Shown: piece by piece, positions 1 through 64,000 of the stretch
Numbering within the stretch: the stretch's first letter is position 1
Layout: every line of letters begins with the position of its first letter
NCBI RefSeq assembly: GCF_010723305.1
Contig: NZ_BLKW01000002.1
Location: 1,674,001 to 1,738,000, forward strand
Direction of reading: 5' to 3'
Source: Mycobacterium botniense
Lineage (GTDB): Bacteria; Actinomycetota; Actinomycetes; Mycobacteriales; Mycobacteriaceae
Length of the DNA stretch: 64,000 nt
The notes under the pieces: generated by a model
The model's input: only the letters and a program-made list of their open reading frames with translations
Databases searched by the model: none
Told to the model about the DNA's origin: nothing
Program-made: the position numbers and the translations under genes

Positions 1-712
1 AACTCAGCGAATGCAGCAGGTGAGTGAGCAGTGTGAGCACCGTTGGGGCATGTATCCCGACAGTCAGGTGAACGGATAGCTCCGAGTGTGTCTCGGCGCC
101 GTGGACTCGGCCGCGCGGCAGATACAACACATCACCGGCCGTCAGATGCAGGTCAGCTGGTGGGGCAAGGTCGGCACCGGCAAATCCTTCGCGGCGCTGC
201 ATTTCGTGGGGTGGCACCTCGGCGTCATAGATATGCCAGATCTTGGATCCCTGGATCTGCAGGATCAGCACGTCGTGGGGGTCGAAATGCGCGACAAATC
301 CTGTGGAGTGAGGTGGTGTGAGATACGCGTTGACCCGCGTCGGGAAATTTAGCTCAACCTCGATCGAGTGTGATAAGGCACCGATTGTGCGCATATAGCG
401 CTCCAGCCCGTTCAGGATGACCGTGTAGCCGTCGGCTAAGCCGTCGCGGACCCGGACCGGGTCGAGACTGCCATCCGCTAGGCGATAACTGCCGGGGTCT
501 TTCTCCTCACCGCCTCTGACCAGCCGTACCGCCGACGGCTCCGGCTGGACGTGCGTCAGGAGTTCCTCAACGGCCGCCGACCCGCGCAGCACATTATCGA
601 AGTAGTTTGCGCAGCCGCGATTCACATGGTACGGGCGGCTCCCCCAGATGTCGTCGAGAAATGTCTGCACCGGGAGAGGGGCAAGCAGCCAGGTCAACGA
701 GAACTCGGCAAT
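1..712 (-). CDS. JmjC/cupin-type 2-oxoglutarate oxygenase, partial (C-terminus beyond window)
   Basis: The minus strand stays open from a stop at 757-755 to the window edge, giving about 237 residues. They resemble the Cupin_4/JmjC family of Fe(II)/2-oxoglutarate oxygenases (ROX/NO66-like protein hydroxylases). The iron-binding HxD is seen as AHFDPHDV (H142, D144 counting from position 712), followed by LQIQGSKIWHIY. The distal histidine is H204 in YLPRGRVHGAE. There is no ATG or GTG in frame near the N-terminus. A GAGGAGG ribosome-binding site lies just before an ATT codon at 712, and the only other candidate is TTG at 697. Either the gene uses a rare ATT start or its start codon has mutated. 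It lies downstream of aspB on the same strand with about 320 bp between. The substrate is unknown, and it has no obvious link to sterols. Confidence 0.72.
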   Translation of the reverse strand, partial: MAEFSLTWLLAPLPVQTFLDDIWGSRPYHVNRGCANYFDNVLRGSAAVEELLTHVQPEPSAVRLVRGGEEKDPGSYRLADGSLDPVRVRDGLADGYTVILNGLERYMRTIGALSHSIEVELNFPTRVNAYLTPPHSTGFVAHFDPHDVLILQIQGSKIWHIYDAEVPPHEMQRREGFAGADLAPPADLHLTAGDVLYLPRGRVHGAETHSELSVHLTVGIHAPTVLTLLTHLLHSLS

Positions 713-1035
713 AGCTCCCTCCTCAAAAAACCTCGTGGTGACGAGCTCAGCAGCCTATCGCGCCTCTTACTGGTCACACCTCATACTCCGAGTATCGGTG
801 GGGTTGGCTGGTGCGCGCCTCACCGGTGCAACGCGATCAGGTTGACGCGGTATCGATGTCCCGAGCGTTGTGGAAGCGACAGCCGGGGAGCGCGAGACAC
901 CTCGGCAGCGACGGCCACCGGCACCCCAACTTCCCGTACAAGGGCGGGACAGAGCGTGGTCGGTGTGCGGCACAGCGACCAACACTCACTATTGACCAGA
1001 AACCGTCAATGCCTGTTGTAAGTGACGCTGCACCT

Positions 1036-2220
1036 TCAGGTGCGCGGGCCGGCTCTGTTTTTTTCCAGCCAAGGCCGCATCCGGCGCAGGGCCTCCTCGA
1101 TATCGCTCATCGGGCCGGCAAAAGACAGCCGGACGAACGAGTTACCGCGCGCGGTGTCGAAGTCGATACCCGGTGCGATCGCAACTCCGGTGTCGGCCAA
1201 CAATTTCGAGCAGAAGGTCGCGGAGTCAGCGGTGAAATCCGAGACGTCGGCGTAGACGTAAAAGGCGCCGTCGGCCGGTGCCAGCCTTTCGATTCCCAAA
1301 CCCCGCAGACCGTCGAGTAGCAGCGCACGGTTGATCGAGTACTGGTGTAGGTGACCGTCGGCTTCGGCGATCGCCTCGGGAGTGAACGCCGCGACAGCCG
1401 CGTGCTGCGACAGCACCGGCGGACAGATGGTGAAGTTTCCGGTGAGCCGGTCGATTGCGCGCAGCAGGTCGGGCGGTACCACTAACCAGCCCAGGCGCCA
1501 ACCTGTCATCGCGAAATACTTGGAAAAACTGTTAACCACCAACGCATTTCGCGACACCTGCCAGGCGCAACTAGTTGGAGGTGCGCCTGGATAGACCAGC
1601 CCGTGATAGACCTCGTCGCTGATCAACCGTGCCCCGGTGTCCTCGCACCATGACGCGATCGCTGTCAGCTCGTGGGGTGGAATAACAGTTCCGGTGGGGT
1701 TGGCCGGGCTGGCCAGCACCACACCGTGCACTGGCGGGTCGACTGCGGCCAGCATCTCCAAGGTGGGCTGAAACCGGGTCTGCGGGCCGCATTCGATCTC
1801 GACGACCTCGCAGCCGAGTGCTGAGAGGATGTTGCGGTAACAGGGATACCCAGGGCGGCTCAGCACCACCCGGTCGCCGACGTCAAAGCAGGCCAGAAAC
1901 GCGAGCAGAAATCCACCCGAAGATCCCGTCGTCACCACCACTTCATCGGCGCTGACGCGTAGGCCATATCGATGCTGATACGACGCGGCGATCGCTTCAC
2001 GCAGCTCTGGGATGCCCAGGGCTACGCTGTAACCCAGCTGGTTGTGGCGCAGGGCGGCGGCAGCGGCTGCACGTACCGGCTCAGGGGCACCCGCGCTGGG
2101 CTGACCGGCAGCCAGGTTCACCACATCGGCGTGGGTACGCTGGCGCTCGGCGGCGGCCAACCAAACATCCATCACGTAGAACGGCGGGACGCCGGCGCGC
2201 AGCGCCACACGATGACTCAC
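1036..2220 (-). CDS. aspB: PLP-dependent aminotransferase AspB-like
   Basis: This is a 394-residue fold-type I aminotransferase, homologous to Rv3565 (AspB). The PLP lysine is K234 in SFSKYFAMTGWR, the nucleotide-like loop is SPANPTGTVI near 171-180, and the cofactor Asp/Tyr pair is in SDEVYHGL near 201-208. I chose the GTG at 2220 (VSHRVALRAG) because it matches the family N-terminus and follows the fadE33 stop by 10 bp; a longer reading frame upstream only overlaps fadE33. It is the last gene of the minus-strand fadD3-fadE31-fadE32-fadE33-aspB unit, so KstR2 probably controls it. Its role in ring degradation is unproven; recycling of an amino or keto acid is possible. Confidence 0.87.
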   Translation of the reverse strand: MSHRVALRAGVPPFYVMDVWLAAAERQRTHADVVNLAAGQPSAGAPEPVRAAAAAALRHNQLGYSVALGIPELREAIAASYQHRYGLRVSADEVVVTTGSSGGFLLAFLACFDVGDRVVLSRPGYPCYRNILSALGCEVVEIECGPQTRFQPTLEMLAAVDPPVHGVVLASPANPTGTVIPPHELTAIASWCEDTGARLISDEVYHGLVYPGAPPTSCAWQVSRNALVVNSFSKYFAMTGWRLGWLVVPPDLLRAIDRLTGNFTICPPVLSQHAAVAAFTPEAIAEADGHLHQYSINRALLLDGLRGLGIERLAPADGAFYVYADVSDFTADSATFCSKLLADTGVAIAPGIDFDTARGNSFVRLSFAGPMSDIEEALRRMRPWLEKNRAGPRT

Positions 2221-2230
2221 ACGAGCCAGA

Positions 2231-3172
2231 TTAGAACACTTCGGATTCCAGTCGGCGCAACTGCTCGCGCGGCGAACCCAGCAGCTGCGCACTCCCATGC
2301 GCGCGTTTGAAATACAGGTGCATGTCGTGCTCCCAGGTAATGGCGATGCCGCCGTGCATCTGAATACCTTCGGCGGCCACCTGGAAAAAGGTCTCGGTTG
2401 CGGCGAGGCGGGCCCGGACCGCGTTGGTGGGTGTGGGCCGGTTGATCGCCTCGTCGACGACGGCGCGTGCAGCCGCCACCGTGACATACAGGTCCGCCAT
2501 CCGATGCTTGAGCGCCTGGAAGCTACCGATCGGCCTCCCGAACTGCACTCGAGTCTTGGTGTACTCAACAGTTAGGCCCAGACAGCGTTCGGCTGCCCCG
2601 ATCTGCTCGGCGGCCAGCAGGATGGCGGCGGTGTCAGCGAGGCCCGGGTCGGCACCGATAGTGACGGTCTCCCGGGGTTGCAGCCGGGCCAGCTTGCGGG
2701 TGGGGTCCATGGTCGCGACTGGAGACGCACTGAACGTGATCCACCTGTCGAGCCGACCCTCCTGGGCCGCAACAACAATGTCGGCGACATCCCCGTTGAC
2801 CACGTAGTCGGCATCGAACACTAACGCGCCGATTGACTTGCCGGCCGCCAACGCTTCCAGCGACTGGCTGTCTGGTTCAGCTGCGTTGAGCAGCGCCAGT
2901 TCGGCCAGCGTCGTGCCCAGTAGCGGTGTGGGCACCAGTGCGCGGCCCAACTCTTGGAGAACTATTGCTACATCAGCTAATTGGCCGCCTGCACCGCCGA
3001 ATTCCTCGGGTACGACCAGCCCAGCGGCGCCGACCTGCTCGCACAATAGCTGCCACAGCGACTCGTCGTAGCCGCGTTGTGACTGCATTGCCTGCCGCAC
3101 CGCAGCCGGGCCGGCGTGTTTGGACACCAGCGCGGCGACGGTGTCAGCGAGCAGCTGGCGTTCCTCACTCAT
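2231..3172 (-). CDS. fadE33: Acyl-CoA dehydrogenase FadE33
   Basis: This 313-residue short acyl-CoA dehydrogenase has the usual N-terminal helical domain (LVVPEEFGGAGG near 52-63) and the C-terminal helical signature FGRPIGSFQALKHRMADLY. It is the short type of mycobacterial FadE subunit, which in sterol catabolism pairs with a longer partner to form alpha2beta2 enzymes. The family knowledge places it in breakdown of the last steroid-ring products (KstR2 regulon). Its ATG at 3172 overlaps the stop of a repeat-encoded mini-ORF in an ATGA junction, so its translation is probably coupled through the MIRU-like repeat to fadE32. Confidence 0.9.
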   Translation of the reverse strand: MSEERQLLADTVAALVSKHAGPAAVRQAMQSQRGYDESLWQLLCEQVGAAGLVVPEEFGGAGGQLADVAIVLQELGRALVPTPLLGTTLAELALLNAAEPDSQSLEALAAGKSIGALVFDADYVVNGDVADIVVAAQEGRLDRWITFSASPVATMDPTRKLARLQPRETVTIGADPGLADTAAILLAAEQIGAAERCLGLTVEYTKTRVQFGRPIGSFQALKHRMADLYVTVAAARAVVDEAINRPTPTNAVRARLAATETFFQVAAEGIQMHGGIAITWEHDMHLYFKRAHGSAQLLGSPREQLRRLESEVF

Positions 3173-3225
3173 CGGCGCCGCTCCTTTTCATCGCTGCGCT
3201 CTGCATCGTCGCCGGCGCGGGTCAT
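3169..3225 (-). CDS. Repeat-encoded mini-ORF, second copy (18 aa)
   Basis: This is an 18-codon reading frame, MTRAGDDAERSDEKERRR, that spans the repeat copy next to fadE33. Its ATG forms an ATGA overlap with the stop of the first mini-ORF, and its TGA forms an ATGA overlap with the fadE33 start. It reads through without gaps, and mini-ORFs of this kind are a known property of MIRU elements inside operons. It may act only to carry ribosomes between the flanking genes; a stable peptide is not implied. Confidence 0.5.
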   Translation of the reverse strand: MTRAGDDAERSDEKERRR

Positions 3226-3278
3226 CGGCGCCGCTCCTTTTCATCGCTGCGCTCTGCATCGTCGCCGGCGCGGGTCAT
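3173..3278. repeat. Two tandem copies of a 53-bp MIRU-like element
   Basis: Bases 3173-3225 and 3226-3278 are identical by eye, a direct tandem repeat with a 53-bp period. The unit matches what I remember of mycobacterial interspersed repetitive units (for example between senX3 and regX3): an intergenic insert within an operon whose ends create overlapping stop and start codons. Here it sits exactly between fadE32 and fadE33 and keeps an open mini-ORF in each copy. Copy number is likely to vary between strains. Confidence 0.85.
3222..3278 (-). CDS. Repeat-encoded mini-ORF, first copy (18 aa)
   Basis: This is the same 18-codon frame as the second copy. Its ATG (3278-3276) overlaps the fadE32 TGA (3277-3275), and its own TGA overlaps the next ATG. 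This makes an unbroken chain of stop/start overlaps from fadE32 through both repeat copies into fadE33. Confidence 0.5.
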   Translation of the reverse strand: MTRAGDDAERSDEKERRR

Positions 3279-4228
3279 AGCGCCGCTAGCACCCGGCGCC
3301 GGTGTGCCGCCGGGTCGCCCCACGCCGACCGCAACGCTTGCACCCGCAACAGCCACAGCGACAGATCATGCTCAGCGGTGAACCCGATGGCGCCGTGAGT
3401 CTGCAAAGCAGACCGGGCGGCCAGCAGAGCAGCTTCAGCGGCGGCAACCTTGGCGGCACTGACATCGCGGGCAATTTCGGATGAGTTGTCGGCCAGTGAC
3501 AGCGCAGCGCCGTATACCAAAGGACGCGCCAGCTCCACAGCGATGTGCACGTCCGCGAGCTTGTGTTTGATCGCTTGATACGAGCCGATCACCCGCCCGA
3601 ACTGGGTGCGCTGCTTGGCGTACTCAACAGTTATGTCCAGCAGCGCTTGCGCCGCACCGACCAACAACGCACCAGTAGCCAGTGCGCCGAACTCACTGGC
3701 ACGCTTGACATCTGCGTGCCACCGCTCACCCGCCGCAGTCACCTCGAACAGCCGGCGGCTGGGATCCACAGAATCGCAGCGCGTGCCCAGTGCCGCCTCG
3801 GTGACACCGTCATCAGTGGCTAAGAGTGCCAAACCAGCGGCCTCGGCATCGACCGCGCGCGGCATGAGCGGTGGCATGGCGACCGTGGCGATCAGCTCAC
3901 CGGACGCCAGCGCCGCGCAGCGCTTGCCGTCGGTGAGCAAAAGTGGTGCCACCGCAATGGATTCAGCTACCGGACCGGGAACACACCAACGGCCGAGACG
4001 CTCGAGCGCGACCACCAGATCGCTGGTGTGTGCAGCCAGTCCGCCATGTGTCTCGGGTACGTTCAGTGCGGTGACGCCAAGCTCGGCCAGCTGTGCCCAT
4101 ACCTTGCGTCCGGGTGCGAAGTCGCCGGCGGCCCAGGCCCGAACCGCAGCAGGTACTCCTGCGCCGCTGAGGGCGGCGTCGATGCTGGCAGCGAAGTCGC
4201 GCTGCTGGTCGTCGAGCCCGAATTTCAC
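3275..4228 (-). CDS. fadE32: Acyl-CoA dehydrogenase FadE32
   Basis: This 317-residue short-type acyl-CoA dehydrogenase contains LNVPETHGG in the N-terminal domain and the FGRVIGSYQAIKHKLADVH signature in the C-terminal half. It matches FadE32, which with FadE31 (and possibly FadE33) is assigned to desaturation of CoA thioesters arising from the last steroid rings. The start is a GTG that forms a GTGA overlap with the fadE31 stop (4228-4225). The 3' end overlaps the first repeat mini-ORF. The short subunits of these heteromers usually lack the catalytic glutamate, which the long partner supplies. Confidence 0.9.
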   Translation of the reverse strand: MKFGLDDQQRDFAASIDAALSGAGVPAAVRAWAAGDFAPGRKVWAQLAELGVTALNVPETHGGLAAHTSDLVVALERLGRWCVPGPVAESIAVAPLLLTDGKRCAALASGELIATVAMPPLMPRAVDAEAAGLALLATDDGVTEAALGTRCDSVDPSRRLFEVTAAGERWHADVKRASEFGALATGALLVGAAQALLDITVEYAKQRTQFGRVIGSYQAIKHKLADVHIAVELARPLVYGAALSLADNSSEIARDVSAAKVAAAEAALLAARSALQTHGAIGFTAEHDLSLWLLRVQALRSAWGDPAAHRRRVLAAL

Positions 4229-5373
4229 TGTGCTTTTCCCCCGGCTTTGTCACGTGGCAGTCCTAGCAGCCGTTCGGCGATGATGTTGCGCTGAATTTCG
4301 TTGGTGCCGGCGTAGATCGGGCCGCCCAGCGCGAACAGCAGCCCGTCGACCCAGGTGTCGGCGAGTTCGGCGCCACTCCCTTGCATATCCAGCGCCGTCT
4401 GGTGTATGGCGACGTCCAGGTCGGACCAGAACACCTTGGTCACCGATGATTCCGCGCCCAGCTCTTCACCGGCCGACAGCCTTGTCACCGTGCCGAAGGT
4501 GTGCAGCCGATAGGCTTGCGCCCGGATCCACGCCTCGGCCACCCGGTCGCTGAATTCTGCCGGCGAGCCATTGTCTTTCCAGAGTTTGGCGAGCCGCTCT
4601 GCGGCAGCCAGAAAGCGGGCCGGGCTGCGCAGCGACATCCCACGCTCGTTGCTTGATGTGCTCATGGCTGCCCGCCACCCGTCGTTGACCTGGCCGATCA
4701 CGTCCTCGTCGGGAACAAAGACGTTGTCGAGGAAGATTTCCCCGAACCCGGTGTCGCCGTTCAGCTGGGTGATGGGGCGGACCGTGACACCGTCGGCCTT
4801 CAAGTCGAACATGAAATACGTCAGGCCGCGGTGCCGCTCTGCGTGCGGGTCGGAGCGAAACAAGCCGAACGCCTTGTCGCCAAACGGTGCACGTGAGCTC
4901 CAGATCTTCTGGCCGTTGAGTAGCCAGCCGCCCCGGGTGCGGGTTGCGGTCGAACGCAGCGATGCCAGATCGCTGCCGGCTTCCGGTTCCGACCAGGCCT
5001 GCGCCCAGATCTCCTCGCCGGTGGCCATCTTCGGCAGCACGCGGTCCAGCTGCTCCTGCGTACCGTGCGCGAACAGTGTCGGCGCCAACATCGAGATGCC
5101 GTTGGCGCTGGCGCGTCCGGGTGCACCGGCGCGGAAGTACTCCTCCTCGAAAACGACCCACTGCAATAGCGTTGCGTCCCGGCCGCCATATTTTTTCGGC
5201 CAGGTGATCACCGACAGCCCGGCGTCGAAAAGCACGCGGTCCCAGCGCCGGTGCTGTTCAAAACCTTCGGCGGTGTCATAGGACTTGGTCGGGAACTTGT
5301 CCTTGTTCGCCACCAGAAACTCGCGCACCTCGCGCTGCAACGCCAGGGTCTCCGCGTCGAAATCCAGGTCCAT
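4225..5373 (-). CDS. fadE31: Acyl-CoA dehydrogenase FadE31
   Basis: This is a 382-residue full-length acyl-CoA dehydrogenase. ITWPKKYGG lies near 56-64, the FAD/substrate loop WSEPEAGSDLASLR near 127-140, and SNERGMSL near 241-248 carries a Glu (E243) at the place of the catalytic base in sterol FadEs. The C-terminal FAD-binding signature is YAGTNEIQRNIIAERLLGLPR-like. It is the likely catalytic partner of FadE32 and FadE33. Its ATG overlaps the fadD3 stop by one base (TGATG), so fadD3 and fadE31 to fadE33 form one coupled operon. Confidence 0.92.
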   Translation of the reverse strand: MDLDFDAETLALQREVREFLVANKDKFPTKSYDTAEGFEQHRRWDRVLFDAGLSVITWPKKYGGRDATLLQWVVFEEEYFRAGAPGRASANGISMLAPTLFAHGTQEQLDRVLPKMATGEEIWAQAWSEPEAGSDLASLRSTATRTRGGWLLNGQKIWSSRAPFGDKAFGLFRSDPHAERHRGLTYFMFDLKADGVTVRPITQLNGDTGFGEIFLDNVFVPDEDVIGQVNDGWRAAMSTSSNERGMSLRSPARFLAAAERLAKLWKDNGSPAEFSDRVAEAWIRAQAYRLHTFGTVTRLSAGEELGAESSVTKVFWSDLDVAIHQTALDMQGSGAELADTWVDGLLFALGGPIYAGTNEIQRNIIAERLLGLPRDKAGGKAQ

Positions 5374-6902
5374 CAGGTCATCTCCCGCAATAGGGGTTTG
5401 ACTACCTTGCCACCGGCGTTGCGGGGCAGCACATCGACAAACTGTACCGAACGCGGCGCTTTGAAATTCGCCAGATGTTCACGTGCGTAAGCGATCACCG
5501 ACTTTTCGTCGAGATCTGAGCCGGGTCTGCGGACTACGAACGCTCGACCGACCTCGCCGAGCCGCTCGTCGGGAACGCCGATGACTGCGACATCAGCGAC
5601 GCCGTCCAGCCCGGTTAGCACTTGCTCGACTTCGGCAGGGTAGACGTTGAACCCGCCGCAGATGTACATGTCCTTGAGGCGGTCGGTGATCCGCAAGTTG
5701 CCGGCCGCGTCGACGCTGCCCACATCGCCGGTGTGCAGCCATCCGTCGGCGTCGATGGCCGCGGCGGTGGCTTGCGGGTCGTCGAGATAGCCGAGCATCA
5801 CGTTGGGCCCGCGCAGCAGCACCTCGCCCAGCTCTCCGATCCGTAACTCGAAGTCGGCGATCGGGCGCCCACAGGTAGTGGCGACCGTCACGGCGTCGTC
5901 CTCGGGGCGGCACATGGTGGCGAACCCGCCGGATTCGGTCAGCCCGTACGCGGTGAGCACGATGTCGATGTCGAGTTCGGACTGCATTCGCTCGACAAGC
6001 GCCACCGGCACGGTGGCGGCCCCGGTTACCGCGAACCGCAGCGAGCTGAGGTCATAGTCGCCGCGGGCCGGGTGGTCGAGCAGGCTCTGGTAGATCGTCG
6101 GCGGCCCCGGTAGGACGGTGATGCGATGCTGCTGGATCGCCTGGAACACGCGGACCGGGTCGAACGTCAATTGCGGGATCAGCGTGGCACCGGTCTGCAA
6201 GCAGGCCAGGATACCGGCCTTGTAGCCGAAGTTGTGAAAGAACGGGTTGATGCACAGATAGCGGTCGGCGCTGGTGATTTTGCCGCACGCAGCCCAGGCG
6301 GCCGGGCCGGCCAGCGACTGTCGGTGCGCACACACCACCCCTTTGCTGCGGCCGGTCGTGCCGGAGGTGAACAAGATGTCGCTGATGTCGTCGGGCGTCA
6401 CGGCGGCGGCGCGGGTGGCCACCGCATCGAGGTCGACACCACGCCTGATGAAGTCATCCCACGGCATATCCGCCATCTCGTGGCGCTCCACCGGCACGCG
6501 CACGATGTGCCGCAGCGCGGGCAGCGCGCCACGATCCAGGCCCGCCAGGCGGTCCACACCCAGGAAACGGCCCATGGCGATCAGCACCGACGCGCCGGTG
6601 CGGGCCACGATGTCGCGGGCTTCCGCGCTGGTGTAGCGCGTGTTCAGCGGCACCATGGCCGCCCCGGCGTGATGGATCGCCAGGCAGGCCACCACCCAAT
6701 GCCAGGTGTTCGGCGACCAGATCGCCACCCGCTCCCCGGGCACCACGCCCAGCGCGATCAGCGCCGCTGCCGCCCGGTGTACCTCGTCACGCAACTCGGC
6801 GAACGTCAAGCAGCGGTCGTCGGCGATCAGGGCCGGATGCTCGGGAAGTTGACGGGCAATCCGGTCCAGCGCCGCAGGCGTGGTCCTCGGATCGCCGGTC
6901 AT
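5373..6902 (-). CDS. fadD3: HIP-CoA synthetase FadD3 (acyl-CoA ligase)
   Basis: This 509-residue ANL-superfamily ligase has the AMP-binding P-loop LFTSGTTGRSKGV near 178-190, the YGLTESGG motif, the hinge TGDVGSVDAAGN...DRLKDMYICGG, and the C-terminal lysine in PRNAGGKVVKP. FadD3 activates 3aα-H-4α(3'-propanoate)-7aβ-methylhexahydro-1,5-indanedione (HIP), the C/D-ring product of HsaD, to HIP-CoA, the effector that releases KstR2. It is the first gene of its operon and is divergent from fadE30, with a KstR2 operator between them, which fits that role. Confidence 0.95.
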   Translation of the reverse strand: MTGDPRTTPAALDRIARQLPEHPALIADDRCLTFAELRDEVHRAAAALIALGVVPGERVAIWSPNTWHWVVACLAIHHAGAAMVPLNTRYTSAEARDIVARTGASVLIAMGRFLGVDRLAGLDRGALPALRHIVRVPVERHEMADMPWDDFIRRGVDLDAVATRAAAVTPDDISDILFTSGTTGRSKGVVCAHRQSLAGPAAWAACGKITSADRYLCINPFFHNFGYKAGILACLQTGATLIPQLTFDPVRVFQAIQQHRITVLPGPPTIYQSLLDHPARGDYDLSSLRFAVTGAATVPVALVERMQSELDIDIVLTAYGLTESGGFATMCRPEDDAVTVATTCGRPIADFELRIGELGEVLLRGPNVMLGYLDDPQATAAAIDADGWLHTGDVGSVDAAGNLRITDRLKDMYICGGFNVYPAEVEQVLTGLDGVADVAVIGVPDERLGEVGRAFVVRRPGSDLDEKSVIAYAREHLANFKAPRSVQFVDVLPRNAGGKVVKPLLREMT

Positions 6903-6938
6903 CGATGTTTCTCCAGGTTCGATCTCGCCGAGGTACTA

Positions 6939-6952
6939 AGCAAGTGCTTGGT
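6939..6952. promoter_or_regulatory. KstR2 operator between fadD3 and fadE30
   Basis: AGCAAGTGCTTGGT fits the published KstR2 palindrome AnCAAGnnCTTGnT at every fixed position. It lies 36 bp from the fadD3 start and 17 bp before the fadE30 ATG, so one site can repress both divergent units. Confidence 0.88.
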
Positions 6953-6969
6953 AGGTTAGCCTACAGCCC

Positions 6970-8118
6970 ATGCAAGGCGTCGAGGAGTTCCGGGCCGAGG
7001 TCCGCCAGTGGCTGGCCGACAACCTGGTCGGCGAGTTTGCCGCGCTCAAGGGGCGCGGCGGGCCGGGGCGCGAGCACGAGGCGTTCGAAGAACGTCGCGC
7101 CTGGAACCAGCACCTGGCTGCGGCCGGCCTGACATGTTTAGGGTGGCCGGTCGAGCACGGCGGGCGTGGGCTCTCGGTCGCCCACCGGGTGGCGTTTTAC
7201 GAGGAATACGCGCTCGCTGACGCGCCGGCGAAAGTCAACCATTTCGGTGAGGAGCTGCTGGGACCGACGCTGATCGCCTTCGGCACACCCGAGCAGCAGC
7301 GGCGGTTTCTGCCGCGCATCCGCGACGTCACTGAGCTGTGGTGCCAGGGCTATTCGGAGCCGGGCGCGGGCAGCGACCTGGCCAACGTCTCGACCACCGC
7401 CGAACTCGACGGCGACCAGTGGGTGATCAACGGACAGAAAGTGTGGACATCGCTGGCCCATTGGGCGCAGTGGTGTTTTGTGTTGGCACGAACGGAGAAA
7501 GGCTCTAAGCGCCACACGGGGTTGTCGTATCTGCTGGTGCCGCTGGATCAGCCCGGGGTGCAGATCCGCCCGATCGTGCAGCTCACCGGGGACTCGGAGT
7601 TCAACGAGGTGTTCTTCGACGGTGCCCGCACCGACGCGGCGCTGGTGGTCGGCGCACCCGGGGACGGGTGGCGGGTCGCGATGGCGACACTGACCTTCGA
7701 GCGCGGCGTCTCCACGCTGGGACAGCAGATTGTTTATGCGCGCGAGCTCAACGGCATCGTCGAGTTGGCTAAGCGCACCGGCGTCATTGACGATCCGCTG
7801 ATCCGTGAGCGGCTGACCCGCTCGTGGGCCGGTCTGCGCGCAATGCGCTCATATGCCCTGGCCACTATGGATACCGAACAGCCGGGCCAGGACAATGTCT
7901 CAAAGCTGCTGTGGGCCAACTGGCATCGTGAGCTCGGCGAAATCGCTATGGACGTGCGAGGCAAGGCTGGACTGGTGCTGGCCGACGGTGACTTCGACGA
8001 ATGGCAGCGGTTGTTTTTGTTCGCCCGAGCCGACACCATCTACGGCGGCTCCAACGAAATTCAGCGCAATATCATCGCCGAGCGAGTACTCGGCCTGCCC
8101 CGGGAGGTCAAGGGATGA
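6970..8118 (+). CDS. fadE30: Acyl-CoA dehydrogenase FadE30
   Basis: This 382-residue acyl-CoA dehydrogenase has the loop YSEPGAGSDLANV near 128-140, FERGVSTLG near 243-251 with the putative catalytic Glu at 244, and the C-terminal GGSNEIQRNIIAERVLGLPR-type FAD signature. FadE30 desaturates the propanoyl side chain of HIP-CoA (or its 5-hydroxy form), the first beta-oxidation step after FadD3. The stop overlaps the ipdF start as ATGA. The ATG is 17 bp after the KstR2 operator. Confidence 0.93.
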   Translation: MQGVEEFRAEVRQWLADNLVGEFAALKGRGGPGREHEAFEERRAWNQHLAAAGLTCLGWPVEHGGRGLSVAHRVAFYEEYALADAPAKVNHFGEELLGPTLIAFGTPEQQRRFLPRIRDVTELWCQGYSEPGAGSDLANVSTTAELDGDQWVINGQKVWTSLAHWAQWCFVLARTEKGSKRHTGLSYLLVPLDQPGVQIRPIVQLTGDSEFNEVFFDGARTDAALVVGAPGDGWRVAMATLTFERGVSTLGQQIVYARELNGIVELAKRTGVIDDPLIRERLTRSWAGLRAMRSYALATMDTEQPGQDNVSKLLWANWHRELGEIAMDVRGKAGLVLADGDFDEWQRLFLFARADTIYGGSNEIQRNIIAERVLGLPREVKG

Positions 8119-8903
8119 CGCTTGCGGTCGCGCCGAAAGAGGTTGGCGGACACGGGCTTCTGGATGGCAAAGTGGTCGTCGTGACCGCGGCGGCGGGCAC
8201 CGGCATCGGGTCGGCCACCGCGCGCCGCGCGTTAATGGAGGGCGCCGACGTCGTCATTTCCGATTACCACGAACGGCGGCTGGGCCAGACCGCCGACGAA
8301 CTGGCCGCGCTGGGTTTAGGCCGGGTGGAGCATGTGCTGTGCGATGTGACCTCCACCGCCCAGGTCGATGCCCTCTTCGCGTCGGCCAATGCGCGGATGG
8401 GACGCATCGACGTGCTGGTCAACAACGCCGGACTGGGGGGGCAGACCCCGGTGGTTGAGATGACCGACGAGGAGTGGGACCGGGTGCTCGACGTCACGCT
8501 GACCTCGGTGATGCGGGCCACCCGCGCCGCGCTGCGGTACTTCCGCGCGGCCGGGCACGGTGGGGTGATCGTCAACAACGCCAGCGTATTGGGCTGGCGT
8601 GCCCAGCATTCCCAGGCCCACTACGCGGCCGCCAAGGCCGGGGTGATGGCGCTGACACGGTGCAGCGCAGTCGAAGCGGTGGAGTACGGGGTGCGCATCA
8701 ACGCGGTATCTCCCAGCATCGCCCGCCACAAGTTCCTGGACAAGACGGCCCCGGCCGAATTGCTCGACCAGTTGTCCGCTGCTGAAGCGTTCGGGCGGGC
8801 GGCTGAGCCCTGGGAAGTGGCGGCCACCATCGCGTTCCTGGCTAGTGAATACTCCAGTTATATGACTGGAGAAGTGATTTCGGTGTCCAGCCAGCATCCG
8901 TGA
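8115..8903 (+). CDS. ipdF: SDR-family dehydrogenase IpdF
   Basis: This 262-residue short-chain dehydrogenase has the Rossmann glycine motif TAAAGTGIG at 24-32, NNAG in VLVNNAGLGG, and the YxxxK catalytic pair in AHYAAAKAG. It corresponds to Rv3559c (IpdF), which acts on the 5-hydroxy/oxo group of the HIC-CoA intermediates of ring C/D degradation. The ATG at 8115 overlaps the fadE30 stop. In H37Rv a PPE gene follows; here only about 110 bp separate ipdF from kstR2. Confidence 0.9.
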   Translation: MTLAVAPKEVGGHGLLDGKVVVVTAAAGTGIGSATARRALMEGADVVISDYHERRLGQTADELAALGLGRVEHVLCDVTSTAQVDALFASANARMGRIDVLVNNAGLGGQTPVVEMTDEEWDRVLDVTLTSVMRATRAALRYFRAAGHGGVIVNNASVLGWRAQHSQAHYAAAKAGVMALTRCSAVEAVEYGVRINAVSPSIARHKFLDKTAPAELLDQLSAAEAFGRAAEPWEVAATIAFLASEYSSYMTGEVISVSSQHP

Positions 8904-8984
8904 CGCGGTGACCGGCGGGCGGTGTCCATTTTTGCCGTTTTCGCCGTCGTCGGTGCCGCCGGGCTGCTGGATACTACGATAGCC

Positions 8985-8998
8985 AAGCAATCGCTTGG
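8985..8998. promoter_or_regulatory. KstR2 operator upstream of kstR2
   Basis: AGCAATCGCTTGGT fits the KstR2 consensus AnCAAGnnCTTGnT with one mismatch (T for G at position 6). It ends 16 bp before the kstR2 GTG, which suggests autorepression and control of fadA6. Confidence 0.8.
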
Positions 8999-9014
8999 TT
9001 GGTACTCTTGCTCT

Positions 9015-9620
9015 GTGGACCGCGACCCCAGCGCCTCAAATAGTCGACGAGATGAGTTGCTGGAGCTTGCTGCGGCCATGTTCGCCGAGCGCGGTTTGCG
9101 CGCCACCACGGTGCGTGACATTGCCGACGGGGCAGGCATTTTGTCGGGTAGTCTTTACCATCATTTCTCCTCGAAAGAGGAGATGGTTGACGAAGTGCTG
9201 CGCGGCTTCTTGGAATGGCTTTTCGCCCGCTACCGCGAAATCGTGGACAACGAACCTAACCCGCTGGAACGGTTCAAAGGTTTGTTCATGGCGTCGTTCG
9301 AGGCGATCGAGCAGTGGCACGCCCAAGTCGTCATCTACCAAGACGAGGCCAAGCGGCTGTCGTCGCAGCCCCGCTTCTCCTATATCGAAGACCTCAACAA
9401 GCAGCAACGCAGAATGTGGATCGACGTGTTGCGTCAGGGCATGCAGGAGGGCTATTTCCGCGCCGATCTTGACGTCGACCTCGTCTACCGATTTATCCGC
9501 GACACAACCTGGGTGTCGGTGCGTTGGTACAAACCCGGAGGACCGCTTACCGCACAGCAGGTGGGCCGGCAGTACCTCGCCATCGTTCTCGGCGGAATCA
9601 CCTCAACTCGAAGGAGATAG
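9015..9620 (+). CDS. kstR2: TetR-family repressor KstR2
   Basis: This 201-residue TetR regulator has the N-terminal helix-turn-helix TTVRDIADGAGILSGSLYHHF near 35-56 and the usual alpha-helical ligand domain after it. KstR2 represses the genes for HIP catabolism and is released by HIP-CoA. I chose the GTG at 9015 (VDRDPSASNSRR) over an upstream start at 8922, because the latter would place the operator inside the gene and adds residues not found in the family. fadA6 begins 3 bp after its stop, in the same transcript. Confidence 0.95.
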   Translation: MDRDPSASNSRRDELLELAAAMFAERGLRATTVRDIADGAGILSGSLYHHFSSKEEMVDEVLRGFLEWLFARYREIVDNEPNPLERFKGLFMASFEAIEQWHAQVVIYQDEAKRLSSQPRFSYIEDLNKQQRRMWIDVLRQGMQEGYFRADLDVDLVYRFIRDTTWVSVRWYKPGGPLTAQQVGRQYLAIVLGGITSTRRR

Positions 9621-9623
9621 ATC

Positions 9624-10784
9624 ATGCCTGAGGCGTACATCATCGACGCGGTGCGCACTCCGGTCGGCAAGCGCAACGGCTCGCTGGCCCACGTGCATCC
9701 GATCGATCTTGGCGTCCATGTGTTCCGGGGGCTGTTTGACCGGGTCGACGTCGACCCGGCAGCCGTCGACGACGTGATCGTCGGCTGCGTGGATGCCATA
9801 GGTGGGCAAGCCGGCAACATCGGCCGCCTGGCCTGGCTGGCGGCTGGGTACCCCGAGGAGGTGCCAGGCGTCACCGTCGACCGGCAGTGTGGTTCCAGTC
9901 AGCAAGCGATTTCGTTTGGCGCACAAGCAATCATGTCCGGAACCGCGGACATGATCTTGGCTGGCGGCGTCCAGAACATGAGCCAGATCCCCATTGCGTC
10001 GGCGATGGAGGTTGGCAAGCAATTCGGTTTCACCTCGCCAACCAACGAGTCGAAGAACTGGCTGCATCGCTATGGCGACCAAGAGATCTCACAATTCCGC
10101 GGGGCCGAGTTGATCGCAGAGCGGTGGAACATCTCCCGCGACGAGATGGAGCGGTACGCGCTCTCCAGCCACCAGCGTGCGCTGGCGGCGATTCGCGCCG
10201 GGCATTTTGACAACGAGATCATCGGTGTTTCGGTCGACGGGGCCGACTTCCGCATTGACGAGGGACCTCGGGAGACCTCCCTGGAGAAAATGGCCACGCT
10301 GCCGACGCTACGTGAGGGCGGCCGATTGACCGCCGCGCTGGCCAGCCAGATCTCCGACGGTGCCAGCGCAGTGCTGCTGGCCTCCGAACAGGCTGTTAAA
10401 GACCACAGGCTCACCCCGCGGGCACGGGTTCACCACATCAGCGCGCGCGGCGCCGACCCGGTGTTCATGCTGACCGGACCGATCCCGGCCACCCGCTACG
10501 CCTTGGAAAAGACCGGGCTGTCGATCGATGACATTGACGTGGTCGAGATCAATGAGGCGTTCGCCCCGGTGGTGCTGGCGTGGCTCAAGGAAATCAAGGC
10601 CGACCCGGAAAAGGTCAACCCGAACGGCGGCGCGATCGCTCTCGGTCACCCGCTGGGCGCCACCGGGGCTAAGTTGTTCGCTACTATGCTCAATCAACTC
10701 GAGCGCATCGGTGGGCGCTACGGGCTGCAGACGATGTGCGAGGGCGGCGGCACGGCCAACGTCACCATCATCGAGCGGCTGTAA
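9624..10784 (+). CDS. fadA6: Acetyl-CoA acyltransferase (thiolase) FadA6
   Basis: This 386-residue thiolase has all catalytic residues: nucleophile C89 (DRQCGSSQQ), H342 ([14 protein letters not shown]) and C372 (TMCEGGG). FadA6 performs thiolysis late in C/D-ring degradation, after IpdAB opens ring C. A strong Shine-Dalgarno (GAAGGAGATAG) overlaps the kstR2 end, and the ATG follows. It is regulated with kstR2 by the operator at 8985. Confidence 0.94.
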   Translation: MPEAYIIDAVRTPVGKRNGSLAHVHPIDLGVHVFRGLFDRVDVDPAAVDDVIVGCVDAIGGQAGNIGRLAWLAAGYPEEVPGVTVDRQCGSSQQAISFGAQAIMSGTADMILAGGVQNMSQIPIASAMEVGKQFGFTSPTNESKNWLHRYGDQEISQFRGAELIAERWNISRDEMERYALSSHQRALAAIRAGHFDNEIIGVSVDGADFRIDEGPRETSLEKMATLPTLREGGRLTAALASQISDGASAVLLASEQAVKDHRLTPRARVHHISARGADPVFMLTGPIPATRYALEKTGLSIDDIDVVEINEAFAPVVLAWLKEIKADPEKVNPNGGAIALGHPLGATGAKLFATMLNQLERIGGRYGLQTMCEGGGTANVTIIERL

Positions 10785-10793
10785 GCTTTTGCG

Positions 10794-10850
10794 CCGAGTG
10801 TGATCAGCACGACACCTTCACGGCGTGTCGCGTCGCCTGGTTCACGCTCG
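10794..10850. repeat. Degenerate palindromic element, left of the nuclease-like gene
   Basis: This 57-bp imperfect inverted repeat has GAGTGTGA and TTCACGCTC at its ends. It shares an identical 13-base core (GCGTGTCGCGTCG, 10823-10835) and several shorter blocks with the hairpin at 11756-11817 on the other side of the gene at 10877. It looks like a decayed copy of that element. Confidence 0.6.
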
Positions 10851-10876
10851 TAGCGGTGTCGGTGCCAGCTGGCAGC

Positions 10877-11764
10877 ATGACCGCCATGACAGAACCGAAC
10901 TGGCCGTTCCTCGGCTCTGAAGTTCTGGCGGCCAGGGCTCTCCCCGAACGGGCGATGCGTTCGCTCTACGAGCGGGCCTACCCGGGCGTCTATGTCCCCG
11001 CCGGTGTCGAACTGACAGCCGGGCAACGCGCGGAAGCGGCATGGCTGTGGTCGCGGCGGCGAGCGGTGGTCGCCGGAAACTCGGCGGCGGCCTTACTGGG
11101 TGCGAAGTGGGTAAGCCCTGCACTTGATGCCGAGCTGATTTATGGGAATCGCCGCCCGCCGGTCGGCATTACAGTGCACAGCGAGACCCTGCTCCCCGGC
11201 GAAATCGTCAAAGTCGACGGTATCGCGGTGACGAGCTCCGCCAGGACTGCATTCGACATCGGGCGGCGAACAGTTTCGCGGCTGCTGGCAGTCCAGCGGC
11301 TGGATGCGTTGACCAATGCCACTGATGTGAAGGTCAACGAAATCGAGGCTGTCATGGCCGGACATCGCGGGTCACGTGGTCTGGCTCGGCTCCGGCGGAT
11401 CCTGCCGCTCATCGACGGCGGAGCTGAATCCCCCCCGGAGACGCGAACCCGGCTGGTGCTGATCGACGCAGGCCTGCCTCCGCCGCGCACGCAGATCCCG
11501 ATCTATGACGAATATGGCGATTTCGTCGCACGCCTCGACATGGGTTATGAGGAACTGCGTGTGGGCATCGAGTACGACGGAATCCAGCACTGGATGGACC
11601 GCAAGCAGCGAGACCGTGACATCGACCGGCATTCCGCATTGCTCGATCTCGGCTGGACGATCATCAGAGTGAGTAGCGAACTACTTCGCCACCGGCGGGG
11701 TACGTTCATTGGGAGGGTCGTCGCCGCGATGCAGGCGGCGGGATGGTGTGCTGACGGCCGATAG
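10877..11764 (+). CDS. Rv3555c-like protein: AbiEi-type N-terminus with DUF559/Vsr-like nuclease fold
   Basis: This 295-residue protein corresponds in place and sequence to Rv3555c. Residues about 10-160 resemble the winged-helix domain seen in AbiEi-type antitoxin-like proteins. The C-terminal part has RLDMGYEELRVGIEYDGIQHW followed by a KQRDRDIDRH stretch and LGWTIIRVSSELL, the layout of DUF559/very-short-patch-repair PD-(D/E)xK nucleases. An alternative start lies at 10886. No cognate toxin lies beside it. The gene is flanked by related palindromes, its stop lies inside the right one, and it breaks up an otherwise purely catabolic cluster. Function is unknown. Confidence 0.72.
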   Translation: MTAMTEPNWPFLGSEVLAARALPERAMRSLYERAYPGVYVPAGVELTAGQRAEAAWLWSRRRAVVAGNSAAALLGAKWVSPALDAELIYGNRRPPVGITVHSETLLPGEIVKVDGIAVTSSARTAFDIGRRTVSRLLAVQRLDALTNATDVKVNEIEAVMAGHRGSRGLARLRRILPLIDGGAESPPETRTRLVLIDAGLPPPRTQIPIYDEYGDFVARLDMGYEELRVGIEYDGIQHWMDRKQRDRDIDRHSALLDLGWTIIRVSSELLRHRRGTFIGRVVAAMQAAGWCADGR

Positions 11765-11817
11765 TGAACTGCACGACGCACACGCCGCGTGTCGCGTCGT
11801 GGAGTTCACTATCGGCC
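11756..11817. repeat. Long hairpin (62 bp) between convergent genes
   Basis: The arms starting GGCCGATAGTGAACT and ending AGTTCACTATCGGCC pair for about 28 bp with one G-G mismatch, one bulged C and a 3-base loop. It begins in the last codons of the nuclease-like gene and ends 11 bp before the ipdC stop, so it could act as a two-way transcription barrier. It has no U-tract. Its similarity to the element at 10794 argues that it is also a dispersed repeat. Confidence 0.8.
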
Positions 11818-11828
11818 ACCGGTCGCAG

Positions 11829-12887
11829 TCAGACCACCAGCGCATACGCTGTTTGCAAATGCTTGATCGCGTCACGCACGATCGTCTCGATGAGCTCTGC
11901 ACAGGACGGCAGGTCGTCGAGGATGCCGGCCACCTGGCCGGAAGCCAGCACCCCGGCCTCCGTGTTACCTTCCACCAAACCGGCTTTCAATAGCATCGGG
12001 GTGTTTGCGGCCATCAGCACCTGTGACCAGGTCATCTCCTTACCGTGGCGCATCGCCAGGCCGTCGCGGATCATCGAGCGCCACGTCATGCCCGATATCT
12101 TCTTGAACTGAGCGGCATTACGCACAGCTGCAACGAAACCTCGGACCCGCGAGCCGCTTTCCAGTTTCTCGACCAGCTCGGTACGCAGCACCCGGTGCGG
12201 CATGCCGTCGACACGGGTGGTGACGACGGTGCCGTCCAGGCCCGCTTGCAGATAGCGGCGTTTGACCGCGTCGGGCACCGTGGAGTCGGAAGTCAACAAA
12301 AACCGGGTTCCCATCGCCACTCCGGCCGCCCCGTAGCTCAGCGCCGCTGCGAGCCCGCGGCCGTCGAAGAAGCCGCCGGCGGCGATCACCGGGATATCCA
12401 CCGCGTCGAGCACCGATGGCAACAGCAACGTCGTTGCCACCGATCCGGTGTGCCCCCCGCCTTCACCCCCTTGCACGATCACCGCATCGGCACCCCAGGA
12501 TGCCACTTTGCGGGCGTGTTTGGCTGCCCCGACCGAGGGGATCACCACGACGCCGGCTTCTTTCAAACGCTTGATCAGCTCCTGTTTGGGCGCCAGCGCA
12601 AACGACGCCACCCTCACGCCTTCCCGGATCATCAGCTCCACCCGCTGTCCGGCGTCGGCGGCATCGGCGCGAATGTTGACCCCGAACGGCTTATCGGTAG
12701 CGGCCTTGACTTTGCCGATGGCCGTCGCTAACTCGTTGAGCGTCATGGTGGCCGAAGCCAAGATTCCCAGCCCGCCCGCGTTAGCGGTGGCCGACACCAG
12801 CCGAGCACCGGCCACCCACCCCATTCCGGTTTGCACCACCGGGTGTTCGACGCCCACGAGATCGGTGAGTGGAGTGCGTAGTCTCAT
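11829..12887 (-). CDS. ipdC: FMN-dependent nitronate-monooxygenase-like enzyme IpdC
   Basis: This 352-residue TIM-barrel flavoprotein belongs to the nitronate monooxygenase/2-nitropropane dioxygenase superfamily. The FMN-binding pattern is seen as VIVQGGEGGGHTG, VIAAGGFFDGRGLAAAL and AAGVAMGTRFLLT. It matches Rv3553 (IpdC), required for the flavin-dependent ring step leading to HIEC-CoA in C/D-ring catabolism. Its ATG overlaps the ipdB stop by 4 bp. In H37Rv the ferredoxin-like gene fdxB follows; here the 3' neighbour is the hairpin and a convergent nuclease-like gene. Confidence 0.92.
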   Translation of the reverse strand: MRLRTPLTDLVGVEHPVVQTGMGWVAGARLVSATANAGGLGILASATMTLNELATAIGKVKAATDKPFGVNIRADAADAGQRVELMIREGVRVASFALAPKQELIKRLKEAGVVVIPSVGAAKHARKVASWGADAVIVQGGEGGGHTGSVATTLLLPSVLDAVDIPVIAAGGFFDGRGLAAALSYGAAGVAMGTRFLLTSDSTVPDAVKRRYLQAGLDGTVVTTRVDGMPHRVLRTELVEKLESGSRVRGFVAAVRNAAQFKKISGMTWRSMIRDGLAMRHGKEMTWSQVLMAANTPMLLKAGLVEGNTEAGVLASGQVAGILDDLPSCAELIETIVRDAIKHLQTAYALVV

Positions 12888-13627
12888 ACCCGGACCTCTG
12901 TGTCGCGCAGCGACTTCGGGTCGATGACATCGCGGATTAGCCGCAGCTCCTCGTCAAAGGGCTGCCTGGTCTCGCCTGCCTCGTCCAGTCCATAGATCTC
13001 GAATGACGTAGCTTGCCGGACGTCCTCGGGTGAGACACCGGGATGCAGGCTCAGCGCCCGCATGATATGTCCCGGCCCGCCGAAGTCGAAAACCCCGAGA
13101 TTGGAGACCACCCGGTAAATGTTGACGAACCGGAAGGCCGGATTGTCTGGGTCGATTTTGTCGTAGCCGATACCGGAGACGACATCGACGGTGTCACAAA
13201 ACACCCGTTTGGAGTGATTGCCGACCCAATAGCTGGTGGCGTGATTGATTGTGTTGCCGGGCGCCCCGCGCACGCCGAACATCTGGCGGGTCGGGTGCTG
13301 CAGCGGTCCTAACGCCGAGATGTTTTGGTTGCCGTAGCGGTCAATCTGGTTGGCGCCCATCACTACATGGCGTCTGCCCCACGCCAGCGTCTCGAACACC
13401 CGGCCGAACGGCATCCAGCCCTCGATGGCCCCGGAGGAGCCAAGTGCTGGCGTGTCCGCCAGCAGCTGCGCCTCTCCGTCGGTCAGCAGCAGCTCGGGGG
13501 CGAATGTCAGCCGGGCCAGCCGCGCGCCGATCAGGGCCACGGTCGTCATCGGGCTGACCAGGATTTCCCCGCTGTCGCGGAACAGCTCGGCGCAGGCCAC
13601 CACGCACACTTCGGCCCGCGTGCTCAC
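12884..13627 (-). CDS. ipdB: COCHEA-CoA hydrolase beta subunit IpdB
   Basis: This 247-residue protein has the CoA-transferase beta fold and matches Rv3552. IpdA and IpdB form a heterodimer that hydrolyses the last carbocyclic ring (COCHEA-CoA) rather than transferring CoA. LTDGEAQLL and SSGAIEGWMPFGRVFETLAWG are in the expected places, followed by GANQIDRYGN. It overlaps ipdA (13624-13627) and ipdC by 4 bp each, which supports fixed subunit ratios through coupled translation. Confidence 0.93.
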   Translation of the reverse strand: MSTRAEVCVVACAELFRDSGEILVSPMTTVALIGARLARLTFAPELLLTDGEAQLLADTPALGSSGAIEGWMPFGRVFETLAWGRRHVVMGANQIDRYGNQNISALGPLQHPTRQMFGVRGAPGNTINHATSYWVGNHSKRVFCDTVDVVSGIGYDKIDPDNPAFRFVNIYRVVSNLGVFDFGGPGHIMRALSLHPGVSPEDVRQATSFEIYGLDEAGETRQPFDEELRLIRDVIDPKSLRDTEVRV

Positions 13628-14505
13628 GACGACACCCCCCCGAACTCGCGCACGGCTGCCTGATACTCGGCTTCAGTGCCGGACAAATAGGTCGCGACAA
13701 ATTCTCGCCAGCTCTCCTCGGACTGCGCGGCGTGCACATAGTGCCGCTGGAACTTCTCGTCGCGCCCGTAATCGGGTGCAGCCGTAGTGAAGTGGGCGCC
13801 ACCAGGAGCTTCCACCACCGCGTCGACCATCATCCGGTTCACCAGCAGGGCCTGCGGGGGCACCGCCTTGACCAGCTCTTCGGTTGTCACCATGCGCTCC
13901 ACCGACAGATAGCGTCTGTCGGCGGCCATCAGGTACAGGTCGTCGAAATAGGGGTCGACACCGGTGTAGGCAGCGTTGCCTTGGGCATCACCGAGGTTCA
14001 TATGGACGAACGCGGCGTCCAGGCGCAGCGCGGGCATCGCGATCAACGTCTCATGCCCGCCGCCCGGCGCCGGATATGGGGAGCGGACCGTGGCGAGCTC
14101 ACCCTGCCAGAAGTCGAGGACCGAACTGCCCAGTCCGGCGCGGATCGGCAAGAACGGCAACCGCTGGGCGGCGGCCTGCAGTCCGCAGCGCAGCATGCCT
14201 TCGTCCATCTCCCGGGCCTCGATCACACCGCTGGTGCGGGCCTGCGCGAACCAGGGATCGTAGAACGGCGGTGAATCCAGCGAGACGAAGCCGTAGTAGA
14301 CGCGGCGCACCTTGCCGGCCGAGCACAACAGCCCGATATCCGGTCCACCGTAAGTCACGACGGTCAGATCGGTGACATCCGAACGCAGGATGGCGCGCAC
14401 GAACGCCATGGGTTTACGCCGCGACCCCCAGCCGCCGATCCCGATGGTCATACCGCTGCGCAGCTGCCCCACAGCCTCATCGAGGGTGGTTCGCTTGTCC
14501 GGCAT
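13624..14505 (-). CDS. ipdA: COCHEA-CoA hydrolase alpha subunit IpdA
   Basis: This 293-residue alpha subunit with the CoA-transferase family I fold matches Rv3551. The glycine-rich SGMTIGIGGWGSRRKPMAF is near 18-36, and the GLGSSVLDFW loop and the NLGDAQGNAAYTG segment are conserved. I chose the ATG at 14505 (MPDKRTTLDEAV) because GGAGGAG lies about 9 bp upstream; an in-frame ATG at 14523 would leave that site inside the gene. It is the second gene of the echA20-ipdA-ipdB-ipdC operon. Confidence 0.93.
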   Translation of the reverse strand: MPDKRTTLDEAVGQLRSGMTIGIGGWGSRRKPMAFVRAILRSDVTDLTVVTYGGPDIGLLCSAGKVRRVYYGFVSLDSPPFYDPWFAQARTSGVIEAREMDEGMLRCGLQAAAQRLPFLPIRAGLGSSVLDFWQGELATVRSPYPAPGGGHETLIAMPALRLDAAFVHMNLGDAQGNAAYTGVDPYFDDLYLMAADRRYLSVERMVTTEELVKAVPPQALLVNRMMVDAVVEAPGGAHFTTAAPDYGRDEKFQRHYVHAAQSEESWREFVATYLSGTEAEYQAAVREFGGVSS

Positions 14506-14547
14506 TACCCGCTGCTCCTCCACATCGCATCGCTTTCGCGCCGGCGG

Positions 14548-15291
14548 CTACGACTTCTTGACGAATGCATCGCGGTGCTCGTCAGCCACGCCGGCGAGGT
14601 TGAGTTCAAACGTAAAGCCTTGCTCCATACGGTAACTGGAGTTGACCCGTTGCACGTCGATGAAATTCAGCGCTTCCTTGGCCGCGCGGATGACCCGGGT
14701 GTCCTTGGTGGCGATATCGCGGGCCACCCGTAAGGCGGCCTCGTCGAGTTCATTGCGGGGCACCACCTCGTGCACCGAGCCGAAGTGGTGCAACGTTGCG
14801 GCGTCGACGGTGGCCGCGGTGAAGAACAGCCGGCGCATCATGTGCTGGGGCACCAGCCGCGACAGGTGGGTTGCCGCGCCCAGCGCACCCCGTTCCACCT
14901 CCGGCAACCCGAAGGTGGCGTCGTCGGAGGCCACGATCACATCGGAGTTGCCGACCAGCCCGATACCCCCGCCTAGACAGAACCCGTTAACCGCCGCGAT
15001 GACCGGAACCGCGCACTCGTAGACCGCGCGGAACGCGGCGAAACAGCCGCGGTTGGCGTCGATTAGTGCGGTGAAACCGTCGCTGCGCTGCATCTCTTTG
15101 ATGTCCACCCCGGCGTTGAAACCCCGTCCCTCGGCCCGCAGCACCACCACATGGGTGTCGGGCGTGTCGCCCGCTGCCGTGATGGCGTCCGCGAGCTCGA
15201 ACCAGCCTCGCGACGGCACGGCGTTGACTGGTGGGTAATCGACGGTCACGGCGACTATGCCCGGTTCGACGGTGGTAGACGTGATCGGCAT
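14548..15291 (-). CDS. echA20: Enoyl-CoA hydratase-family ring hydrolase EchA20
   Basis: This 247-residue crotonase-fold protein has VDIKEMQR and the oxyanion-hole segment NGFCLGGGIGLVGNSDVIVAS. EchA20 (Rv3550) opens ring D of HIEC-CoA to give COCHEA-CoA, the IpdAB substrate. It is the first gene of the minus-strand operon and is divergent from the SDR gene at 15346, with a KstR2 operator between them. The gap to ipdA is 42 bp. Confidence 0.92.
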   Translation of the reverse strand: MPITSTTVEPGIVAVTVDYPPVNAVPSRGWFELADAITAAGDTPDTHVVVLRAEGRGFNAGVDIKEMQRSDGFTALIDANRGCFAAFRAVYECAVPVIAAVNGFCLGGGIGLVGNSDVIVASDDATFGLPEVERGALGAATHLSRLVPQHMMRRLFFTAATVDAATLHHFGSVHEVVPRNELDEAALRVARDIATKDTRVIRAAKEALNFIDVQRVNSSYRMEQGFTFELNLAGVADEHRDAFVKKS

Positions 15292-15316
15292 CGCACTCCC
15301 CAGGGTCGACTACCTA

Positions 15317-15330
15317 AGCAAGCATTTGCT
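15317..15330. promoter_or_regulatory. KstR2 operator between echA20 and the SDR operon
   Basis: AGCAAGCATTTGCT fits AnCAAGnnCTTGnT with one mismatch and is embedded in a longer AAGCAAGCATTTGCTTGG dyad. It lies 25 bp before echA20 and 15 bp before the plus-strand SDR gene. Confidence 0.8.
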
Positions 15331-15345
15331 TGGTACGCTAGCACA

Positions 15346-16125
15346 GTGACCCGTCCTGAACGAGCCGCAACCGTCAACTTGGGGCTGGCAGGACGGGTAG
15401 TGCTGGTCACCGGGGGTGTCCGGGGGGTGGGCGCGGGCATCAGCGCGGTGTTCGCCGAACAGGGCGCGACTGTCATCACCTGTGCGCGCCGAGCGGTGCA
15501 CGGCCTGCCGTATGAGTTTCACGTCTGCGATGTGCGCGATGAGGACGCCGTCACCCGGCTGGTGGACGTGATCGGCGAACGGCACGGCCGCCTCGACGTG
15601 CTGGTCAACAACGCTGGCGGGTCTCCGTACGCGCTGGCCGCCGAGGCGACACCCACCTTTCATCGCAAGATCATCGAGCTCAACCTTATTGCACCACTTT
15701 TAGTTTCGCAGCGAGCTAATGTGCTGATGCAGCGGCAGCCGGGTGGCGGATCGATTGTCAACGTCTCGTCGGTCAGCGGGCGCCGTCCCTCACCCGGAAC
15801 CGCGGCATACGGCGCCGCGAAGGCCGGTCTCGAAAACCTCACTGCCACATTGGCAGTCGAGTGGGCACCTAAGGTGCGGGTGAACGCTGTGATCGGCGGA
15901 ATGGTCGAGACTGAGCAGTCGGAGTTGTTTTACGGCGACGCCGACTCGATCGCCAGAGTCGCCGCCACGGTGCCGTTGGGCCGGCTTGCGCAGCCTGCTG
16001 ACATCGGTTGGGCAGCAGCATTTCTGGCATCCGATCTGGCGTCGTACATCAGTGGTGCAAGCGTGGCGGTGCACGGTGGGGGCGAACCGCCGCCATACCT
16101 GGCGGCATCGAGTGCCAACAAGTAA
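15346..16125 (+). CDS. SDR-family oxidoreductase (Rv3549c-like)
   Basis: This 259-residue classical short-chain dehydrogenase has the cofactor motif TGGVRGVGAG near 22-31, NNAGG near 87-91, Ser in NVSSVSG and the YGAAK catalytic pair. The GTG at 15346 is 15 bp after the KstR2 operator. It is a member of the KstR2 regulon in M. tuberculosis by position, but no specific reaction is established to my knowledge; a hydroxyacyl-CoA or ring-hydroxyl oxidation is plausible. The next SDR gene starts 6 bp after its stop. Confidence 0.87.
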   Translation: MTRPERAATVNLGLAGRVVLVTGGVRGVGAGISAVFAEQGATVITCARRAVHGLPYEFHVCDVRDEDAVTRLVDVIGERHGRLDVLVNNAGGSPYALAAEATPTFHRKIIELNLIAPLLVSQRANVLMQRQPGGGSIVNVSSVSGRRPSPGTAAYGAAKAGLENLTATLAVEWAPKVRVNAVIGGMVETEQSELFYGDADSIARVAATVPLGRLAQPADIGWAAAFLASDLASYISGASVAVHGGGEPPPYLAASSANK

Positions 16126-16131
16126 GGAGCG

Positions 16132-17043
16132 ATGGGAATGGGGTTGGTTGACGACCGGGTGGTCATCGTCACCGGAGCGGGCCGCGGCATCGGCCGGGCG
16201 CACGCGCTGGCGTTCGCCGCCGAAGGGGCGCGCGTGGTGGTCAACGACATCGGTGTTGCGCTGGACGGGACCGGTGGCGGTGAGCGCAGTCCGGCGCAGG
16301 CGGTTGTCGAGGAGATCAGAGCCGCGGGCGGAGAAGCCGTCGCCAACGGGGACGATGTCGCCGACTGGGACGGTGCGCAGAACTTGATCCACACCGCGGT
16401 CGACACCTTCGGCCGGCTGGACGTGCTGGTGAACAACGCCGGTTTCATCCGCGACCGGATGCTGGCCAATACCAGCGAAGACGAGTGGGACGCCGTCATC
16501 CGGGTGCATCTGAAGGGACACTTCGCGCCGCTGCGGCATGCCGCGGCCTACTGGCGCGGCTTGGTCAAAGCCGGTGAGGCGGTAGACGCCCGGATCATCA
16601 ACACCAGTTCGGCGGCGGGTCTGCAGGGCAGCGTCGGGCAGGGCAATTATTCGGCAGCCAAGGCCGGCATCGCCGCACTGACTTTGGTGGCCGCCGCTGA
16701 ATTGGGCCGCTATGGGGTCACGGTGAACGCCATCGCCCCGGCGGCGCGGACGCGTATGACTGAGAAGGTTTTCGCCGAGACCATGGCCAAGCCCGACGGG
16801 GGATTCGACGCCATGGCTCCGGAAAACGTTTCGCCGCTCGTGGTTTGGCTGGGAAGCACCGAATCCGGTGACGTGACAGGCAAAGTATTCGAGGTCGAGG
16901 GCGGGCTGATCCGGGTCGCCGAGGGCTGGGCCCATGGGCCGCAGGTTGACAAGGGTGCGCGCTGGGATCCCGCCGAACTGGGTGCGGTAGTTCGCGACTT
17001 GCTGGCTAAGGCGCGCCCACCGGTTCCGGTGTACGGGATGTGA
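16132..17043 (+). CDS. SDR-family oxidoreductase (Rv3548c-like), Hsd4/MFE-2 type
   Basis: This 303-residue short-chain dehydrogenase has TGAGRGIGRAHALAFAAEGA near 14-33, NNAGFIRDRML and YSAAKAGIAAL. The pattern, including VVVNDIG and the C-terminal tail ending VPVYGM, is that of hydroxyacyl-CoA dehydrogenase domains of type-2 multifunctional enzymes. It is related to the hsd4A product at 60326. It is cotranscribed with the SDR gene at 15346 under KstR2. Two ATGs (16132, 16138) are possible starts. A role in a 3-hydroxyacyl-CoA oxidation of ring-derived intermediates is inferred. Confidence 0.87.
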   Translation: MGMGLVDDRVVIVTGAGRGIGRAHALAFAAEGARVVVNDIGVALDGTGGGERSPAQAVVEEIRAAGGEAVANGDDVADWDGAQNLIHTAVDTFGRLDVLVNNAGFIRDRMLANTSEDEWDAVIRVHLKGHFAPLRHAAAYWRGLVKAGEAVDARIINTSSAAGLQGSVGQGNYSAAKAGIAALTLVAAAELGRYGVTVNAIAPAARTRMTEKVFAETMAKPDGGFDAMAPENVSPLVVWLGSTESGDVTGKVFEVEGGLIRVAEGWAHGPQVDKGARWDPAELGAVVRDLLAKARPPVPVYGM

Positions 17044-17289
17044 GATTCGCAGGCCGCGCCAGATTCGCCAAGGTCCTCCAAAACGGCAAGTGGCCTCATC
17101 GGAGGCAGGATCTCATCGGTGCCAGTCACTTGCTGCGGGCCGAATTCTTTAGCGGTGGGTTTGCGGTCACCGTTCGCCCGAATGTCCCTGTTTTCCGGAG
17201 TTCGCCCACGGGTGAGCAGAAGCTCATGTCGTCGGCGGCCGGGCAAACACAGCCGGCGTAGTGAGCCTCACCCAGGTCTGTCGGCCAGG

Positions 17290-17308
17290 TTAGCTTAGAC
17301 TGTGCTAA
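17290..17308. promoter_or_regulatory. Possible IdeR iron box
   Basis: TTAGCTTAGACTGTGCTAA matches 14 of 19 positions of the IdeR consensus as I recall it (TTAGGTTAGGCTAACCTAA), including the TTAG and CTAA ends. It ends 25 bp before the GTG of the gene at 17334. The downstream genes encode a Bfd-like ferredoxin and a Fe/Mn transporter, which makes iron control plausible. Other metal repressors are not excluded. Confidence 0.45.
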
Positions 17309-17333
17309 GTCATATGGGGTTAGACTTCGCTCT

Positions 17334-18020
17334 GTGCGACGTGTCCAGCCCCGCGGTGATTCGGAGAGGTCCGGCACGGGAAACACCGATCAGCGAGCTG
17401 ACTTGCGCTCCCTTGTCTTGGCCGCGTCCTATCGCGTACCGGATGTCGAGCGGGTCTGGTCGTTGATCGGGGAAGGACGCTCACCGTTGGTCGGCCTCGG
17501 AGCGCGTTTCGTAGTCCTCTACACGTCGATCAACGAGCCAGGCCGGGTACTGGTGACAATCGGTATCCGACATCGCACGTCGGTCCGGGAACTGTTGCGC
17601 TCGCCCGAGGTGTTCGAATGGTTCGACCTCATCGGGGTCGACGATATACCGGCGATATTCGCCGGTGAGGTGTTGCAGAAGATCAACCTGGTGTCTCCTG
17701 AGGCGGAGACCGTCCCTCCCGGGGTGATTATCGGTGCGATCTCGGCTGTCGGTGACGTCCCTGAACTGATGACGAAGGTGTACGACGGCCTCGACCGATT
17801 CCGGGACGCCGGGGTGCGCAAGGTCTGGATCTATCAGGCCTTCGACGACCAGCAGGAAGTGATGACACTGATGGAGCTCGACAGCGTGTTCAGCGCGCAG
17901 CGGTGGATCGACCAGCCCGATGAGGCCGCGGAATGGATGGCGGGAGCCGGGATGGGGGTGTATCCGGGCCTTTTCGTTGGACAGTTGGCCCATATCATGC
18001 GCGCCGAGGCGATTCGGTGA
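17334..18020 (+). CDS. Conserved hypothetical protein
   Basis: I do not recognise this 228-residue protein. The N-terminal 25 residues are polar and poorly ordered. The body has two similar stretches that could each be a small alpha/beta (dimeric ferredoxin-like) unit: VLVTIGIRHRTSVRELLRSPEVFEWFD and GVIIGAISAVGDVPELMTKVYDGLDRF broken by a proline-rich linker. It has no signal peptide, membrane segment or metal-binding Cys cluster. It starts at GTG after the possible IdeR box, and the Bfd-like gene begins 12 bp after its stop, so the two are probably cotranscribed. Confidence 0.65.
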   Translation: MRRVQPRGDSERSGTGNTDQRADLRSLVLAASYRVPDVERVWSLIGEGRSPLVGLGARFVVLYTSINEPGRVLVTIGIRHRTSVRELLRSPEVFEWFDLIGVDDIPAIFAGEVLQKINLVSPEAETVPPGVIIGAISAVGDVPELMTKVYDGLDRFRDAGVRKVWIYQAFDDQQEVMTLMELDSVFSAQRWIDQPDEAAEWMAGAGMGVYPGLFVGQLAHIMRAEAIR

Positions 18021-18032
18021 GGGGATGTGCTG

Positions 18033-18281
18033 ATGTTCGTGTGTCTGTGTGTCGGGGTCACCAGCCAGACTGTCGCCGAGGCCGTCGCCGCCGGTGCGTC
18101 CACGTCCAAACAGGTTGCTGCGATCTGCGGTGCAGGTAGCGAGTGCGGACGTTGCCGGCGCACCGTACGGGCCATTATCGCAGCCGCGTCGAACCCGACT
18201 TCGACCCGCCCAGCGAGTCAAAGCATCCGGATCAGCACATCACCGACCCGATTGGTTGATTGGCCCGCGTCCCGGTATTAG
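18033..18281 (+). CDS. Bfd-like [2Fe-2S] ferredoxin
   Basis: The product is 82 residues. C4 and C6 (VCLCVGV) with C38 and C41 (ECGRC) give the CxC...CxxC [2Fe-2S] pattern of bacterioferritin-associated ferredoxin, which reduces and releases iron stored in bacterioferritin. The family is usually 60-75 residues; the last 30 residues here are a Ser/Thr-rich tail with no domain. I prefer the ATG at 18033 to the GTG at 18027 because AGGGG lies about 9 bp upstream. No bacterioferritin gene is in the window. Confidence 0.8.
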   Translation: MFVCLCVGVTSQTVAEAVAAGASTSKQVAAICGAGSECGRCRRTVRAIIAAASNPTSTRPASQSIRISTSPTRLVDWPASRY

Positions 18282-18421
18282 CCTGCGCGTCAGCGGCTCT
18301 GCAAGATTTACCCGCGGGGTGAAACGATATCTCACCGGGTGGTGAAAGCTAAACCTGTGCAGTTGCTTCGACATTCCTCAGCGATCGTGCGGTCGAGAGC
18401 CGGGTGAGATTAGATAGCGGC

Positions 18422-19156
18422 ATGGCCCAGCCAGCTACTCGTCCGCCGTCGTCACCAGAACAGCTGCCGCACGACTTCGATCACGTCCACTCCGATGTCA
18501 GCGGTGGCTGGTTGCGCGCAGCCACGTTTGGTGCCATGGATGGTCTGGTCAGCAATACCGCCCTGATTGCCGGTGTCGCCGCAAGTGCCAGCGCTGATGT
18601 CATCGTCGTCAGCGGGTTCGCCGGTCTGCTGGCCGGGGCGTTCTCAATGGCACTAGGCGAATACACGTCGGTGACTACGGCCAATGAGCAGATCGACGCG
18701 GAAGTCGCCGTCGAGCGTCGCGCCTTTTCGGTTCATCCTGACGCCGAACGCGCCGAGCTCGTCGATATGCTCGTGCAGCTCGGCATGACCAAGCAGACCG
18801 CGCAGCGCGCCAGCGACGAAATTCACCGGAACGAAGATAGCGCGGTCAACTTCCATTTGGCGCTGGAGATCGGGGTCGATCCGCGGGAGAAACCCTCAGC
18901 CCGGTTGGCCGCGATCTCCTCGTTTGTGATGTTTGCCATCGGCGCGGTCATCCCGCTGATTCCCTACCTCCTCGGTTATGACTGTCTATGGGCGGGGCTG
19001 GTGTGTGCCGCCGTCGGCCAGGTGACCGCAGGTGCTCTGGCAGCCCGGTTCACAGGCAAATCGGCGTGGTGGGCCGCGCTGCGGCAGTTGACTTTTGGCG
19101 CTGTCGCCGTCGCCGCCACATACCACACCGGTTGGCTGGTCGCTAACCTGCTCTGA
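18422..19156 (+). CDS. VIT1/CCC1-family Fe2+/Mn2+ transporter
   Basis: This 244-residue membrane protein has DGLVSNTALIAGVAAS in the first membrane helix and FAGLLAGAFSMALGEYTSV in the second, the signatures of the VIT family (DUF125). A hydrophilic stretch of about 90 residues (near 85-165) with many Glu, the expected cytoplasmic metal-binding region, is followed by three hydrophobic helices ending at the C-terminus. The family removes excess iron or manganese from the cytosol. A GTG at 18404 could extend it by six residues. It is convergent with the multicopper oxidase gene. Confidence 0.85.
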   Translation: MAQPATRPPSSPEQLPHDFDHVHSDVSGGWLRAATFGAMDGLVSNTALIAGVAASASADVIVVSGFAGLLAGAFSMALGEYTSVTTANEQIDAEVAVERRAFSVHPDAERAELVDMLVQLGMTKQTAQRASDEIHRNEDSAVNFHLALEIGVDPREKPSARLAAISSFVMFAIGAVIPLIPYLLGYDCLWAGLVCAAVGQVTAGALAARFTGKSAWWAALRQLTFGAVAVAATYHTGWLVANLL

Positions 19157-19176
19157 CAGCTCTGCTGAGCGCAGGT

Positions 19177-20661
19177 TCAGGTGCAGTTGATCAATGCCAT
19201 GAAACCAAAGTCCATATGTGATTGCTTATGGCAGTGAAACAGGGACAGGCCCGGCTGGTTGGCGGTGAAGTCGATGGCCAGTGCCTGGTAGGCGCCGAGC
19301 ATGACGACATCTTTACGGACTCCGGATGTGGGGGTGCCGGCGATGTGGGTGATCTCGAAGGTCGTTCGGTGCAGATGGATTGGGTGGTTGTTCTCGGTGG
19401 CGTTGCTCACGCGCAGGCGGTAGCGCTTGCCGCGCTCGACCTCGAATCGTGGTTGGCCGGTCTTCGCAGAGAAGCTCTGGCCGTTGATCGTCCACACGTT
19501 GAAGCCTTTGTCGGCGTCTGTTTTGCGTTCGATCATCATGTCGAACACGTGGTCAGGCGGGGGCGGGTTGCCGTCCGGCGCGCCGAACACCCGGTAGTCC
19601 CAGATAAACGGCGGCGGCGGAATCCATTGCGGCGGACCGGTCTGGCCGGCGTATTCGACAACGACACCCATGCCGCGGCGCTGGGCGTCCTCGTTGATGT
19701 CGCCGAGCACCCACACGCCCGGGGTGTTCATCTCGACCAGGGCCGAGATGCGTTCGGCGGCACTAAGCCACAGCACCGGAACACGGGCGGGTGTGGGCAC
19801 CGGGTTGCCGTCGAGCGCGACGACGGTGAAGGTGTGCCCAGGCAGCGCAAGGCCCCGGGTCTGGGTCGCGCTGGCGTTGAGCAGCTGCAGCAACACCCGC
19901 TCACCCGGCTTGACCCGGATGGGGTCACCGTGGCCGAGCTCGCGGCCGTTGATCGCCAGGGTGGTGTACTCGAGGTCGAAGCCCGGCGGCAGACCGCGCG
20001 CTCGCGCCTGGGCGATGGCGGCCTCACCGCGGGCGCGCAGTTGCGGAATCGGGGCGCCGGCCAGGTAGGGGGTCCCCATGTCGCCGGAGCGGTCCAGGAA
20101 GGGTTCGAACTCCTTGAGGGTTAAGAAAACCTCGCGGTCATAGCGCCCCGGGTTGTGTTTCGGTTCGATGTAGACGGGTCCGGCCTGGCCGTTGTAGGTT
20201 CCCAGGCTCAGATCGTCGCCTGCGACCAGATGGGTGTGGTAGTAGCGTAAGCCGGGCGGGCCCGGCACAAACGCCACCCGCCGCATGCCGTGCGCGGGTA
20301 TATAGGGGGTGCCTTCCTCGGCTGCGCCGTCAACATCGGCAGGCAGCGTTTGGCCATGCCAGTGCAGCTGTTCTGGGGTGTCGGTGTCGTTGTAGATGTC
20401 GACCACCACAGGCTTACCCTCGGTGAACCGCAGCAGCGGGCCGGGGAACTGATCGTTATAGAGGCGGGTCGATACCACTCGATCTGGGGCCAGCTCCACC
20501 AACCCGGTGCCGATACGCACCGTGTAATCCGCCTTGCCACCGGGGGGTTGCGCCGGCGGCGTGCGCTGACACGAGGTGCTGGTGGTGATGCCGGCGATAG
20601 CGGCTCCCCCGACCACTGCCGCACCGCCAAGCTTAAGGAACTCCCGCCGTGCGACCTTCAT
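19177..20661 (-). CDS. Tat-exported multicopper oxidase
   Basis: This 494-residue three-domain cupredoxin protein begins with RREFLKLGG and a hydrophobic stretch, a twin-arginine signal. A Cys at 31 in TSTSC could be a weak lipobox. Copper ligands are clear: LHWHG (H100, H102), YYHTHL, HPIHLH, and the final HCHKQSHMDFGFM with the type-1 Cys at 477. Related mycobacterial enzymes such as MmcO oxidise Cu(I) or Fe(II) outside the membrane. It lies next to iron genes but is transcribed toward them, so it is not in their operon. Confidence 0.9.
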   Translation of the reverse strand: MKVARREFLKLGGAAVVGGAAIAGITTSTSCQRTPPAQPPGGKADYTVRIGTGLVELAPDRVVSTRLYNDQFPGPLLRFTEGKPVVVDIYNDTDTPEQLHWHGQTLPADVDGAAEEGTPYIPAHGMRRVAFVPGPPGLRYYHTHLVAGDDLSLGTYNGQAGPVYIEPKHNPGRYDREVFLTLKEFEPFLDRSGDMGTPYLAGAPIPQLRARGEAAIAQARARGLPPGFDLEYTTLAINGRELGHGDPIRVKPGERVLLQLLNASATQTRGLALPGHTFTVVALDGNPVPTPARVPVLWLSAAERISALVEMNTPGVWVLGDINEDAQRRGMGVVVEYAGQTGPPQWIPPPPFIWDYRVFGAPDGNPPPPDHVFDMMIERKTDADKGFNVWTINGQSFSAKTGQPRFEVERGKRYRLRVSNATENNHPIHLHRTTFEITHIAGTPTSGVRKDVVMLGAYQALAIDFTANQPGLSLFHCHKQSHMDFGFMALINCT

Positions 20662-20720
20662 GGCCGGCGCGTACCTCCCGGATGTGGGCCCAGATCACAG
20701 TATCGGGAGAGCACTCTAAA

Positions 20721-22751
<2,031 letters not shown>

Positions 22752-22752
22752 C

Positions 22753-22766
22753 TAGAACACGTTTCA
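22753..22766. promoter_or_regulatory. KstR operator proximal to fadA5
   Basis: TAGAACACGTTTCA fits TnnAACnnGTTnnA at all fixed positions. It lies 10 bp upstream of the fadA5 ATG. Confidence 0.88.
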
Positions 22767-22831
22767 TTAGTCTGACAAGCGACGATGCGTTGGCGCCTTT
22801 TGTCTGCGGTAAACGCATGTTTTACTGGCAC

Positions 22832-22845
22832 TAGAACACGTTGTA
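22832..22845. promoter_or_regulatory. KstR operator proximal to cyp125
   Basis: TAGAACACGTTGTA fits TnnAACnnGTTnnA exactly. It ends 15 bp before the cyp125 ATG, just upstream of the GAGGAG ribosome-binding site. Confidence 0.9.
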
Positions 22846-22860
22846 TTGAGGAGTGCACCG

Positions 22861-24138
22861 ATGGCTGTGCCCGCGAAGGGCCCCGTTGCGGGGCCTAGTC
22901 TGCCACCCGGGTTCGACTTCACCGATCCTGACATCTACGTCGAACGGTTACCCGTCGACGAGTTTGCCGAGGTGCGCAAGGCGGCGCCGATCTGCTGGAT
23001 AGAGCAACCCCCTGGCAAGGGCGGGGGCTTCCATGACGGCGGCTACTGGGCGATCACCAAGCACAAAGACGTCAAAGAGGTGTCGCTGCGCAGCGACATC
23101 TTCTCCAGTTACGAGAACTGCGTGATTCCGCGCTTCAAAAACGACATCGCGCGCGACGACATCGACGTGCAGCGCTTCGTCATGCTCAACATGGACGCAC
23201 CGCATCACACCCGACTGCGCAAAATCATTTCCCGCGGGTTCACTCCGCGGGCGATCGGCCGCCTGCGTGACGAACTCAATGAGCGGGCTCAGAACATCGC
23301 CAAGGCGGCGGCGGCCAAGGGTTCCGGCGACTTCGTCGAACAGGTGTCCTGTGAGCTGCCGTTGCAGGCGATCGCGGGTCTGCTGGGAGTGCCGCAGCAG
23401 GACCGGGACAAGTTGTTCCGATGGTCTAACGAGATGACCGGTAACGAAGATCCCGAGTATGCCCACATCGACCCGAAGATGTCGTCGGCCGAATTGATCG
23501 CCTACGCGATGCAGATGGCCGAGGAACGGGCAAAGAACCCCGGCGATGACATTGTCACCCAACTGATTCAGGCTGATATCGATGGGGAGAAGCTTTCCGA
23601 CGACGAGTTCGGTTTCTTCGTGGTGATGCTCGCGGTGGCCGGTAATGAGACCACCCGCAACTCCATCACCCAGGGCATGATGGCCTTCACCGAGTTCCCC
23701 GACCAGTGGGAGCTGTTCAAACGGGAACGCCCGGTGACCGCCGCCGATGAGATCGTCCGATGGGCCACCCCGGTCACGTGTTTCCAGCGCACCGCGCTGC
23801 AGGATTATGAACTGTCCGGGGTGCAGATCAAAAAGGGGCAGCGGGTGGTGATGTTCTACCGCTCGGCCAACTTCGACGAGGACGTGTTCGAGGATCCCTA
23901 CCGCTTCAACATCCTGCGCAACCCCAACCCGCATGTGGGATTCGGCGGCACCGGAGCGCATTACTGCATCGGCGCCAACCTGGCCCGGATGACGATCGAG
24001 CTGATGTTCAATGCGATCGCCGATCACATGCCCGATCTGACGCCGATCTCCACACCGCAACGATTGCGCTCGGGCTGGCTGAACGGCATCAAACACTGGC
24101 AGGTCGACTACATTGGCCAGTGCCCGGTGGCTCACTAG
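22861..24138 (+). CDS. cyp125: Sterol C26/C27-oxidising cytochrome P450 CYP125
   Basis: The 425-residue P450 has the I-helix AGNETTRNS, the ExxR pair (EIVR) and the heme loop FGGTGAHYCIGANLAR with ligand C369. It oxidises the terminal methyl of cholesterol and cholest-4-en-3-one to the acid, starting side-chain degradation. The ATG at 22861 follows GAGGAGTGCACCG; an earlier ATG in frame at 22846 sits immediately after the KstR box and lacks a ribosome-binding site. It heads the cyp125-fadE28-fadE29-chsH2-chsH1-ltp2 operon. Confidence 0.96.
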   Translation: MAVPAKGPVAGPSLPPGFDFTDPDIYVERLPVDEFAEVRKAAPICWIEQPPGKGGGFHDGGYWAITKHKDVKEVSLRSDIFSSYENCVIPRFKNDIARDDIDVQRFVMLNMDAPHHTRLRKIISRGFTPRAIGRLRDELNERAQNIAKAAAAKGSGDFVEQVSCELPLQAIAGLLGVPQQDRDKLFRWSNEMTGNEDPEYAHIDPKMSSAELIAYAMQMAEERAKNPGDDIVTQLIQADIDGEKLSDDEFGFFVVMLAVAGNETTRNSITQGMMAFTEFPDQWELFKRERPVTAADEIVRWATPVTCFQRTALQDYELSGVQIKKGQRVVMFYRSANFDEDVFEDPYRFNILRNPNPHVGFGGTGAHYCIGANLARMTIELMFNAIADHMPDLTPISTPQRLRSGWLNGIKHWQVDYIGQCPVAH

Positions 24139-24173
24139 GCTGTACGACCCGCGATCGAGTCAGGAGGATTCGG

Positions 24174-25241
24174 GTGGACTTCACGCCTGGACCAGCGCAG
24201 CAGGCCGTCGCCGACGTGGTCAGCGCGGTGCTGGAGCGCGATTTTGGCTCGGCGACGACGCCCGCAGAGCAGGCGCGGAGTAATCAGGGGTCGGGCTGGG
24301 ACGCCCTCGTCACGGGAGGCGTGGCGGCGCTACCGCTGCCCGAACGCCTCGGCGGTGACGGTGTGGGTCTGCCGGAAGTCGCAACCGCTTTGACTGAGAT
24401 CGGCCGGCACGGTCTGATCAGTCCGGCGTTGGCTACCCTGGGCTTCGGTGTGGTGCCGTTGGTGGACCTGGCTTCCGGGGAGCAACAAGACCGGTTTTTG
24501 ACCGGTGTGGCCCAGGGCGGGCTGCTGACCGCGGCGCTCAACGAGCCGGGCGATGCGCTGCCCGACAACCCGGCGACGACGTTCGTTCACCGTAGGCTCT
24601 CCGGCACCAAAATCGGGGTTGCCTATGCGCAGCAAGCCGATTGGATGCTGGTGACCACCGACAGTGCTGTTGTCGTAGTGTCACCGACGGCCGATGGGGT
24701 GCAGCTGGTGCGCACGCCGACGTCTAACGGCAGCGACGAGTACGTGGTCAGGTTCACTGATGTGGTCATTCCTGAGGACCACGTCCTGGTCGGCGCCGAG
24801 TCGAGTCGGGTCAACCAGCTCGCGCTGGCCATGATCGGCGCCTATGCCGACGGCCTGGTAGCCGGCGCGCTGCGGCTGACCGCCGACTATGTGGCTAATC
24901 GGCATCAGTTCGGCAAACCGCTGTCGACATTCCAAACCGTCGCAGCCCAACTCGCCGAAGTCTATATCGCTTCTCGCACAATAGATCTGGTAGCGAAGTC
25001 GGTGATCTGGCGGCTGGCTGAGGGCCGCGATGCCGACGACGACCTGGACGTGCTCGGCTACTGGCTGACCGCGCAGGCACCGTCGGCGATGCAGATCTGC
25101 CATCACCTGCACGGCGGTATCGGTGTCGATATCACCTATCCCATGAGCCGGTACTACTCGACGATCAAGGACCTGACTCGGTTTCTTGGTGGGCCGTCAC
25201 ATCGTCTTGATCTGGTGGGAGCGCAATGTTCATCGACCTGA
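24174..25241 (+). CDS. fadE28: Acyl-CoA dehydrogenase subunit FadE28 (ChsE1)
   Basis: This 355-residue short-type acyl-CoA dehydrogenase has LPLPERLGGDGVGLPEV in the N-terminal domain and RHQFGKPLSTFQTVAAQLAE in the C-terminal one. ChsE1 and ChsE2 (FadE28/FadE29) form a heterotetramer that desaturates the 2'-propanoate side chain CoA thioester. It is about 16 residues longer than the H37Rv protein as I recall it, from an insertion near residue 24 (FGSATTPAEQARSNQ). The GTG at 24174 has a clear CAGGAGGA site. It overlaps fadE29 by 16 bp. Confidence 0.92.
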   Translation: MDFTPGPAQQAVADVVSAVLERDFGSATTPAEQARSNQGSGWDALVTGGVAALPLPERLGGDGVGLPEVATALTEIGRHGLISPALATLGFGVVPLVDLASGEQQDRFLTGVAQGGLLTAALNEPGDALPDNPATTFVHRRLSGTKIGVAYAQQADWMLVTTDSAVVVVSPTADGVQLVRTPTSNGSDEYVVRFTDVVIPEDHVLVGAESSRVNQLALAMIGAYADGLVAGALRLTADYVANRHQFGKPLSTFQTVAAQLAEVYIASRTIDLVAKSVIWRLAEGRDADDDLDVLGYWLTAQAPSAMQICHHLHGGIGVDITYPMSRYYSTIKDLTRFLGGPSHRLDLVGAQCSST

Positions 25242-26389
25242 CACCCGAACAGCGCGAGCTGCAAGCCGAACTACGGCAGTACTTCTCCAGCCTGCTCACA
25301 CCCGAAGAGGCAGAGGAGATGAAAACCGACCGGCATGGTAAGGCATACCAGGAAGTAGTCCGGCGCATGGGCCGCGACGGCTGGCTGGGTGTCGGCTGGC
25401 CGAAAGAGTATGGCGGCCGCGGTTTCGGTCCACTCGAGCAGCAGATCTTCGTCAACGAGGCGTCGCGGGCCGACGTGCAGCTGCCGTATGTGACACTGCA
25501 AACCGTCGGCCCAACCTTGCAGGTGTACGGCACGGAAGCCCAGAAGAAAAGGTTCCTGCCGGCGATTTTGGCCGGAGAAGTGCACTTCGCTATCGGCTAC
25601 ACCGAACCGGAGTCCGGCACCGACCTGGCGTCGCTGCGCACCACCGCTGTCCGTGACGGTGATCACTACATCGTCAACGGGCAGAAGATCTTCACCACCG
25701 GCGCGCACGAAGCCGACTACATCTGGCTGGCGTGCCGAACCGATCCGACCGCGCCCAAGCACAAAGGCATTTCGATCCTGATCGTCGATACTAAGGATCC
25801 CGGCTACTCGTGGACACCGATCATCACCAACGACGGCGCGCATCACACCAACGCGACCTACTACAGCGACGTGCGCGTGCCGGTGGACATGCTGGTCGGG
25901 CGGGAAAACGACGGGTGGCGGTTGATCACTACCCAGCTCAACCACGAGCGGGTGATGCTCGGCCCCGCCGGACGGGTCGCCGGCATTTACGACCGGGTGC
26001 GCGCCTGGGCGTCCACGCCGCGGGAGAACGGCGTCGCACCGATTGAGCACGCCGAGGTCCGGCGAGCGCTCGGCGAGATGCACGCCGTGTGGCGCATCAA
26101 CGAACTACTGAACTGGCAGGTGGCGGCCGCGGGGGAGACGATTGACGTCGCCGACGCCGCAGCCACCAAAGTATTCGCCACCGAACGCGCCCAGTCCGTG
26201 GGCCGGCTGGCCGAAGAGATTGTCGGCAGGTTCGGCAACCCTGCGGAGCCGGATACCGCCGAGCTACTGGAGTGGCTGGACGTGCAGACCAAACGCAATC
26301 TGGTCATCACCTTCGGGGGCGGTGTCAACGAGGTGATGCGCGAGATGATCGCGGCATCAGGGCTCAAGGTGCCAAGGGTGCCCCGATGA
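25226..26389 (+). CDS. fadE29: Acyl-CoA dehydrogenase subunit FadE29 (ChsE2)
   Basis: This 387-residue subunit carries the active site: YTEPESGTDLASLRTTAV near 125-142 and the base E241 in NHERVMLG. GGGVNEVMREMIAASGLK is the C-terminal FAD segment. It works with FadE28 on 3-oxo-4-pregnene-20-carboxyl-CoA. Its stop overlaps the chsH2 start (ATGA). Confidence 0.94.
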   Translation: MFIDLTPEQRELQAELRQYFSSLLTPEEAEEMKTDRHGKAYQEVVRRMGRDGWLGVGWPKEYGGRGFGPLEQQIFVNEASRADVQLPYVTLQTVGPTLQVYGTEAQKKRFLPAILAGEVHFAIGYTEPESGTDLASLRTTAVRDGDHYIVNGQKIFTTGAHEADYIWLACRTDPTAPKHKGISILIVDTKDPGYSWTPIITNDGAHHTNATYYSDVRVPVDMLVGRENDGWRLITTQLNHERVMLGPAGRVAGIYDRVRAWASTPRENGVAPIEHAEVRRALGEMHAVWRINELLNWQVAAAGETIDVADAAATKVFATERAQSVGRLAEEIVGRFGNPAEPDTAELLEWLDVQTKRNLVITFGGGVNEVMREMIAASGLKVPRVPR

Positions 26390-27366
26390 CCGGAGTCAGC
26401 GAGATCCAGGACGCCCTTCGAGAAGGCATAGCGCAGGTCAGGGCGGCCGGACGCAGCAAGCCGCGGCCGGGCCGGGACCCGGTGAATCAGCCGATGATCA
26501 ACAACTGGGTAGAAGCCATCGGCGACCGCAACCCCATCTATGTCGACGACGCAGCAGCGCGTGCCGCCGGCCATCCCGGGATTGTCGCACCACCGGCGAT
26601 GATCCAGGTGTGGACCATGATGGGGCTGGGCGGATCGCGCCCCGACGACGACCCGCTGGGGCGGGTTATCCGGCTTTTCGACGACGCGGGTTATATCGGC
26701 GTGGTCGCCACCAACTGCGAGCAGACCTATCACCGTTATCTGCGGCCCGGTGAAGAGGTCGCCGTGAGCGCGGAACTCGGCGATGTGGTGGGACCCAAAC
26801 AAACCGCGCTGGGCGAGGGCTGGTTCATCAACCAGCATATCGTATGGCAGGTCGGAGATGAGGATGTTGCCGAGATGGACTGGCGCATCCTCAAATTCAG
26901 GCCGAAGACAGCAGACCAGTCCTCCGGGAAAAACACAGTGCCGGCCGATCTCGACCCGGACGCCATGATGCGCCCTGCCGTGTCGCGTGACACCAAGTTC
27001 TTCTGGGACGGTGTCAACGCCCACGAGTTGCGGATCCAGCGCCGCCCGGACGGCAGCCTGCAGCATCCTCCGGTGCCCGCGGTGTGGCAAGACAAGGACG
27101 CACCGATCGACTACGTGGTGGCCAGTGGCAAGGGCAGGGTGTTCAGTTTCGTGGTGCACCATGCACCGAAGGTGCCCGGCCGTACGGTTCCCTTTGTCAT
27201 CGCGCTCGTCGAGCTCGACGAAGGGGTGCGCATGCTGGGCGAGCTGCGTGGGGTAGACCCCGCGCGGGTGGAGATCGGAATGCCGGTTCGTGCAACCTAT
27301 ATCGACTTTCCGGCAGGTGATGCCGGTCCGTCCTGGACGCTGTACGCGTGGGAGCCGGACGCATGA
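26386..27366 (+). CDS. chsH2: ChsH2: MaoC-like hydratase fused to DUF35 domain
   Basis: This 326-residue, two-domain protein has an N-terminal hotdog/MaoC-like half (residues 20-165, with NWVEAIGDRNPIYVDD and HPGIVAPPAMIQVW) and a C-terminal OB-fold DUF35 half (about 195-326, KFFWDGVNAHELRIQRRPDG). With ChsH1 it hydrates the C17 side-chain enoyl-CoA, and its DUF35 half binds and activates the aldolase Ltp2. Its ATG overlaps the fadE29 stop, and its stop overlaps the chsH1 start. Confidence 0.93.
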   Translation: MTGVSEIQDALREGIAQVRAAGRSKPRPGRDPVNQPMINNWVEAIGDRNPIYVDDAAARAAGHPGIVAPPAMIQVWTMMGLGGSRPDDDPLGRVIRLFDDAGYIGVVATNCEQTYHRYLRPGEEVAVSAELGDVVGPKQTALGEGWFINQHIVWQVGDEDVAEMDWRILKFRPKTADQSSGKNTVPADLDPDAMMRPAVSRDTKFFWDGVNAHELRIQRRPDGSLQHPPVPAVWQDKDAPIDYVVASGKGRVFSFVVHHAPKVPGRTVPFVIALVELDEGVRMLGELRGVDPARVEIGMPVRATYIDFPAGDAGPSWTLYAWEPDA

Positions 27367-27764
27367 ACGCACCGGTTGTTGAGGTCGGAACCAAGTTGCC
27401 GGAACTCAAGATTTACGGCGACCCCACGTTCATCATCTCCACGGCGTTGGCTACCCGAGATTTCCAAGACGTGCACCATGACCGGGACAAGGCACAGGCC
27501 AAAGGGTCGAAGGACATCTTCGTCAACATCCTCACCGACACCGGGCTGGTGCAGCGGTACGTCACCGAATGGGCCGGGCCTTCGGCGCTGATCAAATCGA
27601 TTGCGCTGCGGCTGGGGGTGCCGTGGTATGCCTATGACACCGTGACGTTCTCCGGTGAAGTGACCGCGATCAACGACGGCCTCGTCACCGTGAACGTGCT
27701 GGGCCGCAACAGCCTTGGCGATCATGTCATCGCCACCGCAACACTGACGATGGGGGGTGCCTGA
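27363..27764 (+). CDS. chsH1: ChsH1: MaoC-like enoyl-CoA hydratase subunit
   Basis: This 133-residue hotdog-fold protein has the catalytic Asp/His in STALATRDFQDVHHDRDKA, the MaoC hydratase signature. ChsH1 supplies the active residues of the ChsH1-ChsH2 heterotetramer. An ATGA overlap joins it to chsH2, and a TGATG overlap joins it to ltp2, so the hydratase and aldolase are translated as a set. Confidence 0.94.
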   Translation: MNAPVVEVGTKLPELKIYGDPTFIISTALATRDFQDVHHDRDKAQAKGSKDIFVNILTDTGLVQRYVTEWAGPSALIKSIALRLGVPWYAYDTVTFSGEVTAINDGLVTVNVLGRNSLGDHVIATATLTMGGA

Positions 27765-28936
27765 TGCGGTCTGGCTCGCTGCGAGCTCGAGCGGCCATCG
27801 TCGGTATCGGCGCCACCGACTTCTCGAAGAACTCTGGTCGCAGCGAGTTGCGGCTTGCCGCCGAGGCGGTGCAGGATGCCCTCCGCGACGCCGGTTTGAG
27901 CCCCGCCGACGTCGATGGGCTGACCACCTTCACGATGGACACCAACACCGAAATCGCGGTGGCGCGTGCGGCCGGCATCGGCGAGCTGACGTTCTTCAGC
28001 AAAGTCCACTACGGCGGTGGCGCCGCGTGCGCCATCATCCAGCAAGCCGCCCTCGCCGTCGCCACCGGGATCGCGGACGTCGTGGTGGCTTACCGGGCGT
28101 TCAACGAGCGCTCCGGCATGCGATTCGGCCAGGTGCAGACCCGGCTGACGGAGAACCCGGACTCCACCGGCGTGGACAATTCGTTTTCCTATCCCCACGG
28201 CCTGTCGACGCCGGCGGCGCAGGTTGCGATGATCGCGAGACGCTATATGCACCTGTCCGGCGCGACCAGCCGGGATTTCGGCGTGATCTCGGTGGCCGAC
28301 CGCAAACACGCGGCGAACAACCCGAAGGCCTACTTTTACGGCAAGCCGATAACCATTGACGAGCACCAGAGTTCGCGGTGGATCGCCGAGCCGCTGCGCC
28401 TGTTGGACTGCTGCCAGGAAACCGATGGAGCGGTGGCGATTGTGGTGACCTCCGTAGATCGCGCCAAGGACCTCAAACACCGTCCCGTGGTCATCGAGGC
28501 CGCCGCGCAGGGCTCCAGCCCCGACCAGTACACCATGGTCAGCTACTACCGGCCAGAACTCGACGGTCTGCCTGAGATGGGTCTGGTGGGCCGTCAACTG
28601 TGGGCGCAGTCCGGGCTGAAACCGGCCGATATCCAGACCGCCATTCTTTACGATCACTTCACCCCGTTCACGCTGATTCAGTTGGAGGAGCTGGGTTTCT
28701 GCGGTAAGGGTGAGGCCAAGGACTTCATTGCTGATGGTGCTATCGAGATCGGCGGCCGGCTGCCCATCAACACCCACGGTGGTCAGTTGGGCGAAGCCTA
28801 CATCCACGGTATGAACGGCATCGCCGAGGGTGTGCGCCAGTTGCGCGGGACTTCGGTGAACCAGGTACCCAATGTTGAGCATGTGCTCGTCACCGCTGGC
28901 ACCGGCGTGCCGACGTCCGGACTGATCTTGGCCTGA
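27764..28936 (+). CDS. ltp2: Thiolase-fold aldolase Ltp2
   Basis: This 390-residue protein has the SCP2/thiolase fold (GIGATDFSKN near the N-terminus, HYGGGAACAIIQQAA, PINTHGGQLGEAYIHGMNG). Ltp2 performs the retro-aldol cleavage of the 17-hydroxy side-chain CoA, releasing propanoyl-CoA and androstenedione-type rings. It needs the DUF35 domain of ChsH2. It is the last gene of the cyp125 operon. H37Rv has a PPE gene next; here 68 bp separate it from the convergent hsd4B-like gene. Confidence 0.94.
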   Translation: MRSGSLRARAAIVGIGATDFSKNSGRSELRLAAEAVQDALRDAGLSPADVDGLTTFTMDTNTEIAVARAAGIGELTFFSKVHYGGGAACAIIQQAALAVATGIADVVVAYRAFNERSGMRFGQVQTRLTENPDSTGVDNSFSYPHGLSTPAAQVAMIARRYMHLSGATSRDFGVISVADRKHAANNPKAYFYGKPITIDEHQSSRWIAEPLRLLDCCQETDGAVAIVVTSVDRAKDLKHRPVVIEAAAQGSSPDQYTMVSYYRPELDGLPEMGLVGRQLWAQSGLKPADIQTAILYDHFTPFTLIQLEELGFCGKGEAKDFIADGAIEIGGRLPINTHGGQLGEAYIHGMNGIAEGVRQLRGTSVNQVPNVEHVLVTAGTGVPTSGLILA

Positions 28937-29004
28937 CGCGTGTCAAATCATCCTCGGTAAAGACCTCTTGCTGGCACCGTGGGGCGAAGGCGTGCCGGCT
29001 GCGG

Positions 29005-29910
29005 TCACGGCGCGGCGGTGTTCTCGGCGGGTGTGACGCCCGCGGCCCGCTCGGCCGTGAGCAGCTCCACCCCGCTGAGCACCGGTGCGTCATCGCGGTC
29101 GGGAACGACAACGCTGGCAACGACACGCTCGTCGTCACGCCACAGGCGCACCAACAGTGACTCACCGGGGAATACCACCCCGGCGAAACGTGCGCCGTAG
29201 CAGGTGACCCGACTCGCGTCGCTGTCCAAACAGGTGTCGATGATCGTCTTGCACGTCATGCCGAAGGTGCACAGACCATGCAGAATCGGACGCGGAAAAC
29301 CCGCAGCAGCAGCGAATTCGGGATCAGAATGAAGCGGATTGCGGTCACCGCAGAGCCGATACAGCAAGGCCTGCTGCGGCAGCGTGGACAGCGCAACCTC
29401 GATATCGGGCGCTCGCTCCGGTGCGCGAACCGAGGTCGACGGTCCGCGATCGCCGCCGAATCCGCCTTCGCCGCGAGCGAAAATCGAGCGGCGCTGTGTC
29501 CATAGCGGGCTGCCCTCCAACGAGTTCACTGTCGTCTCGAGCACCACCACCGCGGCCTTGCCCTTATCCCAGACCTCCACGATGCGGCTGATGGCGCGCG
29601 CGCTGCCGGACGGGGGTAACGGTGCCGGTACCATCACCTGCTCGGAGGCGTGCAGCACCTTAGCTAAATCGATTTGCACACCGGGCCAGCTAACCCGGGG
29701 TGGTTCGACCTGATGAAACGAAGCCGCCACACAGCCGAATGTGGGCAGTACTTGTGGCTTGTGGTCGATCACGTAGCTGAGCTCACGCGGGTTCACCGGA
29801 TCCGCACCCGCTCCCAGCGCCAGGTTGTAGAGTTGTACATCGGTAGCTGACCAAGAGAACTCAACAGCACCGAACTCGGCCCCAAGTGCAATGTCCGGAT
29901 CGATCGGCAT
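29005..29910 (-). CDS. hsd4B: MaoC-type enoyl-CoA hydratase (Rv3538-like)
   Basis: This 301-residue double-hotdog hydratase matches the eukaryotic-like (R)-specific hydratase 2 family. The catalytic signature is LYRLCGDRNPLHSDPEFA with GFPRPILHGLCTFGMTCK after it. It is assigned to the first hydration steps of the sterol side chain. The ATG at 29910 (MPIDPDIAL) is 1 bp after the kstD stop, so it lies in an operon with kstD under the KstR site at 31596. The C-terminus has about 15 extra residues relative to H37Rv. Confidence 0.88.
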   Translation of the reverse strand: MPIDPDIALGAEFGAVEFSWSATDVQLYNLALGAGADPVNPRELSYVIDHKPQVLPTFGCVAASFHQVEPPRVSWPGVQIDLAKVLHASEQVMVPAPLPPSGSARAISRIVEVWDKGKAAVVVLETTVNSLEGSPLWTQRRSIFARGEGGFGGDRGPSTSVRAPERAPDIEVALSTLPQQALLYRLCGDRNPLHSDPEFAAAAGFPRPILHGLCTFGMTCKTIIDTCLDSDASRVTCYGARFAGVVFPGESLLVRLWRDDERVVASVVVPDRDDAPVLSGVELLTAERAAGVTPAENTAAP

Positions 29911-29911
29911 G

Positions 29912-31594
29912 TCAGCCTTTCCCCGCAAGATGCAATGCGGCCAGGTAACCGAAAGTCATCGCCGGCCCGATGGTACCGCCAGGGCCGGGATAGGTGTGAC
30001 CCATCACCGGTGAGCTGACATTGCCTGCGGCATAGAGTCCCTCGATGACGCTGCCGTCGTCGCGCAACGCGCGTCCATGCACGTCGGTGCGGATACCACC
30101 CTTGGTACCCAGATCCCCGGGAACCATCTGGACAGCGTAGTAGGGGGGATACTTGATCTCACCGAGGCTTGGGTTGGGCTTGTTGGTGGGATCGCTGTAG
30201 TAGCGGTCGTAGGCACTCTCACCGCGATGGAAGTCCTGATCCACACCGCTGCGCGCAAACCCGTTGAACCGCTCAAGCGTACCTATCAGCCCGTCGACGT
30301 CCACTCCGATCTTACCCGCCAACTCTGAGACGGTGTCGGCCATCACGACGACGCCAGACTCCAGCCACTTACGTGGAATACGTTGCCCGCCCTGCAGTCC
30401 GGCAAACAGATAGCGATCGCGGCATCGCTGGTCGAGGATCATCCACGCGGGCAGGTTTTCCGCCGGGCCTGCCCCCTGGCCCCATTTCCCGCCATACATC
30501 CGGTGGGTGGCCTCCACATAGGGCAGCGCTTCATTCATGAACCGCTGACCGGCCACGTTGACGATGATCGAGCCGGGCGCGTTGCGTTCCGACAATGCGA
30601 ACCACGGGCCGCTGGGCAGCGGAATCGTCGGTCCCCACCAGGCGTCTTCCATCAGATCTAAAGCGGCGCCGAGTTTCTCAGCCGCCACAATCCCGTCACC
30701 GGTGTTCGCGGCAGCGCCGACGGACCAATCGGCGTTGATCGGGGGCCGCTGGTATTTGAGCCGCATCTGCTCGTTGTGCTCAAAACCGCCGCAGGCCAAG
30801 ATGACGCCCCGACGGGCCTTCATCAATGTCGGTTCAGCATCCTCTCCCGCTGTGGTATCTCTGGCGTAGACCCCCCGCACCGCATCACCTTCGACGTGCA
30901 GATCTGTCAATGCGGTGTTGAGCAGCACCGGGACACCGGCCTGTCGCAATCCGATTCGCAGCGGGCCGATCAGCGCGCGTCCCATGCCGACCAGGTTCTT
31001 GCCGGTCGCCTTGGCCCAAAACGTGCGAGCGCCCACCCGTATGCTGCGCAGCAGTCCCTTCGGGTGGCGCTTGAGCAGGTTGAGCCGAACATAATCCTGC
31101 TGCATCACAACGACGTTGAGTGGTACCTTGCTGTACGGAGGTTCCAGCCCGGCAAGATCGGGTCCGAGCTTTTTGGCGTTGAACGGTTTTGGTTCGATCG
31201 AACGGCCGCCCGGCCGTCCGCCCTCGGCTTCGGGATAGTAGTCCGAATAACCCGGAACCCAGCACATCTTCAACGGGGTGTGCTTCAGCACAAATGAGAG
31301 CATCTCGGGGCCGCGCTCAAGGTAGGTGTCGATGCGCTCGGGTTCGACGACGTCGCCGATGATCCCGTGCAGGTACGTGCGGGCAGCTTCCGGGGTGTCC
31401 CGCACACCGTCGCGTTGGAGGACTTCGTTGTTGGGAATCCACACGCCGCCGCCTGAGCGGGCGGTCGACCCGCCGTAGTGCGGAGCCTTCTCGATGATTA
31501 CCGCCGACAGGCCCCGGTGAGCAGCGGTAAGGGCGGCGACCATGCCGGCGCCACCGCTACCGACCACGACGACGTCGAACTCCTGAGCTGTCAT
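29912..31594 (-). CDS. kstD: 3-Ketosteroid Δ1-dehydrogenase KstD
   Basis: This 560-residue flavoprotein has the FAD dinucleotide motif VVVGSGGAGMVAALTAAHRG near 10-29, GGSTARSGGGVWIPNNE near 44-60 and the C-terminal GLYAAGNVSSPVMGHTYPGPG with the FAD/substrate segment GGTIGPAMTFGYLAALH. It introduces the C1-C2 double bond in 3-ketosteroids, needed with KshAB to open ring B. I take the ATG at 31594; an ATG three codons upstream at 31603 lies within the KstR box, so the transcript may be almost leaderless. Confidence 0.95.
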   Translation of the reverse strand: MTAQEFDVVVVGSGGAGMVAALTAAHRGLSAVIIEKAPHYGGSTARSGGGVWIPNNEVLQRDGVRDTPEAARTYLHGIIGDVVEPERIDTYLERGPEMLSFVLKHTPLKMCWVPGYSDYYPEAEGGRPGGRSIEPKPFNAKKLGPDLAGLEPPYSKVPLNVVVMQQDYVRLNLLKRHPKGLLRSIRVGARTFWAKATGKNLVGMGRALIGPLRIGLRQAGVPVLLNTALTDLHVEGDAVRGVYARDTTAGEDAEPTLMKARRGVILACGGFEHNEQMRLKYQRPPINADWSVGAAANTGDGIVAAEKLGAALDLMEDAWWGPTIPLPSGPWFALSERNAPGSIIVNVAGQRFMNEALPYVEATHRMYGGKWGQGAGPAENLPAWMILDQRCRDRYLFAGLQGGQRIPRKWLESGVVVMADTVSELAGKIGVDVDGLIGTLERFNGFARSGVDQDFHRGESAYDRYYSDPTNKPNPSLGEIKYPPYYAVQMVPGDLGTKGGIRTDVHGRALRDDGSVIEGLYAAGNVSSPVMGHTYPGPGGTIGPAMTFGYLAALHLAGKG

Positions 31595-31595
31595 G

Positions 31596-31609
31596 TAGAA
31601 CACGTTATA
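31596..31609. promoter_or_regulatory. KstR operator between kstD and hsaE
   Basis: TAGAACACGTTATA fits TnnAACnnGTTnnA exactly. It ends 1 bp before the kstD ATG and lies 57 bp upstream of hsaE, so one site serves both directions. Confidence 0.9.
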
Positions 31610-31666
31610 GAATTGCTCGGGGCGGGCGCTACCGGCCCGGTCACACCAACGAGGGGACTTCGGTCA

Positions 31667-32452
31667 ATGCTTCCTGCCGCGACCCGCGATGTGCTGGCCG
31701 CCCACTTGGCGCACGCCGAGCGGAGCCGTGAGCCCATTGCCCCGCTGACCGCGGGCTACCCGGAGATCGACGTTGTCGACGCCTACGAGATCCAGCTGAT
31801 CAATATTCGCCGCCGGATAGCTGACGGCGCCCGGGTGGTGGGTCACAAAGTGGGGCTGTCGTCGTCGGCGATGCAGCAGATGATGGGGGTCAACGAGCCC
31901 GATTACGGTCATCTGCTCGACGAGATGCAGGTCTACGAAGACACCCCGGTCAAGGTGGCGAATTACCTATACCCGCGGGTGGAGGTCGAGGTGGGTTTCA
32001 TCCTGGCCGCTGACCTTCCGGGTGCGGGCTGCACCGAGGAGGATGTGCTTGGGGCGACCGCAGCGTTCGCCCCGGCCATCGAGTTGATCGACACCCGCAT
32101 CACCGACTGGAAGATCGCGTTATGTGACACCATCGCCGACAACGCGTCGTCGGCGGGTTTCGTGCTCGGTGCGGCACGGGTGGCACCGGCGGATATCGAC
32201 ATCACCGGAATCGACGCGGTGCTCAGCCGCAACGGTGAGGTGGTGGCCAAGGGCCGCAGCGACGCGGTGCTGGGCAATCCGGTCACCGCGGTGGCGTGGT
32301 TGGCCCGTAAGGTGGAAAGCTTCGGTGTGCGGCTCAAAGCCGGTGACATCGTGTTGCCCGGCTCGTGCACCCGCGCGATCGACGTCCGGGCCGGGGACAA
32401 TTTCGTCGCCGAATTCGCCGGCCTGGGGTCTGTCCGGTTAGCGTTTGAATAA
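31667..32452 (+). CDS. hsaE: 2-Hydroxyhexa-2,4-dienoate hydratase HsaE
   Basis: This 261-residue hydratase of the MhpD/fumarylacetoacetate hydrolase fold has [10 protein letters not shown] near 57-66, [10 protein letters not shown], and a final segment with PGSCTRAID. It hydrates the dienoate released by HsaD from rings A/B. The ATG at 31667 was chosen from agreement with the 261-residue H37Rv length; no strong ribosome-binding site is visible (GAGGGG about 12 bp upstream). Followed by hsaG after 13 bp. Confidence 0.93.
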
Positions 32453-32465
32453 GAGGAGCGTCCAG

Positions 32466-33380
32466 ATGCCGTCCAAGGCTTCGGTGGCCATCGTCGGTTC
32501 CGGCAATATCAGCACCGACCTGCTGTATAAACTGCTGCGCTCAGAGTGGTTGGAGCCGCGCTGGATGGTGGGCATCGACCCGGAAAGCGAAGGGCTGGCC
32601 CGGGCCCGCAAACTGGGTCTGGAGACTACCCACGAGGGAGTGGATTGGCTGCTTGCCCAACCCGAAAAACCTGATCTGCTGTTCGAGGCCACCAGCGCCT
32701 ACGTGCACATGGCTGCGGCGCCGAAGTACGCCGAAGCCGGGATTCGGGCGATCGACCTGACCCCGGCCGCGGTCGGTCCGGCGGTGATCCCCCCGGTGAA
32801 TTTGCGCGATCACCTCGATGCGCCGAACGTCAACATGATCACTTGCGGCGGTCAGGCGACGATCCCGATCGTCTACGCGGTGTCGCGGGTCGTCGCAGTG
32901 CCGTATGCCGAGATTGTGGCGTCGGTGGCGTCGGTATCGGCCGGGCCGGGCACCCGGGCCAATATCGACGAGTTCACCAAGACCACCGCCCGCGGCGTGC
33001 AGACCATCGGGGGAGCGAACCGCGGCAAGGCGATTATCATCCTCAACCCCGCTGAGCCGCCGATGATCATGCGTGACACCATCTTTTGCGCTATCCCCGA
33101 AGACGCCGACCGTGACGCGATCATCAAATCCATCCATGACGTGGTTGCCGAAGTGCAAACCTATGTGCCTGGGTACCGGTTACTCAATGAGCCGCAGTTC
33201 GAGGAGCCGTCATTGAACTCCGGCGGTCAAGCGGTGGTTACCACGTTCATCGAAGTCGAAGGCGCCGGGGATTATCTGCCGCCGTATGCGGGCAATCTGG
33301 ACATCATGACGGCGGCGGCCACCAAGGTGGGCGAGGAGATCGCCAAAGAGACTCTGTCCGTCGCAGGAGGTATGCGATGA
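32466..33380 (+). CDS. hsaG: Acylating propanal dehydrogenase HsaG
   Basis: This 304-residue dehydrogenase has the NAD motif [16 protein letters not shown] near 9-24 and the catalytic Cys in [13 protein letters not shown]. It converts propanal from HsaF to propanoyl-CoA within the HsaF-HsaG complex. GAGGAG lies 10 bp before its ATG. It overlaps hsaF by 4 bp. Confidence 0.95.
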
Positions 33381-34420
33381 CTGCCGGTATTTGGGATGTC
33401 CGCATCACCGACACCTCGTTGCGGGACGGCTCGCACCACAAACGCCACCAGTTCACCAAAGGCGAGGTCCAGTCCATCGTCGCGGCGCTGGACGCCGCCG
33501 GGGTGCCGGTGATCGAGGTGACCCACGGCGACGGTTTGGGCGGATCGTCATTCAACTACGGCTTTTCTAAAGTTCCTGAACAGGAACTGATCAAGCTGGC
33601 CGCCGAGACCGCGAAAGAAGCCAGGATCGCGTTTTTGATGCTGCCGGGGGTCGGCACCAAAGACGACATCAAAGAAGCGCAGGACAATGGCGGGTCAATT
33701 TGCCGGATCGCCACCCATTGCACCGAGGCCGACGTGTCGATCCAGCATTTCGGGCTGGCCCGCGAGCTGGGTCTGGAAACGGTCGGGTTTTTGATGATGG
33801 CCCACACCGTCCCGCCGGAAAAACTGGCCGCGCAGGCCCGCATCATGGCTGACGCGGGCTGTCAGTGTGTCTATGTCGTCGACTCCGCCGGTGCGCTGGT
33901 GCTCGAAGGCGTGCGCGACCGGGTCGCCGCACTGGTGGCCGAACTCGGCGACGACGCCCAGGTGGGCTTTCATGGGCATGAAAACCTCGGCCTGGGGGTG
34001 GCCAACTCGGTCGAGGCCGTGCGCGCCGGGGCCAAGCAGATCGACGGGTCCTGCCGGCGGTTCGGGGCCGGAGCGGGCAACGCGCCGGTGGAGGCGTTGA
34101 TCGGGGTCTTCGACAAGATCGGCGTCAAAACCGGCATCGACTTCTTCGACATCGCTGATGCCGCTGAGGACGTCGTGCGCCCGGCCATGCCCGCCGAGTG
34201 CGTGCTCGACCGCAATGCGCTGATCATGGGCTACGCCGGAGTCTACTCCAGCTTCCTCAAACACGCTGTGCGCCAAGCAGAACGCTACAACGTGCCGGCC
34301 TCTGCGTTGTTGTACCGGGCCGGTCAGCGCAAACTCATCGGCGGCCAAGAGGACCAGCTCATCGATATCGCGCTGGAAATCAAGCGCGAACAGGAGCGCG
34401 GCCGGGCGGTGACCCACTAA
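33377..34420 (+). CDS. hsaF: 4-Hydroxy-2-oxohexanoate aldolase HsaF
   Basis: This 347-residue class II pyruvate aldolase has the metal-binding start [17 protein letters not shown] near 9-25, where the Arg-Asp pair binds metal and pyruvate, [11 protein letters not shown] with the metal His residues, and the conserved [20 protein letters not shown]. It cleaves the HsaE product to pyruvate and propanal. The C-terminal domain (from about 290) binds HsaG. The ATGA overlap with hsaG supports equal production. Confidence 0.95.
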
Positions 34421-34492
34421 CAACGCGCGCCAGCGGTGCTGGGCGGCGATCAGCGGCGCTGGGTAAGGCTACCGCGGGTAACCTCGGTAACT

Positions 34493-34810
34493 ATGAGCAC
34501 CACCTTCACGACCGCCAGTCGGCTTCGCCGCGGACTCTGCGGCGCGTTGGCCGGCGGTCTACTGGGCACCACTGCGTCGGTGCTGATCGCATTGCCGGTG
34601 GCCAACGGGGATCCCCAGCAACAGTGCAATACGACCGTGGGCCAATCGATCGACTCCTATCTGAAGCGGCATCCGGATGTCAGGCAGGAGTTGATGGCTA
34701 AAGCGCAAGCGGAGTCGCCGGGCTCGCCCAACGCGCTGCTCGACTACCTCCAGCGGCACCCGGATGTGCGCCAGGCGCTGATCACACTGTCCCAGCAGTG
34801 CACCTCGTAG
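34493..34810 (+). CDS. Small secreted hemophore-related protein (Rv0203/Rv1174c family)
   Basis: This 105-residue protein begins with a Sec signal peptide (RLRR then hydrophobic GLCGALAGGLLGTTASVLIALP, cleavage near ANG-DP about 39). The mature part has two cysteines (C45, C103) likely to form a disulfide, and two near-identical helices SYLKRHPDVRQEL and DYLQRHPDVRQAL (55-67, 84-96). The YLxxHPDVxxxL pattern belongs to the mycobacterial heme-binding (hemophore-like) family. It replaces the PPE genes that lie here in H37Rv. Heme binding is inferred from the family. Confidence 0.75.
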   Translation: MSTTFTTASRLRRGLCGALAGGLLGTTASVLIALPVANGDPQQQCNTTVGQSIDSYLKRHPDVRQELMAKAQAESPGSPNALLDYLQRHPDVRQALITLSQQCTS

Positions 34811-34928
34811 TGAAACAGACCTGGTCGTTGTTCACCATCGACGATGCGCAGGGCCGAGGTGTCCGGCTCGTCCCTCGTTTTCCGGCGCGCATCCTCACCA
34901 GGCGGGATGTTCGCCATTGACGGAAAAT

Positions 34929-34942
34929 AGGAACACGTTCTA
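34929..34942. promoter_or_regulatory. KstR operator upstream of the DUF1214 operon
   Basis: AGGAACACGTTCTA fits the KstR consensus with one mismatch at the first position. It ends 10 bp before the GTG at 34953. Confidence 0.8.
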
Positions 34943-34952
34943 GCGTCGAGGC

Positions 34953-36080
34953 GTGTTCTCAGATCCGCTCACGGAAGCGATCGCCGAGGCCGAGAAACTG
35001 GTGGCCGCCGCACCGCATATCGAGACCGAAGCCGACCTGCTCGAAGGACTCCAGTATCTGGCCGGCTGCGTTGCCGCCTGCACACACATCGCGTTCAACT
35101 ACGACCGCGATCACCCGTTCTTGCTCTCGGGCACCGGGCCGTTCACAAAAATGGGACTGGACAATCCCGACACCCTCTACTTCGGCTGTCGGGTGCACGC
35201 CGATTATGACTACGTCGTCACCGGCCGCAGGGGCACGACCACCGACTTGAGTTTTCAGGTGCTCGGTGGGGAATACACCGACGACGAAGTGCCGGCCAGC
35301 CAGGTTGCGTTCGACGACCGCGAACTCGACATCGCCGAGGACGGGAGCTTCGAGTGGCGGCTGCGGCCAACCAGCAATGGGCAATTGGTGATCCGCGAAG
35401 TCTACGGCGACTGGTCGCAGCAGCGTGGCACGGTGGCTATCGCACGGCTGGATACCGCGGGCACCGCGCCACCACCCCTGACCCGCGACACCATCGAAAA
35501 GCGCTATGCCACAGCAGCACAGCAGTTAGTTCAACGAGTCAAGACCTGGCTGCAGTTCCCGCAATGGTTCTATCTCAACATCCCGGTCAACACCATGGTG
35601 GCACCCCGGCTGACTCCCGGCGGTCTGGCGACGCAGTACTCGTCGGCCGGGCATTTTGATCTGCGGCCTGATCAGGCGCTGGTTATCACGGTGCCGGTGA
35701 CCGACGCGCCGTATCTGGGGTTCCAGCTGGGCAGCATGTGGTATATCTCGCTGGACTACATCAACCACCAGACTTCGCTGAATTCCAGTCAGGCGCAGGA
35801 AGATCCGGATGGCAAGATCCGCATCGTGGTCGCCGACCAAAATCCGGGCATCACCAACTGGGTCGAAACCCTGGGGCATCGCCGGGGGTTTCTGCAGTTT
35901 CGCTGGCAACGGGTGTCACGTCAGCTCACCGAGGCCGACGGTCCTACGGTCGAACTTGTTGACTTCGACGCGGTGCCGGACGCGCTTCCGTACTTCGATC
36001 ACAACAAGATTTCTCCCTCCGCATGGCGCATGCGAATCGCGCAGCGCCAGAATCAAATCGCGAACAGGATGCTGGGATAG
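34953..36080 (+). CDS. DUF1214-family protein (Rv3531c-like)
   Basis: This 375-residue protein has no signal peptide. It contains the DUF1214 region in the second half (QALVITVPVTDAPYLGFQLGS-type strand, LGHRRGFLQFRWQR). The reaction is unknown. It is the first gene of a three-gene KstR-controlled unit with an SDR (36083) and a sulfotransferase (36865), all tightly spaced. Regulation and neighbours suggest a side pathway of sterol modification. The start is a GTG 10 bp after the KstR box. Confidence 0.85.
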   Translation: MFSDPLTEAIAEAEKLVAAAPHIETEADLLEGLQYLAGCVAACTHIAFNYDRDHPFLLSGTGPFTKMGLDNPDTLYFGCRVHADYDYVVTGRRGTTTDLSFQVLGGEYTDDEVPASQVAFDDRELDIAEDGSFEWRLRPTSNGQLVIREVYGDWSQQRGTVAIARLDTAGTAPPPLTRDTIEKRYATAAQQLVQRVKTWLQFPQWFYLNIPVNTMVAPRLTPGGLATQYSSAGHFDLRPDQALVITVPVTDAPYLGFQLGSMWYISLDYINHQTSLNSSQAQEDPDGKIRIVVADQNPGITNWVETLGHRRGFLQFRWQRVSRQLTEADGPTVELVDFDAVPDALPYFDHNKISPSAWRMRIAQRQNQIANRMLG

Positions 36081-36082
36081 CA

Positions 36083-36865
36083 ATGACCGGGATGCTCGAC
36101 GGCAAAGTAGTGGTGATCAGCGGTGTCGGCCCCGCGCTGGGCACCACACTTGCACGGCGGTGCGCGCGCGACGGCGCCGACCTGGTGCTGGCGGCCCGGA
36201 CCGCCGACCGTCTCGACGACGTCGCGAAACAAATCGCCGAAACCGGCCGACGCGCGGTGCCCGTCGCCACCGATATCACCGACGACGACCAGGTGAAAAA
36301 CCTCGTTGACTCGGCGTTGGCCGCCTACGGCAAAGTCGATGTGCTGATCAACAACGCTTTTCGAGTGCCCTCGATGAAGCCATTGGCTGGAACGACGTTT
36401 CAGCATATCCGCGACGCGATCGAGCTCACCGTGTTGGGCGCGTTGCGGGTCATCCAGGGCTTCACACCCGCGCTCGCACAGGCCAAAGGCGCGATCGTCA
36501 ACGTCAACTCCATGGTGATCCGGCACTCCCAGCCGAAATACGGTGCATACAAGATGGCCAAGTCAGCACTGCTGGCGATGTCTCAATCCTTGGCCAGCGA
36601 ACTCGGCGAACAGGGGATTAGAGTTAATTCCGTTGCTCCCGGCTATATTTGGGGAGAAACACTGAAGCGCTACTTCGAGCATCAGGCTGGCAAGTACGGG
36701 ACCACGGTAGAGCAGATCTATACCGCCACCGCCGCGAATTCCGACTTGAAACGGCTGCCGACTGAGGACGAGGTTTCGGCGGCGATCGTATTCTTGGCGA
36801 GCGACCTGGCCAGCGGTATCACCGGCCAGACGCTCGACGTCAACTGTGGGGAGTACAAAGCCTAA
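36083..36865 (+). CDS. SDR-family oxidoreductase (Rv3530c-like)
   Basis: This 260-residue short-chain dehydrogenase has the atypical cofactor motif SGVGPALGTTLARRCARDGA near 13-32, INNAF (instead of NNAG) near 89-93, and YGAYKMAKSAL with Tyr and Lys of the active site. The Gly-to-Phe change in NNAG is odd but is shared with the H37Rv protein as I remember it. The start at 36083 follows the stop of the DUF1214 gene by 2 bp. The substrate is unknown. Confidence 0.85.
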   Translation: MTGMLDGKVVVISGVGPALGTTLARRCARDGADLVLAARTADRLDDVAKQIAETGRRAVPVATDITDDDQVKNLVDSALAAYGKVDVLINNAFRVPSMKPLAGTTFQHIRDAIELTVLGALRVIQGFTPALAQAKGAIVNVNSMVIRHSQPKYGAYKMAKSALLAMSQSLASELGEQGIRVNSVAPGYIWGETLKRYFEHQAGKYGTTVEQIYTATAANSDLKRLPTEDEVSAAIVFLASDLASGITGQTLDVNCGEYKA

Positions 36866-38010
36866 TGGCCGAGCGCACCGACGTCGGCACCGTCGAAGAG
36901 CTGCACGCGTCGGCCAGCAAGCTGGTCGGGCTTGATGACTTCGGCACCGACGACGATAACTATCGGGAAGCGCTTGCGGTGCTGCTTGACTCCTACCAGC
37001 GCGAAGCAGACCTCACCCCGTTGGGCAGCAAGATGAACCGGTTTTTTCTGCGTGGTGCGCTGGTGGCACGGCTGTTGTCCGAAGCTGCCTGGAAACAGTA
37101 CCCCGAGCACGCCGACGTAGTCATTGAGCGCCCGATCTTCGTCACCGGGCTGGTGCGCACCGGAACCACCGCGCTGCACCGGCTCCTCGGCGCCGATCCT
37201 GCGCACCAGGGCTTGCACATGTGGCTGGCAGAGTACCCGCAGCCGCGCCCCCCGCGCGAAACCTGGGAATCCAACCCGGTGTATCGTCAACTCCAAGCAC
37301 AGTTCACTCGCCACCACCAAGAGAACCCTGGATACACCGGGCTGCATTACATGGCTGCCGACGAGCTCGAGGAATGCTGGCAGCTACTGCGGCAGTCGTT
37401 TCACTCGGTTTCCTACGAAACCCTGGCCCACATACCCAGTTACGCGCGATGGCTGGCACAGCAGGACTGGACACCGGCGTATCGACGGCACCGCAAAAAC
37501 CTTCAGCTGATCGGTCTCAACGATGCGGGTAAACGGTGGGTGCTGAAAAATCCCAGCCACCTGTTCGCGCTGGATGCGCTGATGTCGACCTATCCCGATG
37601 CGCTGATCGTACAGACGCACCGACCCGTGGAGACGATCATGGCGTCGATGTGTTCGCTGGCCCATCACACCACCGAGGGCTGGTCGAATACTTTCGTGGG
37701 CGCCCAGATCGGCGAGGACGCAATGGAAACCTGGTCACGTGGGCTGCAGCGGTTCAATGTTGCTCGCGCCAAATATGATCCAACTCAGTTCTACGATGTC
37801 GACTATGCAGATTTCGTATCCGATCCGATCGGCACGGTGGAATCTCTCTACCGATACTTCGGATTGACGTTCACCGAGGAGGCCCGCGCTGCCATGGAAC
37901 AAAGCCATGCGGAAAGCCGGCGGGGAGAGCGAGCACCCAGACACGCCTATTCGCTTGCTGACTACGGACTTACAGCGGAGTCTGTCAAAGAACGCTTCGC
38001 GGGGCTGTGA
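36865..38010 (+). CDS. PAPS-dependent sulfotransferase (Rv3529c-like)
   Basis: This 381-residue enzyme has the 5'-phosphosulfate loop IFVTGLVRTGTTALHRLL near 91-108, and the later segment LIVQTHRPVETIMASMCSL corresponds to the 3'-phosphate-binding RxP motif. It therefore probably sulfonates a hydroxyl of a steroid or lipid. Its ATG overlaps the stop of the SDR gene by one base (TAATG). Together with the SDR and DUF1214 genes it forms a KstR-linked unit of unknown product. The next gene is convergent, 71 bp away. Confidence 0.88.
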   Translation: MAERTDVGTVEELHASASKLVGLDDFGTDDDNYREALAVLLDSYQREADLTPLGSKMNRFFLRGALVARLLSEAAWKQYPEHADVVIERPIFVTGLVRTGTTALHRLLGADPAHQGLHMWLAEYPQPRPPRETWESNPVYRQLQAQFTRHHQENPGYTGLHYMAADELEECWQLLRQSFHSVSYETLAHIPSYARWLAQQDWTPAYRRHRKNLQLIGLNDAGKRWVLKNPSHLFALDALMSTYPDALIVQTHRPVETIMASMCSLAHHTTEGWSNTFVGAQIGEDAMETWSRGLQRFNVARAKYDPTQFYDVDYADFVSDPIGTVESLYRYFGLTFTEEARAAMEQSHAESRRGERAPRHAYSLADYGLTAESVKERFAGL

Positions 38011-38081
38011 CGCGTGTGCGTGAACGGTACCGCAAAAGCGATAAATCCAACATCAATTCTTCGCGCTCGCCTCAAAGAGAC

Positions 38082-38546
38082 TCAGCCGTCGCCCGGCGGC
38101 GGGGCGGACGGCACCGGCTCCACAATGCCTTCGGCGATAGCGTGATCGATGCTGTCGGCTAGCTTCGGGCAGCTCCGAACACGTGCGGTCTCACCGCCGG
38201 CTCGCCGCACCTGGGCAAAGAAGGCGCAGCGCCGCATCGATTCCGAACTCCATTGCACCGAGGTGTGCCCGGGTCCGAGTTTTCTGACCAACACCGACGC
38301 ATGGCAGAAGCGGCAATCCACTGGTTGCAGACCCCAGTTGAGATATCGTTGGTGCTCACGCCGGGTGGCTTCCCGTAGCGCAGCGGCCCGGTCCGGATCG
38401 GTGGCGAGATCCGGCGACCGCGGCCCGCTCTCGCGCGGCTGGCGCCGAGCTGGCGCTTCATGAGCGCCATGAACTCCATGCAGCGCCAGCATCGATCGAG
38501 CCAGCTGATCGACGTCGGGGACGCTGGGGTCGTTGTGCGCGCTCAT
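38082..38546 (-). CDS. Conserved hypothetical protein downstream of kshA (Rv3527-like)
   Basis: The product is 154 residues, soluble, and rich in Arg and Cys. A CRFCHAS pair near 78-84 and two later Cys (RRCAFF, RSCPK) could bind a metal. I do not recognise its fold. Its ATG forms an ATGA overlap with the kshA stop (38546-38543), so it is translated with KshA. Coupling to an oxygenase that holds a Rieske cluster makes a role in cluster or oxygenase assembly possible, but this is inference only. Confidence 0.75.
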   Translation of the reverse strand: MSAHNDPSVPDVDQLARSMLALHGVHGAHEAPARRQPRESGPRSPDLATDPDRAAALREATRREHQRYLNWGLQPVDCRFCHASVLVRKLGPGHTSVQWSSESMRRCAFFAQVRRAGGETARVRSCPKLADSIDHAIAEGIVEPVPSAPPPGDG

Positions 38547-39706
38547 CGGGAGGGCTGGGCGGCTTGCCTTTTCGTTTCTTCGTCGGCCTTCCGGCGGAGG
38601 TTTTCTTCGACTTCTTTGTGCCAGAACTCGTTGGCCTTGGTGGTGTCCACCTCGATCTCGAATCGGTCCGTCATCTCTGGTGTGACGTCAGCGGCGTCGA
38701 CATAAAACTGCTGATACCAGCGACGCAACTGATACACTGCGCCGTCCTCCTCGACCAGCAGTGGATTGTCGATGCGGGTCTTGTGCCGCCAAATCTCAAC
38801 GTCCTGAAGGAACCCCTTGCTGACGCCCGCCGTGAAGGCCTCGGCGAGCTTTTCGGTCATCTCCTCATCCATGCCCTTGGGCTTCTGGACGATCACCCCC
38901 CACTGCAGCATGAACGAGTTCTGCGTGACCGGGTAGTGGCAGTTGATCAGGATCGATTCGGCCTTGTAGCCGCCGTAGTTGTTGTGCAGCCAGTTGATCA
39001 TGAACGACGGCCCGAAATACGAAGCCTCCGAATCGAGAATCTGCTCGCCGGTGTATTGCGAACCGCCCAGGTCAACATCGGGGCGGCCCACGGTGCGCAG
39101 GTACTGCGAGGCGATGTGACCCTCGAAGACGTTCTTGAAATACGTTGGGAAACCGAAGTGGATGTAGAAAAAGTGCGCCATGTCGACGACGTTGTCGATG
39201 ATGTCGCGGCAGTTCGACGGGATCAGCTCCCGATTCCAGCGCCAGTCGGTCCACTCATCGCTGGCCCATTCCGGAATCTCGGGTATTCGCACCTCCTCCG
39301 GGGGAGGGTTGCCTTCGTGATCATGCCAGATGAACAGCAAGCCGCTGCGCACGTCGGTCAGCCAGGACCTGGTGCGGGCCATGCGAGGGGTGCGCTTGGC
39401 GTAGGGAACCAACGTGCAGCGTCCGTCACCGGCCCACCGCCAATCGTGGAACGGACAGGCGATTTCGTCGCCCTTGATGGTGCCCTGGGTCAGGTCGCCA
39501 CCCATGTGCCGGCAATAGGCGTCGAGCACGTGCAGATCGCCGTGCGAGTCCGCGAACACGACGAGCTTGGTGCCGAACGCCTCGATCGGGTGCGGTTGGC
39601 CATCCAGGAACTCCTTGACCGGCCCCAGGCAGTGCCACCCGCGAGCGTACCGGTCCGGCAGGGTGCCGCTATCGATCTCACGGACCGCGACGCCGTCGGT
39701 ACTCAC
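38543..39706 (-). CDS. kshA: 3-Ketosteroid 9α-hydroxylase oxygenase KshA
   Basis: This 387-residue Rieske oxygenase has Rieske ligands C65, H67, C84 and H87 (YCRHMGG and CPFHDW). The mononuclear iron site is in NVVDMAHFFYIHFGFP with H178 and H183. KshA with the reductase KshB hydroxylates C9, which with KstD opens ring B. kshB is not in this window. The KstR box at 39734 lies 27 bp upstream and is shared with the gene at 39820. Confidence 0.95.
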   Translation of the reverse strand: MSTDGVAVREIDSGTLPDRYARGWHCLGPVKEFLDGQPHPIEAFGTKLVVFADSHGDLHVLDAYCRHMGGDLTQGTIKGDEIACPFHDWRWAGDGRCTLVPYAKRTPRMARTRSWLTDVRSGLLFIWHDHEGNPPPEEVRIPEIPEWASDEWTDWRWNRELIPSNCRDIIDNVVDMAHFFYIHFGFPTYFKNVFEGHIASQYLRTVGRPDVDLGGSQYTGEQILDSEASYFGPSFMINWLHNNYGGYKAESILINCHYPVTQNSFMLQWGVIVQKPKGMDEEMTEKLAEAFTAGVSKGFLQDVEIWRHKTRIDNPLLVEEDGAVYQLRRWYQQFYVDAADVTPEMTDRFEIEVDTTKANEFWHKEVEENLRRKADEETKRQAAQPSR

Positions 39707-39733
39707 CTGTCACCTCCAACTTCATGCTCCAAT

Positions 39734-39747
39734 TAGAACACGTTACA
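39734..39747. promoter_or_regulatory. KstR operator between kshA and the gamma-CA-like gene
   Basis: TAGAACACGTTACA fits TnnAACnnGTTnnA exactly, 27 bp before kshA and 72 bp before the plus-strand gene. Confidence 0.9.
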
Positions 39748-39819
39748 GTTTTTCGGTCGGATTGCGCAATGACACCGGCTCTGCCAGCGGATATACCCGC
39801 CTTGGGGTATATCTGAACG

Positions 39820-40344
39820 ATGCCGCTGTTTTCCTTCGAGGGCCGATCGCCCAAGATCGACCCCACTGCGTTCGTCGCCCCCACCGCCACCCTGATCGGT
39901 GACGTCACGGTGGAGGCGGGGGCCTCGGTATGGTTCAACGCCGTGCTGCGCGCCGACTACGTCCCCATCATTGTGCGCGAGGGCGCCAACGTGCAGGACG
40001 GTGCCGTCTTGCACGCACCGCCGGGCATCCCGGTCGACATCGGACCCGGTGCAACCGTGGCGCATCTGTGTCTGGTCCACGGTGCGCATGTCGGCGCGGA
40101 GGCGTTGATCGCCAACCATGCCACGGTCCTCGACGGCGCAGTGATCGGAGCACGCAGCATGATCGCCGCCGGCGCTCTGGTGGTCGCCGGCACCAAGATT
40201 CCGGACGAGGTCCTGGTAGTCGGGGTGCCGGCGACCATCAAAGGCCCGATCGCCGGAACCGGTGCCGAGATGTGGGTGAATGTCAATCCGCAGGCTTACC
40301 AGGATCTGGCGCGGCGCTACCGGGCCGGACTGGAGCCGGTTTAG
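39820..40344 (+). CDS. Gamma-carbonic-anhydrase-like left-handed beta-helix protein
   Basis: This 174-residue protein is built of hexapeptide repeats (PTATLIGDVTVEAGASVWFNAVLRAD onward), with metal-binding His residues in VLHAPPG and AHLCLVHGAHVG as in gamma-carbonic anhydrases and the YrdA/PaaY thioesterase-like proteins. Orthologous to Rv3525c. KstR regulation suggests a function in CoA ester metabolism, since PaaY-type relatives hydrolyse dead-end CoA thioesters; that is inference. Its stop overlaps the end of the decayed KAS III gene on the other strand. Confidence 0.85.
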   Translation: MPLFSFEGRSPKIDPTAFVAPTATLIGDVTVEAGASVWFNAVLRADYVPIIVREGANVQDGAVLHAPPGIPVDIGPGATVAHLCLVHGAHVGAEALIANHATVLDGAVIGARSMIAAGALVVAGTKIPDEVLVVGVPATIKGPIAGTGAEMWVNVNPQAYQDLARRYRAGLEPV

Positions 40345-41164
40345 CCGGGCGTTGCGAGACCGGCTCGGCAGCACTGAAAGACAGCAACAATGTCGCCCGG
40401 TTTGACTTGACCATCGTCGAGAGCGGCGTCGACGTGGACCGGTCTGCCCACCGCGAACAGGGGTGCCGGGCTTTTGGAAGGTATCGCGGTGGCGTTCGCG
40501 GGGTAGTTCGAGGGCTTCGCTCCAGTTGTGCAAGAACACCCGGTTGGGCTGAGTGGTGACCAGCAGGTTGAGGTCCTTGGATTTGACTCCGATGCGGCCG
40601 CAGACCGCCAACGCCACCTCGGGGGCTTCCCGGTTACCCCGGGCCAACACCTTGGTGATCTTGGCTTCGTGGAAGCTCACGTAGAACTCCCGGCCCGCCA
40701 CCATAGCCGGGGGGATCGGCGGTCAACGTCATATCACCGGCATATTGCCCGCAGTAGCGGCGTTCGGCATCGAGCACCGGTGAGGTATCGGAGAGGGTCA
40801 GCAGCCCCACGGCCGACAACCGCCGTTGTACACGTACTCGGGGCCGATGCCAGTCGGTAGCGGCCTCGCCGCCTGCTCCCAGGATCGGAAGGTCAGGCAT
40901 CTGGGAATGCGTCAGCGGCACATTGACATCAGCCAGTATCCCGATGCCGTGTCGCTCGACCAAGGCCATGGTGGCCCGCTCCATCAGGTCGACGGTACGT
41001 CGGGTGCACAGTGGTGGCGAAATTGCGGTGCGCGAAACATCAGATGTCCCCGCAACTCATCGGTACCGGCGTAGCGTTCGTCATACGCTGCGGAAAATCG
41101 GTTTTCGGGCAGGCAGGTGCCGACATCGACCAGGCTGACGGCGGGCTCACGAATCGCTGCTCAT
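40341..41164 (-). pseudogene. Decayed 3-oxoacyl-ACP synthase III-like gene
   Basis: Fragments in several frames, in order along the minus strand, give a KAS III (FabH-like) protein. They are LVDVGTCLPENRFSAAYDERY and LRGHLMFRAPQFRHH (41140-41020), ERATMALVERHGIGILADVN and HSQMPDLPILGAGGE (about 40984-40880), GLLTLSDTSPVLDAERRY (about 40800), EFYVSFHEAKITKVLARGN and VALAVCGRIGVKSKDLNLLV (40690-40560), then VDAALDDGQVKPGDIV to a stop at 40341. A frameshift occurs within the first six codons after the ATG at 41164, and the middle with the active-site Cys region has been lost. No single frame covers it. Confidence 0.8.
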
Positions 41165-41176
41165 GCTGCGCCCTCC

Positions 41177-41620
41177 TCATCCAGTCGGTGTCACCGGCAG
41201 CCCGTTGCGGTGGCGGTATGCGGCGATGGCCTTGAGGGTTTTGAGCTCCAGCAGATACAGATTCAGGCCCAGTCGGCGGGCCAGGTTGTCATCGGTCAAC
41301 GTCGCCAGTACCCGATCGAGCGGGTCGGGCCATCCGGCGAAACGGGACCGGATCATCTCCACCGGGTGTTCCGGGCGGATGAAGTCCGGTGACAGGGCAA
41401 GTCGAACCAGCACTGCAGAGCAGGGCCGCCAGCCGGCCACAGGCCAACGTTTCCGTGTTTGCCGATCATCATCAGTGCCACACGCTTGTCGGCGACGTGT
41501 GGAACGGTGAGCACTCCCTGCCAGTGCGAGCGGCGCGCCGACGATACCGCGAACCGTTGAATGCAGGCCATCCCCCGCATATCGACCCACGCCTCAATCT
41601 ATGACGGCAATAGGGTGCTG
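41177..41620 (-). pseudogene. Decayed FAD-dependent monooxygenase gene (fragment)
   Basis: The minus strand carries pieces of a class A flavin monooxygenase in different frames: GDGLHSTVRGIVGAPLAL (about 41590-41530), then PHVADKRVALMMIGKHGN and a WPAGGPALQCWFDLPC stretch after a frameshift, then FIRPEHPVEMIRSRFAGWPD and LDRVLATLTDDNLA after a second one, ending with LKTLKAIAAYRHRNG. The N-terminal FAD-binding half is absent. It sits after the NTF2-like gene in the ltp4-ltp3 operon and just before the KAS III remnant. Confidence 0.75.
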
Positions 41621-41662
41621 GACAGGGGTATGGCCGATATCTCGCAAGCGGTCGCAGCCGGC

Positions 41663-42088
41663 TTAGACTGGCCGGGCGGTGGCGGCGGCGCGCTCCGGCT
41701 CCCAGTATGCGCGCAGCGCCACCAGCTTGCCGTCGTCGTTCACCTTGTAGGTGAACACCCCCTCCGCGGTGATCTGGTGTCCGCCCATGGTGATGACGAT
41801 GTTGCCGACATTGGCTTCTTCATGGCCGCACTGGAAGGTGTCGCGGAAGTCGAACTCGATCGAGTCCGTCGGTGCAATCGCCTTGTCCCAGAACGCTGAG
41901 ATGGCATCACGGCCACGGTGTCCTTTGCCTTCGGGGTCGAACACCGACGGCCCGATCGGGTCTTCGACGATGGCATCGTCGGCGAACACCGCCAGCCACG
42001 CTTCTTTGTCTTTCGCCCGCACCGCCTCGCGGGAGCGACGGCCGGCGGCGTGTGCAGGGTGCTCTGTCCGGGTATTTATGTCGGTCAT
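41663..42088 (-). CDS. SnoaL/NTF2-like protein
   Basis: This 141-residue protein has a cone-shaped NTF2 fold (AWLAVFADDAIVEDPIGPSVF near 31-51, GRDAISAFWDKAIAP, DTFQCGHEEANVGNIVITM, and a final YKVNDDGKLVALRAYWEP strand). Ketosteroid isomerases and polyketide cyclases share this fold. The acidic IVEDPIG segment is where catalytic residues usually lie. Its ATG overlaps the LLM gene stop (ATGA). It is absent from the equivalent H37Rv operon as I recall it, and it may isomerise or hydrate a side-chain or ring intermediate. Confidence 0.82.
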   Translation of the reverse strand: MTDINTRTEHPAHAAGRRSREAVRAKDKEAWLAVFADDAIVEDPIGPSVFDPEGKGHRGRDAISAFWDKAIAPTDSIEFDFRDTFQCGHEEANVGNIVITMGGHQITAEGVFTYKVNDDGKLVALRAYWEPERAAATARPV

Positions 42089-42978
42089 GCCTCGTCCTGC
42101 CAGCCGGAGTGAATATAGGTGTCGGCGAAGCGTTTGAGCGAGTCCTTCTTCTTGTCCAGCGGCGCGTCGAAGCCGAGGCCGTCAAGAATCCAGGGGATGA
42201 CGATGTTGTCGGTGACGCCGATCTCGGCGAGCTGACGGTGCCCGTCCACGCCGAACTTGTCAACGCACACCGCCTGAAACTCGAAAGGTTGACCGGCGCG
42301 GCCGTATTCGGCGCGCAGCACATTGAGCCGTGCGATGGTGTCGCGTAACTGCTCACACGTCATCATGGCGCTGGTCCAGCCGTCGCCGATGCGGGCAGCC
42401 CGCTTGAGCGCAGGCTCGGTATGGCCGCCGACGTAGAACGGCACCGGTGCGCTGGGCGCCGGGCTCATCTGCAACCTGTCGAAGTCATAGAACTCGCCGT
42501 GAAATTCCACCATACCGCCGCCGAGGACTAATTTGATGACCTCGATCATCTCGTCGACCCGCGCGCCGCGGCGCGCATACGGCTGCCCGCACCATTCGAA
42601 TTCCTCTGGTGCCCAGCCGATCCCGATGCCAAAGCCGAACCGGTTGTTGGTTAAATTAGCGACCGACCCGACTTGGCGAGCCAGCAGCAGCGGGTTGCGG
42701 GAACCGAGTTTCATCACGTTGGTGTAGAACCGCAGCGTCGAGGTCACCGCACCCATTGCCGCCGCAGCGATCAGCGGGTCGACCCAGGGTGTGTTCTCGT
42801 TCCACATCCGGGAACCGTCCGCGGTGTAAGGGTAATCCGCGGACGCCTTTTCCATATAAAACAGCGAATCGGGCAGCGCGATCGAGTCGAATCCACAGTC
42901 CTCAGCGGTGCGGGCGATATCGAGCAGTTCGTCGATGGGACCCATCGCGATACTGCACGTGTACTTCATCCGGGTCAC
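42085..42978 (-). CDS. LLM-class F420-dependent oxidoreductase
   Basis: This 297-residue TIM-barrel enzyme of the luciferase-like family has FGFDSIALPDSLF near 28-40, FGFGIGIGWAPEEFEWCGQPY near 119-138, and VPFYVGGHTEPALKRAARIGDGW. Such enzymes use F420 in mycobacteria. It is coupled by GTGA overlap to the ltp3 stop and by ATGA overlap to the NTF2-like gene, placing it within the KstR-controlled ltp operon. The substrate is unknown; a double-bond reduction on a sterol-derived CoA ester is a fair guess. Confidence 0.86.
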   Translation of the reverse strand: MTRMKYTCSIAMGPIDELLDIARTAEDCGFDSIALPDSLFYMEKASADYPYTADGSRMWNENTPWVDPLIAAAAMGAVTSTLRFYTNVMKLGSRNPLLLARQVGSVANLTNNRFGFGIGIGWAPEEFEWCGQPYARRGARVDEMIEVIKLVLGGGMVEFHGEFYDFDRLQMSPAPSAPVPFYVGGHTEPALKRAARIGDGWTSAMMTCEQLRDTIARLNVLRAEYGRAGQPFEFQAVCVDKFGVDGHRQLAEIGVTDNIVIPWILDGLGFDAPLDKKKDSLKRFADTYIHSGWQDEA

Positions 42979-44156
42979 GTGACGGTCCTGGGCTTTTCGC
43001 TACCAACCACCCACATCGAGAAGTACTGAGAACCGCCGCCGTAGGCGTGACCGAGCGCCTTGCGGGCACCGGGAACTTGATGCGCCCCGCCCTTGCCCAT
43101 CACCTGGATCGCCGCCTCGGCGAAGCGGATCAGCCCCGACGCGCCGATCGGGTTGGATGACAACACACCCCCGGACGGGTTAACCGGCAGCCGCCCGCCG
43201 ATCGCGGTCTCCCCGGCCTCGGTGAGCTTCCAACCCTCGCCCTCGGGCGCGAAACCAAGGTTCTCGAGCCACATCGGCTCGAACCAGGAGAACGGCACAT
43301 AGATTTCGGCGGCATCGATCTCGTCGATCGGGCTGGTGATGCCGGCGGTCTGCCACAGCGCGGCCGCACAGTCGCGGCCGGCTTGTGGGTTGACCTGGTC
43401 GCGGCCGGCGTAGGCGAGCGGCTCGGTACGCAGCGCGGTGGCGTGAATCCACGCGACCGGCTGCCCCTGGGCGACATGCTGGTCGGCGATCTGCTCGTCA
43501 CCGATAACAAGCGCGCACGCCCCATCCGACGAAGGGCACGTCTCATCGCGGCGGATCGGATCCCAAAGCATTTCAGACGACATCACCTTCTCCAGCGTGA
43601 TGTCGGGTTGTTGGACGTGCGCCAAGGGGTTCTTCGCACCGTTGAGTCGGTCTTTGACCGCGACCATCGCACCGATGTGCGTCGGCGCACCAGAGCGGCG
43701 GATGTAGGCCCGCACATGGGGGGCGAAATAACCACCCGCGCCCGCGCCGACCGGCTTGGTGAACGGCACCGGAATCGACAGCGCCCACATGGCATTCGAT
43801 TCCGATTGTTTCTCCCACGCCATCGCCAGCACGCGGTGGTACTTGCCCGACTGAACCAGGCTGGCGGCCACCACCCCGGTCGATCCGCCTACCGAACCGG
43901 CGGTATGCACTCGGATCAGCGGTTTGCCGGTGGCGCCAACAGCATCGGCCATGAACAGCTCAGGCATCATGACGCCTTCGAAGAAATCCGGCGCCTTACC
44001 CACCACAACAGCGTCGATGTCGTCGAAGGTGGTGCCGGAGTCAGCCAATGCGCGGTCAATCGCCTCGCGCACCAGACCGTTCATCGACACGTCATGACGC
44101 TTGGCAACATATTTCGTTTGACCGGTGCCGAGCACTGCGGCGAGTCGCGCGGCCAT
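42975..44156 (-). CDS. ltp3: Thiolase-like aldolase Ltp3
   Basis: This 393-residue SCP2/thiolase-fold protein has a nucleophile-like region HTAGSVGGSTGVVAASLVQSG (Ser rather than Cys near 88), GRLPVNPSGGVLSSNPIGASG and HAYGGGSQYFSMW. Ltp3 and Ltp4 are needed in Rhodococcus for breaking C-24 branched side chains of plant sterols. A TGATG overlap joins it to ltp4. Lack of the usual thiolase cysteine fits an aldolase rather than a thiolase. Confidence 0.9.
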   Translation of the reverse strand: MAARLAAVLGTGQTKYVAKRHDVSMNGLVREAIDRALADSGTTFDDIDAVVVGKAPDFFEGVMMPELFMADAVGATGKPLIRVHTAGSVGGSTGVVAASLVQSGKYHRVLAMAWEKQSESNAMWALSIPVPFTKPVGAGAGGYFAPHVRAYIRRSGAPTHIGAMVAVKDRLNGAKNPLAHVQQPDITLEKVMSSEMLWDPIRRDETCPSSDGACALVIGDEQIADQHVAQGQPVAWIHATALRTEPLAYAGRDQVNPQAGRDCAAALWQTAGITSPIDEIDAAEIYVPFSWFEPMWLENLGFAPEGEGWKLTEAGETAIGGRLPVNPSGGVLSSNPIGASGLIRFAEAAIQVMGKGGAHQVPGARKALGHAYGGGSQYFSMWVVGSEKPRTVT

Positions 44157-45220
44157 CAGTTCTTCCTTTCCATGACGGCGACCAAGTTCTGCTGCAGCGC
44201 CGGACCGCTGGTGGCGTGGGCCAGCACACGCTGCGCGGAGCCATTCCAGATATGTTGTGCCGCAAATCCTATGCGCTCAAGGCCAGCGACAAACATCGGA
44301 TTGGCAGCCAGCGCGCCCCCAGAGGGGTTCACTTTCACCGACGCGGGTAACCTCATCGCCTCGGCCAGGATGAGGTACTGGTGAGTGAACGGTGCATGGA
44401 TCTCCGCGACGTCGATCGTGCGCATTTTGCCGCCGGTGGCAATCTTCGTCGCCACCGTGGTCGACGGCGACACCGTGAGGTCGCGCGCACCCAGCACAGG
44501 GGATTCGATGCGGTGTTCGAAACCGGTGATCCAGGCAGGGTTTTCACGCAGCTCGCGAGCCCGGTCATCGGCGGCGAGCACGATGGCAGCGGCACCGTCA
44601 GTGATCGGTGCGATGTCGTGACGGCGCAGCGGGTCAGCGAAAAACGGCCGCTCGAGCAGCTCTTGGACGCTCTCGGGTTGCGGCAGTTTATCGACTCGCG
44701 GTGCCTGCGCGAAAGAATCATAGGCAACCCGGGCCATCTGTTCGAAGGTCCATTTGCTGGCCTCCAATCCGAGGCGGGCCTGCAGCCCGGCGATCGACAC
44801 CGAATCGGGCCACAGTGGCGCGACCGTGTAGGGGTCGGTCTGCCGCGACAAGATGCGACGCAACATCCCGGCTGAGGACTTCCCAAAGCCGTAGACGAGC
44901 GCGGTGTCCACCTCGCCGGTGAGTAGCTTGATATAAGCCTCGTAGGCCGCCCACGCCGCGTCCATTTCCACATGCGACTCGTTGATCGGCGGAACGGCAC
45001 CGATTGAGTCGATCGCAGAGATGAAAGAAAACGCCCGCCCCGCAAGATAATCCGACGAACCTGAGCACCAGAAGCCGATGTCGGCCTTGGTGATGCCGAG
45101 CTCGTCGTACAGCTGGGCGAAACACGGCATCAACATCTCGACGCCGTTGGTGGTGCCATCGGTTCGGCGGACATGCGGGGCATGGGCGAAGCCAACCACC
45201 GCAACTTCACGAGCGCTCAT
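44156..45220 (-). CDS. ltp4: Thiolase-like aldolase Ltp4
   Basis: This 354-residue thiolase-fold protein has AVVGFAHAPHVRR at the N-terminus, ESHVEMDAAWAAYEAYIKLL in the place of the nucleophile loop, and VNPSGGALAANPMFVAG. It lacks the thiolase Cys. The ATG at 45220 gives the same length as Rv3522. It lies 8 bp after the stop of the OB-fold gene at 45229. It likely forms a heteromer with Ltp3 and the DUF35-type partner. Confidence 0.9.
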   Translation of the reverse strand: MSAREVAVVGFAHAPHVRRTDGTTNGVEMLMPCFAQLYDELGITKADIGFWCSGSSDYLAGRAFSFISAIDSIGAVPPINESHVEMDAAWAAYEAYIKLLTGEVDTALVYGFGKSSAGMLRRILSRQTDPYTVAPLWPDSVSIAGLQARLGLEASKWTFEQMARVAYDSFAQAPRVDKLPQPESVQELLERPFFADPLRRHDIAPITDGAAAIVLAADDRARELRENPAWITGFEHRIESPVLGARDLTVSPSTTVATKIATGGKMRTIDVAEIHAPFTHQYLILAEAMRLPASVKVNPSGGALAANPMFVAGLERIGFAAQHIWNGSAQRVLAHATSGPALQQNLVAVMERKN

Positions 45221-45228
45221 CACAGCCT

Positions 45229-46251
45229 TTACAAGTGGTGTTTGTAGGTGTCGTAATCGGCGTCCGGTTCTCCGGTCGGCCGGAAATACTCGATGTTGTC
45301 GATGCCTAAGCCCCATTCCTCACGCGGTTTCCACACCGCCTCGACGCGCATGCCCATCCGGACCTCGTGCGCATCCACCTCGGCAACGAGGTGCAACAAC
45401 GGAATGTCAGCGCCGTCGAGCAGCACATAGGCGGCCACATAGGGGGGCTTGATGCGCTGGCCCATGAACGGGATATTGATAATCGCGAACGTCGTCACCG
45501 TGCCTTTGTCCGGCAGTTCGACGAACTCGGTCATCGGCAGACCGGTCGCAGGATCAGCTTCGCGCGGCGGGAAGTACACCTTGCCCGGTTCTCCGCCATC
45601 GCCACCCGTGCGGGCACCCAGCAGCTTGCCTTGCTGCAACGCGCGCAGATACACACTTTCCGGATGCGAAGCACTGTGCTGAATCTCCATGTCGATCGGG
45701 GTGACGACGATGGTGACCGGATCACGGGCCTCGTGCTGGGCAGTGTCCGCCTCAGATGTCGCCTCAGATGTTTCTGCCTCACCGAGAGCGAAATAGGCGA
45801 TGTCGGTGATGGCGCCGACCGGCTTGTCGGCCCAGTGCACGTGCACCCGGGTACCGGTGCGGATAGCTTTGGGATCACCGACATCCACGGCGTGCACCAG
45901 CGGAGTGTCGGCGCCGTCGAGTTTGATTAGCGCCCAGGCGAACGGGCGGTCCAGTGGCTGGCCGGCGACCGGCTGAGGTTGCCACGTCCAGGACACCACA
46001 GTCCCGGTTGTCGACACCGGTACCATCTCGTCCAGCGGTTCGTAGGTGACCGGGTCATATTCGGCCGGTGGCACATGCACCCGACCATCGGATCCGCGCA
46101 CGCCCAGGATGTGGCGGTCACGGAGTGCCGTGAAAAACTTGCTCAACGTGGGGCCGACTGAACGTTCGTAGTCGAACGACAACCTCAGCGGCGCGGAAAG
46201 AGGTGGTTCCGGATGGTCGATCAGGGTCAAGCGGCTTGAACGAGCTGTCAC
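45229..46251 (-). CDS. Two-domain OB-fold (DUF35) protein, Rv3521-like
   Basis: This 340-residue protein has two similar halves, each an OB-fold of the DUF35 family: an N-terminal half around VHVPPAEYDPVTYEPLDEMVPV with WTWQPQPVAGQPLDRPFAWALIKLDGAD, and a second half around KVYFPPREADPATGLPMTEFVEL with FMGQRIKPPYVAAYVLLDGAD. A Glu/Thr-rich linker (near 160-172) joins them. DUF35 domains partner thiolase-fold aldolases, as ChsH2 does with Ltp2, so this is the predicted partner of Ltp3 and Ltp4. The GTG at 46251 was chosen because the longer frame starts inside or beyond the KstR box. Confidence 0.85.
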   Translation of the reverse strand: MTARSSRLTLIDHPEPPLSAPLRLSFDYERSVGPTLSKFFTALRDRHILGVRGSDGRVHVPPAEYDPVTYEPLDEMVPVSTTGTVVSWTWQPQPVAGQPLDRPFAWALIKLDGADTPLVHAVDVGDPKAIRTGTRVHVHWADKPVGAITDIAYFALGEAETSEATSEADTAQHEARDPVTIVVTPIDMEIQHSASHPESVYLRALQQGKLLGARTGGDGGEPGKVYFPPREADPATGLPMTEFVELPDKGTVTTFAIINIPFMGQRIKPPYVAAYVLLDGADIPLLHLVAEVDAHEVRMGMRVEAVWKPREEWGLGIDNIEYFRPTGEPDADYDTYKHHL

Positions 46252-46260
46252 GGCTTCGAG

Positions 46261-46274
46261 TAGAACAGGTTCTA
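46261..46274. promoter_or_regulatory. KstR operator between the ltp4-ltp3 operon and the LLM gene
   Basis: TAGAACAGGTTCTA is a perfect palindrome for six bases on each side and fits TnnAACnnGTTnnA. It lies 9 bp before the GTG at 46251 and 35 bp before the ATG at 46310. Confidence 0.9.
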
Positions 46275-46309
46275 ACAACGGTGGCAAGAATCGGTCGAAA
46301 GGTAGTCTA

Positions 46310-47341
46310 ATGAAGCTCGGCCTTCAGCTTGGATACTGGGGGGCTCAGCCGCCGCAGAACGCCGGGGAATTGGTGGCTGCCGCCGAGGAGGCGGGTTTCG
46401 ACGCGGTGTTCACCGCCGAGGCCTGGGGATCGGATGCTTACACTCCGCTGGCCTGGTGGGGGGCGTCGACCCGCCGGGTGCGACTGGGCACCTCGGTGGT
46501 CCAGCTGTCTGCGCGGAGCCCGACGGCGTGCGCGATGGCCGCCCTGACGCTCGATCACCTGTGCGGTGGCCGGCACATTCTCGGGCTGGGAGTGTCCGGC
46601 CCCCAGGTGGTAGAGGGCTGGTATGGCCAGCCGTTTCCCAAGCCGCTGGCCCGCACCCGTGAATACATCAATATCATCCGCCAGGTGTGGGCCCGCGAGA
46701 AACCGGTGACCAGCGACGGCCCGCACTACCCGCTGCCGCTCACCGGTGAGGGGACAACGGGTCTGGGCAAGGCGCTCAAGCCCATCACCCACCCGCTGCG
46801 CGCCGACATCCCGATCATGCTGGGCGCCGAAGGCCCTAAGAACGTCGCGCTGGCGGCCGAGATTTGCGACGGCTGGCTCCCCATTTTCTATGCGCCGCGG
46901 CTGGCGGGTATGTACAACGAATGGCTCGACGAGGGCTTCGCGCGGCCAAATGCGCGCCGTACCCGGGCGGACTTCGAGATCTGTGCGACCGCGCAGGTAG
47001 TGATCACCGACGACCGGGCGGCGGCCTTCGCGGGCATCAAGCCCTATCTGGCCCTCTACATGGGCGGTATGGGATCCGAGGACACCAACTTCCACGCCGA
47101 CGTGTACCGGCGCATGGGTTATGCCGAGGTGGTCGAGGACGTGACCAGGCTCTTCCGCAGTAACCGCAAGGATGAAGCCGCCAAGGTGATCCCCGACGAA
47201 CTCGTCGACGATGCCGTGATCGTCGGCGACCTCGACTACGTGCGTAAGCAGATCAGCGTGTGGGAAGCTGCCGGGGTCACCATGATGGTGGTGTCAGCGC
47301 GCAGCCCCGAGCAGGTCCGCGAGCTGGCCGGCGTGCTGTGA
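46310..47341 (+). CDS. LLM-class F420-dependent oxidoreductase (Rv3520c-like)
   Basis: This 343-residue luciferase-like TIM barrel has GFDAVFTAEAWGSDAYTPLAWWG near 29-51, RHILGLGVSGPQVVEGWYG near 88-106, and the conserved DIPIMLGAEGPKNVALAAEICDGW. It matches Rv3520c, expected to bind F420. It is a single gene driven by the KstR box at 46261. The reaction is not known. It is only distantly related to the LLM gene at 42085. Confidence 0.9.
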   Translation: MKLGLQLGYWGAQPPQNAGELVAAAEEAGFDAVFTAEAWGSDAYTPLAWWGASTRRVRLGTSVVQLSARSPTACAMAALTLDHLCGGRHILGLGVSGPQVVEGWYGQPFPKPLARTREYINIIRQVWAREKPVTSDGPHYPLPLTGEGTTGLGKALKPITHPLRADIPIMLGAEGPKNVALAAEICDGWLPIFYAPRLAGMYNEWLDEGFARPNARRTRADFEICATAQVVITDDRAAAFAGIKPYLALYMGGMGSEDTNFHADVYRRMGYAEVVEDVTRLFRSNRKDEAAKVIPDELVDDAVIVGDLDYVRKQISVWEAAGVTMMVVSARSPEQVRELAGVL

Positions 47342-47361
47342 ACCCAACCTTGCCACCTGAT

Positions 47362-47375
47362 TAGAACACGTTCTA
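47362..47375. promoter_or_regulatory. KstR operator in a convergent intergenic space
   Basis: TAGAACACGTTCTA is a perfect match and perfect palindrome, but lies 3' of two convergent genes (LLM at 46310 and ADC-like at 47455). See the finding on the orphan box. Confidence 0.85.
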
Positions 47376-47454
47376 GATTGGCCGCGTGACCGAGACGCGA
47401 TCACGATCGGCCCGGCGTTGGCGTGGGCCGATCGAGCCCCCTAACGGAGAAAGG

Positions 47455-48174
47455 TCAGATCGGGTGGGCGTCGCCAAACGTCATCTCCACGTTGGCCGCA
47501 GATTGGGACATCAACGCGCGCTTCGGCAGCCCCAGAGACGCAAGTTCTTTGGCGTAGGCGTGGTCACCCAGCCACAGGCGCGCACCCCCCAACCGCGCGC
47601 GCAGACCCGTTACGCGCATCTGCCAGGGAACCTCGCGGGTGACGCCGTCGCGGTGCGCGTAGGTTGTGAGAACCTGGCTGCGCGACGTCAACCGTCCTGG
47701 TATTGGCAGACCGGGGCGGAACTCGATACCAACGATCAGTTGGCCGTCGGCGCTCACCTCGAACGTGAAGTCCTTGCGGTCTCGCACCCGGAAGTCCGCC
47801 ATGATTTTCGGGAATCCCCAGATCGTGCGGCCGGCTTCCAGGGTGAATGTCTGGTCGACCGGCAGGTGATGGATGAACGCCGCTGCCTTGGCCAGCGCCT
47901 TGGGGCCGCGGGCACGCCGGCCGGGCGGGTTCACCATGATGGCGGTGCCGTATTCGTGGTACTGCCCGAGATCGCCGTCGACGTACCGCACCAGCATCTG
48001 CATGACCACCGCTCGGCCGGGCAGGTATTCGCACACGGTCAACCCGCTGTAGTCGATGAGGCGCTGGGCCGGTGCCGCGGGCACCGAGAACGCGGCGCTG
48101 TGCAGATCGGCGGTACGGATCCGGATCGGCATCGTCAGTACCGTGCCGGCAATGGTGTGCTGCGAGACGGACAT
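47455..48174 (-). CDS. Acetoacetate-decarboxylase-family protein (Rv3519-like)
   Basis: This 239-residue protein has the ADC fold (VLTMPIRIRTADLHSA near the N-terminus, EYGTAIMVNPPG, GRTIWGFPKIMADFRV). ADC enzymes use a Schiff-base Lys; K128 in WGFPKIMADF is the candidate. It corresponds to Rv3519. Only 28 bp lie between its ATG and that of cyp142, and no KstR box is visible there. Its substrate is unknown; a beta-keto acid from sterol breakdown would fit. Confidence 0.82.
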   Translation of the reverse strand: MSVSQHTIAGTVLTMPIRIRTADLHSAAFSVPAAPAQRLIDYSGLTVCEYLPGRAVVMQMLVRYVDGDLGQYHEYGTAIMVNPPGRRARGPKALAKAAAFIHHLPVDQTFTLEAGRTIWGFPKIMADFRVRDRKDFTFEVSADGQLIVGIEFRPGLPIPGRLTSRSQVLTTYAHRDGVTREVPWQMRVTGLRARLGGARLWLGDHAYAKELASLGLPKRALMSQSAANVEMTFGDAHPI

Positions 48175-48202
48175 GTCGCTCACTGTAATGCGGAGGACTG
48201 TG

Positions 48203-49405
48203 ATGACTGAAGTGGTCACCAAACCGGATGTCGACCTGGCCGACGGCACTTTTTACGCCAGTGGGGAGGCCCGGGCAGCGTACCGTTGGATGCGGGCCAA
48301 CCAGCCGGTGTTTCGGGACCGCAACGGGCTGGCGGCGGCGTCGACCTACCAGGCGGTGATCGACGCTGAGCGCCAGCCAGAGTTGTTCTCCAACGCCGGT
48401 GGGATCCGGCCGGACCAGCCCGCGATGCCGATGATGATCGACATGGACGATCCCGCACATCTGCTGCGGCGCAAGCTGGTCAACGCCGGCTTCACCCGCA
48501 AACGGGTGCGCGACCGGGAAGAATCGATCGTCACGCTGTGCGACGTGTTGATCGACGCCGTGTGTGAACGCGGCGAATGCGACTTCGTCCGCGACTTGGC
48601 CGCACCGCTGCCGATGGCGGTCATCGGAGACATGCTCGGTGTGCGCCCCGACCAGCGGGACATGTTTCTCAAATGGTCTGACGACCTGGTGACGTTTTTG
48701 AGTTCGCATGTTTCCCAGGACGATTTCCAGATCACCATGGACGCTTTCGCCGCCTACACGGAATTCACCATGGGCATCATCGCCGCGCGCAAGCAGCAGC
48801 CTACCGATGACCTCATCAGTGTGCTGATTCATGCCGAAGTCGACGGCGAGCGGCTGACCGACGACGAGATCGTCATGGAGACACTGCTGATCCTCATCGG
48901 CGGCGATGAAACCACCCGGCATACCCTGAGTGGGGGCACGGAGCAGCTGCTGCGCAACGACGACCAGTGGAACTTGCTGCAGCGCAACCCCGATCTGCTG
49001 CCGAGTGCTATCGAGGAGATGCTGCGCTGGACGTCGCCGGTAAAAAACATGTGCCGCATTCTGACCGCCGACACCGAATTCCACGGCACCCCGCTGCATA
49101 AAGGCGAAAAGATGATGCTGCTCTTCGAGTCGGCAAACTTCGACGAATCCGTGTTCGACGAGCCCGAACGCTTCGATATCACCCGAAACCCCAACAGCCA
49201 TCTCGCGTTTGGCTTCGGCACCCATTTCTGTCTGGGTAATCAGCTCGCTCGGCTCGAACTGACGTTGATGACCCGTCGGGTGCTGCAGCGGCTGCCCGAT
49301 TTGCGGTTGGCTTCCCAACAGGTGCTGCCACTGCGGCCAGCGAACTTCGTCAGCGGTCTGGAATCGATGCCGGTGGTGTTTACGCCGACCAAGCCGCTGC
49401 ACTGA
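48203..49405 (+). CDS. cyp142: Cytochrome P450 CYP142
   Basis: This 400-residue P450 has the I-helix LIGGDETTRHTL, ExxR (EMLR) and the heme loop FGFGTHFCLGNQLAR with ligand C343. CYP142 is the second sterol C26/C27 hydroxylase, acting in place of CYP125 and with opposite stereochemistry. GGAGGA lies about 9 bp before the ATG. It appears intact here, which matters because some tuberculosis-complex strains have inactive copies. Confidence 0.95.
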   Translation: MTEVVTKPDVDLADGTFYASGEARAAYRWMRANQPVFRDRNGLAAASTYQAVIDAERQPELFSNAGGIRPDQPAMPMMIDMDDPAHLLRRKLVNAGFTRKRVRDREESIVTLCDVLIDAVCERGECDFVRDLAAPLPMAVIGDMLGVRPDQRDMFLKWSDDLVTFLSSHVSQDDFQITMDAFAAYTEFTMGIIAARKQQPTDDLISVLIHAEVDGERLTDDEIVMETLLILIGGDETTRHTLSGGTEQLLRNDDQWNLLQRNPDLLPSAIEEMLRWTSPVKNMCRILTADTEFHGTPLHKGEKMMLLFESANFDESVFDEPERFDITRNPNSHLAFGFGTHFCLGNQLARLELTLMTRRVLQRLPDLRLASQQVLPLRPANFVSGLESMPVVFTPTKPLH

Positions 49406-49490
49406 ATCACCCAACGTGTGCCGTTGGGCACCGACACGTGCACCGACGTGCCGTCAGGGCGGCAAATCCGCTCGCAGGTCGCCCGGGGCC

Positions 49491-50291
49491 TCAGCGTCCT
49501 GTGAACTGGGGTACGCGTTTCTCGGCGAACGCCTTCGGGCCTTCTTTGGCGTCTTCGGAGAGGAACACCTGAATACCGATCCGGGTGTCGACTGTGAAGG
49601 CCTCGTTCTCCGGCAGGCCCTCAGTCTCGCGGATGGACCGTAGTATCGCCTGCACAGCCAGTGGTCCGTTGGCCGAAATCACATCGGCAATCTCCAGCGC
49701 CTTAGCCAGTGCCTGCCCATCAGGGACAACATGGCCGATCAGCCCGATCTCCTTGGCCTCGGCGGCGGTAATGTGCCGGCCGGTCAGCAGCAGATCACAG
49801 GCATGCGTGTAGGGAATCTGGCGCACCAGCCGCACCGCCGAGCCGCCCATCGGGTACAAACTCCAGCGCGCCTCGGAGATGCCGAATCTGGCGCTCTCAC
49901 CGGCTATCCGGATGTCGGTGCCCTGCAGGATCTCGGTGCCGCCGGCGATGGCGGGGCCTTCGACCGCGGCGATCAGCGGCTTAGTCAGCCGGCGACCCTT
50001 GAGCAGCGCGTCGATGCGTGAGGGGTCGTAGCTGCCGTCTTTGAACGATTCACCCGGCGGGCGGGCGTTTGCCGCCTTCAGGTCCATGCCCGCGCAGAAG
50101 TAGCCGCCGGCGCCGGTGAGGATGCAGCAGCGGATGTCAGGGTCGGTGTCGACGCGATCCCACGCCTCGACCATGATTTGCATCATTTCGCCGCTGAGCG
50201 CGTTGCGTGCAGCAGGGCGGTTCATCGTCACGATCAGGGTGTGTCCGCGCTGTTCAACCAGGGCGTCTGGTTCTTTCTCCGAGTCGCTCAC
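49491..50291 (-). CDS. echA19: Enoyl-CoA hydratase EchA19
   Basis: This 266-residue crotonase has the oxyanion-hole loops [12 protein letters not shown] near 65-76 and [21 protein letters not shown], with Glu in [15 protein letters not shown] at the catalytic position. EchA19 hydrates the sterol side-chain 2-enoyl-CoA. It starts at GTG and has a KstR box 44 bp upstream, shared with fadD19. Confidence 0.93.
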
Positions 50292-50335
50292 GAGTGTCTG
50301 CCTTCCTGCGAGTGGGCCACAGACTTGTCAGGAAA

Positions 50336-50349
50336 TGTAACACGTTCTA
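50336..50349. promoter_or_regulatory. KstR operator between echA19 and fadD19
   Basis: TGTAACACGTTCTA fits TnnAACnnGTTnnA exactly. It ends 10 bp before the fadD19 GTG and lies 44 bp from echA19. Confidence 0.9.
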
Positions 50350-50359
50350 ATTTGGGGCC

Positions 50360-52006
50360 GTGGCCCTCAACATCGCCGACCTCGCCGAGCACGCCATCGA
50401 CGCTGTGCCTGACCGTGTCGCCCTGATCTGCGGCGACGACCAGCTGACCTACGCGCAGCTGGAGGAGAAGGCCAACCGCTTCGCGCACTATTTGCTCGAC
50501 CGGGGGGTTAAAAAAGACGACAAAGTCGGGCTGTACTGCCGCAACCGCAACGAGATCGTCATCGCGATGCTGGGCATCGTCAAAGCCGGCGCGATCCTGG
50601 TCAACGTCAACTTCCGCTACGTCGAAAGCGAGCTGCGCTACCTGTTCGACAACTCCGACATGGTGGCGCTGGTACACGAGCGCCAATACGCCGAGCGGGT
50701 CGCCAACGTGCTGCCGGATACGCCCGAGGTCAAGACGGTGCTGGTCGTGGAGGACGGCAGCGACAAGGACTACCAGCGCTACGGCGGTGTCGAGTTTTAC
50801 TCTGCGCTTGAGCAGGGATCGCCCGAAAGGGATTTCGGCCCGCGCAGCGCCGACGACATCTATCTGCTCTACACCGGCGGCACCACCGGCTTCCCCAAGG
50901 GCGTGATGTGGCGCCATGAGGACATCTATCGGGTGCTGCTCGGCGGAACCGACTTCGCGACAGGCGAATACGTCAAGGACGAGTACGACTTGGCCAAGCA
51001 GGCCGCCGCCGGGCCTCCGATGATCCGCTTCCCGATCCCACCTATGATCCACGGCGCGACCCAGTCAGCCACCTGGATGGCGCTGTTCTCCGGCGGAACC
51101 ATTGTGCTGGCACCGGAATTCGACGCTGAAGAAGTCTGGCGGACCATCCACAAACACAAGGTCAACCTGTTGTTCTTCACCGGTGACGCGATGGCGCGCC
51201 CGCTGCTGGACGCGCTCATCGCCGCGCGGGAAGCCGGCGAGGAATACGACCTGTCTTCGTTGTACCTGCTGGCCAGCACCGCCGCACTATTCTCGCCAAG
51301 CATCAAGGAGAAACTGCTTGAGCTGCTGCCGAATCGGGTCATAACCGACTCGATCGGCTCGTCGGAAACCGGCTTCGGCGGCACCAGCGTCGTCGCCAAG
51401 GGCCAGACGGACGCCCGCGGACCCCGGGTCAGCATCGACAAGTGGACCGTGGTGCTCGACGAGGACGGCAACGAGGTTAAGCCGGGCTCGGGTGTCAGGG
51501 GTGTCATCGCCAAGCGCGGCCATGTCCCGGTCGGCTACTACAAGGACCCGGAGAAATCGGCGGCCACCTTCCGGGTGATCAATGGCGTGCGCTACGCCAT
51601 TCCCGGGGACTACGCCACCGTCGAGGACGACGGCACGGTGACCTTGCTCGGTCGGGGCTCGCAGTCCATCAACACCGGCGGGGAAAAGGTGTATCCCGAG
51701 GAGGTGGAAGCTGCGCTCAAGGCCCATCCTGACGTGTTCGACGCCCTCGTGGTCGGGGTTCCCGACGAGCGGTACGGCCAGTGCGTGGCAGCAGTCGTCC
51801 AGCCGCGGGCAGGAGCACGCCCCTCGCTGGCGGAACTCGATGCGTTTGTGCGCAGCGAGATCGCCGGATACAAAGTGCCCCGCGCACTGTGGTATGTCGA
51901 CGAGGTGAAACGTTCCCCCGCCGGTAAGCCCGATTACCGCTGGGCCAAAGAGCAAACCGAAGCCCGGCCCGCCGACGACGTACATGCCAAACACGTGCGG
52001 GCCTGA
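50360..52006 (+). CDS. fadD19: Sterol side-chain acyl-CoA ligase FadD19
   Basis: This 548-residue ANL ligase has the P-loop LLYTGGTTGFPKGVMWRHED near 172-191, SIGSSETGFGG, the hinge GDYATVEDDGTVTLLGRGSQSINTGGEKVYP and the catalytic Lys in RSPAGKPDYRWAKE. FadD19 activates the C26/C24 branched side-chain acids. It starts at GTG, 10 bp after the KstR box. A 236-bp gap follows with no gene. Confidence 0.95.
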   Translation: MALNIADLAEHAIDAVPDRVALICGDDQLTYAQLEEKANRFAHYLLDRGVKKDDKVGLYCRNRNEIVIAMLGIVKAGAILVNVNFRYVESELRYLFDNSDMVALVHERQYAERVANVLPDTPEVKTVLVVEDGSDKDYQRYGGVEFYSALEQGSPERDFGPRSADDIYLLYTGGTTGFPKGVMWRHEDIYRVLLGGTDFATGEYVKDEYDLAKQAAAGPPMIRFPIPPMIHGATQSATWMALFSGGTIVLAPEFDAEEVWRTIHKHKVNLLFFTGDAMARPLLDALIAAREAGEEYDLSSLYLLASTAALFSPSIKEKLLELLPNRVITDSIGSSETGFGGTSVVAKGQTDARGPRVSIDKWTVVLDEDGNEVKPGSGVRGVIAKRGHVPVGYYKDPEKSAATFRVINGVRYAIPGDYATVEDDGTVTLLGRGSQSINTGGEKVYPEEVEAALKAHPDVFDALVVGVPDERYGQCVAAVVQPRAGARPSLAELDAFVRSEIAGYKVPRALWYVDEVKRSPAGKPDYRWAKEQTEARPADDVHAKHVRA

Positions 52007-52242
52007 TCCGCACCCCGTCGTCATGTGCAGTGCATTGGGGAAGCTCACCGCAGGATAAGCGCCAATGCCCCGCGACCCGGCCGCGTGCCTCACGGCCAGC
52101 TCAGAAGACGGCCGATCGTGGTCTCAATATCGCACGGTGAGCTTTCGGGAGCGTCGAGAGTTTCGAGCCCGATGAACACGGCTTGTCCGTTTCGCAAACG
52201 CCTTCTTTGAACTCCGTCCGACCCCGCTACAGTCGAGATGAG

Positions 52243-53090
52243 ATGACGATCGATGTGTGGATGCAGCACCCGGCCCCGCGTTTCCTCGCCGGCGATATGC
52301 TGGCGTCGTTGCAAGGCTGGACCGGCGATGCGGTACCCCACACCGAAATCCCGATCGAGGCGGCCATCGACTCCATGGATGCCGAGGCAGTGGACATTGG
52401 CCTGCTATCCGCGTGGCGCCGGCCCCAACAGTCAAGATCTTGTCGGCAACGACGAGGTTGCAGGCTGGATTCGACTGCACACCAACCGGTTTGCTGGTTT
52501 GGCAGAAGTCGATCTGGATCGGCCGATGGAGGCGGTACGTGAGCTGCGGCGACGAGTACGCGACGACGCCTTTGTTGGCCTGCGGGTGGTGCCGTGGCTG
52601 TGGAACGCGCCGCCGACGGATCGCCGCTGTTATCCGCTGTTCGCCGAATGTGTCGAGTTGGGCGTCCCGTTCTGCACCCAGGCCGGTCACACCGGCCCGC
52701 TGCGGCCCTCGGAGACCGGACGCCCGATTCCCTACATGGACCAGGCCGTCCTGGACTTTCCAGAACTGGTCATCGTGTGCGGGCATGTTGGTTATCCGTG
52801 GACCGAGGAGATGGTTGCGGTGGCCCGCAGCACGGGAATATCTACACCGACACCTCGGCCTACACCACCACATGGTTGCCCGAAGAACTCGTCCGGTTCA
52901 TGAAACCGGTACCGGGCAGCGAAAAGTGTTATTCGCAACCAATTATCCGATGATCGGGCACTCGCACGGCCTGGAAGGTTTCGACCAACTCGGGCTCGCC
53001 GACGAAGCTTGCCGCGACCATCTGCACGGCAACGCCGAGCGCGTCTTCAGGCTCGCAACAAGACTCGAGATGCGAAAGGTGCACTCATGA
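52243..53090 (+). pseudogene. Frameshifted metal-dependent amidohydrolase (Rv3510c-like)
   Basis: The full protein can be read only by changing frame three times: MTIDVWMQHPAPRFLAGDM to GLLSAWR (52243-52420), then GPNSQDLVGNDEVAGWIRLH through CGHVGYPWTEEMVAVAR (to about 52830), then HGNIYTDTSAYTTTW (to about 52910), then GQRKVLFATNYPMIGHSHG to the end at 53090. Each shift fits a single-base indel. Homologous to Rv3510c, an amidohydrolase-2 family protein. The rest of the sequence is well kept, so the loss is recent or the reading is wrong. The stop overlaps the ilvX ATG. Confidence 0.82.
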
Positions 53091-54631
53091 ACGGGGCTCA
53101 CGCGCTGATCAACACCCTGGTCGGCGGCGGAGTTAACGTATGCTTCGCCAACCCGGGAACCTCCGAGATGCATTTCGTGGCGGCGCTTGACGACGTTCCG
53201 CGGATGCGCGGCGTGCTGACGTTGTTCGAAGGCGTGGCCACCGGCGCGGCCGACGGTTATGCCCGCATCGCCGGGAAGCCCGCCGCGGTGCTGCTGCACC
53301 TCGGGCCGGGACTGGCCAACGGGCTGGCCAACCTGCACAACGCTCGCCGGGCCCGGGTGCCGATGGTGGTGGTCGTCGGCGACCACGCGACCTACCACAA
53401 AAAATACGATGCCCCATTGGAATCCGACATCGACGCGCTGGCCGGCAGCGTGTCGGGATGGCTGCGGCGCAGCGCAAGCACCAGTGAGATCGCTGCGGAT
53501 GCTGCGGAAGCTATCGCTACAAGCCAAGCTGGCCATCATATTTCGACGCTGATTTTGCCCGCGGATGTGTCGTGGTCGGATGGCGCGACGACTGCCACGA
53601 CGGCGCCGGCGCGCGCGATGCCGACCGTGGACGTGGAGCAGAGCGCCAAGGTGCTGCGCTCGGGCGAGGCTACTGTGCTCCTGGTCGGCGGCGACGCCAC
53701 TCGTGGCCCTGGGCTGATCGCCGCCGCCCGCATCGCCGCTGCCACCGGTGCCCGCTGGTACTGCGAGACGTTCCCGACAGTGTTGCAGCGTGGCGCTGGT
53801 GTCCCCGCCGTGGAGCGGCTCGCCTATTTCGCCGAAGCGGTCGCTGCCCAACTCGCGGGCGCTCAGCACCTCCTTTTGGCCGGGACCAAGTCACCGGTGT
53901 CGTTTTTCGCTTACCCGGGGAAGCCCAGCGATCTGGTGCCGGAGGGCTGCGAAGTCCATGTCCTCGCCGAGCCCGTTGGCGCCGCGGATGCGTTGGCTGC
54001 CCTGGCCGACGAGATCGCGCCGGGAGTCGAGGCGCCACTGGCCGCCCCGTCGCGTCCCCAGTTGCCAACAGGTGCGCTGAGTGCCGCCTCGGCGGCCGAC
54101 GTGATCGGTGCACTGCTACCGGAACGGGCGATCGTCGTCGACGAATCCAACACCTCAGGTCTGCTGTTGGCGGAGGCCACCGGTGGTGCGCCCGCGCACG
54201 ACTGGCTGACCCTGACCGGGGGCGCGATCGGCTACGGCATCCCGGCTGCCATCGGTGCCGCGGTCGCCGCACCCGAGCGGCCGGTACTGTGTCTGGAATC
54301 GGACGGCTCTGCCATGTACACCATTTCGGGTCTGTGGACCCAGGCGCGGGAGAACCTCGACGTGACCACCGTCATCTACAACAACGGCGCCTACGACATC
54401 CTGAGGCTGGAGCTACAGCGCGTTGGAGCGGAGTCCACGCCGGGACCGAAGGCGCGGGAGCTGCTCGACTTAACCCGTCCCACCATCGATTTCGTCCACC
54501 TTGCCGAAGGCATGGGTGTTGCGGCGCGTAGGGTGGCGACTGCCGAAGAATTCGCCGACGCCCTGCAGGCCGGTTTCGCCGAACCTGGGCCGCATCTCAT
54601 CGAGGCGGTGGTGCCGTCACTGCTGGGCTAG
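53087..54631 (+). CDS. ilvX: ThDP-dependent enzyme IlvX
   Basis: This 514-residue protein has the acetolactate synthase-like layout: an N-terminal pyrimidine-binding domain with the ThDP Glu in LFEGVATGAADGYAR near 47-61, a central domain, and the C-terminal ThDP-Mg motif GDG-NN varied as ESDGSAMYTISG...YNNGAYDILRLEL. It is orthologous to Rv3509c. Its ATG overlaps the amidohydrolase pseudogene stop by 4 bp, so loss of that gene might affect its translation. The substrate is unknown. Confidence 0.9.
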   Translation: MNGAHALINTLVGGGVNVCFANPGTSEMHFVAALDDVPRMRGVLTLFEGVATGAADGYARIAGKPAAVLLHLGPGLANGLANLHNARRARVPMVVVVGDHATYHKKYDAPLESDIDALAGSVSGWLRRSASTSEIAADAAEAIATSQAGHHISTLILPADVSWSDGATTATTAPARAMPTVDVEQSAKVLRSGEATVLLVGGDATRGPGLIAAARIAAATGARWYCETFPTVLQRGAGVPAVERLAYFAEAVAAQLAGAQHLLLAGTKSPVSFFAYPGKPSDLVPEGCEVHVLAEPVGAADALAALADEIAPGVEAPLAAPSRPQLPTGALSAASAADVIGALLPERAIVVDESNTSGLLLAEATGGAPAHDWLTLTGGAIGYGIPAAIGAAVAAPERPVLCLESDGSAMYTISGLWTQARENLDVTTVIYNNGAYDILRLELQRVGAESTPGPKARELLDLTRPTIDFVHLAEGMGVAARRVATAEEFADALQAGFAEPGPHLIEAVVPSLLG

Positions 54632-56086
54632 CGGTGCCACTGTGCGCAATTCGTAGTTGTCGAGCTTGGGCCTGGCGAGCATGGCGCGGTGTCTCGCCGG
54701 TGTGAACGGCCACACCTCGGGTAAACCGTTCTTGCCGAGATACCAGCTGTCGCACCCGGTGGTCCAGACGGTATCCGGCATCGCGGTCGTCAGGGTCGCG
54801 TTGAACGCCTCAGTCGCCGACCGCGTCGGCTCCACCGTGTCGAATTCGTAGCGCTGCCAGCGGCGGATCCAGTTCACGATGTGCCTCGACTGCGATTCGG
54901 CGACCGCGGTCAACGGGAAATTACCGACCGGGCTGTGCGGACCGAGCAGCATGAAAAAGTTCGGAAATCCAGGCATCGCAACAGTTTCGAAAGCATGTGG
55001 CCCATCGCGCCAGGCGTCCTCCAGCCGGAGCCCGTCGCGGCCGATCACCTGCATTGGCCTCATGTAGGCGTGCGCGTCGAATCCGGTTGCCAGCACAATG
55101 ACGTCGACTTCGTGCAGCACACCGTCCTTGGTGACGATGCCGCGAGGTTCAACATGGTCGATAGCGGCAGTGACTAGCTCGACGTCCTCTCGCTGCATCG
55201 CCCGATAAAAGCCGCTTGACATCACCAGCCGCTTGCACATGGGCGTGTAATCGGGGGTCAAGGCCTTGCGCAGCTGCGGGTCGCGCACGGTGCGAAGATT
55301 GGCTCGGCAGAGGGCGGCCACGAATCGTCGCTGCCATCCCGGCTTGGTTAATCCGACCGCGAAAGTCTCGAACGCAGCTTGGTATGCGCGGTAAGCCACC
55401 CGGTCCAGCCAGGGAAACGCGCGATGGGTGATTCGCGTCAGCTGCCGGTAGCGCGGATTGGGCAGGGGCAGCACCCACTGCGCGGTGCGCTGGAAAAGGC
55501 TGAGCTGAGCCGGGGTTCCCGCAAGTCTGGTGACCAGTTGCACACCGGTTGACCCCGTGCCGACTACTGCTAGACGCCGACCGTGCAGGTCAACGCTGTG
55601 GTCCCAGCGCGCGGAGTGAAACACCGGACCGGTGAAATTGTCGAGTCCGCAGATGTCGGGAATCTTCGGGTGGTGCAGTACCCCGGTCGCCGAGATCAGG
55701 AAATCGACCCGAGACTCGTCTGCGCCGCGAGCGCACACAACCCATTTTTGGCCGTCGAACCGGGCGCTGGTGACCTCGGTGCCGAACCGGATCCGGTCAT
55801 AGATGCCCATCCGCTGTGCCACGTCGACGAAGTACTGTTGTATCTCGCCGCCAGGCGAAAACAGCTGACTCCAGTCCGGGTTCGTCGCAAAAGTGAACTG
55901 GTAGAAACGCGAGGGCACGTCGCACGTCAGGCCGGGATAGGTGTTCTCCCGCCAGGTGCCGCCGACCTCGTGGGCTTTCTCGTAGAGCGTTACGTCGTCG
56001 ATACCGGACCGCTGCAGGATGATCGCCGCGCAGATACCGGACATCCCGGCTCCCGCGATCGCGACTTTAGGCTGGCGCTTTACCAC
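54617..56086 (-). CDS. FAD-dependent monooxygenase (FMO/Baeyer-Villiger type)
   Basis: This 489-residue flavoprotein has the first Rossmann motif AIAGAGMSGICAAIILQRSG near 8-27 and GGTWRENTYPGLTCDVPSRFY near 41-61. The fingerprint FxGxxxHxxxW appears as FTGPVFHSARWD near 143-154, and the NADPH motif as VVGTGSTGVQLV. It starts at GTG 56086 with GGAGG just upstream; an upstream extension would overlap fadD17. It is convergent with ilvX, overlapping by 15 bp. In H37Rv PE_PGRS genes lie here. A ketone of a sterol or side chain could be oxidised. Confidence 0.87.
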   Translation of the reverse strand: MVKRQPKVAIAGAGMSGICAAIILQRSGIDDVTLYEKAHEVGGTWRENTYPGLTCDVPSRFYQFTFATNPDWSQLFSPGGEIQQYFVDVAQRMGIYDRIRFGTEVTSARFDGQKWVVCARGADESRVDFLISATGVLHHPKIPDICGLDNFTGPVFHSARWDHSVDLHGRRLAVVGTGSTGVQLVTRLAGTPAQLSLFQRTAQWVLPLPNPRYRQLTRITHRAFPWLDRVAYRAYQAAFETFAVGLTKPGWQRRFVAALCRANLRTVRDPQLRKALTPDYTPMCKRLVMSSGFYRAMQREDVELVTAAIDHVEPRGIVTKDGVLHEVDVIVLATGFDAHAYMRPMQVIGRDGLRLEDAWRDGPHAFETVAMPGFPNFFMLLGPHSPVGNFPLTAVAESQSRHIVNWIRRWQRYEFDTVEPTRSATEAFNATLTTAMPDTVWTTGCDSWYLGKNGLPEVWPFTPARHRAMLARPKLDNYELRTVAPLAQQ

Positions 56087-56118
56087 TCGACCCGCCTCCC
56101 GCCTCCGCGAATGTTGGG

Positions 56119-57627
56119 CTATCGCCGAATCTGCCACACCGGGTCGGCGCAGTCGAGACCCTGCGCAGACAGCTCGCGTTTGAGCACCTTGAACGTCGCC
56201 GTCCGCGGCAGCGCGCTGCTGACCCGCACGTACGACGGCCACTGCTTGGGCCCGAGGTCGGGTTGCTCGGCCAGAAACGCCCGGAATTTCTCGGCATCGA
56301 AGTCCGCGCCCGGAGCCAGCACCAGCGCCGCCATCACCTGGTCGCCGACGACCGGGTCGGGGACCGGATACACCGCCACCTCGGTCGCATCCGGGTAGCG
56401 TGCCAGCACCCGCTCGATGGGTGCGGTGCCGAGGTTCTCCCCGTCGACCCGCAGCCAATCACCCAGCCGCCCGGCGAAATACACGTAGCCGTGCTCGTCG
56501 CGGTAGGCCAGGTCACCGCTGTGGTAGATCCCGCCGGCCATGCGCTGCGCGGTGGCTTCCGGGTCGTTGTAGTAGCCCTCGAACCGTCCCGCTCCGGTGG
56601 TGTTGACCAGCTCACCGATCACCCCGGGCGGGCAGGGTGTGCCCGACTCGGGGTCAACGATCGCGATGCCCTCGGGCAGCGGGCCCAGCGCACCCGCGGG
56701 CGTGTCGGGGGTGCGGCTGATCGCCACTCCGCCCTCGGTCGACCCGAATCCGTCGATCACCACACATCCGAAGCGGCGGGCGAAGCGTTCGACGTCACCG
56801 GGCGCACCCTCGTTCCCGTACACCGCGCGCAGGGGGTTGTCGGCGTCGTCCGGACGCTCCGGGGTGGCCAGCACATACGCTAACGGCTTGCCCACATAGT
56901 TGGTGTAGGTGACGCCATACTTTCGGATGTCGGGCAGAAACGCCGAGGCCGAGAACTTACGCCGCAATACCATCGAGCCGCGGCAGGCCAGCGCCACCGA
57001 CCAGCCGACCAGCACCGCGTTGGAATGAAACAGCGGCATTGACACATAGCAGACATCATCGCGGCCCAGAGCGAATCGCTCGGTCATCGTCACGCCGGCG
57101 ATCGCGACCTTGCCGTGGCTGCACATCACCGCCTTCGGATCACCGCTGGTGCCCGACGTGAAGATCAGCATGAATAAGTCCTCGGGCCGTGCTGCCGGAA
57201 AGCCCACCTGGGCATCGGCATGCGTGGCCACCTCCCGGGTCCACTCAGCGGAGTCGACGTTCACGTGCTCGATGCCGGTCAGCGCCGCAGCCGAATTCGA
57301 GTCAGCCAGTACCAGCTGGCAATCGGCGTGGCTGATATCCCGGGCCAGTGCGGCGCCACGCCGCACCGGGTTGAGGCCCACCGGCACAATGCCGGAAAGG
57401 CCCGCCGCAACCAACATCGCCGAAAAGAACGGGGTGTTTTCCAGCAGCACCCCCACGTGCGGAGGCCTAGCGGGATCCAGGCGTTCGCGCAGTGTCGCGG
57501 CGATCGCCGCACCGTGCCGGAGGTGATCGCGCCAGCTGGTGAACGAGTCTTCGAAATAGACGCCCCGATCGTCGACCTCGACCAACGGGGCCAGCAGGTC
57601 GGTGACGGTAGGGAGCGGCTCACCCAT
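56119..57627 (-). CDS. fadD17: Acyl-CoA ligase FadD17
   Basis: This 502-residue ANL ligase has the P-loop LIFTSGTSGDPKAVMCSHGK near 153-172, GFGSTEGG, the hinge GDLAYRDEHGYVYFAGRLGDWLRVDGEN and the C-terminal Lys segment LPRTATFKVLKREL. It corresponds to Rv3506 and activates sterol side-chain acids. It follows fadE27 by 5 bp, and the three genes fadE26-fadE27-fadD17 form one minus-strand operon driven from the KstR box at 60006. Confidence 0.92.
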   Translation of the reverse strand: MGEPLPTVTDLLAPLVEVDDRGVYFEDSFTSWRDHLRHGAAIAATLRERLDPARPPHVGVLLENTPFFSAMLVAAGLSGIVPVGLNPVRRGAALARDISHADCQLVLADSNSAAALTGIEHVNVDSAEWTREVATHADAQVGFPAARPEDLFMLIFTSGTSGDPKAVMCSHGKVAIAGVTMTERFALGRDDVCYVSMPLFHSNAVLVGWSVALACRGSMVLRRKFSASAFLPDIRKYGVTYTNYVGKPLAYVLATPERPDDADNPLRAVYGNEGAPGDVERFARRFGCVVIDGFGSTEGGVAISRTPDTPAGALGPLPEGIAIVDPESGTPCPPGVIGELVNTTGAGRFEGYYNDPEATAQRMAGGIYHSGDLAYRDEHGYVYFAGRLGDWLRVDGENLGTAPIERVLARYPDATEVAVYPVPDPVVGDQVMAALVLAPGADFDAEKFRAFLAEQPDLGPKQWPSYVRVSSALPRTATFKVLKRELSAQGLDCADPVWQIRR

Positions 57628-57632
57628 AACGA

Positions 57633-58730
57633 CTAGACCGGTGTGTCGGCCAATTCGCGGCCGATCTGCAGCAACTGCCCGGTCGCGCCGCCCAGCGCGA
57701 ACTCGGTCTGTTTGGCCGCCAGGAAGTAGCGGTGCACCGGGTGGTCGATGTCGATACCGACGCCGCCGTGGATATGGACGATGGTGTGCGCTACCCGATG
57801 TCCAGCCTCAGCGGCCCAGAACGCGACGGTGGCGACCTCGGTGCCGGCGGGAAGATTCTCACTGAGCCGCCAGGCCGCCTGGGTCAAGGTGAGCCGCAGC
57901 CCCTTGACATCGATGTAGCCGTCGGCCAGGCGTTGCGCTACCGCCTGGAAGCTGCCGATTGGGCGCTCGAACTGCTCACGGGTGCGGGCGTAGTCGGCGG
58001 TGAGCTGCAATCCGCGTTCAAGTACGCCGAGTTGAAAAGCGCTGCGGCCCAGCGTGCTCATTGTCGAAACCCAGCTGACAGCGTCATCGCCGCCAACTGT
58101 GCGCGTAGCGTCGACCTCGACTCCTTCTAATCGAAGGTATCCGGCGCTACCCAGGCTGGTGGTCTGCTGGGCGGTGATCGCGACACCCGGATCGTCTGCT
58201 GCGACGAGGAAAAGCACAGTACCCGAATCGCTTTCCGCCGGCACCAGGAAGCCGTCCGCTACCGGACCGTAGCCGACCTGAGTACGGGTACCCGTAAGGC
58301 GGTACCCGGCTCCGGTACGGGCCGCCTGCACCGGGCCCTCGCCCGGTTCACCCTCCGGCGCTACGGTGAGGATTTTTTCTCCGCCGACCGCCGGCGCGCC
58401 CCACTGCCGCTGGAGTTCGGGGGAGCCGAACCGGCTCAGTGCCCCGGCGGATAACACCACCGACTCCAGGTACGGCACCGCGGCCAGTTGACGGCCGAGC
58501 GCGACCAGCACCGCGGTCTGCTCGAGTACACCGAAACCTCCACCGCCCAGCGACTCCGGTGCCGCAGTGCTCAACACGTCGGCGTCGACCAGCTTGCGCC
58601 ACAGCTCGCGGTCGAAGCGCTGCTCGAGCGCGTCGAGTGCGCGTTGATGCTCCGGCGTGCACACCGCATCCACGATGGTGGTGACCAGATCGCCGAGTTC
58701 CTGCGCGGCTTCAGTTGTCGAAAAATCCAT
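57633..58730 (-). CDS. fadE27: Acyl-CoA dehydrogenase subunit FadE27 (ChsE5)
   Basis: This 365-residue short-type acyl-CoA dehydrogenase has LGGGGFGVLEQTAVLVALGR near 63-82 and REQFERPIGSFQAVAQRLADGY in the C-terminal domain. With FadE26 it forms the ChsE4-ChsE5 heterotetramer that desaturates C8/C5 side-chain CoA esters. It lies 11 bp after the fadE26 stop. Confidence 0.92.
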   Translation of the reverse strand: MDFSTTEAAQELGDLVTTIVDAVCTPEHQRALDALEQRFDRELWRKLVDADVLSTAAPESLGGGGFGVLEQTAVLVALGRQLAAVPYLESVVLSAGALSRFGSPELQRQWGAPAVGGEKILTVAPEGEPGEGPVQAARTGAGYRLTGTRTQVGYGPVADGFLVPAESDSGTVLFLVAADDPGVAITAQQTTSLGSAGYLRLEGVEVDATRTVGGDDAVSWVSTMSTLGRSAFQLGVLERGLQLTADYARTREQFERPIGSFQAVAQRLADGYIDVKGLRLTLTQAAWRLSENLPAGTEVATVAFWAAEAGHRVAHTIVHIHGGVGIDIDHPVHRYFLAAKQTEFALGGATGQLLQIGRELADTPV

Positions 58731-58741
58731 GAGGGGGTCCT

Positions 58742-59923
58742 TTACCGGTTGGCTCGTGGCAGCCCCAGCGCGGTCATACCGATGATGTCGCGCTGGATTT
58801 CGTTGGTGCCGCCACCGAAGGTCAAGATCAGGCAGGCGCGGTGCATCCGCTCCAACCGCCCGCGCAGCACCGCACCCGGTGAATCCTGGCGCACGGTGGC
58901 TGCGGGGCCCAGCACTTCCATCAGCAGCCGGTAAGCCTCGGTGGCCAGCTCAGTGCCGAAAACCTTGGCGGCCGACGCATCCGCCGGCGACGGGGCGGCA
59001 GAGTTCGACGAGGCGAGCTCCCAGTTGATCAACTTGAGAACCTCGACCTTGGCGTGCACGCGGGCCAGATTGAGCTGCACCCACTCCGAGTCGATGAGCC
59101 GGGCACCTCGGGTATCCTTGGTGTTCTGCGCCCATTCACGAACTTGGTTGAGCGCCATAATGATCGGCATCGCCGACACCAACGCGACTCGCTCGTGGTT
59201 AAGCTGGTTGGTGATGAGTTTCCAGCCGCCGTTTTCCTCCCCGACCCGGTTGGCCACCGGCACCCGGACATCCGAATAGTAGGTGGCGCTCGTGTCCGGA
59301 CCGGCCATGGTGTGCACCGGTGTCCAGGAGAAGCCTTCGGCGGTCGTCGGCACGATCAACACCGAAATCCCGCGGTGCTTTTTGGCTTGTGGGTTAGTCC
59401 GAACCGCCAGCCACACGTAATCGGCGTACTGGATCAAGCTGGTCCACATCTTCTGGCCGTTGACCACGTACTCGTCACCGTCGCGGACTGCGGTGGTGCG
59501 CAAGTTGGCCAGGTCGGTGCCGGCGCCCGGCTCAGAATATCCGATGGAAAAATGTAGTTCACCCGCTGCGATCTTGGGCAGATAGAACTTCTTCTGCTCC
59601 TCGGTACCGAACGCCATGATGGTCGGAGCGACACTGTTGATCGTCAAAAATGGAACCGGCGCGCCGGCGATGGCGGCTTCGTCGGTGAAGATCAGCTGGT
59701 CCATCGCCGAACGGGCCTGCCCGCCGTACTCTTTGGGCCAGCCCAGGGCGAGCCAGCCGTCCCGGCCCATCTGCGCGACCATCTCCCGGTAGACATTGCC
59801 CGAGCCGATCTCGCCCGAGGTCGAGTTCAGCGCCTCGCGGCGCTCGGGCGTCATGAGCTTGGCGAAGTACGACCGCAGTTCGCGACGCAGCTCCTCCTGC
59901 TCAGGGGTGTAAATGATGCGCAT
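58742..59923 (-). CDS. fadE26: Acyl-CoA dehydrogenase subunit FadE26 (ChsE4)
   Basis: This 393-residue catalytic subunit has YSEPGAGTDLANLRTTAV near 129-146 and base E244 in NHERVALV, matching the Glu247 described for ChsE4, and GGTNEIQRDIIGMTALGLPR at the C-terminus. I use the ATG at 59923 (MRIIYTPEQE); a frame upstream to 59944 exists but is not needed. The KstR box lies 82 bp upstream and is shared with fdxD. Confidence 0.93.
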   Translation of the reverse strand: MRIIYTPEQEELRRELRSYFAKLMTPERREALNSTSGEIGSGNVYREMVAQMGRDGWLALGWPKEYGGQARSAMDQLIFTDEAAIAGAPVPFLTINSVAPTIMAFGTEEQKKFYLPKIAAGELHFSIGYSEPGAGTDLANLRTTAVRDGDEYVVNGQKMWTSLIQYADYVWLAVRTNPQAKKHRGISVLIVPTTAEGFSWTPVHTMAGPDTSATYYSDVRVPVANRVGEENGGWKLITNQLNHERVALVSAMPIIMALNQVREWAQNTKDTRGARLIDSEWVQLNLARVHAKVEVLKLINWELASSNSAAPSPADASAAKVFGTELATEAYRLLMEVLGPAATVRQDSPGAVLRGRLERMHRACLILTFGGGTNEIQRDIIGMTALGLPRANR

Positions 59924-60005
59924 CCCTGCCGCCCTTCGGTCCACAATCCCGCCTACTCACCAGCCGCGACGCCGCACGTCGGAGGCGACCGGTCGCCACC
60001 CTGGT

Positions 60006-60019
60006 TGTAACACGTTCTA
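60006..60019. promoter_or_regulatory. KstR operator between fadE26 and fdxD
   Basis: TGTAACACGTTCTA fits TnnAACnnGTTnnA exactly and is identical to the site before fadD19. It is 82 bp from fadE26 and 90 bp from fdxD. Confidence 0.9.
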
Positions 60020-60109
60020 GTGTGAGGGTCCAGCGACTGTCCCTGTGGATCCCCGTCGTATCGTGGTGGTACGTCCAGAAGGGCGGTTTGAAAGGTCAAG
60101 GAGGATACC

Positions 60110-60301
60110 GTGCGGGTGATAGTGGACCGTGACCGGTGTGAAGGGAACGCGGTGTGTGTGGGCATCGCGCCGGACATCTTCGAACTCGATGACGAAGACT
60201 ACGCCGTCGTGAAAACCGAGCCCATTCCCGCCGACCGGGAGCAGCTGGCCGAGCAGGCCATCGCGGAGTGCCCCCGAGCCGCACTGTCGCGCAGCGACTA
60301 A
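60110..60301 (+). CDS. fdxD: Three-cysteine [3Fe-4S]-type ferredoxin FdxD
   Basis: This 63-residue ferredoxin has C10, C16 and C54 (CEGNAVC and ECPRAAL), the three-Cys pattern of a [3Fe-4S] cluster of the kind that feeds P450s in actinobacteria. The position of the missing fourth Cys is held by A13 or V15. Nearest P450s are cyp142 and cyp125. It starts at GTG, with AAGGAGGA about 8 bp upstream. hsd4A begins 24 bp downstream. Confidence 0.93.
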   Translation: MRVIVDRDRCEGNAVCVGIAPDIFELDDEDYAVVKTEPIPADREQLAEQAIAECPRAALSRSD

Positions 60302-60325
60302 ACACGGACTAGAGGTATTCGTCAA

Positions 60326-61240
60326 TTGACTCTGGGTACGCGCGCGACCGACCTGTCCGGCAAGGTTGCGGTGGTGACGGGGGCGGCCGCCGGTCTGGGC
60401 CGTGCTGAGGCCATCGGTTTAGCCCGTGCGGGCGCCACCGTCGTCGTCAACGACCTCGCCGCCGCCATGGAAGCTTCCGACGTCATCGACGAGATCAGCG
60501 CTGCCGGGCCCAAGGCGGTCGCCGTCGTCGGTGATATCAGCCAGCGGACCACCGCCGATGAGCTGATCAGCTGCGCCGACGGCCTGGGGGGCTTGAGCAT
60601 CGTCGTCAACAACGCGGGGATCACCCGCGACCGGATGCTGTTCAACATGTCCGACGAGGACTGGGACGCTGTGATCGCCGTGCACCTGCGGGGTCATTTC
60701 CTGCTCACCCGCAACGCGGCCAGGTATTGGCGTTCAAAGGCGAAAGAAGCCGGCGGAACGGTCTACGGGAGGATCATCAACACCTCGTCGGAAGCGGGCT
60801 TGGTGGGACCGGTCGGTCAGGCCAACTACGCAGCCGCGAAAGCCGGCATCACCGCGCTGAGCTTGTCTGCCGCGCGGGCGCTGAGCCGGTATGGGGTTCG
60901 CACCAATGTCATCTGTCCACGGGCCCGGACCGCCATGACCGCCGAAGTCTTCGGTGCCGCGCCCGAACTCGGTGACGGCCAGGTCGACCCACTCTCACCT
61001 GAACATGTGGTCACCCTGGTGCAGTTTCTCGCCTCCCCGGCCGCCGAGGCCGTCAACGGGCAGGTTTTCATTGTCTACGGCCCGCGCGTGACACTGCTGT
61101 CGGCACCGAGCGTCGAGCACCAATTCAGCGTCGACGCGCCGGTATGGGACCTCGCCGATCTCACCGCCACCCTGCACGACTACTTTGCTGAGCGCGATCC
61201 CGAGCGCAGCTTCGCAGCGACCGCTGTGATGGGCCCGTAA
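60326..61240 (+). CDS. hsd4A: Hydroxyacyl-CoA dehydrogenase Hsd4A (SDR family)
   Basis: This 304-residue enzyme has TGAAAGLGRAEAIGLARAGA near 18-37, VVNNAGITRDRMLF near 93-106 and YAAAKAGITAL. It oxidises the beta-hydroxyacyl-CoA of the sterol side chain (C22 hydroxyl) and also acts as a 17-beta-hydroxysteroid dehydrogenase. The only start I find upstream of the cofactor motif is TTG 60326, which needs experimental support. It is in an operon with fdxD. Confidence 0.9.
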   Translation: MTLGTRATDLSGKVAVVTGAAAGLGRAEAIGLARAGATVVVNDLAAAMEASDVIDEISAAGPKAVAVVGDISQRTTADELISCADGLGGLSIVVNNAGITRDRMLFNMSDEDWDAVIAVHLRGHFLLTRNAARYWRSKAKEAGGTVYGRIINTSSEAGLVGPVGQANYAAAKAGITALSLSAARALSRYGVRTNVICPRARTAMTAEVFGAAPELGDGQVDPLSPEHVVTLVQFLASPAAEAVNGQVFIVYGPRVTLLSAPSVEHQFSVDAPVWDLADLTATLHDYFAERDPERSFAATAVMGP

Positions 61241-61277
61241 CTGGCGCGGCGACCCCTCTCACCGCACTTTACGCAAA

Positions 61278-61291
61278 TAGAACACGTTCCC
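61278..61291. promoter_or_regulatory. KstR operator, distal site of the mce4 promoter
   Basis: TAGAACACGTTCCC fits the KstR consensus with one mismatch at the last position. It lies 209 bp before the yrbE4A start. Confidence 0.75.
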
Positions 61292-61321
61292 CATGAGCTG
61301 CGTCACACCTCTGGTCTGACC

Positions 61322-61346
61322 TGGACAAACTACCTGACTTTGTCCA
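61322..61346. promoter_or_regulatory. Inverted repeat TGGACAAA-N9-TTTGTCCA in the mce4 promoter
   Basis: Two perfect 8-base arms (61322-61329 and 61339-61346) separated by 9 bases lie between the two KstR boxes. The pattern does not fit KstR or KstR2. It could be the site of another repressor or activator of the mce4 operon, or a weak hairpin. Confidence 0.55.
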
Positions 61347-61366
61347 ATTTTGCGTTCTTTGACACT

Positions 61367-61380
61367 GTGAACGCGTTCTA
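61367..61380. promoter_or_regulatory. KstR operator, proximal site of the mce4 promoter
   Basis: GTGAACGCGTTCTA fits the KstR consensus with one mismatch at the first position and has a perfect GAACGCGTTC core. It lies 120 bp upstream of yrbE4A. Confidence 0.8.
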
Positions 61381-61500
61381 GTTACTATGATCCGGCTCAC
61401 GCGGAGCAGCGTCCGGTGACTGGGGATTCAAGCGGCGAATATTGGGGACGCACAGGCTTCGCCCGGAAGTCGCTAGCAGCCGCCTGAGAGGGGAACCAGG

Positions 61501-62265
61501 TTGATCGAACAGCTCGCGGTTCCCGCCCGGGCCGTGGGCGGATTCGTCGACATGTCGCTGGAAACCCTGCGCGCTGGTTTCCGCCGGCCGTTCCAATTTC
61601 GCGAGTTTCTCGAGCAGACGTGGATGATCGCGCGGGTGTCACTAGTTCCCACACTGCTGGTCGCCGTTCCGTTCACAGTCTTGGTGGCGTTCACCCTCAA
61701 CATTTTGCTGCGCGAGCTCGGCGCCGCTGACCTGTCCGGCGCCGGGACCGCGTTCGGCACCATCACCCAGCTCGGTCCCGTCTGCACCGTCCTGGTGGTG
61801 GCCGGCGCCGGTGCCACGGCGATCTGTGCCGATCTGGGCGCCCGCACCATCCGCGAGGAAATCGATGCCATGCGGGTGCTCGGTATCGATCCCATCCACC
61901 GCCTGGTGGTCCCCAGGGTGCTGGCCTCGACGTTCGTCGCGCTGCTGCTCAACGGTTTGGTCTGCGCGATCGGCATCGTCGGCGGGTACGTGTTCTCCGT
62001 GTTGTTACAGGGAGTCAACCCGGGCGCCTTCGTCAACGGCCTCACGGTGCTGACCCATCTCGGTGAGCTGGTGCTCTCCGAAGTGAAAGCGGTGTTATTC
62101 GGAACTGTCGCCGGGCTGGTCGGCTGCTACCGCGGCTTGACGGTCAAGGGCGGACCGAAAGGCGTGGGTGTCGCGGTCAACGAGACTGTGGTGTACGCGT
62201 TCGTCTGTCTGTTCGTGATCAACGTGGTCGTGACTGCGATCGGCGTGCGAGTGCTGGCCCGGTGA
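61501..62265 (+). CDS. yrbE4A: Mce4 permease subunit YrbE4A
   Basis: This 254-residue integral membrane protein of the MlaE/YrbE family has the family motif AGAGATAICADLGARTIREEIDAMRVLGIDP near 102-132 and about five hydrophobic helices. It forms with YrbE4B the permease of the Mce4 sterol importer, powered by an MceG ATPase encoded elsewhere. The start is TTG 61501 with GAGAGGGGAACCAG just upstream. Two KstR boxes lie upstream. Confidence 0.95.
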   Translation: MIEQLAVPARAVGGFVDMSLETLRAGFRRPFQFREFLEQTWMIARVSLVPTLLVAVPFTVLVAFTLNILLRELGAADLSGAGTAFGTITQLGPVCTVLVVAGAGATAICADLGARTIREEIDAMRVLGIDPIHRLVVPRVLASTFVALLLNGLVCAIGIVGGYVFSVLLQGVNPGAFVNGLTVLTHLGELVLSEVKAVLFGTVAGLVGCYRGLTVKGGPKGVGVAVNETVVYAFVCLFVINVVVTAIGVRVLAR

Positions 62266-62272
62266 GCAACCC

Positions 62273-63115
62273 ATGAGCTACGACACCACGCTACGGCTAC
62301 GCCGCTTTGTGGCACGGTTTCAGGTTCCCGTCGACGACTTCGGCGAACAAGCGTTGTTCTACGGCATCTCGGTGCGCTTTATTCCCAATGCGCTCGGCCG
62401 TTACCGCAGGGAGACGGTCCGGCTGGTGGCCGAAATGACGATGGGTACCGGCACCTTGGTGCTGATCGGGGGAACGGTCGGCGTCGCGGCGTTTTTGACG
62501 CTGGCTTCCGGCGGCGTGATCGCGGTCCAGGGCTACGAATCGCTGGGCAATATCGGTATCGAAGCGCTGACCGGATTCCTGTCGGCGTTTCTCAATGTCC
62601 GCATCGTCGCACCGGTCGTCGCCGGCATTGCGCTGGCCGCCACCATCGGCGCCGGCACCACAGCACAGCTCGGCGCGATGCGGGTCGCCGAGGAGATCGA
62701 CGCCATCGAATCCATGGCGGTGAACTCGGTGTCCTACCTGGTTTCCACCCGGCTGATTGCCGGGCTGATCACGATCATCCCCCTGTATTCGCTGGCGGTG
62801 CTGGCATCGTTTTTTGCGGCACGGTTCATCACGATTTTCGTCAACGGGCAATCGGCGGGCCTCTACGACCACTACTTCAACACGTTTCTGAGCCCCACGG
62901 ATTTGCTGTGGTCGTTTCTGCAGGCGATCGTGATGTCGATCGCGGTGATGCTGGTCCATACCTACTACGGCTACAACGCATCCGGCGGCCCCATCGGTGT
63001 CGGCTTGGCTACCGGTCAGGCGGTGCGAACCTCGCTCGTTGTGGTCGTGGTCATTACTTTGTTCATTTCGCTGGCGGTTTACGGCGCATCCGGTAACTTC
63101 AACCTCTCTGGGTAA
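62273..63115 (+). CDS. yrbE4B: Mce4 permease subunit YrbE4B
   Basis: This 280-residue MlaE-family permease subunit has AGIALAATIGAGTTAQLGAMRVAEEIDAIESMAVNSVSYL-type motif near 121-160 and about five helices. It partners with YrbE4A. It starts 7 bp after the yrbE4A stop, and mce4A follows 8 bp after it, so the operon continues past the window edge. Confidence 0.95.
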   Translation: MSYDTTLRLRRFVARFQVPVDDFGEQALFYGISVRFIPNALGRYRRETVRLVAEMTMGTGTLVLIGGTVGVAAFLTLASGGVIAVQGYESLGNIGIEALTGFLSAFLNVRIVAPVVAGIALAATIGAGTTAQLGAMRVAEEIDAIESMAVNSVSYLVSTRLIAGLITIIPLYSLAVLASFFAARFITIFVNGQSAGLYDHYFNTFLSPTDLLWSFLQAIVMSIAVMLVHTYYGYNASGGPIGVGLATGQAVRTSLVVVVVITLFISLAVYGASGNFNLSG

Positions 63116-63123
63116 CAAGGACT

Positions 63124-64000
63124 ATGGCAGGTACCGGGGCAAGGCGTACGAAGGTCAGGCTGGCGGCGGCGTTGCTGGCTTCCTTGTTGGCGGGCTTTGC
63201 GCTTCTGACGTATCTGTCGTACAACTCAGCGTTTCTCTCGACCGACCCTGTTTTTGTCACCGCACCGCGGGCGGGGCTGGTGATGGAACGCGACGGCAAG
63301 GTCAAATATCGCGGCATCCAGATCGGTAAGGTCAAAAACATCAGCTATGCGGGTGGTGAAGCGCAGTTGATGCTTGCCATCAACAGTCGTGAGCTTCATT
63401 ACATCCCCGCCAACGCGGCTGTCCGCATCGCCAGCAACACGGTCTTCGGCGCCAAGTCGGTGGAATTCATTCCGCCTAAATCGCCTTCGCCGTTCTCCCT
63501 GCGCCCCGGCGCGCACGTGCAAGCCACCGCGGTGTCGCTGGAAGTCAACACACTGTTTCAGTCGCTCATTGAGCTGTTGCACAAGATCGACCCGGTCGAG
63601 TTGAATGGGACCCTGAGCGCACTCGCAGAAGGCTTACGCGGTCACGGCAGCGACTTCGGCTCGTTGCTGTCTGGTCTGAATACCTTAGCAGCACAGGCAA
63701 ATCCGCAGCTGCCGACGCTGCAGCAGGACTTTCGGAATACCGCGAACGTGGCTAACATCTATGCTGATGCCGGTCCCGGCCTGACCCGCGTGCTCGACAA
63801 TGCGCCGGTGACCGCCAAGACGGTTGTGGACCAACGAGACAACCTCAACGATGTGCTGTTGGCGACCATCGGTCTTGCTAACAACGCCTACGAGACGTTG
63901 GGGCCAGCCGAGCAGCCTTTCATCGACGCCGTCAAACGGCTGCGTGCCCCGGCGAAGGTGATTCACGACTATTCACCCGAGTACGGTTGTCTGTTCAAGG
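63124..64000 (+). CDS. mce4A: Mce4A, sterol transporter subunit, partial (C-terminus beyond window)
   Basis: An open frame of 292 residues runs off the window. It begins with a membrane anchor (ALLASLLAGFALLTYLSY near 15-32), followed by the MCE/MlaD domain (APRAGLVMERDGKVKYRGIQIGKV near 48-71, NTVFGAKSVEFIPP) and the start of the helical coiled region used to form the Mce tunnel. It is the first Mce-domain subunit of the Mce4 cholesterol importer. Confidence 0.94.
   Translation, partial: MAGTGARRTKVRLAAALLASLLAGFALLTYLSYNSAFLSTDPVFVTAPRAGLVMERDGKVKYRGIQIGKVKNISYAGGEAQLMLAINSRELHYIPANAAVRIASNTVFGAKSVEFIPPKSPSPFSLRPGAHVQATAVSLEVNTLFQSLIELLHKIDPVELNGTLSALAEGLRGHGSDFGSLLSGLNTLAAQANPQLPTLQQDFRNTANVANIYADAGPGLTRVLDNAPVTAKTVVDQRDNLNDVLLATIGLANNAYETLGPAEQPFIDAVKRLRAPAKVIHDYSPEYGCLFK

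Follow-up and report, generated by a model that had tools for sequence, protein, structure and literature searches.

Gene organization and operator of the locus

Five genes on the minus strand were read directly from the DNA of the window, which is the whole analysed stretch of 64,000 nucleotides of Mycobacterium botniense. Their order is double DUF35, ltp4, ltp3, LLM and NTF2-like. The first gene (45229-46251) encodes a Rv3521-like tandem OB-fold protein of 340 aa; its GTG start was inferred from orthologues, the mechanical ORF extending to 46287. After a gap of 8 bp it is followed by ltp4 (44156-45220, minus strand), which specifies a divergent SCP2-thiolase-like subunit of 354 aa. A TGATG overlap joins ltp4 to ltp3 (42975-44156, minus strand; an SCP2-thiolase-like aldolase subunit of 393 aa), a GTGA overlap joins ltp3 to the gene of an LLM-class (F420-type) oxidoreductase (42085-42978, minus strand; 297 aa), and an ATGA overlap joins the latter to the gene of an NTF2/SnoaL-like protein of the Rv0760c type (41663-42088, minus strand; 141 aa, PF12680, SnoaL_2). 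An earlier sequence-only reading had described the five-gene operon with these overlaps and the 8-bp gap, and the direct reading bears this out. Its remark that H37Rv lacks the LLM and NTF2 genes is consistent with a published gene table, where Rv3524 is listed as encoding a membrane protein and Rv3525c as encoding a protein that binds siderophores (PMC6429209).

A KstR operator, TAGAACAGGTTCTA, was found by sequence match at 46261-46274 between divergent promoters. The 20 bases that include it, GTTAGAACCTGTTCTACTCG, agree at every position with the published Rv3520c/Rv3521 site, which is given as EMSA-positive (PMC1995591). A strict KstR box was present at most 150 bp upstream in 97 of 104 orthologous loci with a double DUF35 gene, mostly of the same genus, and in 94 of 101 when only distinct upstream sequences were counted. 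The KstR box claimed earlier for the operon promoter is thereby confirmed. Since a Rv3520c-type LLM gene (46310-47341; TIGR03559, 509 bits, cut-off 335) starts at 46310 on the plus strand beyond the operator, the box lies between divergent genes and need not serve the five-gene operon alone. Judged by its operator the operon is a putative member of the KstR regulon, and its repression in the host is predicted.

The tandem DUF35 protein and its predicted thiolase-fold partners

The double DUF35 protein contains two OB_ChsH2_C stretches (PF01796). An N-terminal half of about aa 17-156 (45784-46203, minus strand) and a C-terminal half of about aa 178-340 (45232-45720, minus strand) were delimited by alignment and by an AlphaFold2 model, in which the topology is repeated (pLDDT 86.3, pTM 0.55). 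The best Foldseek matches of this model were the DUF35 chains of Ltp2-ChsH2 (6ok1), and the fold also matches the DUF35 of the Sal aldolase. The OB-fold of the Ltp2-ChsH2 type of complex is thus present, and of the earlier proposal that this protein holds both aldolases one part stands: by fold match it belongs with the DUF35 proteins known to bind aldolases of the thiolase fold. The holding itself is predicted.

In eight genomes of other lineages the two DUF35 halves are adjacent genes, with a separate gene for the N-terminal half (L096, L178, L179, L180, L183, L198, L211 and L212). These loci had been picked because two DUF35 matches were seen, and all eight were checked by ORF. A four-cysteine zinc ribbon occurs on the C-terminal half in the split forms and in some fused forms. 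Its cysteines are lost in the window protein, which is devoid of any cysteine; no zinc-ribbon pattern was found in the N-terminal half among 19 aligned rows.

Ltp3 and Ltp4 scored above the cut-offs of their lipid-transfer-type aldolase families (NF006180/PRK08313, 761 bits, cut-off 514, and NF005924/PRK07937, 643 bits, cut-off 419, respectively), and the order DUF35-ltp4-ltp3 was found in all fetched loci that hold all three genes. According to the alignment Ltp3 lacks the Cys and His of thiolases. Its Tyr286 (codon 43299-43301, minus strand), the presumed catalytic base in a YVPF motif, aligns with the His of the HDCF motif of SCP2 thiolase, which is described as related to YDHF of Ltp2 (PMC12329534). 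Ltp3 therefore has the catalytic Tyr of the YDxF motif of Ltp2-ChsH2-type aldolases, and all 105 aligned rows, among them 102 distinct sequences, carry this residue within YVPF. Ltp4, in contrast, has no fixed residue at the equivalent position: among the 105 aligned rows it was His in 40, Cys in 35, Tyr in 26, Gln in 3 and Asn in 1, a pattern that did not change among 102 distinct sequences. In the window Ltp4 has His. Its AlphaFold2 model, which matches thiolase folds, was weak: of five models the best reached a pLDDT of 72.2 and the rest no more than 50.1.

The invariance of Tyr286 in Ltp3 as against the variable residue in Ltp4, together with the split DUF35 genes, supports a putative asymmetric retro-aldolase of Ltp3 and Ltp4 in which each subunit has one DUF35; the idea of one OB-fold per aldolase had already been advanced in the sequence-only reading. 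Alternatively, Ltp3 and Ltp4 could form two independent homodimers, both active as aldolases and each paired with a DUF35 of its own, that make consecutive retro-aldol cuts (for example, the C28 branch first and the C25-C27 unit next), the tandem DUF35 tethering them for channelling. The split loci inspected do hold two genes of each kind, DUF35 and thiolase-fold, and in Sal-Shy the aldolase is described as a homodimeric core with two flanking DUF35 domains (PMC12329534). However, the variation in Ltp4 at the position of the catalytic Tyr of Ltp2 and Sal would be odd for an active site, and we hold separate homodimers to be rather unlikely. In the asymmetric pair Ltp4 may still be catalytic, given that other residues can be repurposed for catalysis in Sal, as reported in the same paper.

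The connection with plant and fungal sterols would rest on the published genetics of Rhodococcus, in which ltp3/ltp4, the same gene pair, were reported as essential for C24-branched side chains (Wilbrink 2012, as cited elsewhere). The distribution of Ltp4 was compared with that of the P450 encoded at 22846-24138 of the window. This P450, which we take to be CYP125, was present in 41 of 150 genomes; all 41 also contained Ltp4, so that co-occurrence cannot separate the use of C-24-branched sterols from general sterol use.

Distribution and identity of the LLM and NTF2-like proteins

Among 198 genomes of the genus Ltp3 was present in 185, NTF2 in 140 and LLM in 94; LLM was never found without Ltp3 (0/94) and NTF2 only once (1/140). 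Both were missing from 38 genomes, 12 of which also lacked Ltp3, leaving 26 of the 185 Ltp3-bearing genomes without either. In a survey of 150 genomes of the order, Ltp4 was also present in 35 of the 36 genomes with a strong LLM match and in 41 of the 42 with a strong NTF2 match. With loose cut-offs, 54 of 216 genomes of the class contained Ltp3 and 27 each LLM and NTF2, which implies that half of the Ltp3 genomes are without LLM/NTF2. In all these counts the genomes are related rather than independent, and genes that are linked tend to disappear jointly.

That Ltp3/Ltp4 strictly require LLM-NTF2 was rejected, as one or both are missing from many genomes; they are accessory to Ltp3/Ltp4. The view of the operon as a complete route found no support either, because many Ltp3 genomes are without LLM/NTF2 and the operon contains no carboxylase or hydratase gene. 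Nor does the module look enlarged, as had been supposed: the five-gene layout also occurs in a further genus of this family and in family f2. This suggests that the operon has the ancestral layout, the short versions looking like reductions, and LLM-NTF2 seem to be a pair of long standing and wide occurrence under KstR control rather than an addition.

LLM scored above the cut-off of TIGR03619, a family of F420-dependent LLM enzymes (193.9 bits, cut-off 166.9), and its cofactor is putatively F420 rather than FMN. The best PDB match of the NTF2-like protein was 2a15 (Rv0760c), and a steroid delta-isomerase entry was also near. It shares the NTF2-like family and the Asp base with Delta5-3-ketosteroid isomerase (KSI) and Rv0760c, Asp38 of KSI being kept as D43 in 102 of 102 rows, but differs from KSI at the oxyanion hole: 101 of 102 rows have Ser in place of Tyr14, and in this alignment Asp99 has no acidic counterpart. 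With two of three catalytic residues absent, its earlier designation as an isomerase reduces to a guess at the level of the fold. In Nocardioides simplex two KSI-like genes of the KstR regulon, at most candidate orthologues of the window NTF2 gene, are reported to respond to cholesterol, and one of them responds to phytosterol as well.

Detached copies of the pair

In several families LLM and NTF2 adjoin each other in loci detached from ltp3/ltp4. A search near the gene start of 31 such loci (pairs or single genes) gave a strict KstR box in 20, a box with one mismatch in 6 and none in 5, against a background of 532 in 30000 random 215-bp windows drawn from the first 15 loci only. The detached copies thus usually have a KstR box of their own. 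No paper joining KstR, F420 and SnoaL was among the matches listed in the open-licence literature. The neighbours of the detached pairs of family f14 look unrelated by eye (one NlpC/P60-like, one DNA-glycosylase-like). In loci of families f9 and f50 the recurrent neighbours are a DUF1214 protein and a short-chain dehydrogenase.

It could be argued that NTF2 is a double-bond isomerase for ring A of 3-ketosteroids and that LLM reduces steroid rings or steroids in general, both being tied to Ltp3/Ltp4 by the regulon only and not concerned with the C-24 branch. The matches of NTF2 to Rv0760c and the steroid delta-isomerase entry, the conserved D43, the mostly KstR-boxed detached loci and the cholesterol response in N. 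simplex all fit such a function. The loss of Tyr14 and of an acid at Asp99 speaks against it, as does the tie to Ltp3: in the named loci of the genus LLM and NTF2 lie directly behind ltp3, and they almost never occur without it there. A ring-A function is possible, if somewhat unlikely. That both are dispensable passengers of the operon with no current role could be read from their joint absence in the 38 genus genomes and from the broken NTF2 gene in one genome (G095). However, copies detached from ltp3/ltp4, which occur in several families and also beyond the order, have KstR boxes of their own; this is hard to explain without selection and makes passengers very improbable.

Proposed mechanism and relation to known systems

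With belief and doubt about evenly balanced, we propose an ancestral sterol side-chain operon repressed by KstR, in which an asymmetric Ltp3-Ltp4 pair sits on a tandem DUF35, with LLM and NTF2 as accessories. The operon would serve the breakdown of sterol side chains and be repressed by KstR. Ltp3 and Ltp4 would form a thiolase-fold complex held by one OB-fold per subunit, Ltp3 bearing the retro-aldol active site with Tyr286 as base and Ltp4 being a partner whose catalytic residue is no longer fixed. The substrate cut by the pair would be a beta-hydroxy CoA thioester with a tertiary C24-OH. LLM and NTF2, in the operon or elsewhere, would be a KstR-controlled accessory pair. As a weak guess they might be a reductase and a double-bond isomerase, comparable to 2,4-dienoyl-CoA reductase with enoyl-CoA isomerase, and might thereby open Ltp3-Ltp4 cleavage to side chains with a double bond (22-ene or 24(28)-ene). 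A fully specified version, in which a heterodimeric aldolase with a pseudo-aldolase subunit is clamped by the tandem DUF35 and fed with plant or fungal side chains by an F420-dependent dienoyl-CoA reductase and a KSI-fold double-bond isomerase, appears quite improbable.

The cutting of C-24-branched plant and fungal sterols by actinobacteria is a gap with industrial weight, as phytosterols yield steroid drug precursors. The operon pattern frames three questions: in which Ltp subunit catalysis takes place, whether heteromeric aldolases are assembled by a tandem DUF35 and whether a KstR-controlled two-gene pair handles unsaturated side chains. The KstR boxes at detached LLM-NTF2 loci, the asymmetry of Ltp3 and Ltp4 at Tyr286 and the split DUF35 genes with a ribbon on the C-terminal half go beyond the earlier sequence-only reading.

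With Ltp2-ChsH2 (6ok1) the operon shares a DUF35 OB-fold that accompanies an aldolase of the SCP2-thiolase fold in the breakdown of sterol side chains, and the position of the catalytic Tyr is kept in Ltp3. However, the DUF35 is here tandem instead of single and without a hydratase domain, its zinc ribbon is absent in this genus, the two thiolase-fold subunits are unlike, and the motif is YVPF in Ltp3 and YDHF in Ltp2. The Sal-Shy bile acid aldolase (9myr), described as an abba tetramer (PMC12329534), resembles the arrangement predicted here in its DUF35-flanked aldolase; Sal differs in being homodimeric, with a YDCY motif that includes a catalytic Cys and with a C3H1 zinc finger. The thiolase/HMG-CoA synthase/DUF35 complex (6esq) and benzoylsuccinyl-CoA thiolase (7pxp) have another chemistry and single-DUF35 chains, but they too combine DUF35 with thiolase-fold partners, which in 6esq are two unlike ones.

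Layout of the operon and its operator

The sequence-only reading proved right in its observation and partly right in its interpretation: the five-gene operon, its overlaps and its KstR box were confirmed by direct reading, and family scans concur. On the minus strand the double DUF35 gene (45229-46251) is followed after an 8-bp gap by ltp4 (44156-45220), which shares TGATG with ltp3 (42975-44156); the latter overlaps the LLM gene (42085-42978) by GTGA, and this in turn the NTF2-like gene (41663-42088) by ATGA. The KstR box TAGAACAGGTTCTA (46261-46274) is situated between the divergent genes. In the list of Kendall et al. (PMC1995591) the Rv3520c/Rv3521 site is EMSA-positive, and its context is identical to that of the operon box across 20 bases. 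Seven more strict KstR-type boxes (T..AAC..GTT..A) are present inside the window, at 22753, 22832, 31596, 39734, 47362, 50336 and 60006. The contig, C2, is part of a 4.3-Mb genome that is 99.8% complete.

The same gene order was found in fetched loci of g2, a second genus of the family (L070, L091), and of another family, f2 (L064, L065). Among 198 genomes of the genus, Ltp3 was detected in 185, NTF2 in 140 and LLM in 94; 74 had LLM together with NTF2, 20 had only LLM, 66 only NTF2 and 38 neither. Every genome with LLM also had Ltp3; NTF2 occurred without it in a single one (G436). Among the 80 named loci with the closest Ltp4, both genes were present in 23 (including M. gastri, M. szulgai, M. 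celatum and M. shimoidei), NTF2 alone in 49, a fragment (L147) included (M. colombiense, M. arosiense and M. scrofulaceum among them), LLM alone in five and neither in three, of which L160 stops within ltp3 and L148 offers just 1.0 kb downstream. The H37Rv operon has the short form according to a published gene table (PMC6429209). Because the five-gene order recurs in g2 and f2, and in view of the distribution of LLM and NTF2 in the genus, this form is best read as a reduction, and the module does not appear 'enlarged' as had been proposed. In G095 (L090:11992-12380) the NTF2-like gene is broken in two pieces and the adjoining LLM gene is open.

LLM and NTF2 outside the operon

In the order survey (150 genomes) Ltp4 was present in 47 genomes, strong LLM matches (E 1e-80, a cut chosen by us) in 36 and strong NTF2 matches (E 1e-33, likewise our choice, which leaves out the broken G095 copy) in 42. 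Ltp4 accompanied LLM in 35 of 36 and NTF2 in 41 of 42, the sole exception in both sets being G103, a genome 84% complete. In the loci retrieved from families f14 and f9, LLM adjoins NTF2 away from ltp3 and ltp4 (G137 of f9 differs), and in family f12 the two are separate from each other. The first 15 detached loci had a strict box near the start in 11 cases and a one-mismatch box in four; 532 of 30000 random 215-bp windows from these loci contained a strict box. When the set was enlarged to 31, other orders included, 20 had a strict box, six had one mismatch and five had two or more, three of these five being NTF2 genes of genus g4 downstream of a P450 gene. A strict box of their own was found in 0 of 41 operon-internal LLM genes. 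LLM and NTF2 genes thus usually stand under a KstR box, whatever their location.

In the order survey all 41 genomes with a P450 like that at 22846-24138, which, partly from its position, we take to be CYP125, also carry Ltp4. Since this is so and the genomes are related, the co-occurrence of LLM and NTF2 with Ltp4 places the two genes in sterol catabolism but does not tie them to the C-24 branch. The class survey (216 genomes) gave Ltp3 in 54; with loose cut-offs LLM and NTF2 were each detected in 27, and several LLM hits among these are at paralogue level. The published sitosterol scheme (PMC3546705) comprises C-28 carboxylation, hydration and then retro-aldol cleavage; neither LLM nor NTF2 resembles its missing carboxylase. 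The 'complete route' previously envisaged could therefore not be upheld. The LLM-NTF2 pair is accessory.

Genes for a DUF1214 protein and a short-chain dehydrogenase adjoin LLM-NTF2 in three loci (L074, L075, L197), and also near L066 and L067. They share about 30-38% identity with two genes of the window, at 34953-36080 and 36023-36865, and a near-KstR box belongs to that window pair (34929).

The Ltp3/Ltp4 core and the double DUF35 protein

When Ltp3 was aligned with SCP2 thiolase, Gly87 fell on the position of the nucleophilic Cys, and Tyr286 and Asn335 on the His residues of HDCF and of the GHP motif, respectively. According to a 2025 study (PMC12329534) the base is a Tyr, that of the YDHF motif in Ltp2 and that of YDCY in Sal, both motifs being related to HDCF. 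Tyr286 was present in 105/105 Ltp3 rows (102 distinct sequences), whereas the matching position of Ltp4 held His in 40, Cys in 35, Tyr in 26, Gln in three and Asn in one (n=105; 102 distinct sequences). Ltp3 is therefore the likelier catalytic subunit, with Ltp4 as its partner; Ltp4 may still use other residues. The AlphaFold2 model of Ltp4 is weak (pLDDT 72.2, the remaining four models ≤50.1) and still matches thiolase folds. Some genomes have a second, more distant module beside the main one (G021:C4:113400-115615, G060:C15:163113-165328 and G045:C6, L188), in which Ltp4 is about 45-48% and Ltp3 about 58-59% identical to the window proteins.

The double DUF35 protein (340 aa) was modelled by AlphaFold2 with a mean pLDDT of 86.3 and a pTM of 0.55, the same order of elements occurring twice. 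Seventeen PDB matches were obtained at E 0.001. The DUF35 chains of Ltp2-ChsH2 rank first, and aldolases, thiolases or multi-component acyltransferases are named in 13 of the titles. In eight genomes (G044, G053, G061 and G009 of f9, G030 of f2, G230, G161 and G159) each half is an ORF of its own, with a four-Cys ribbon on every C-half. Among 19 aligned fused rows the four ribbon Cys were retained in L064, L094 and L097 and three of them in L065 and L095; the other 14, those of the window's own family, had none. Limited literature searches did not find in print split DUF35 genes, the Ltp3/Ltp4 asymmetry or detached LLM/NTF2 genes with KstR boxes. Split or fused, the two DUF35 units form a lasting 2:2 set with the two thiolase-fold genes, consistent with one OB-fold for each subunit.

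Possible chemistry of NTF2 and LLM

The nearest relatives of NTF2 are Rv0760c and a steroid delta-isomerase entry. Asp43, corresponding to the KSI base, is kept in 102/102 rows, but at the Tyr14 position 101 rows have Ser and one has Leu, and the Asp99 column, where the alignment is loose, holds Phe in 99, Ile in two and Ser in one. An acid-base role is therefore plausible; that of a standard KSI is not. LLM belongs to TIGR03619 in the family scan. By analogy with fatty acid beta-oxidation we infer that the pair may act as reductase and isomerase on 22,24-dienoyl-CoA, expected for stigmasterol-like sterols, which such activities would suit. The genome has a second NTF2-like gene, 39% identical, at a distance of about 80 kb from the operon (G000:C2:1797048-1797431).
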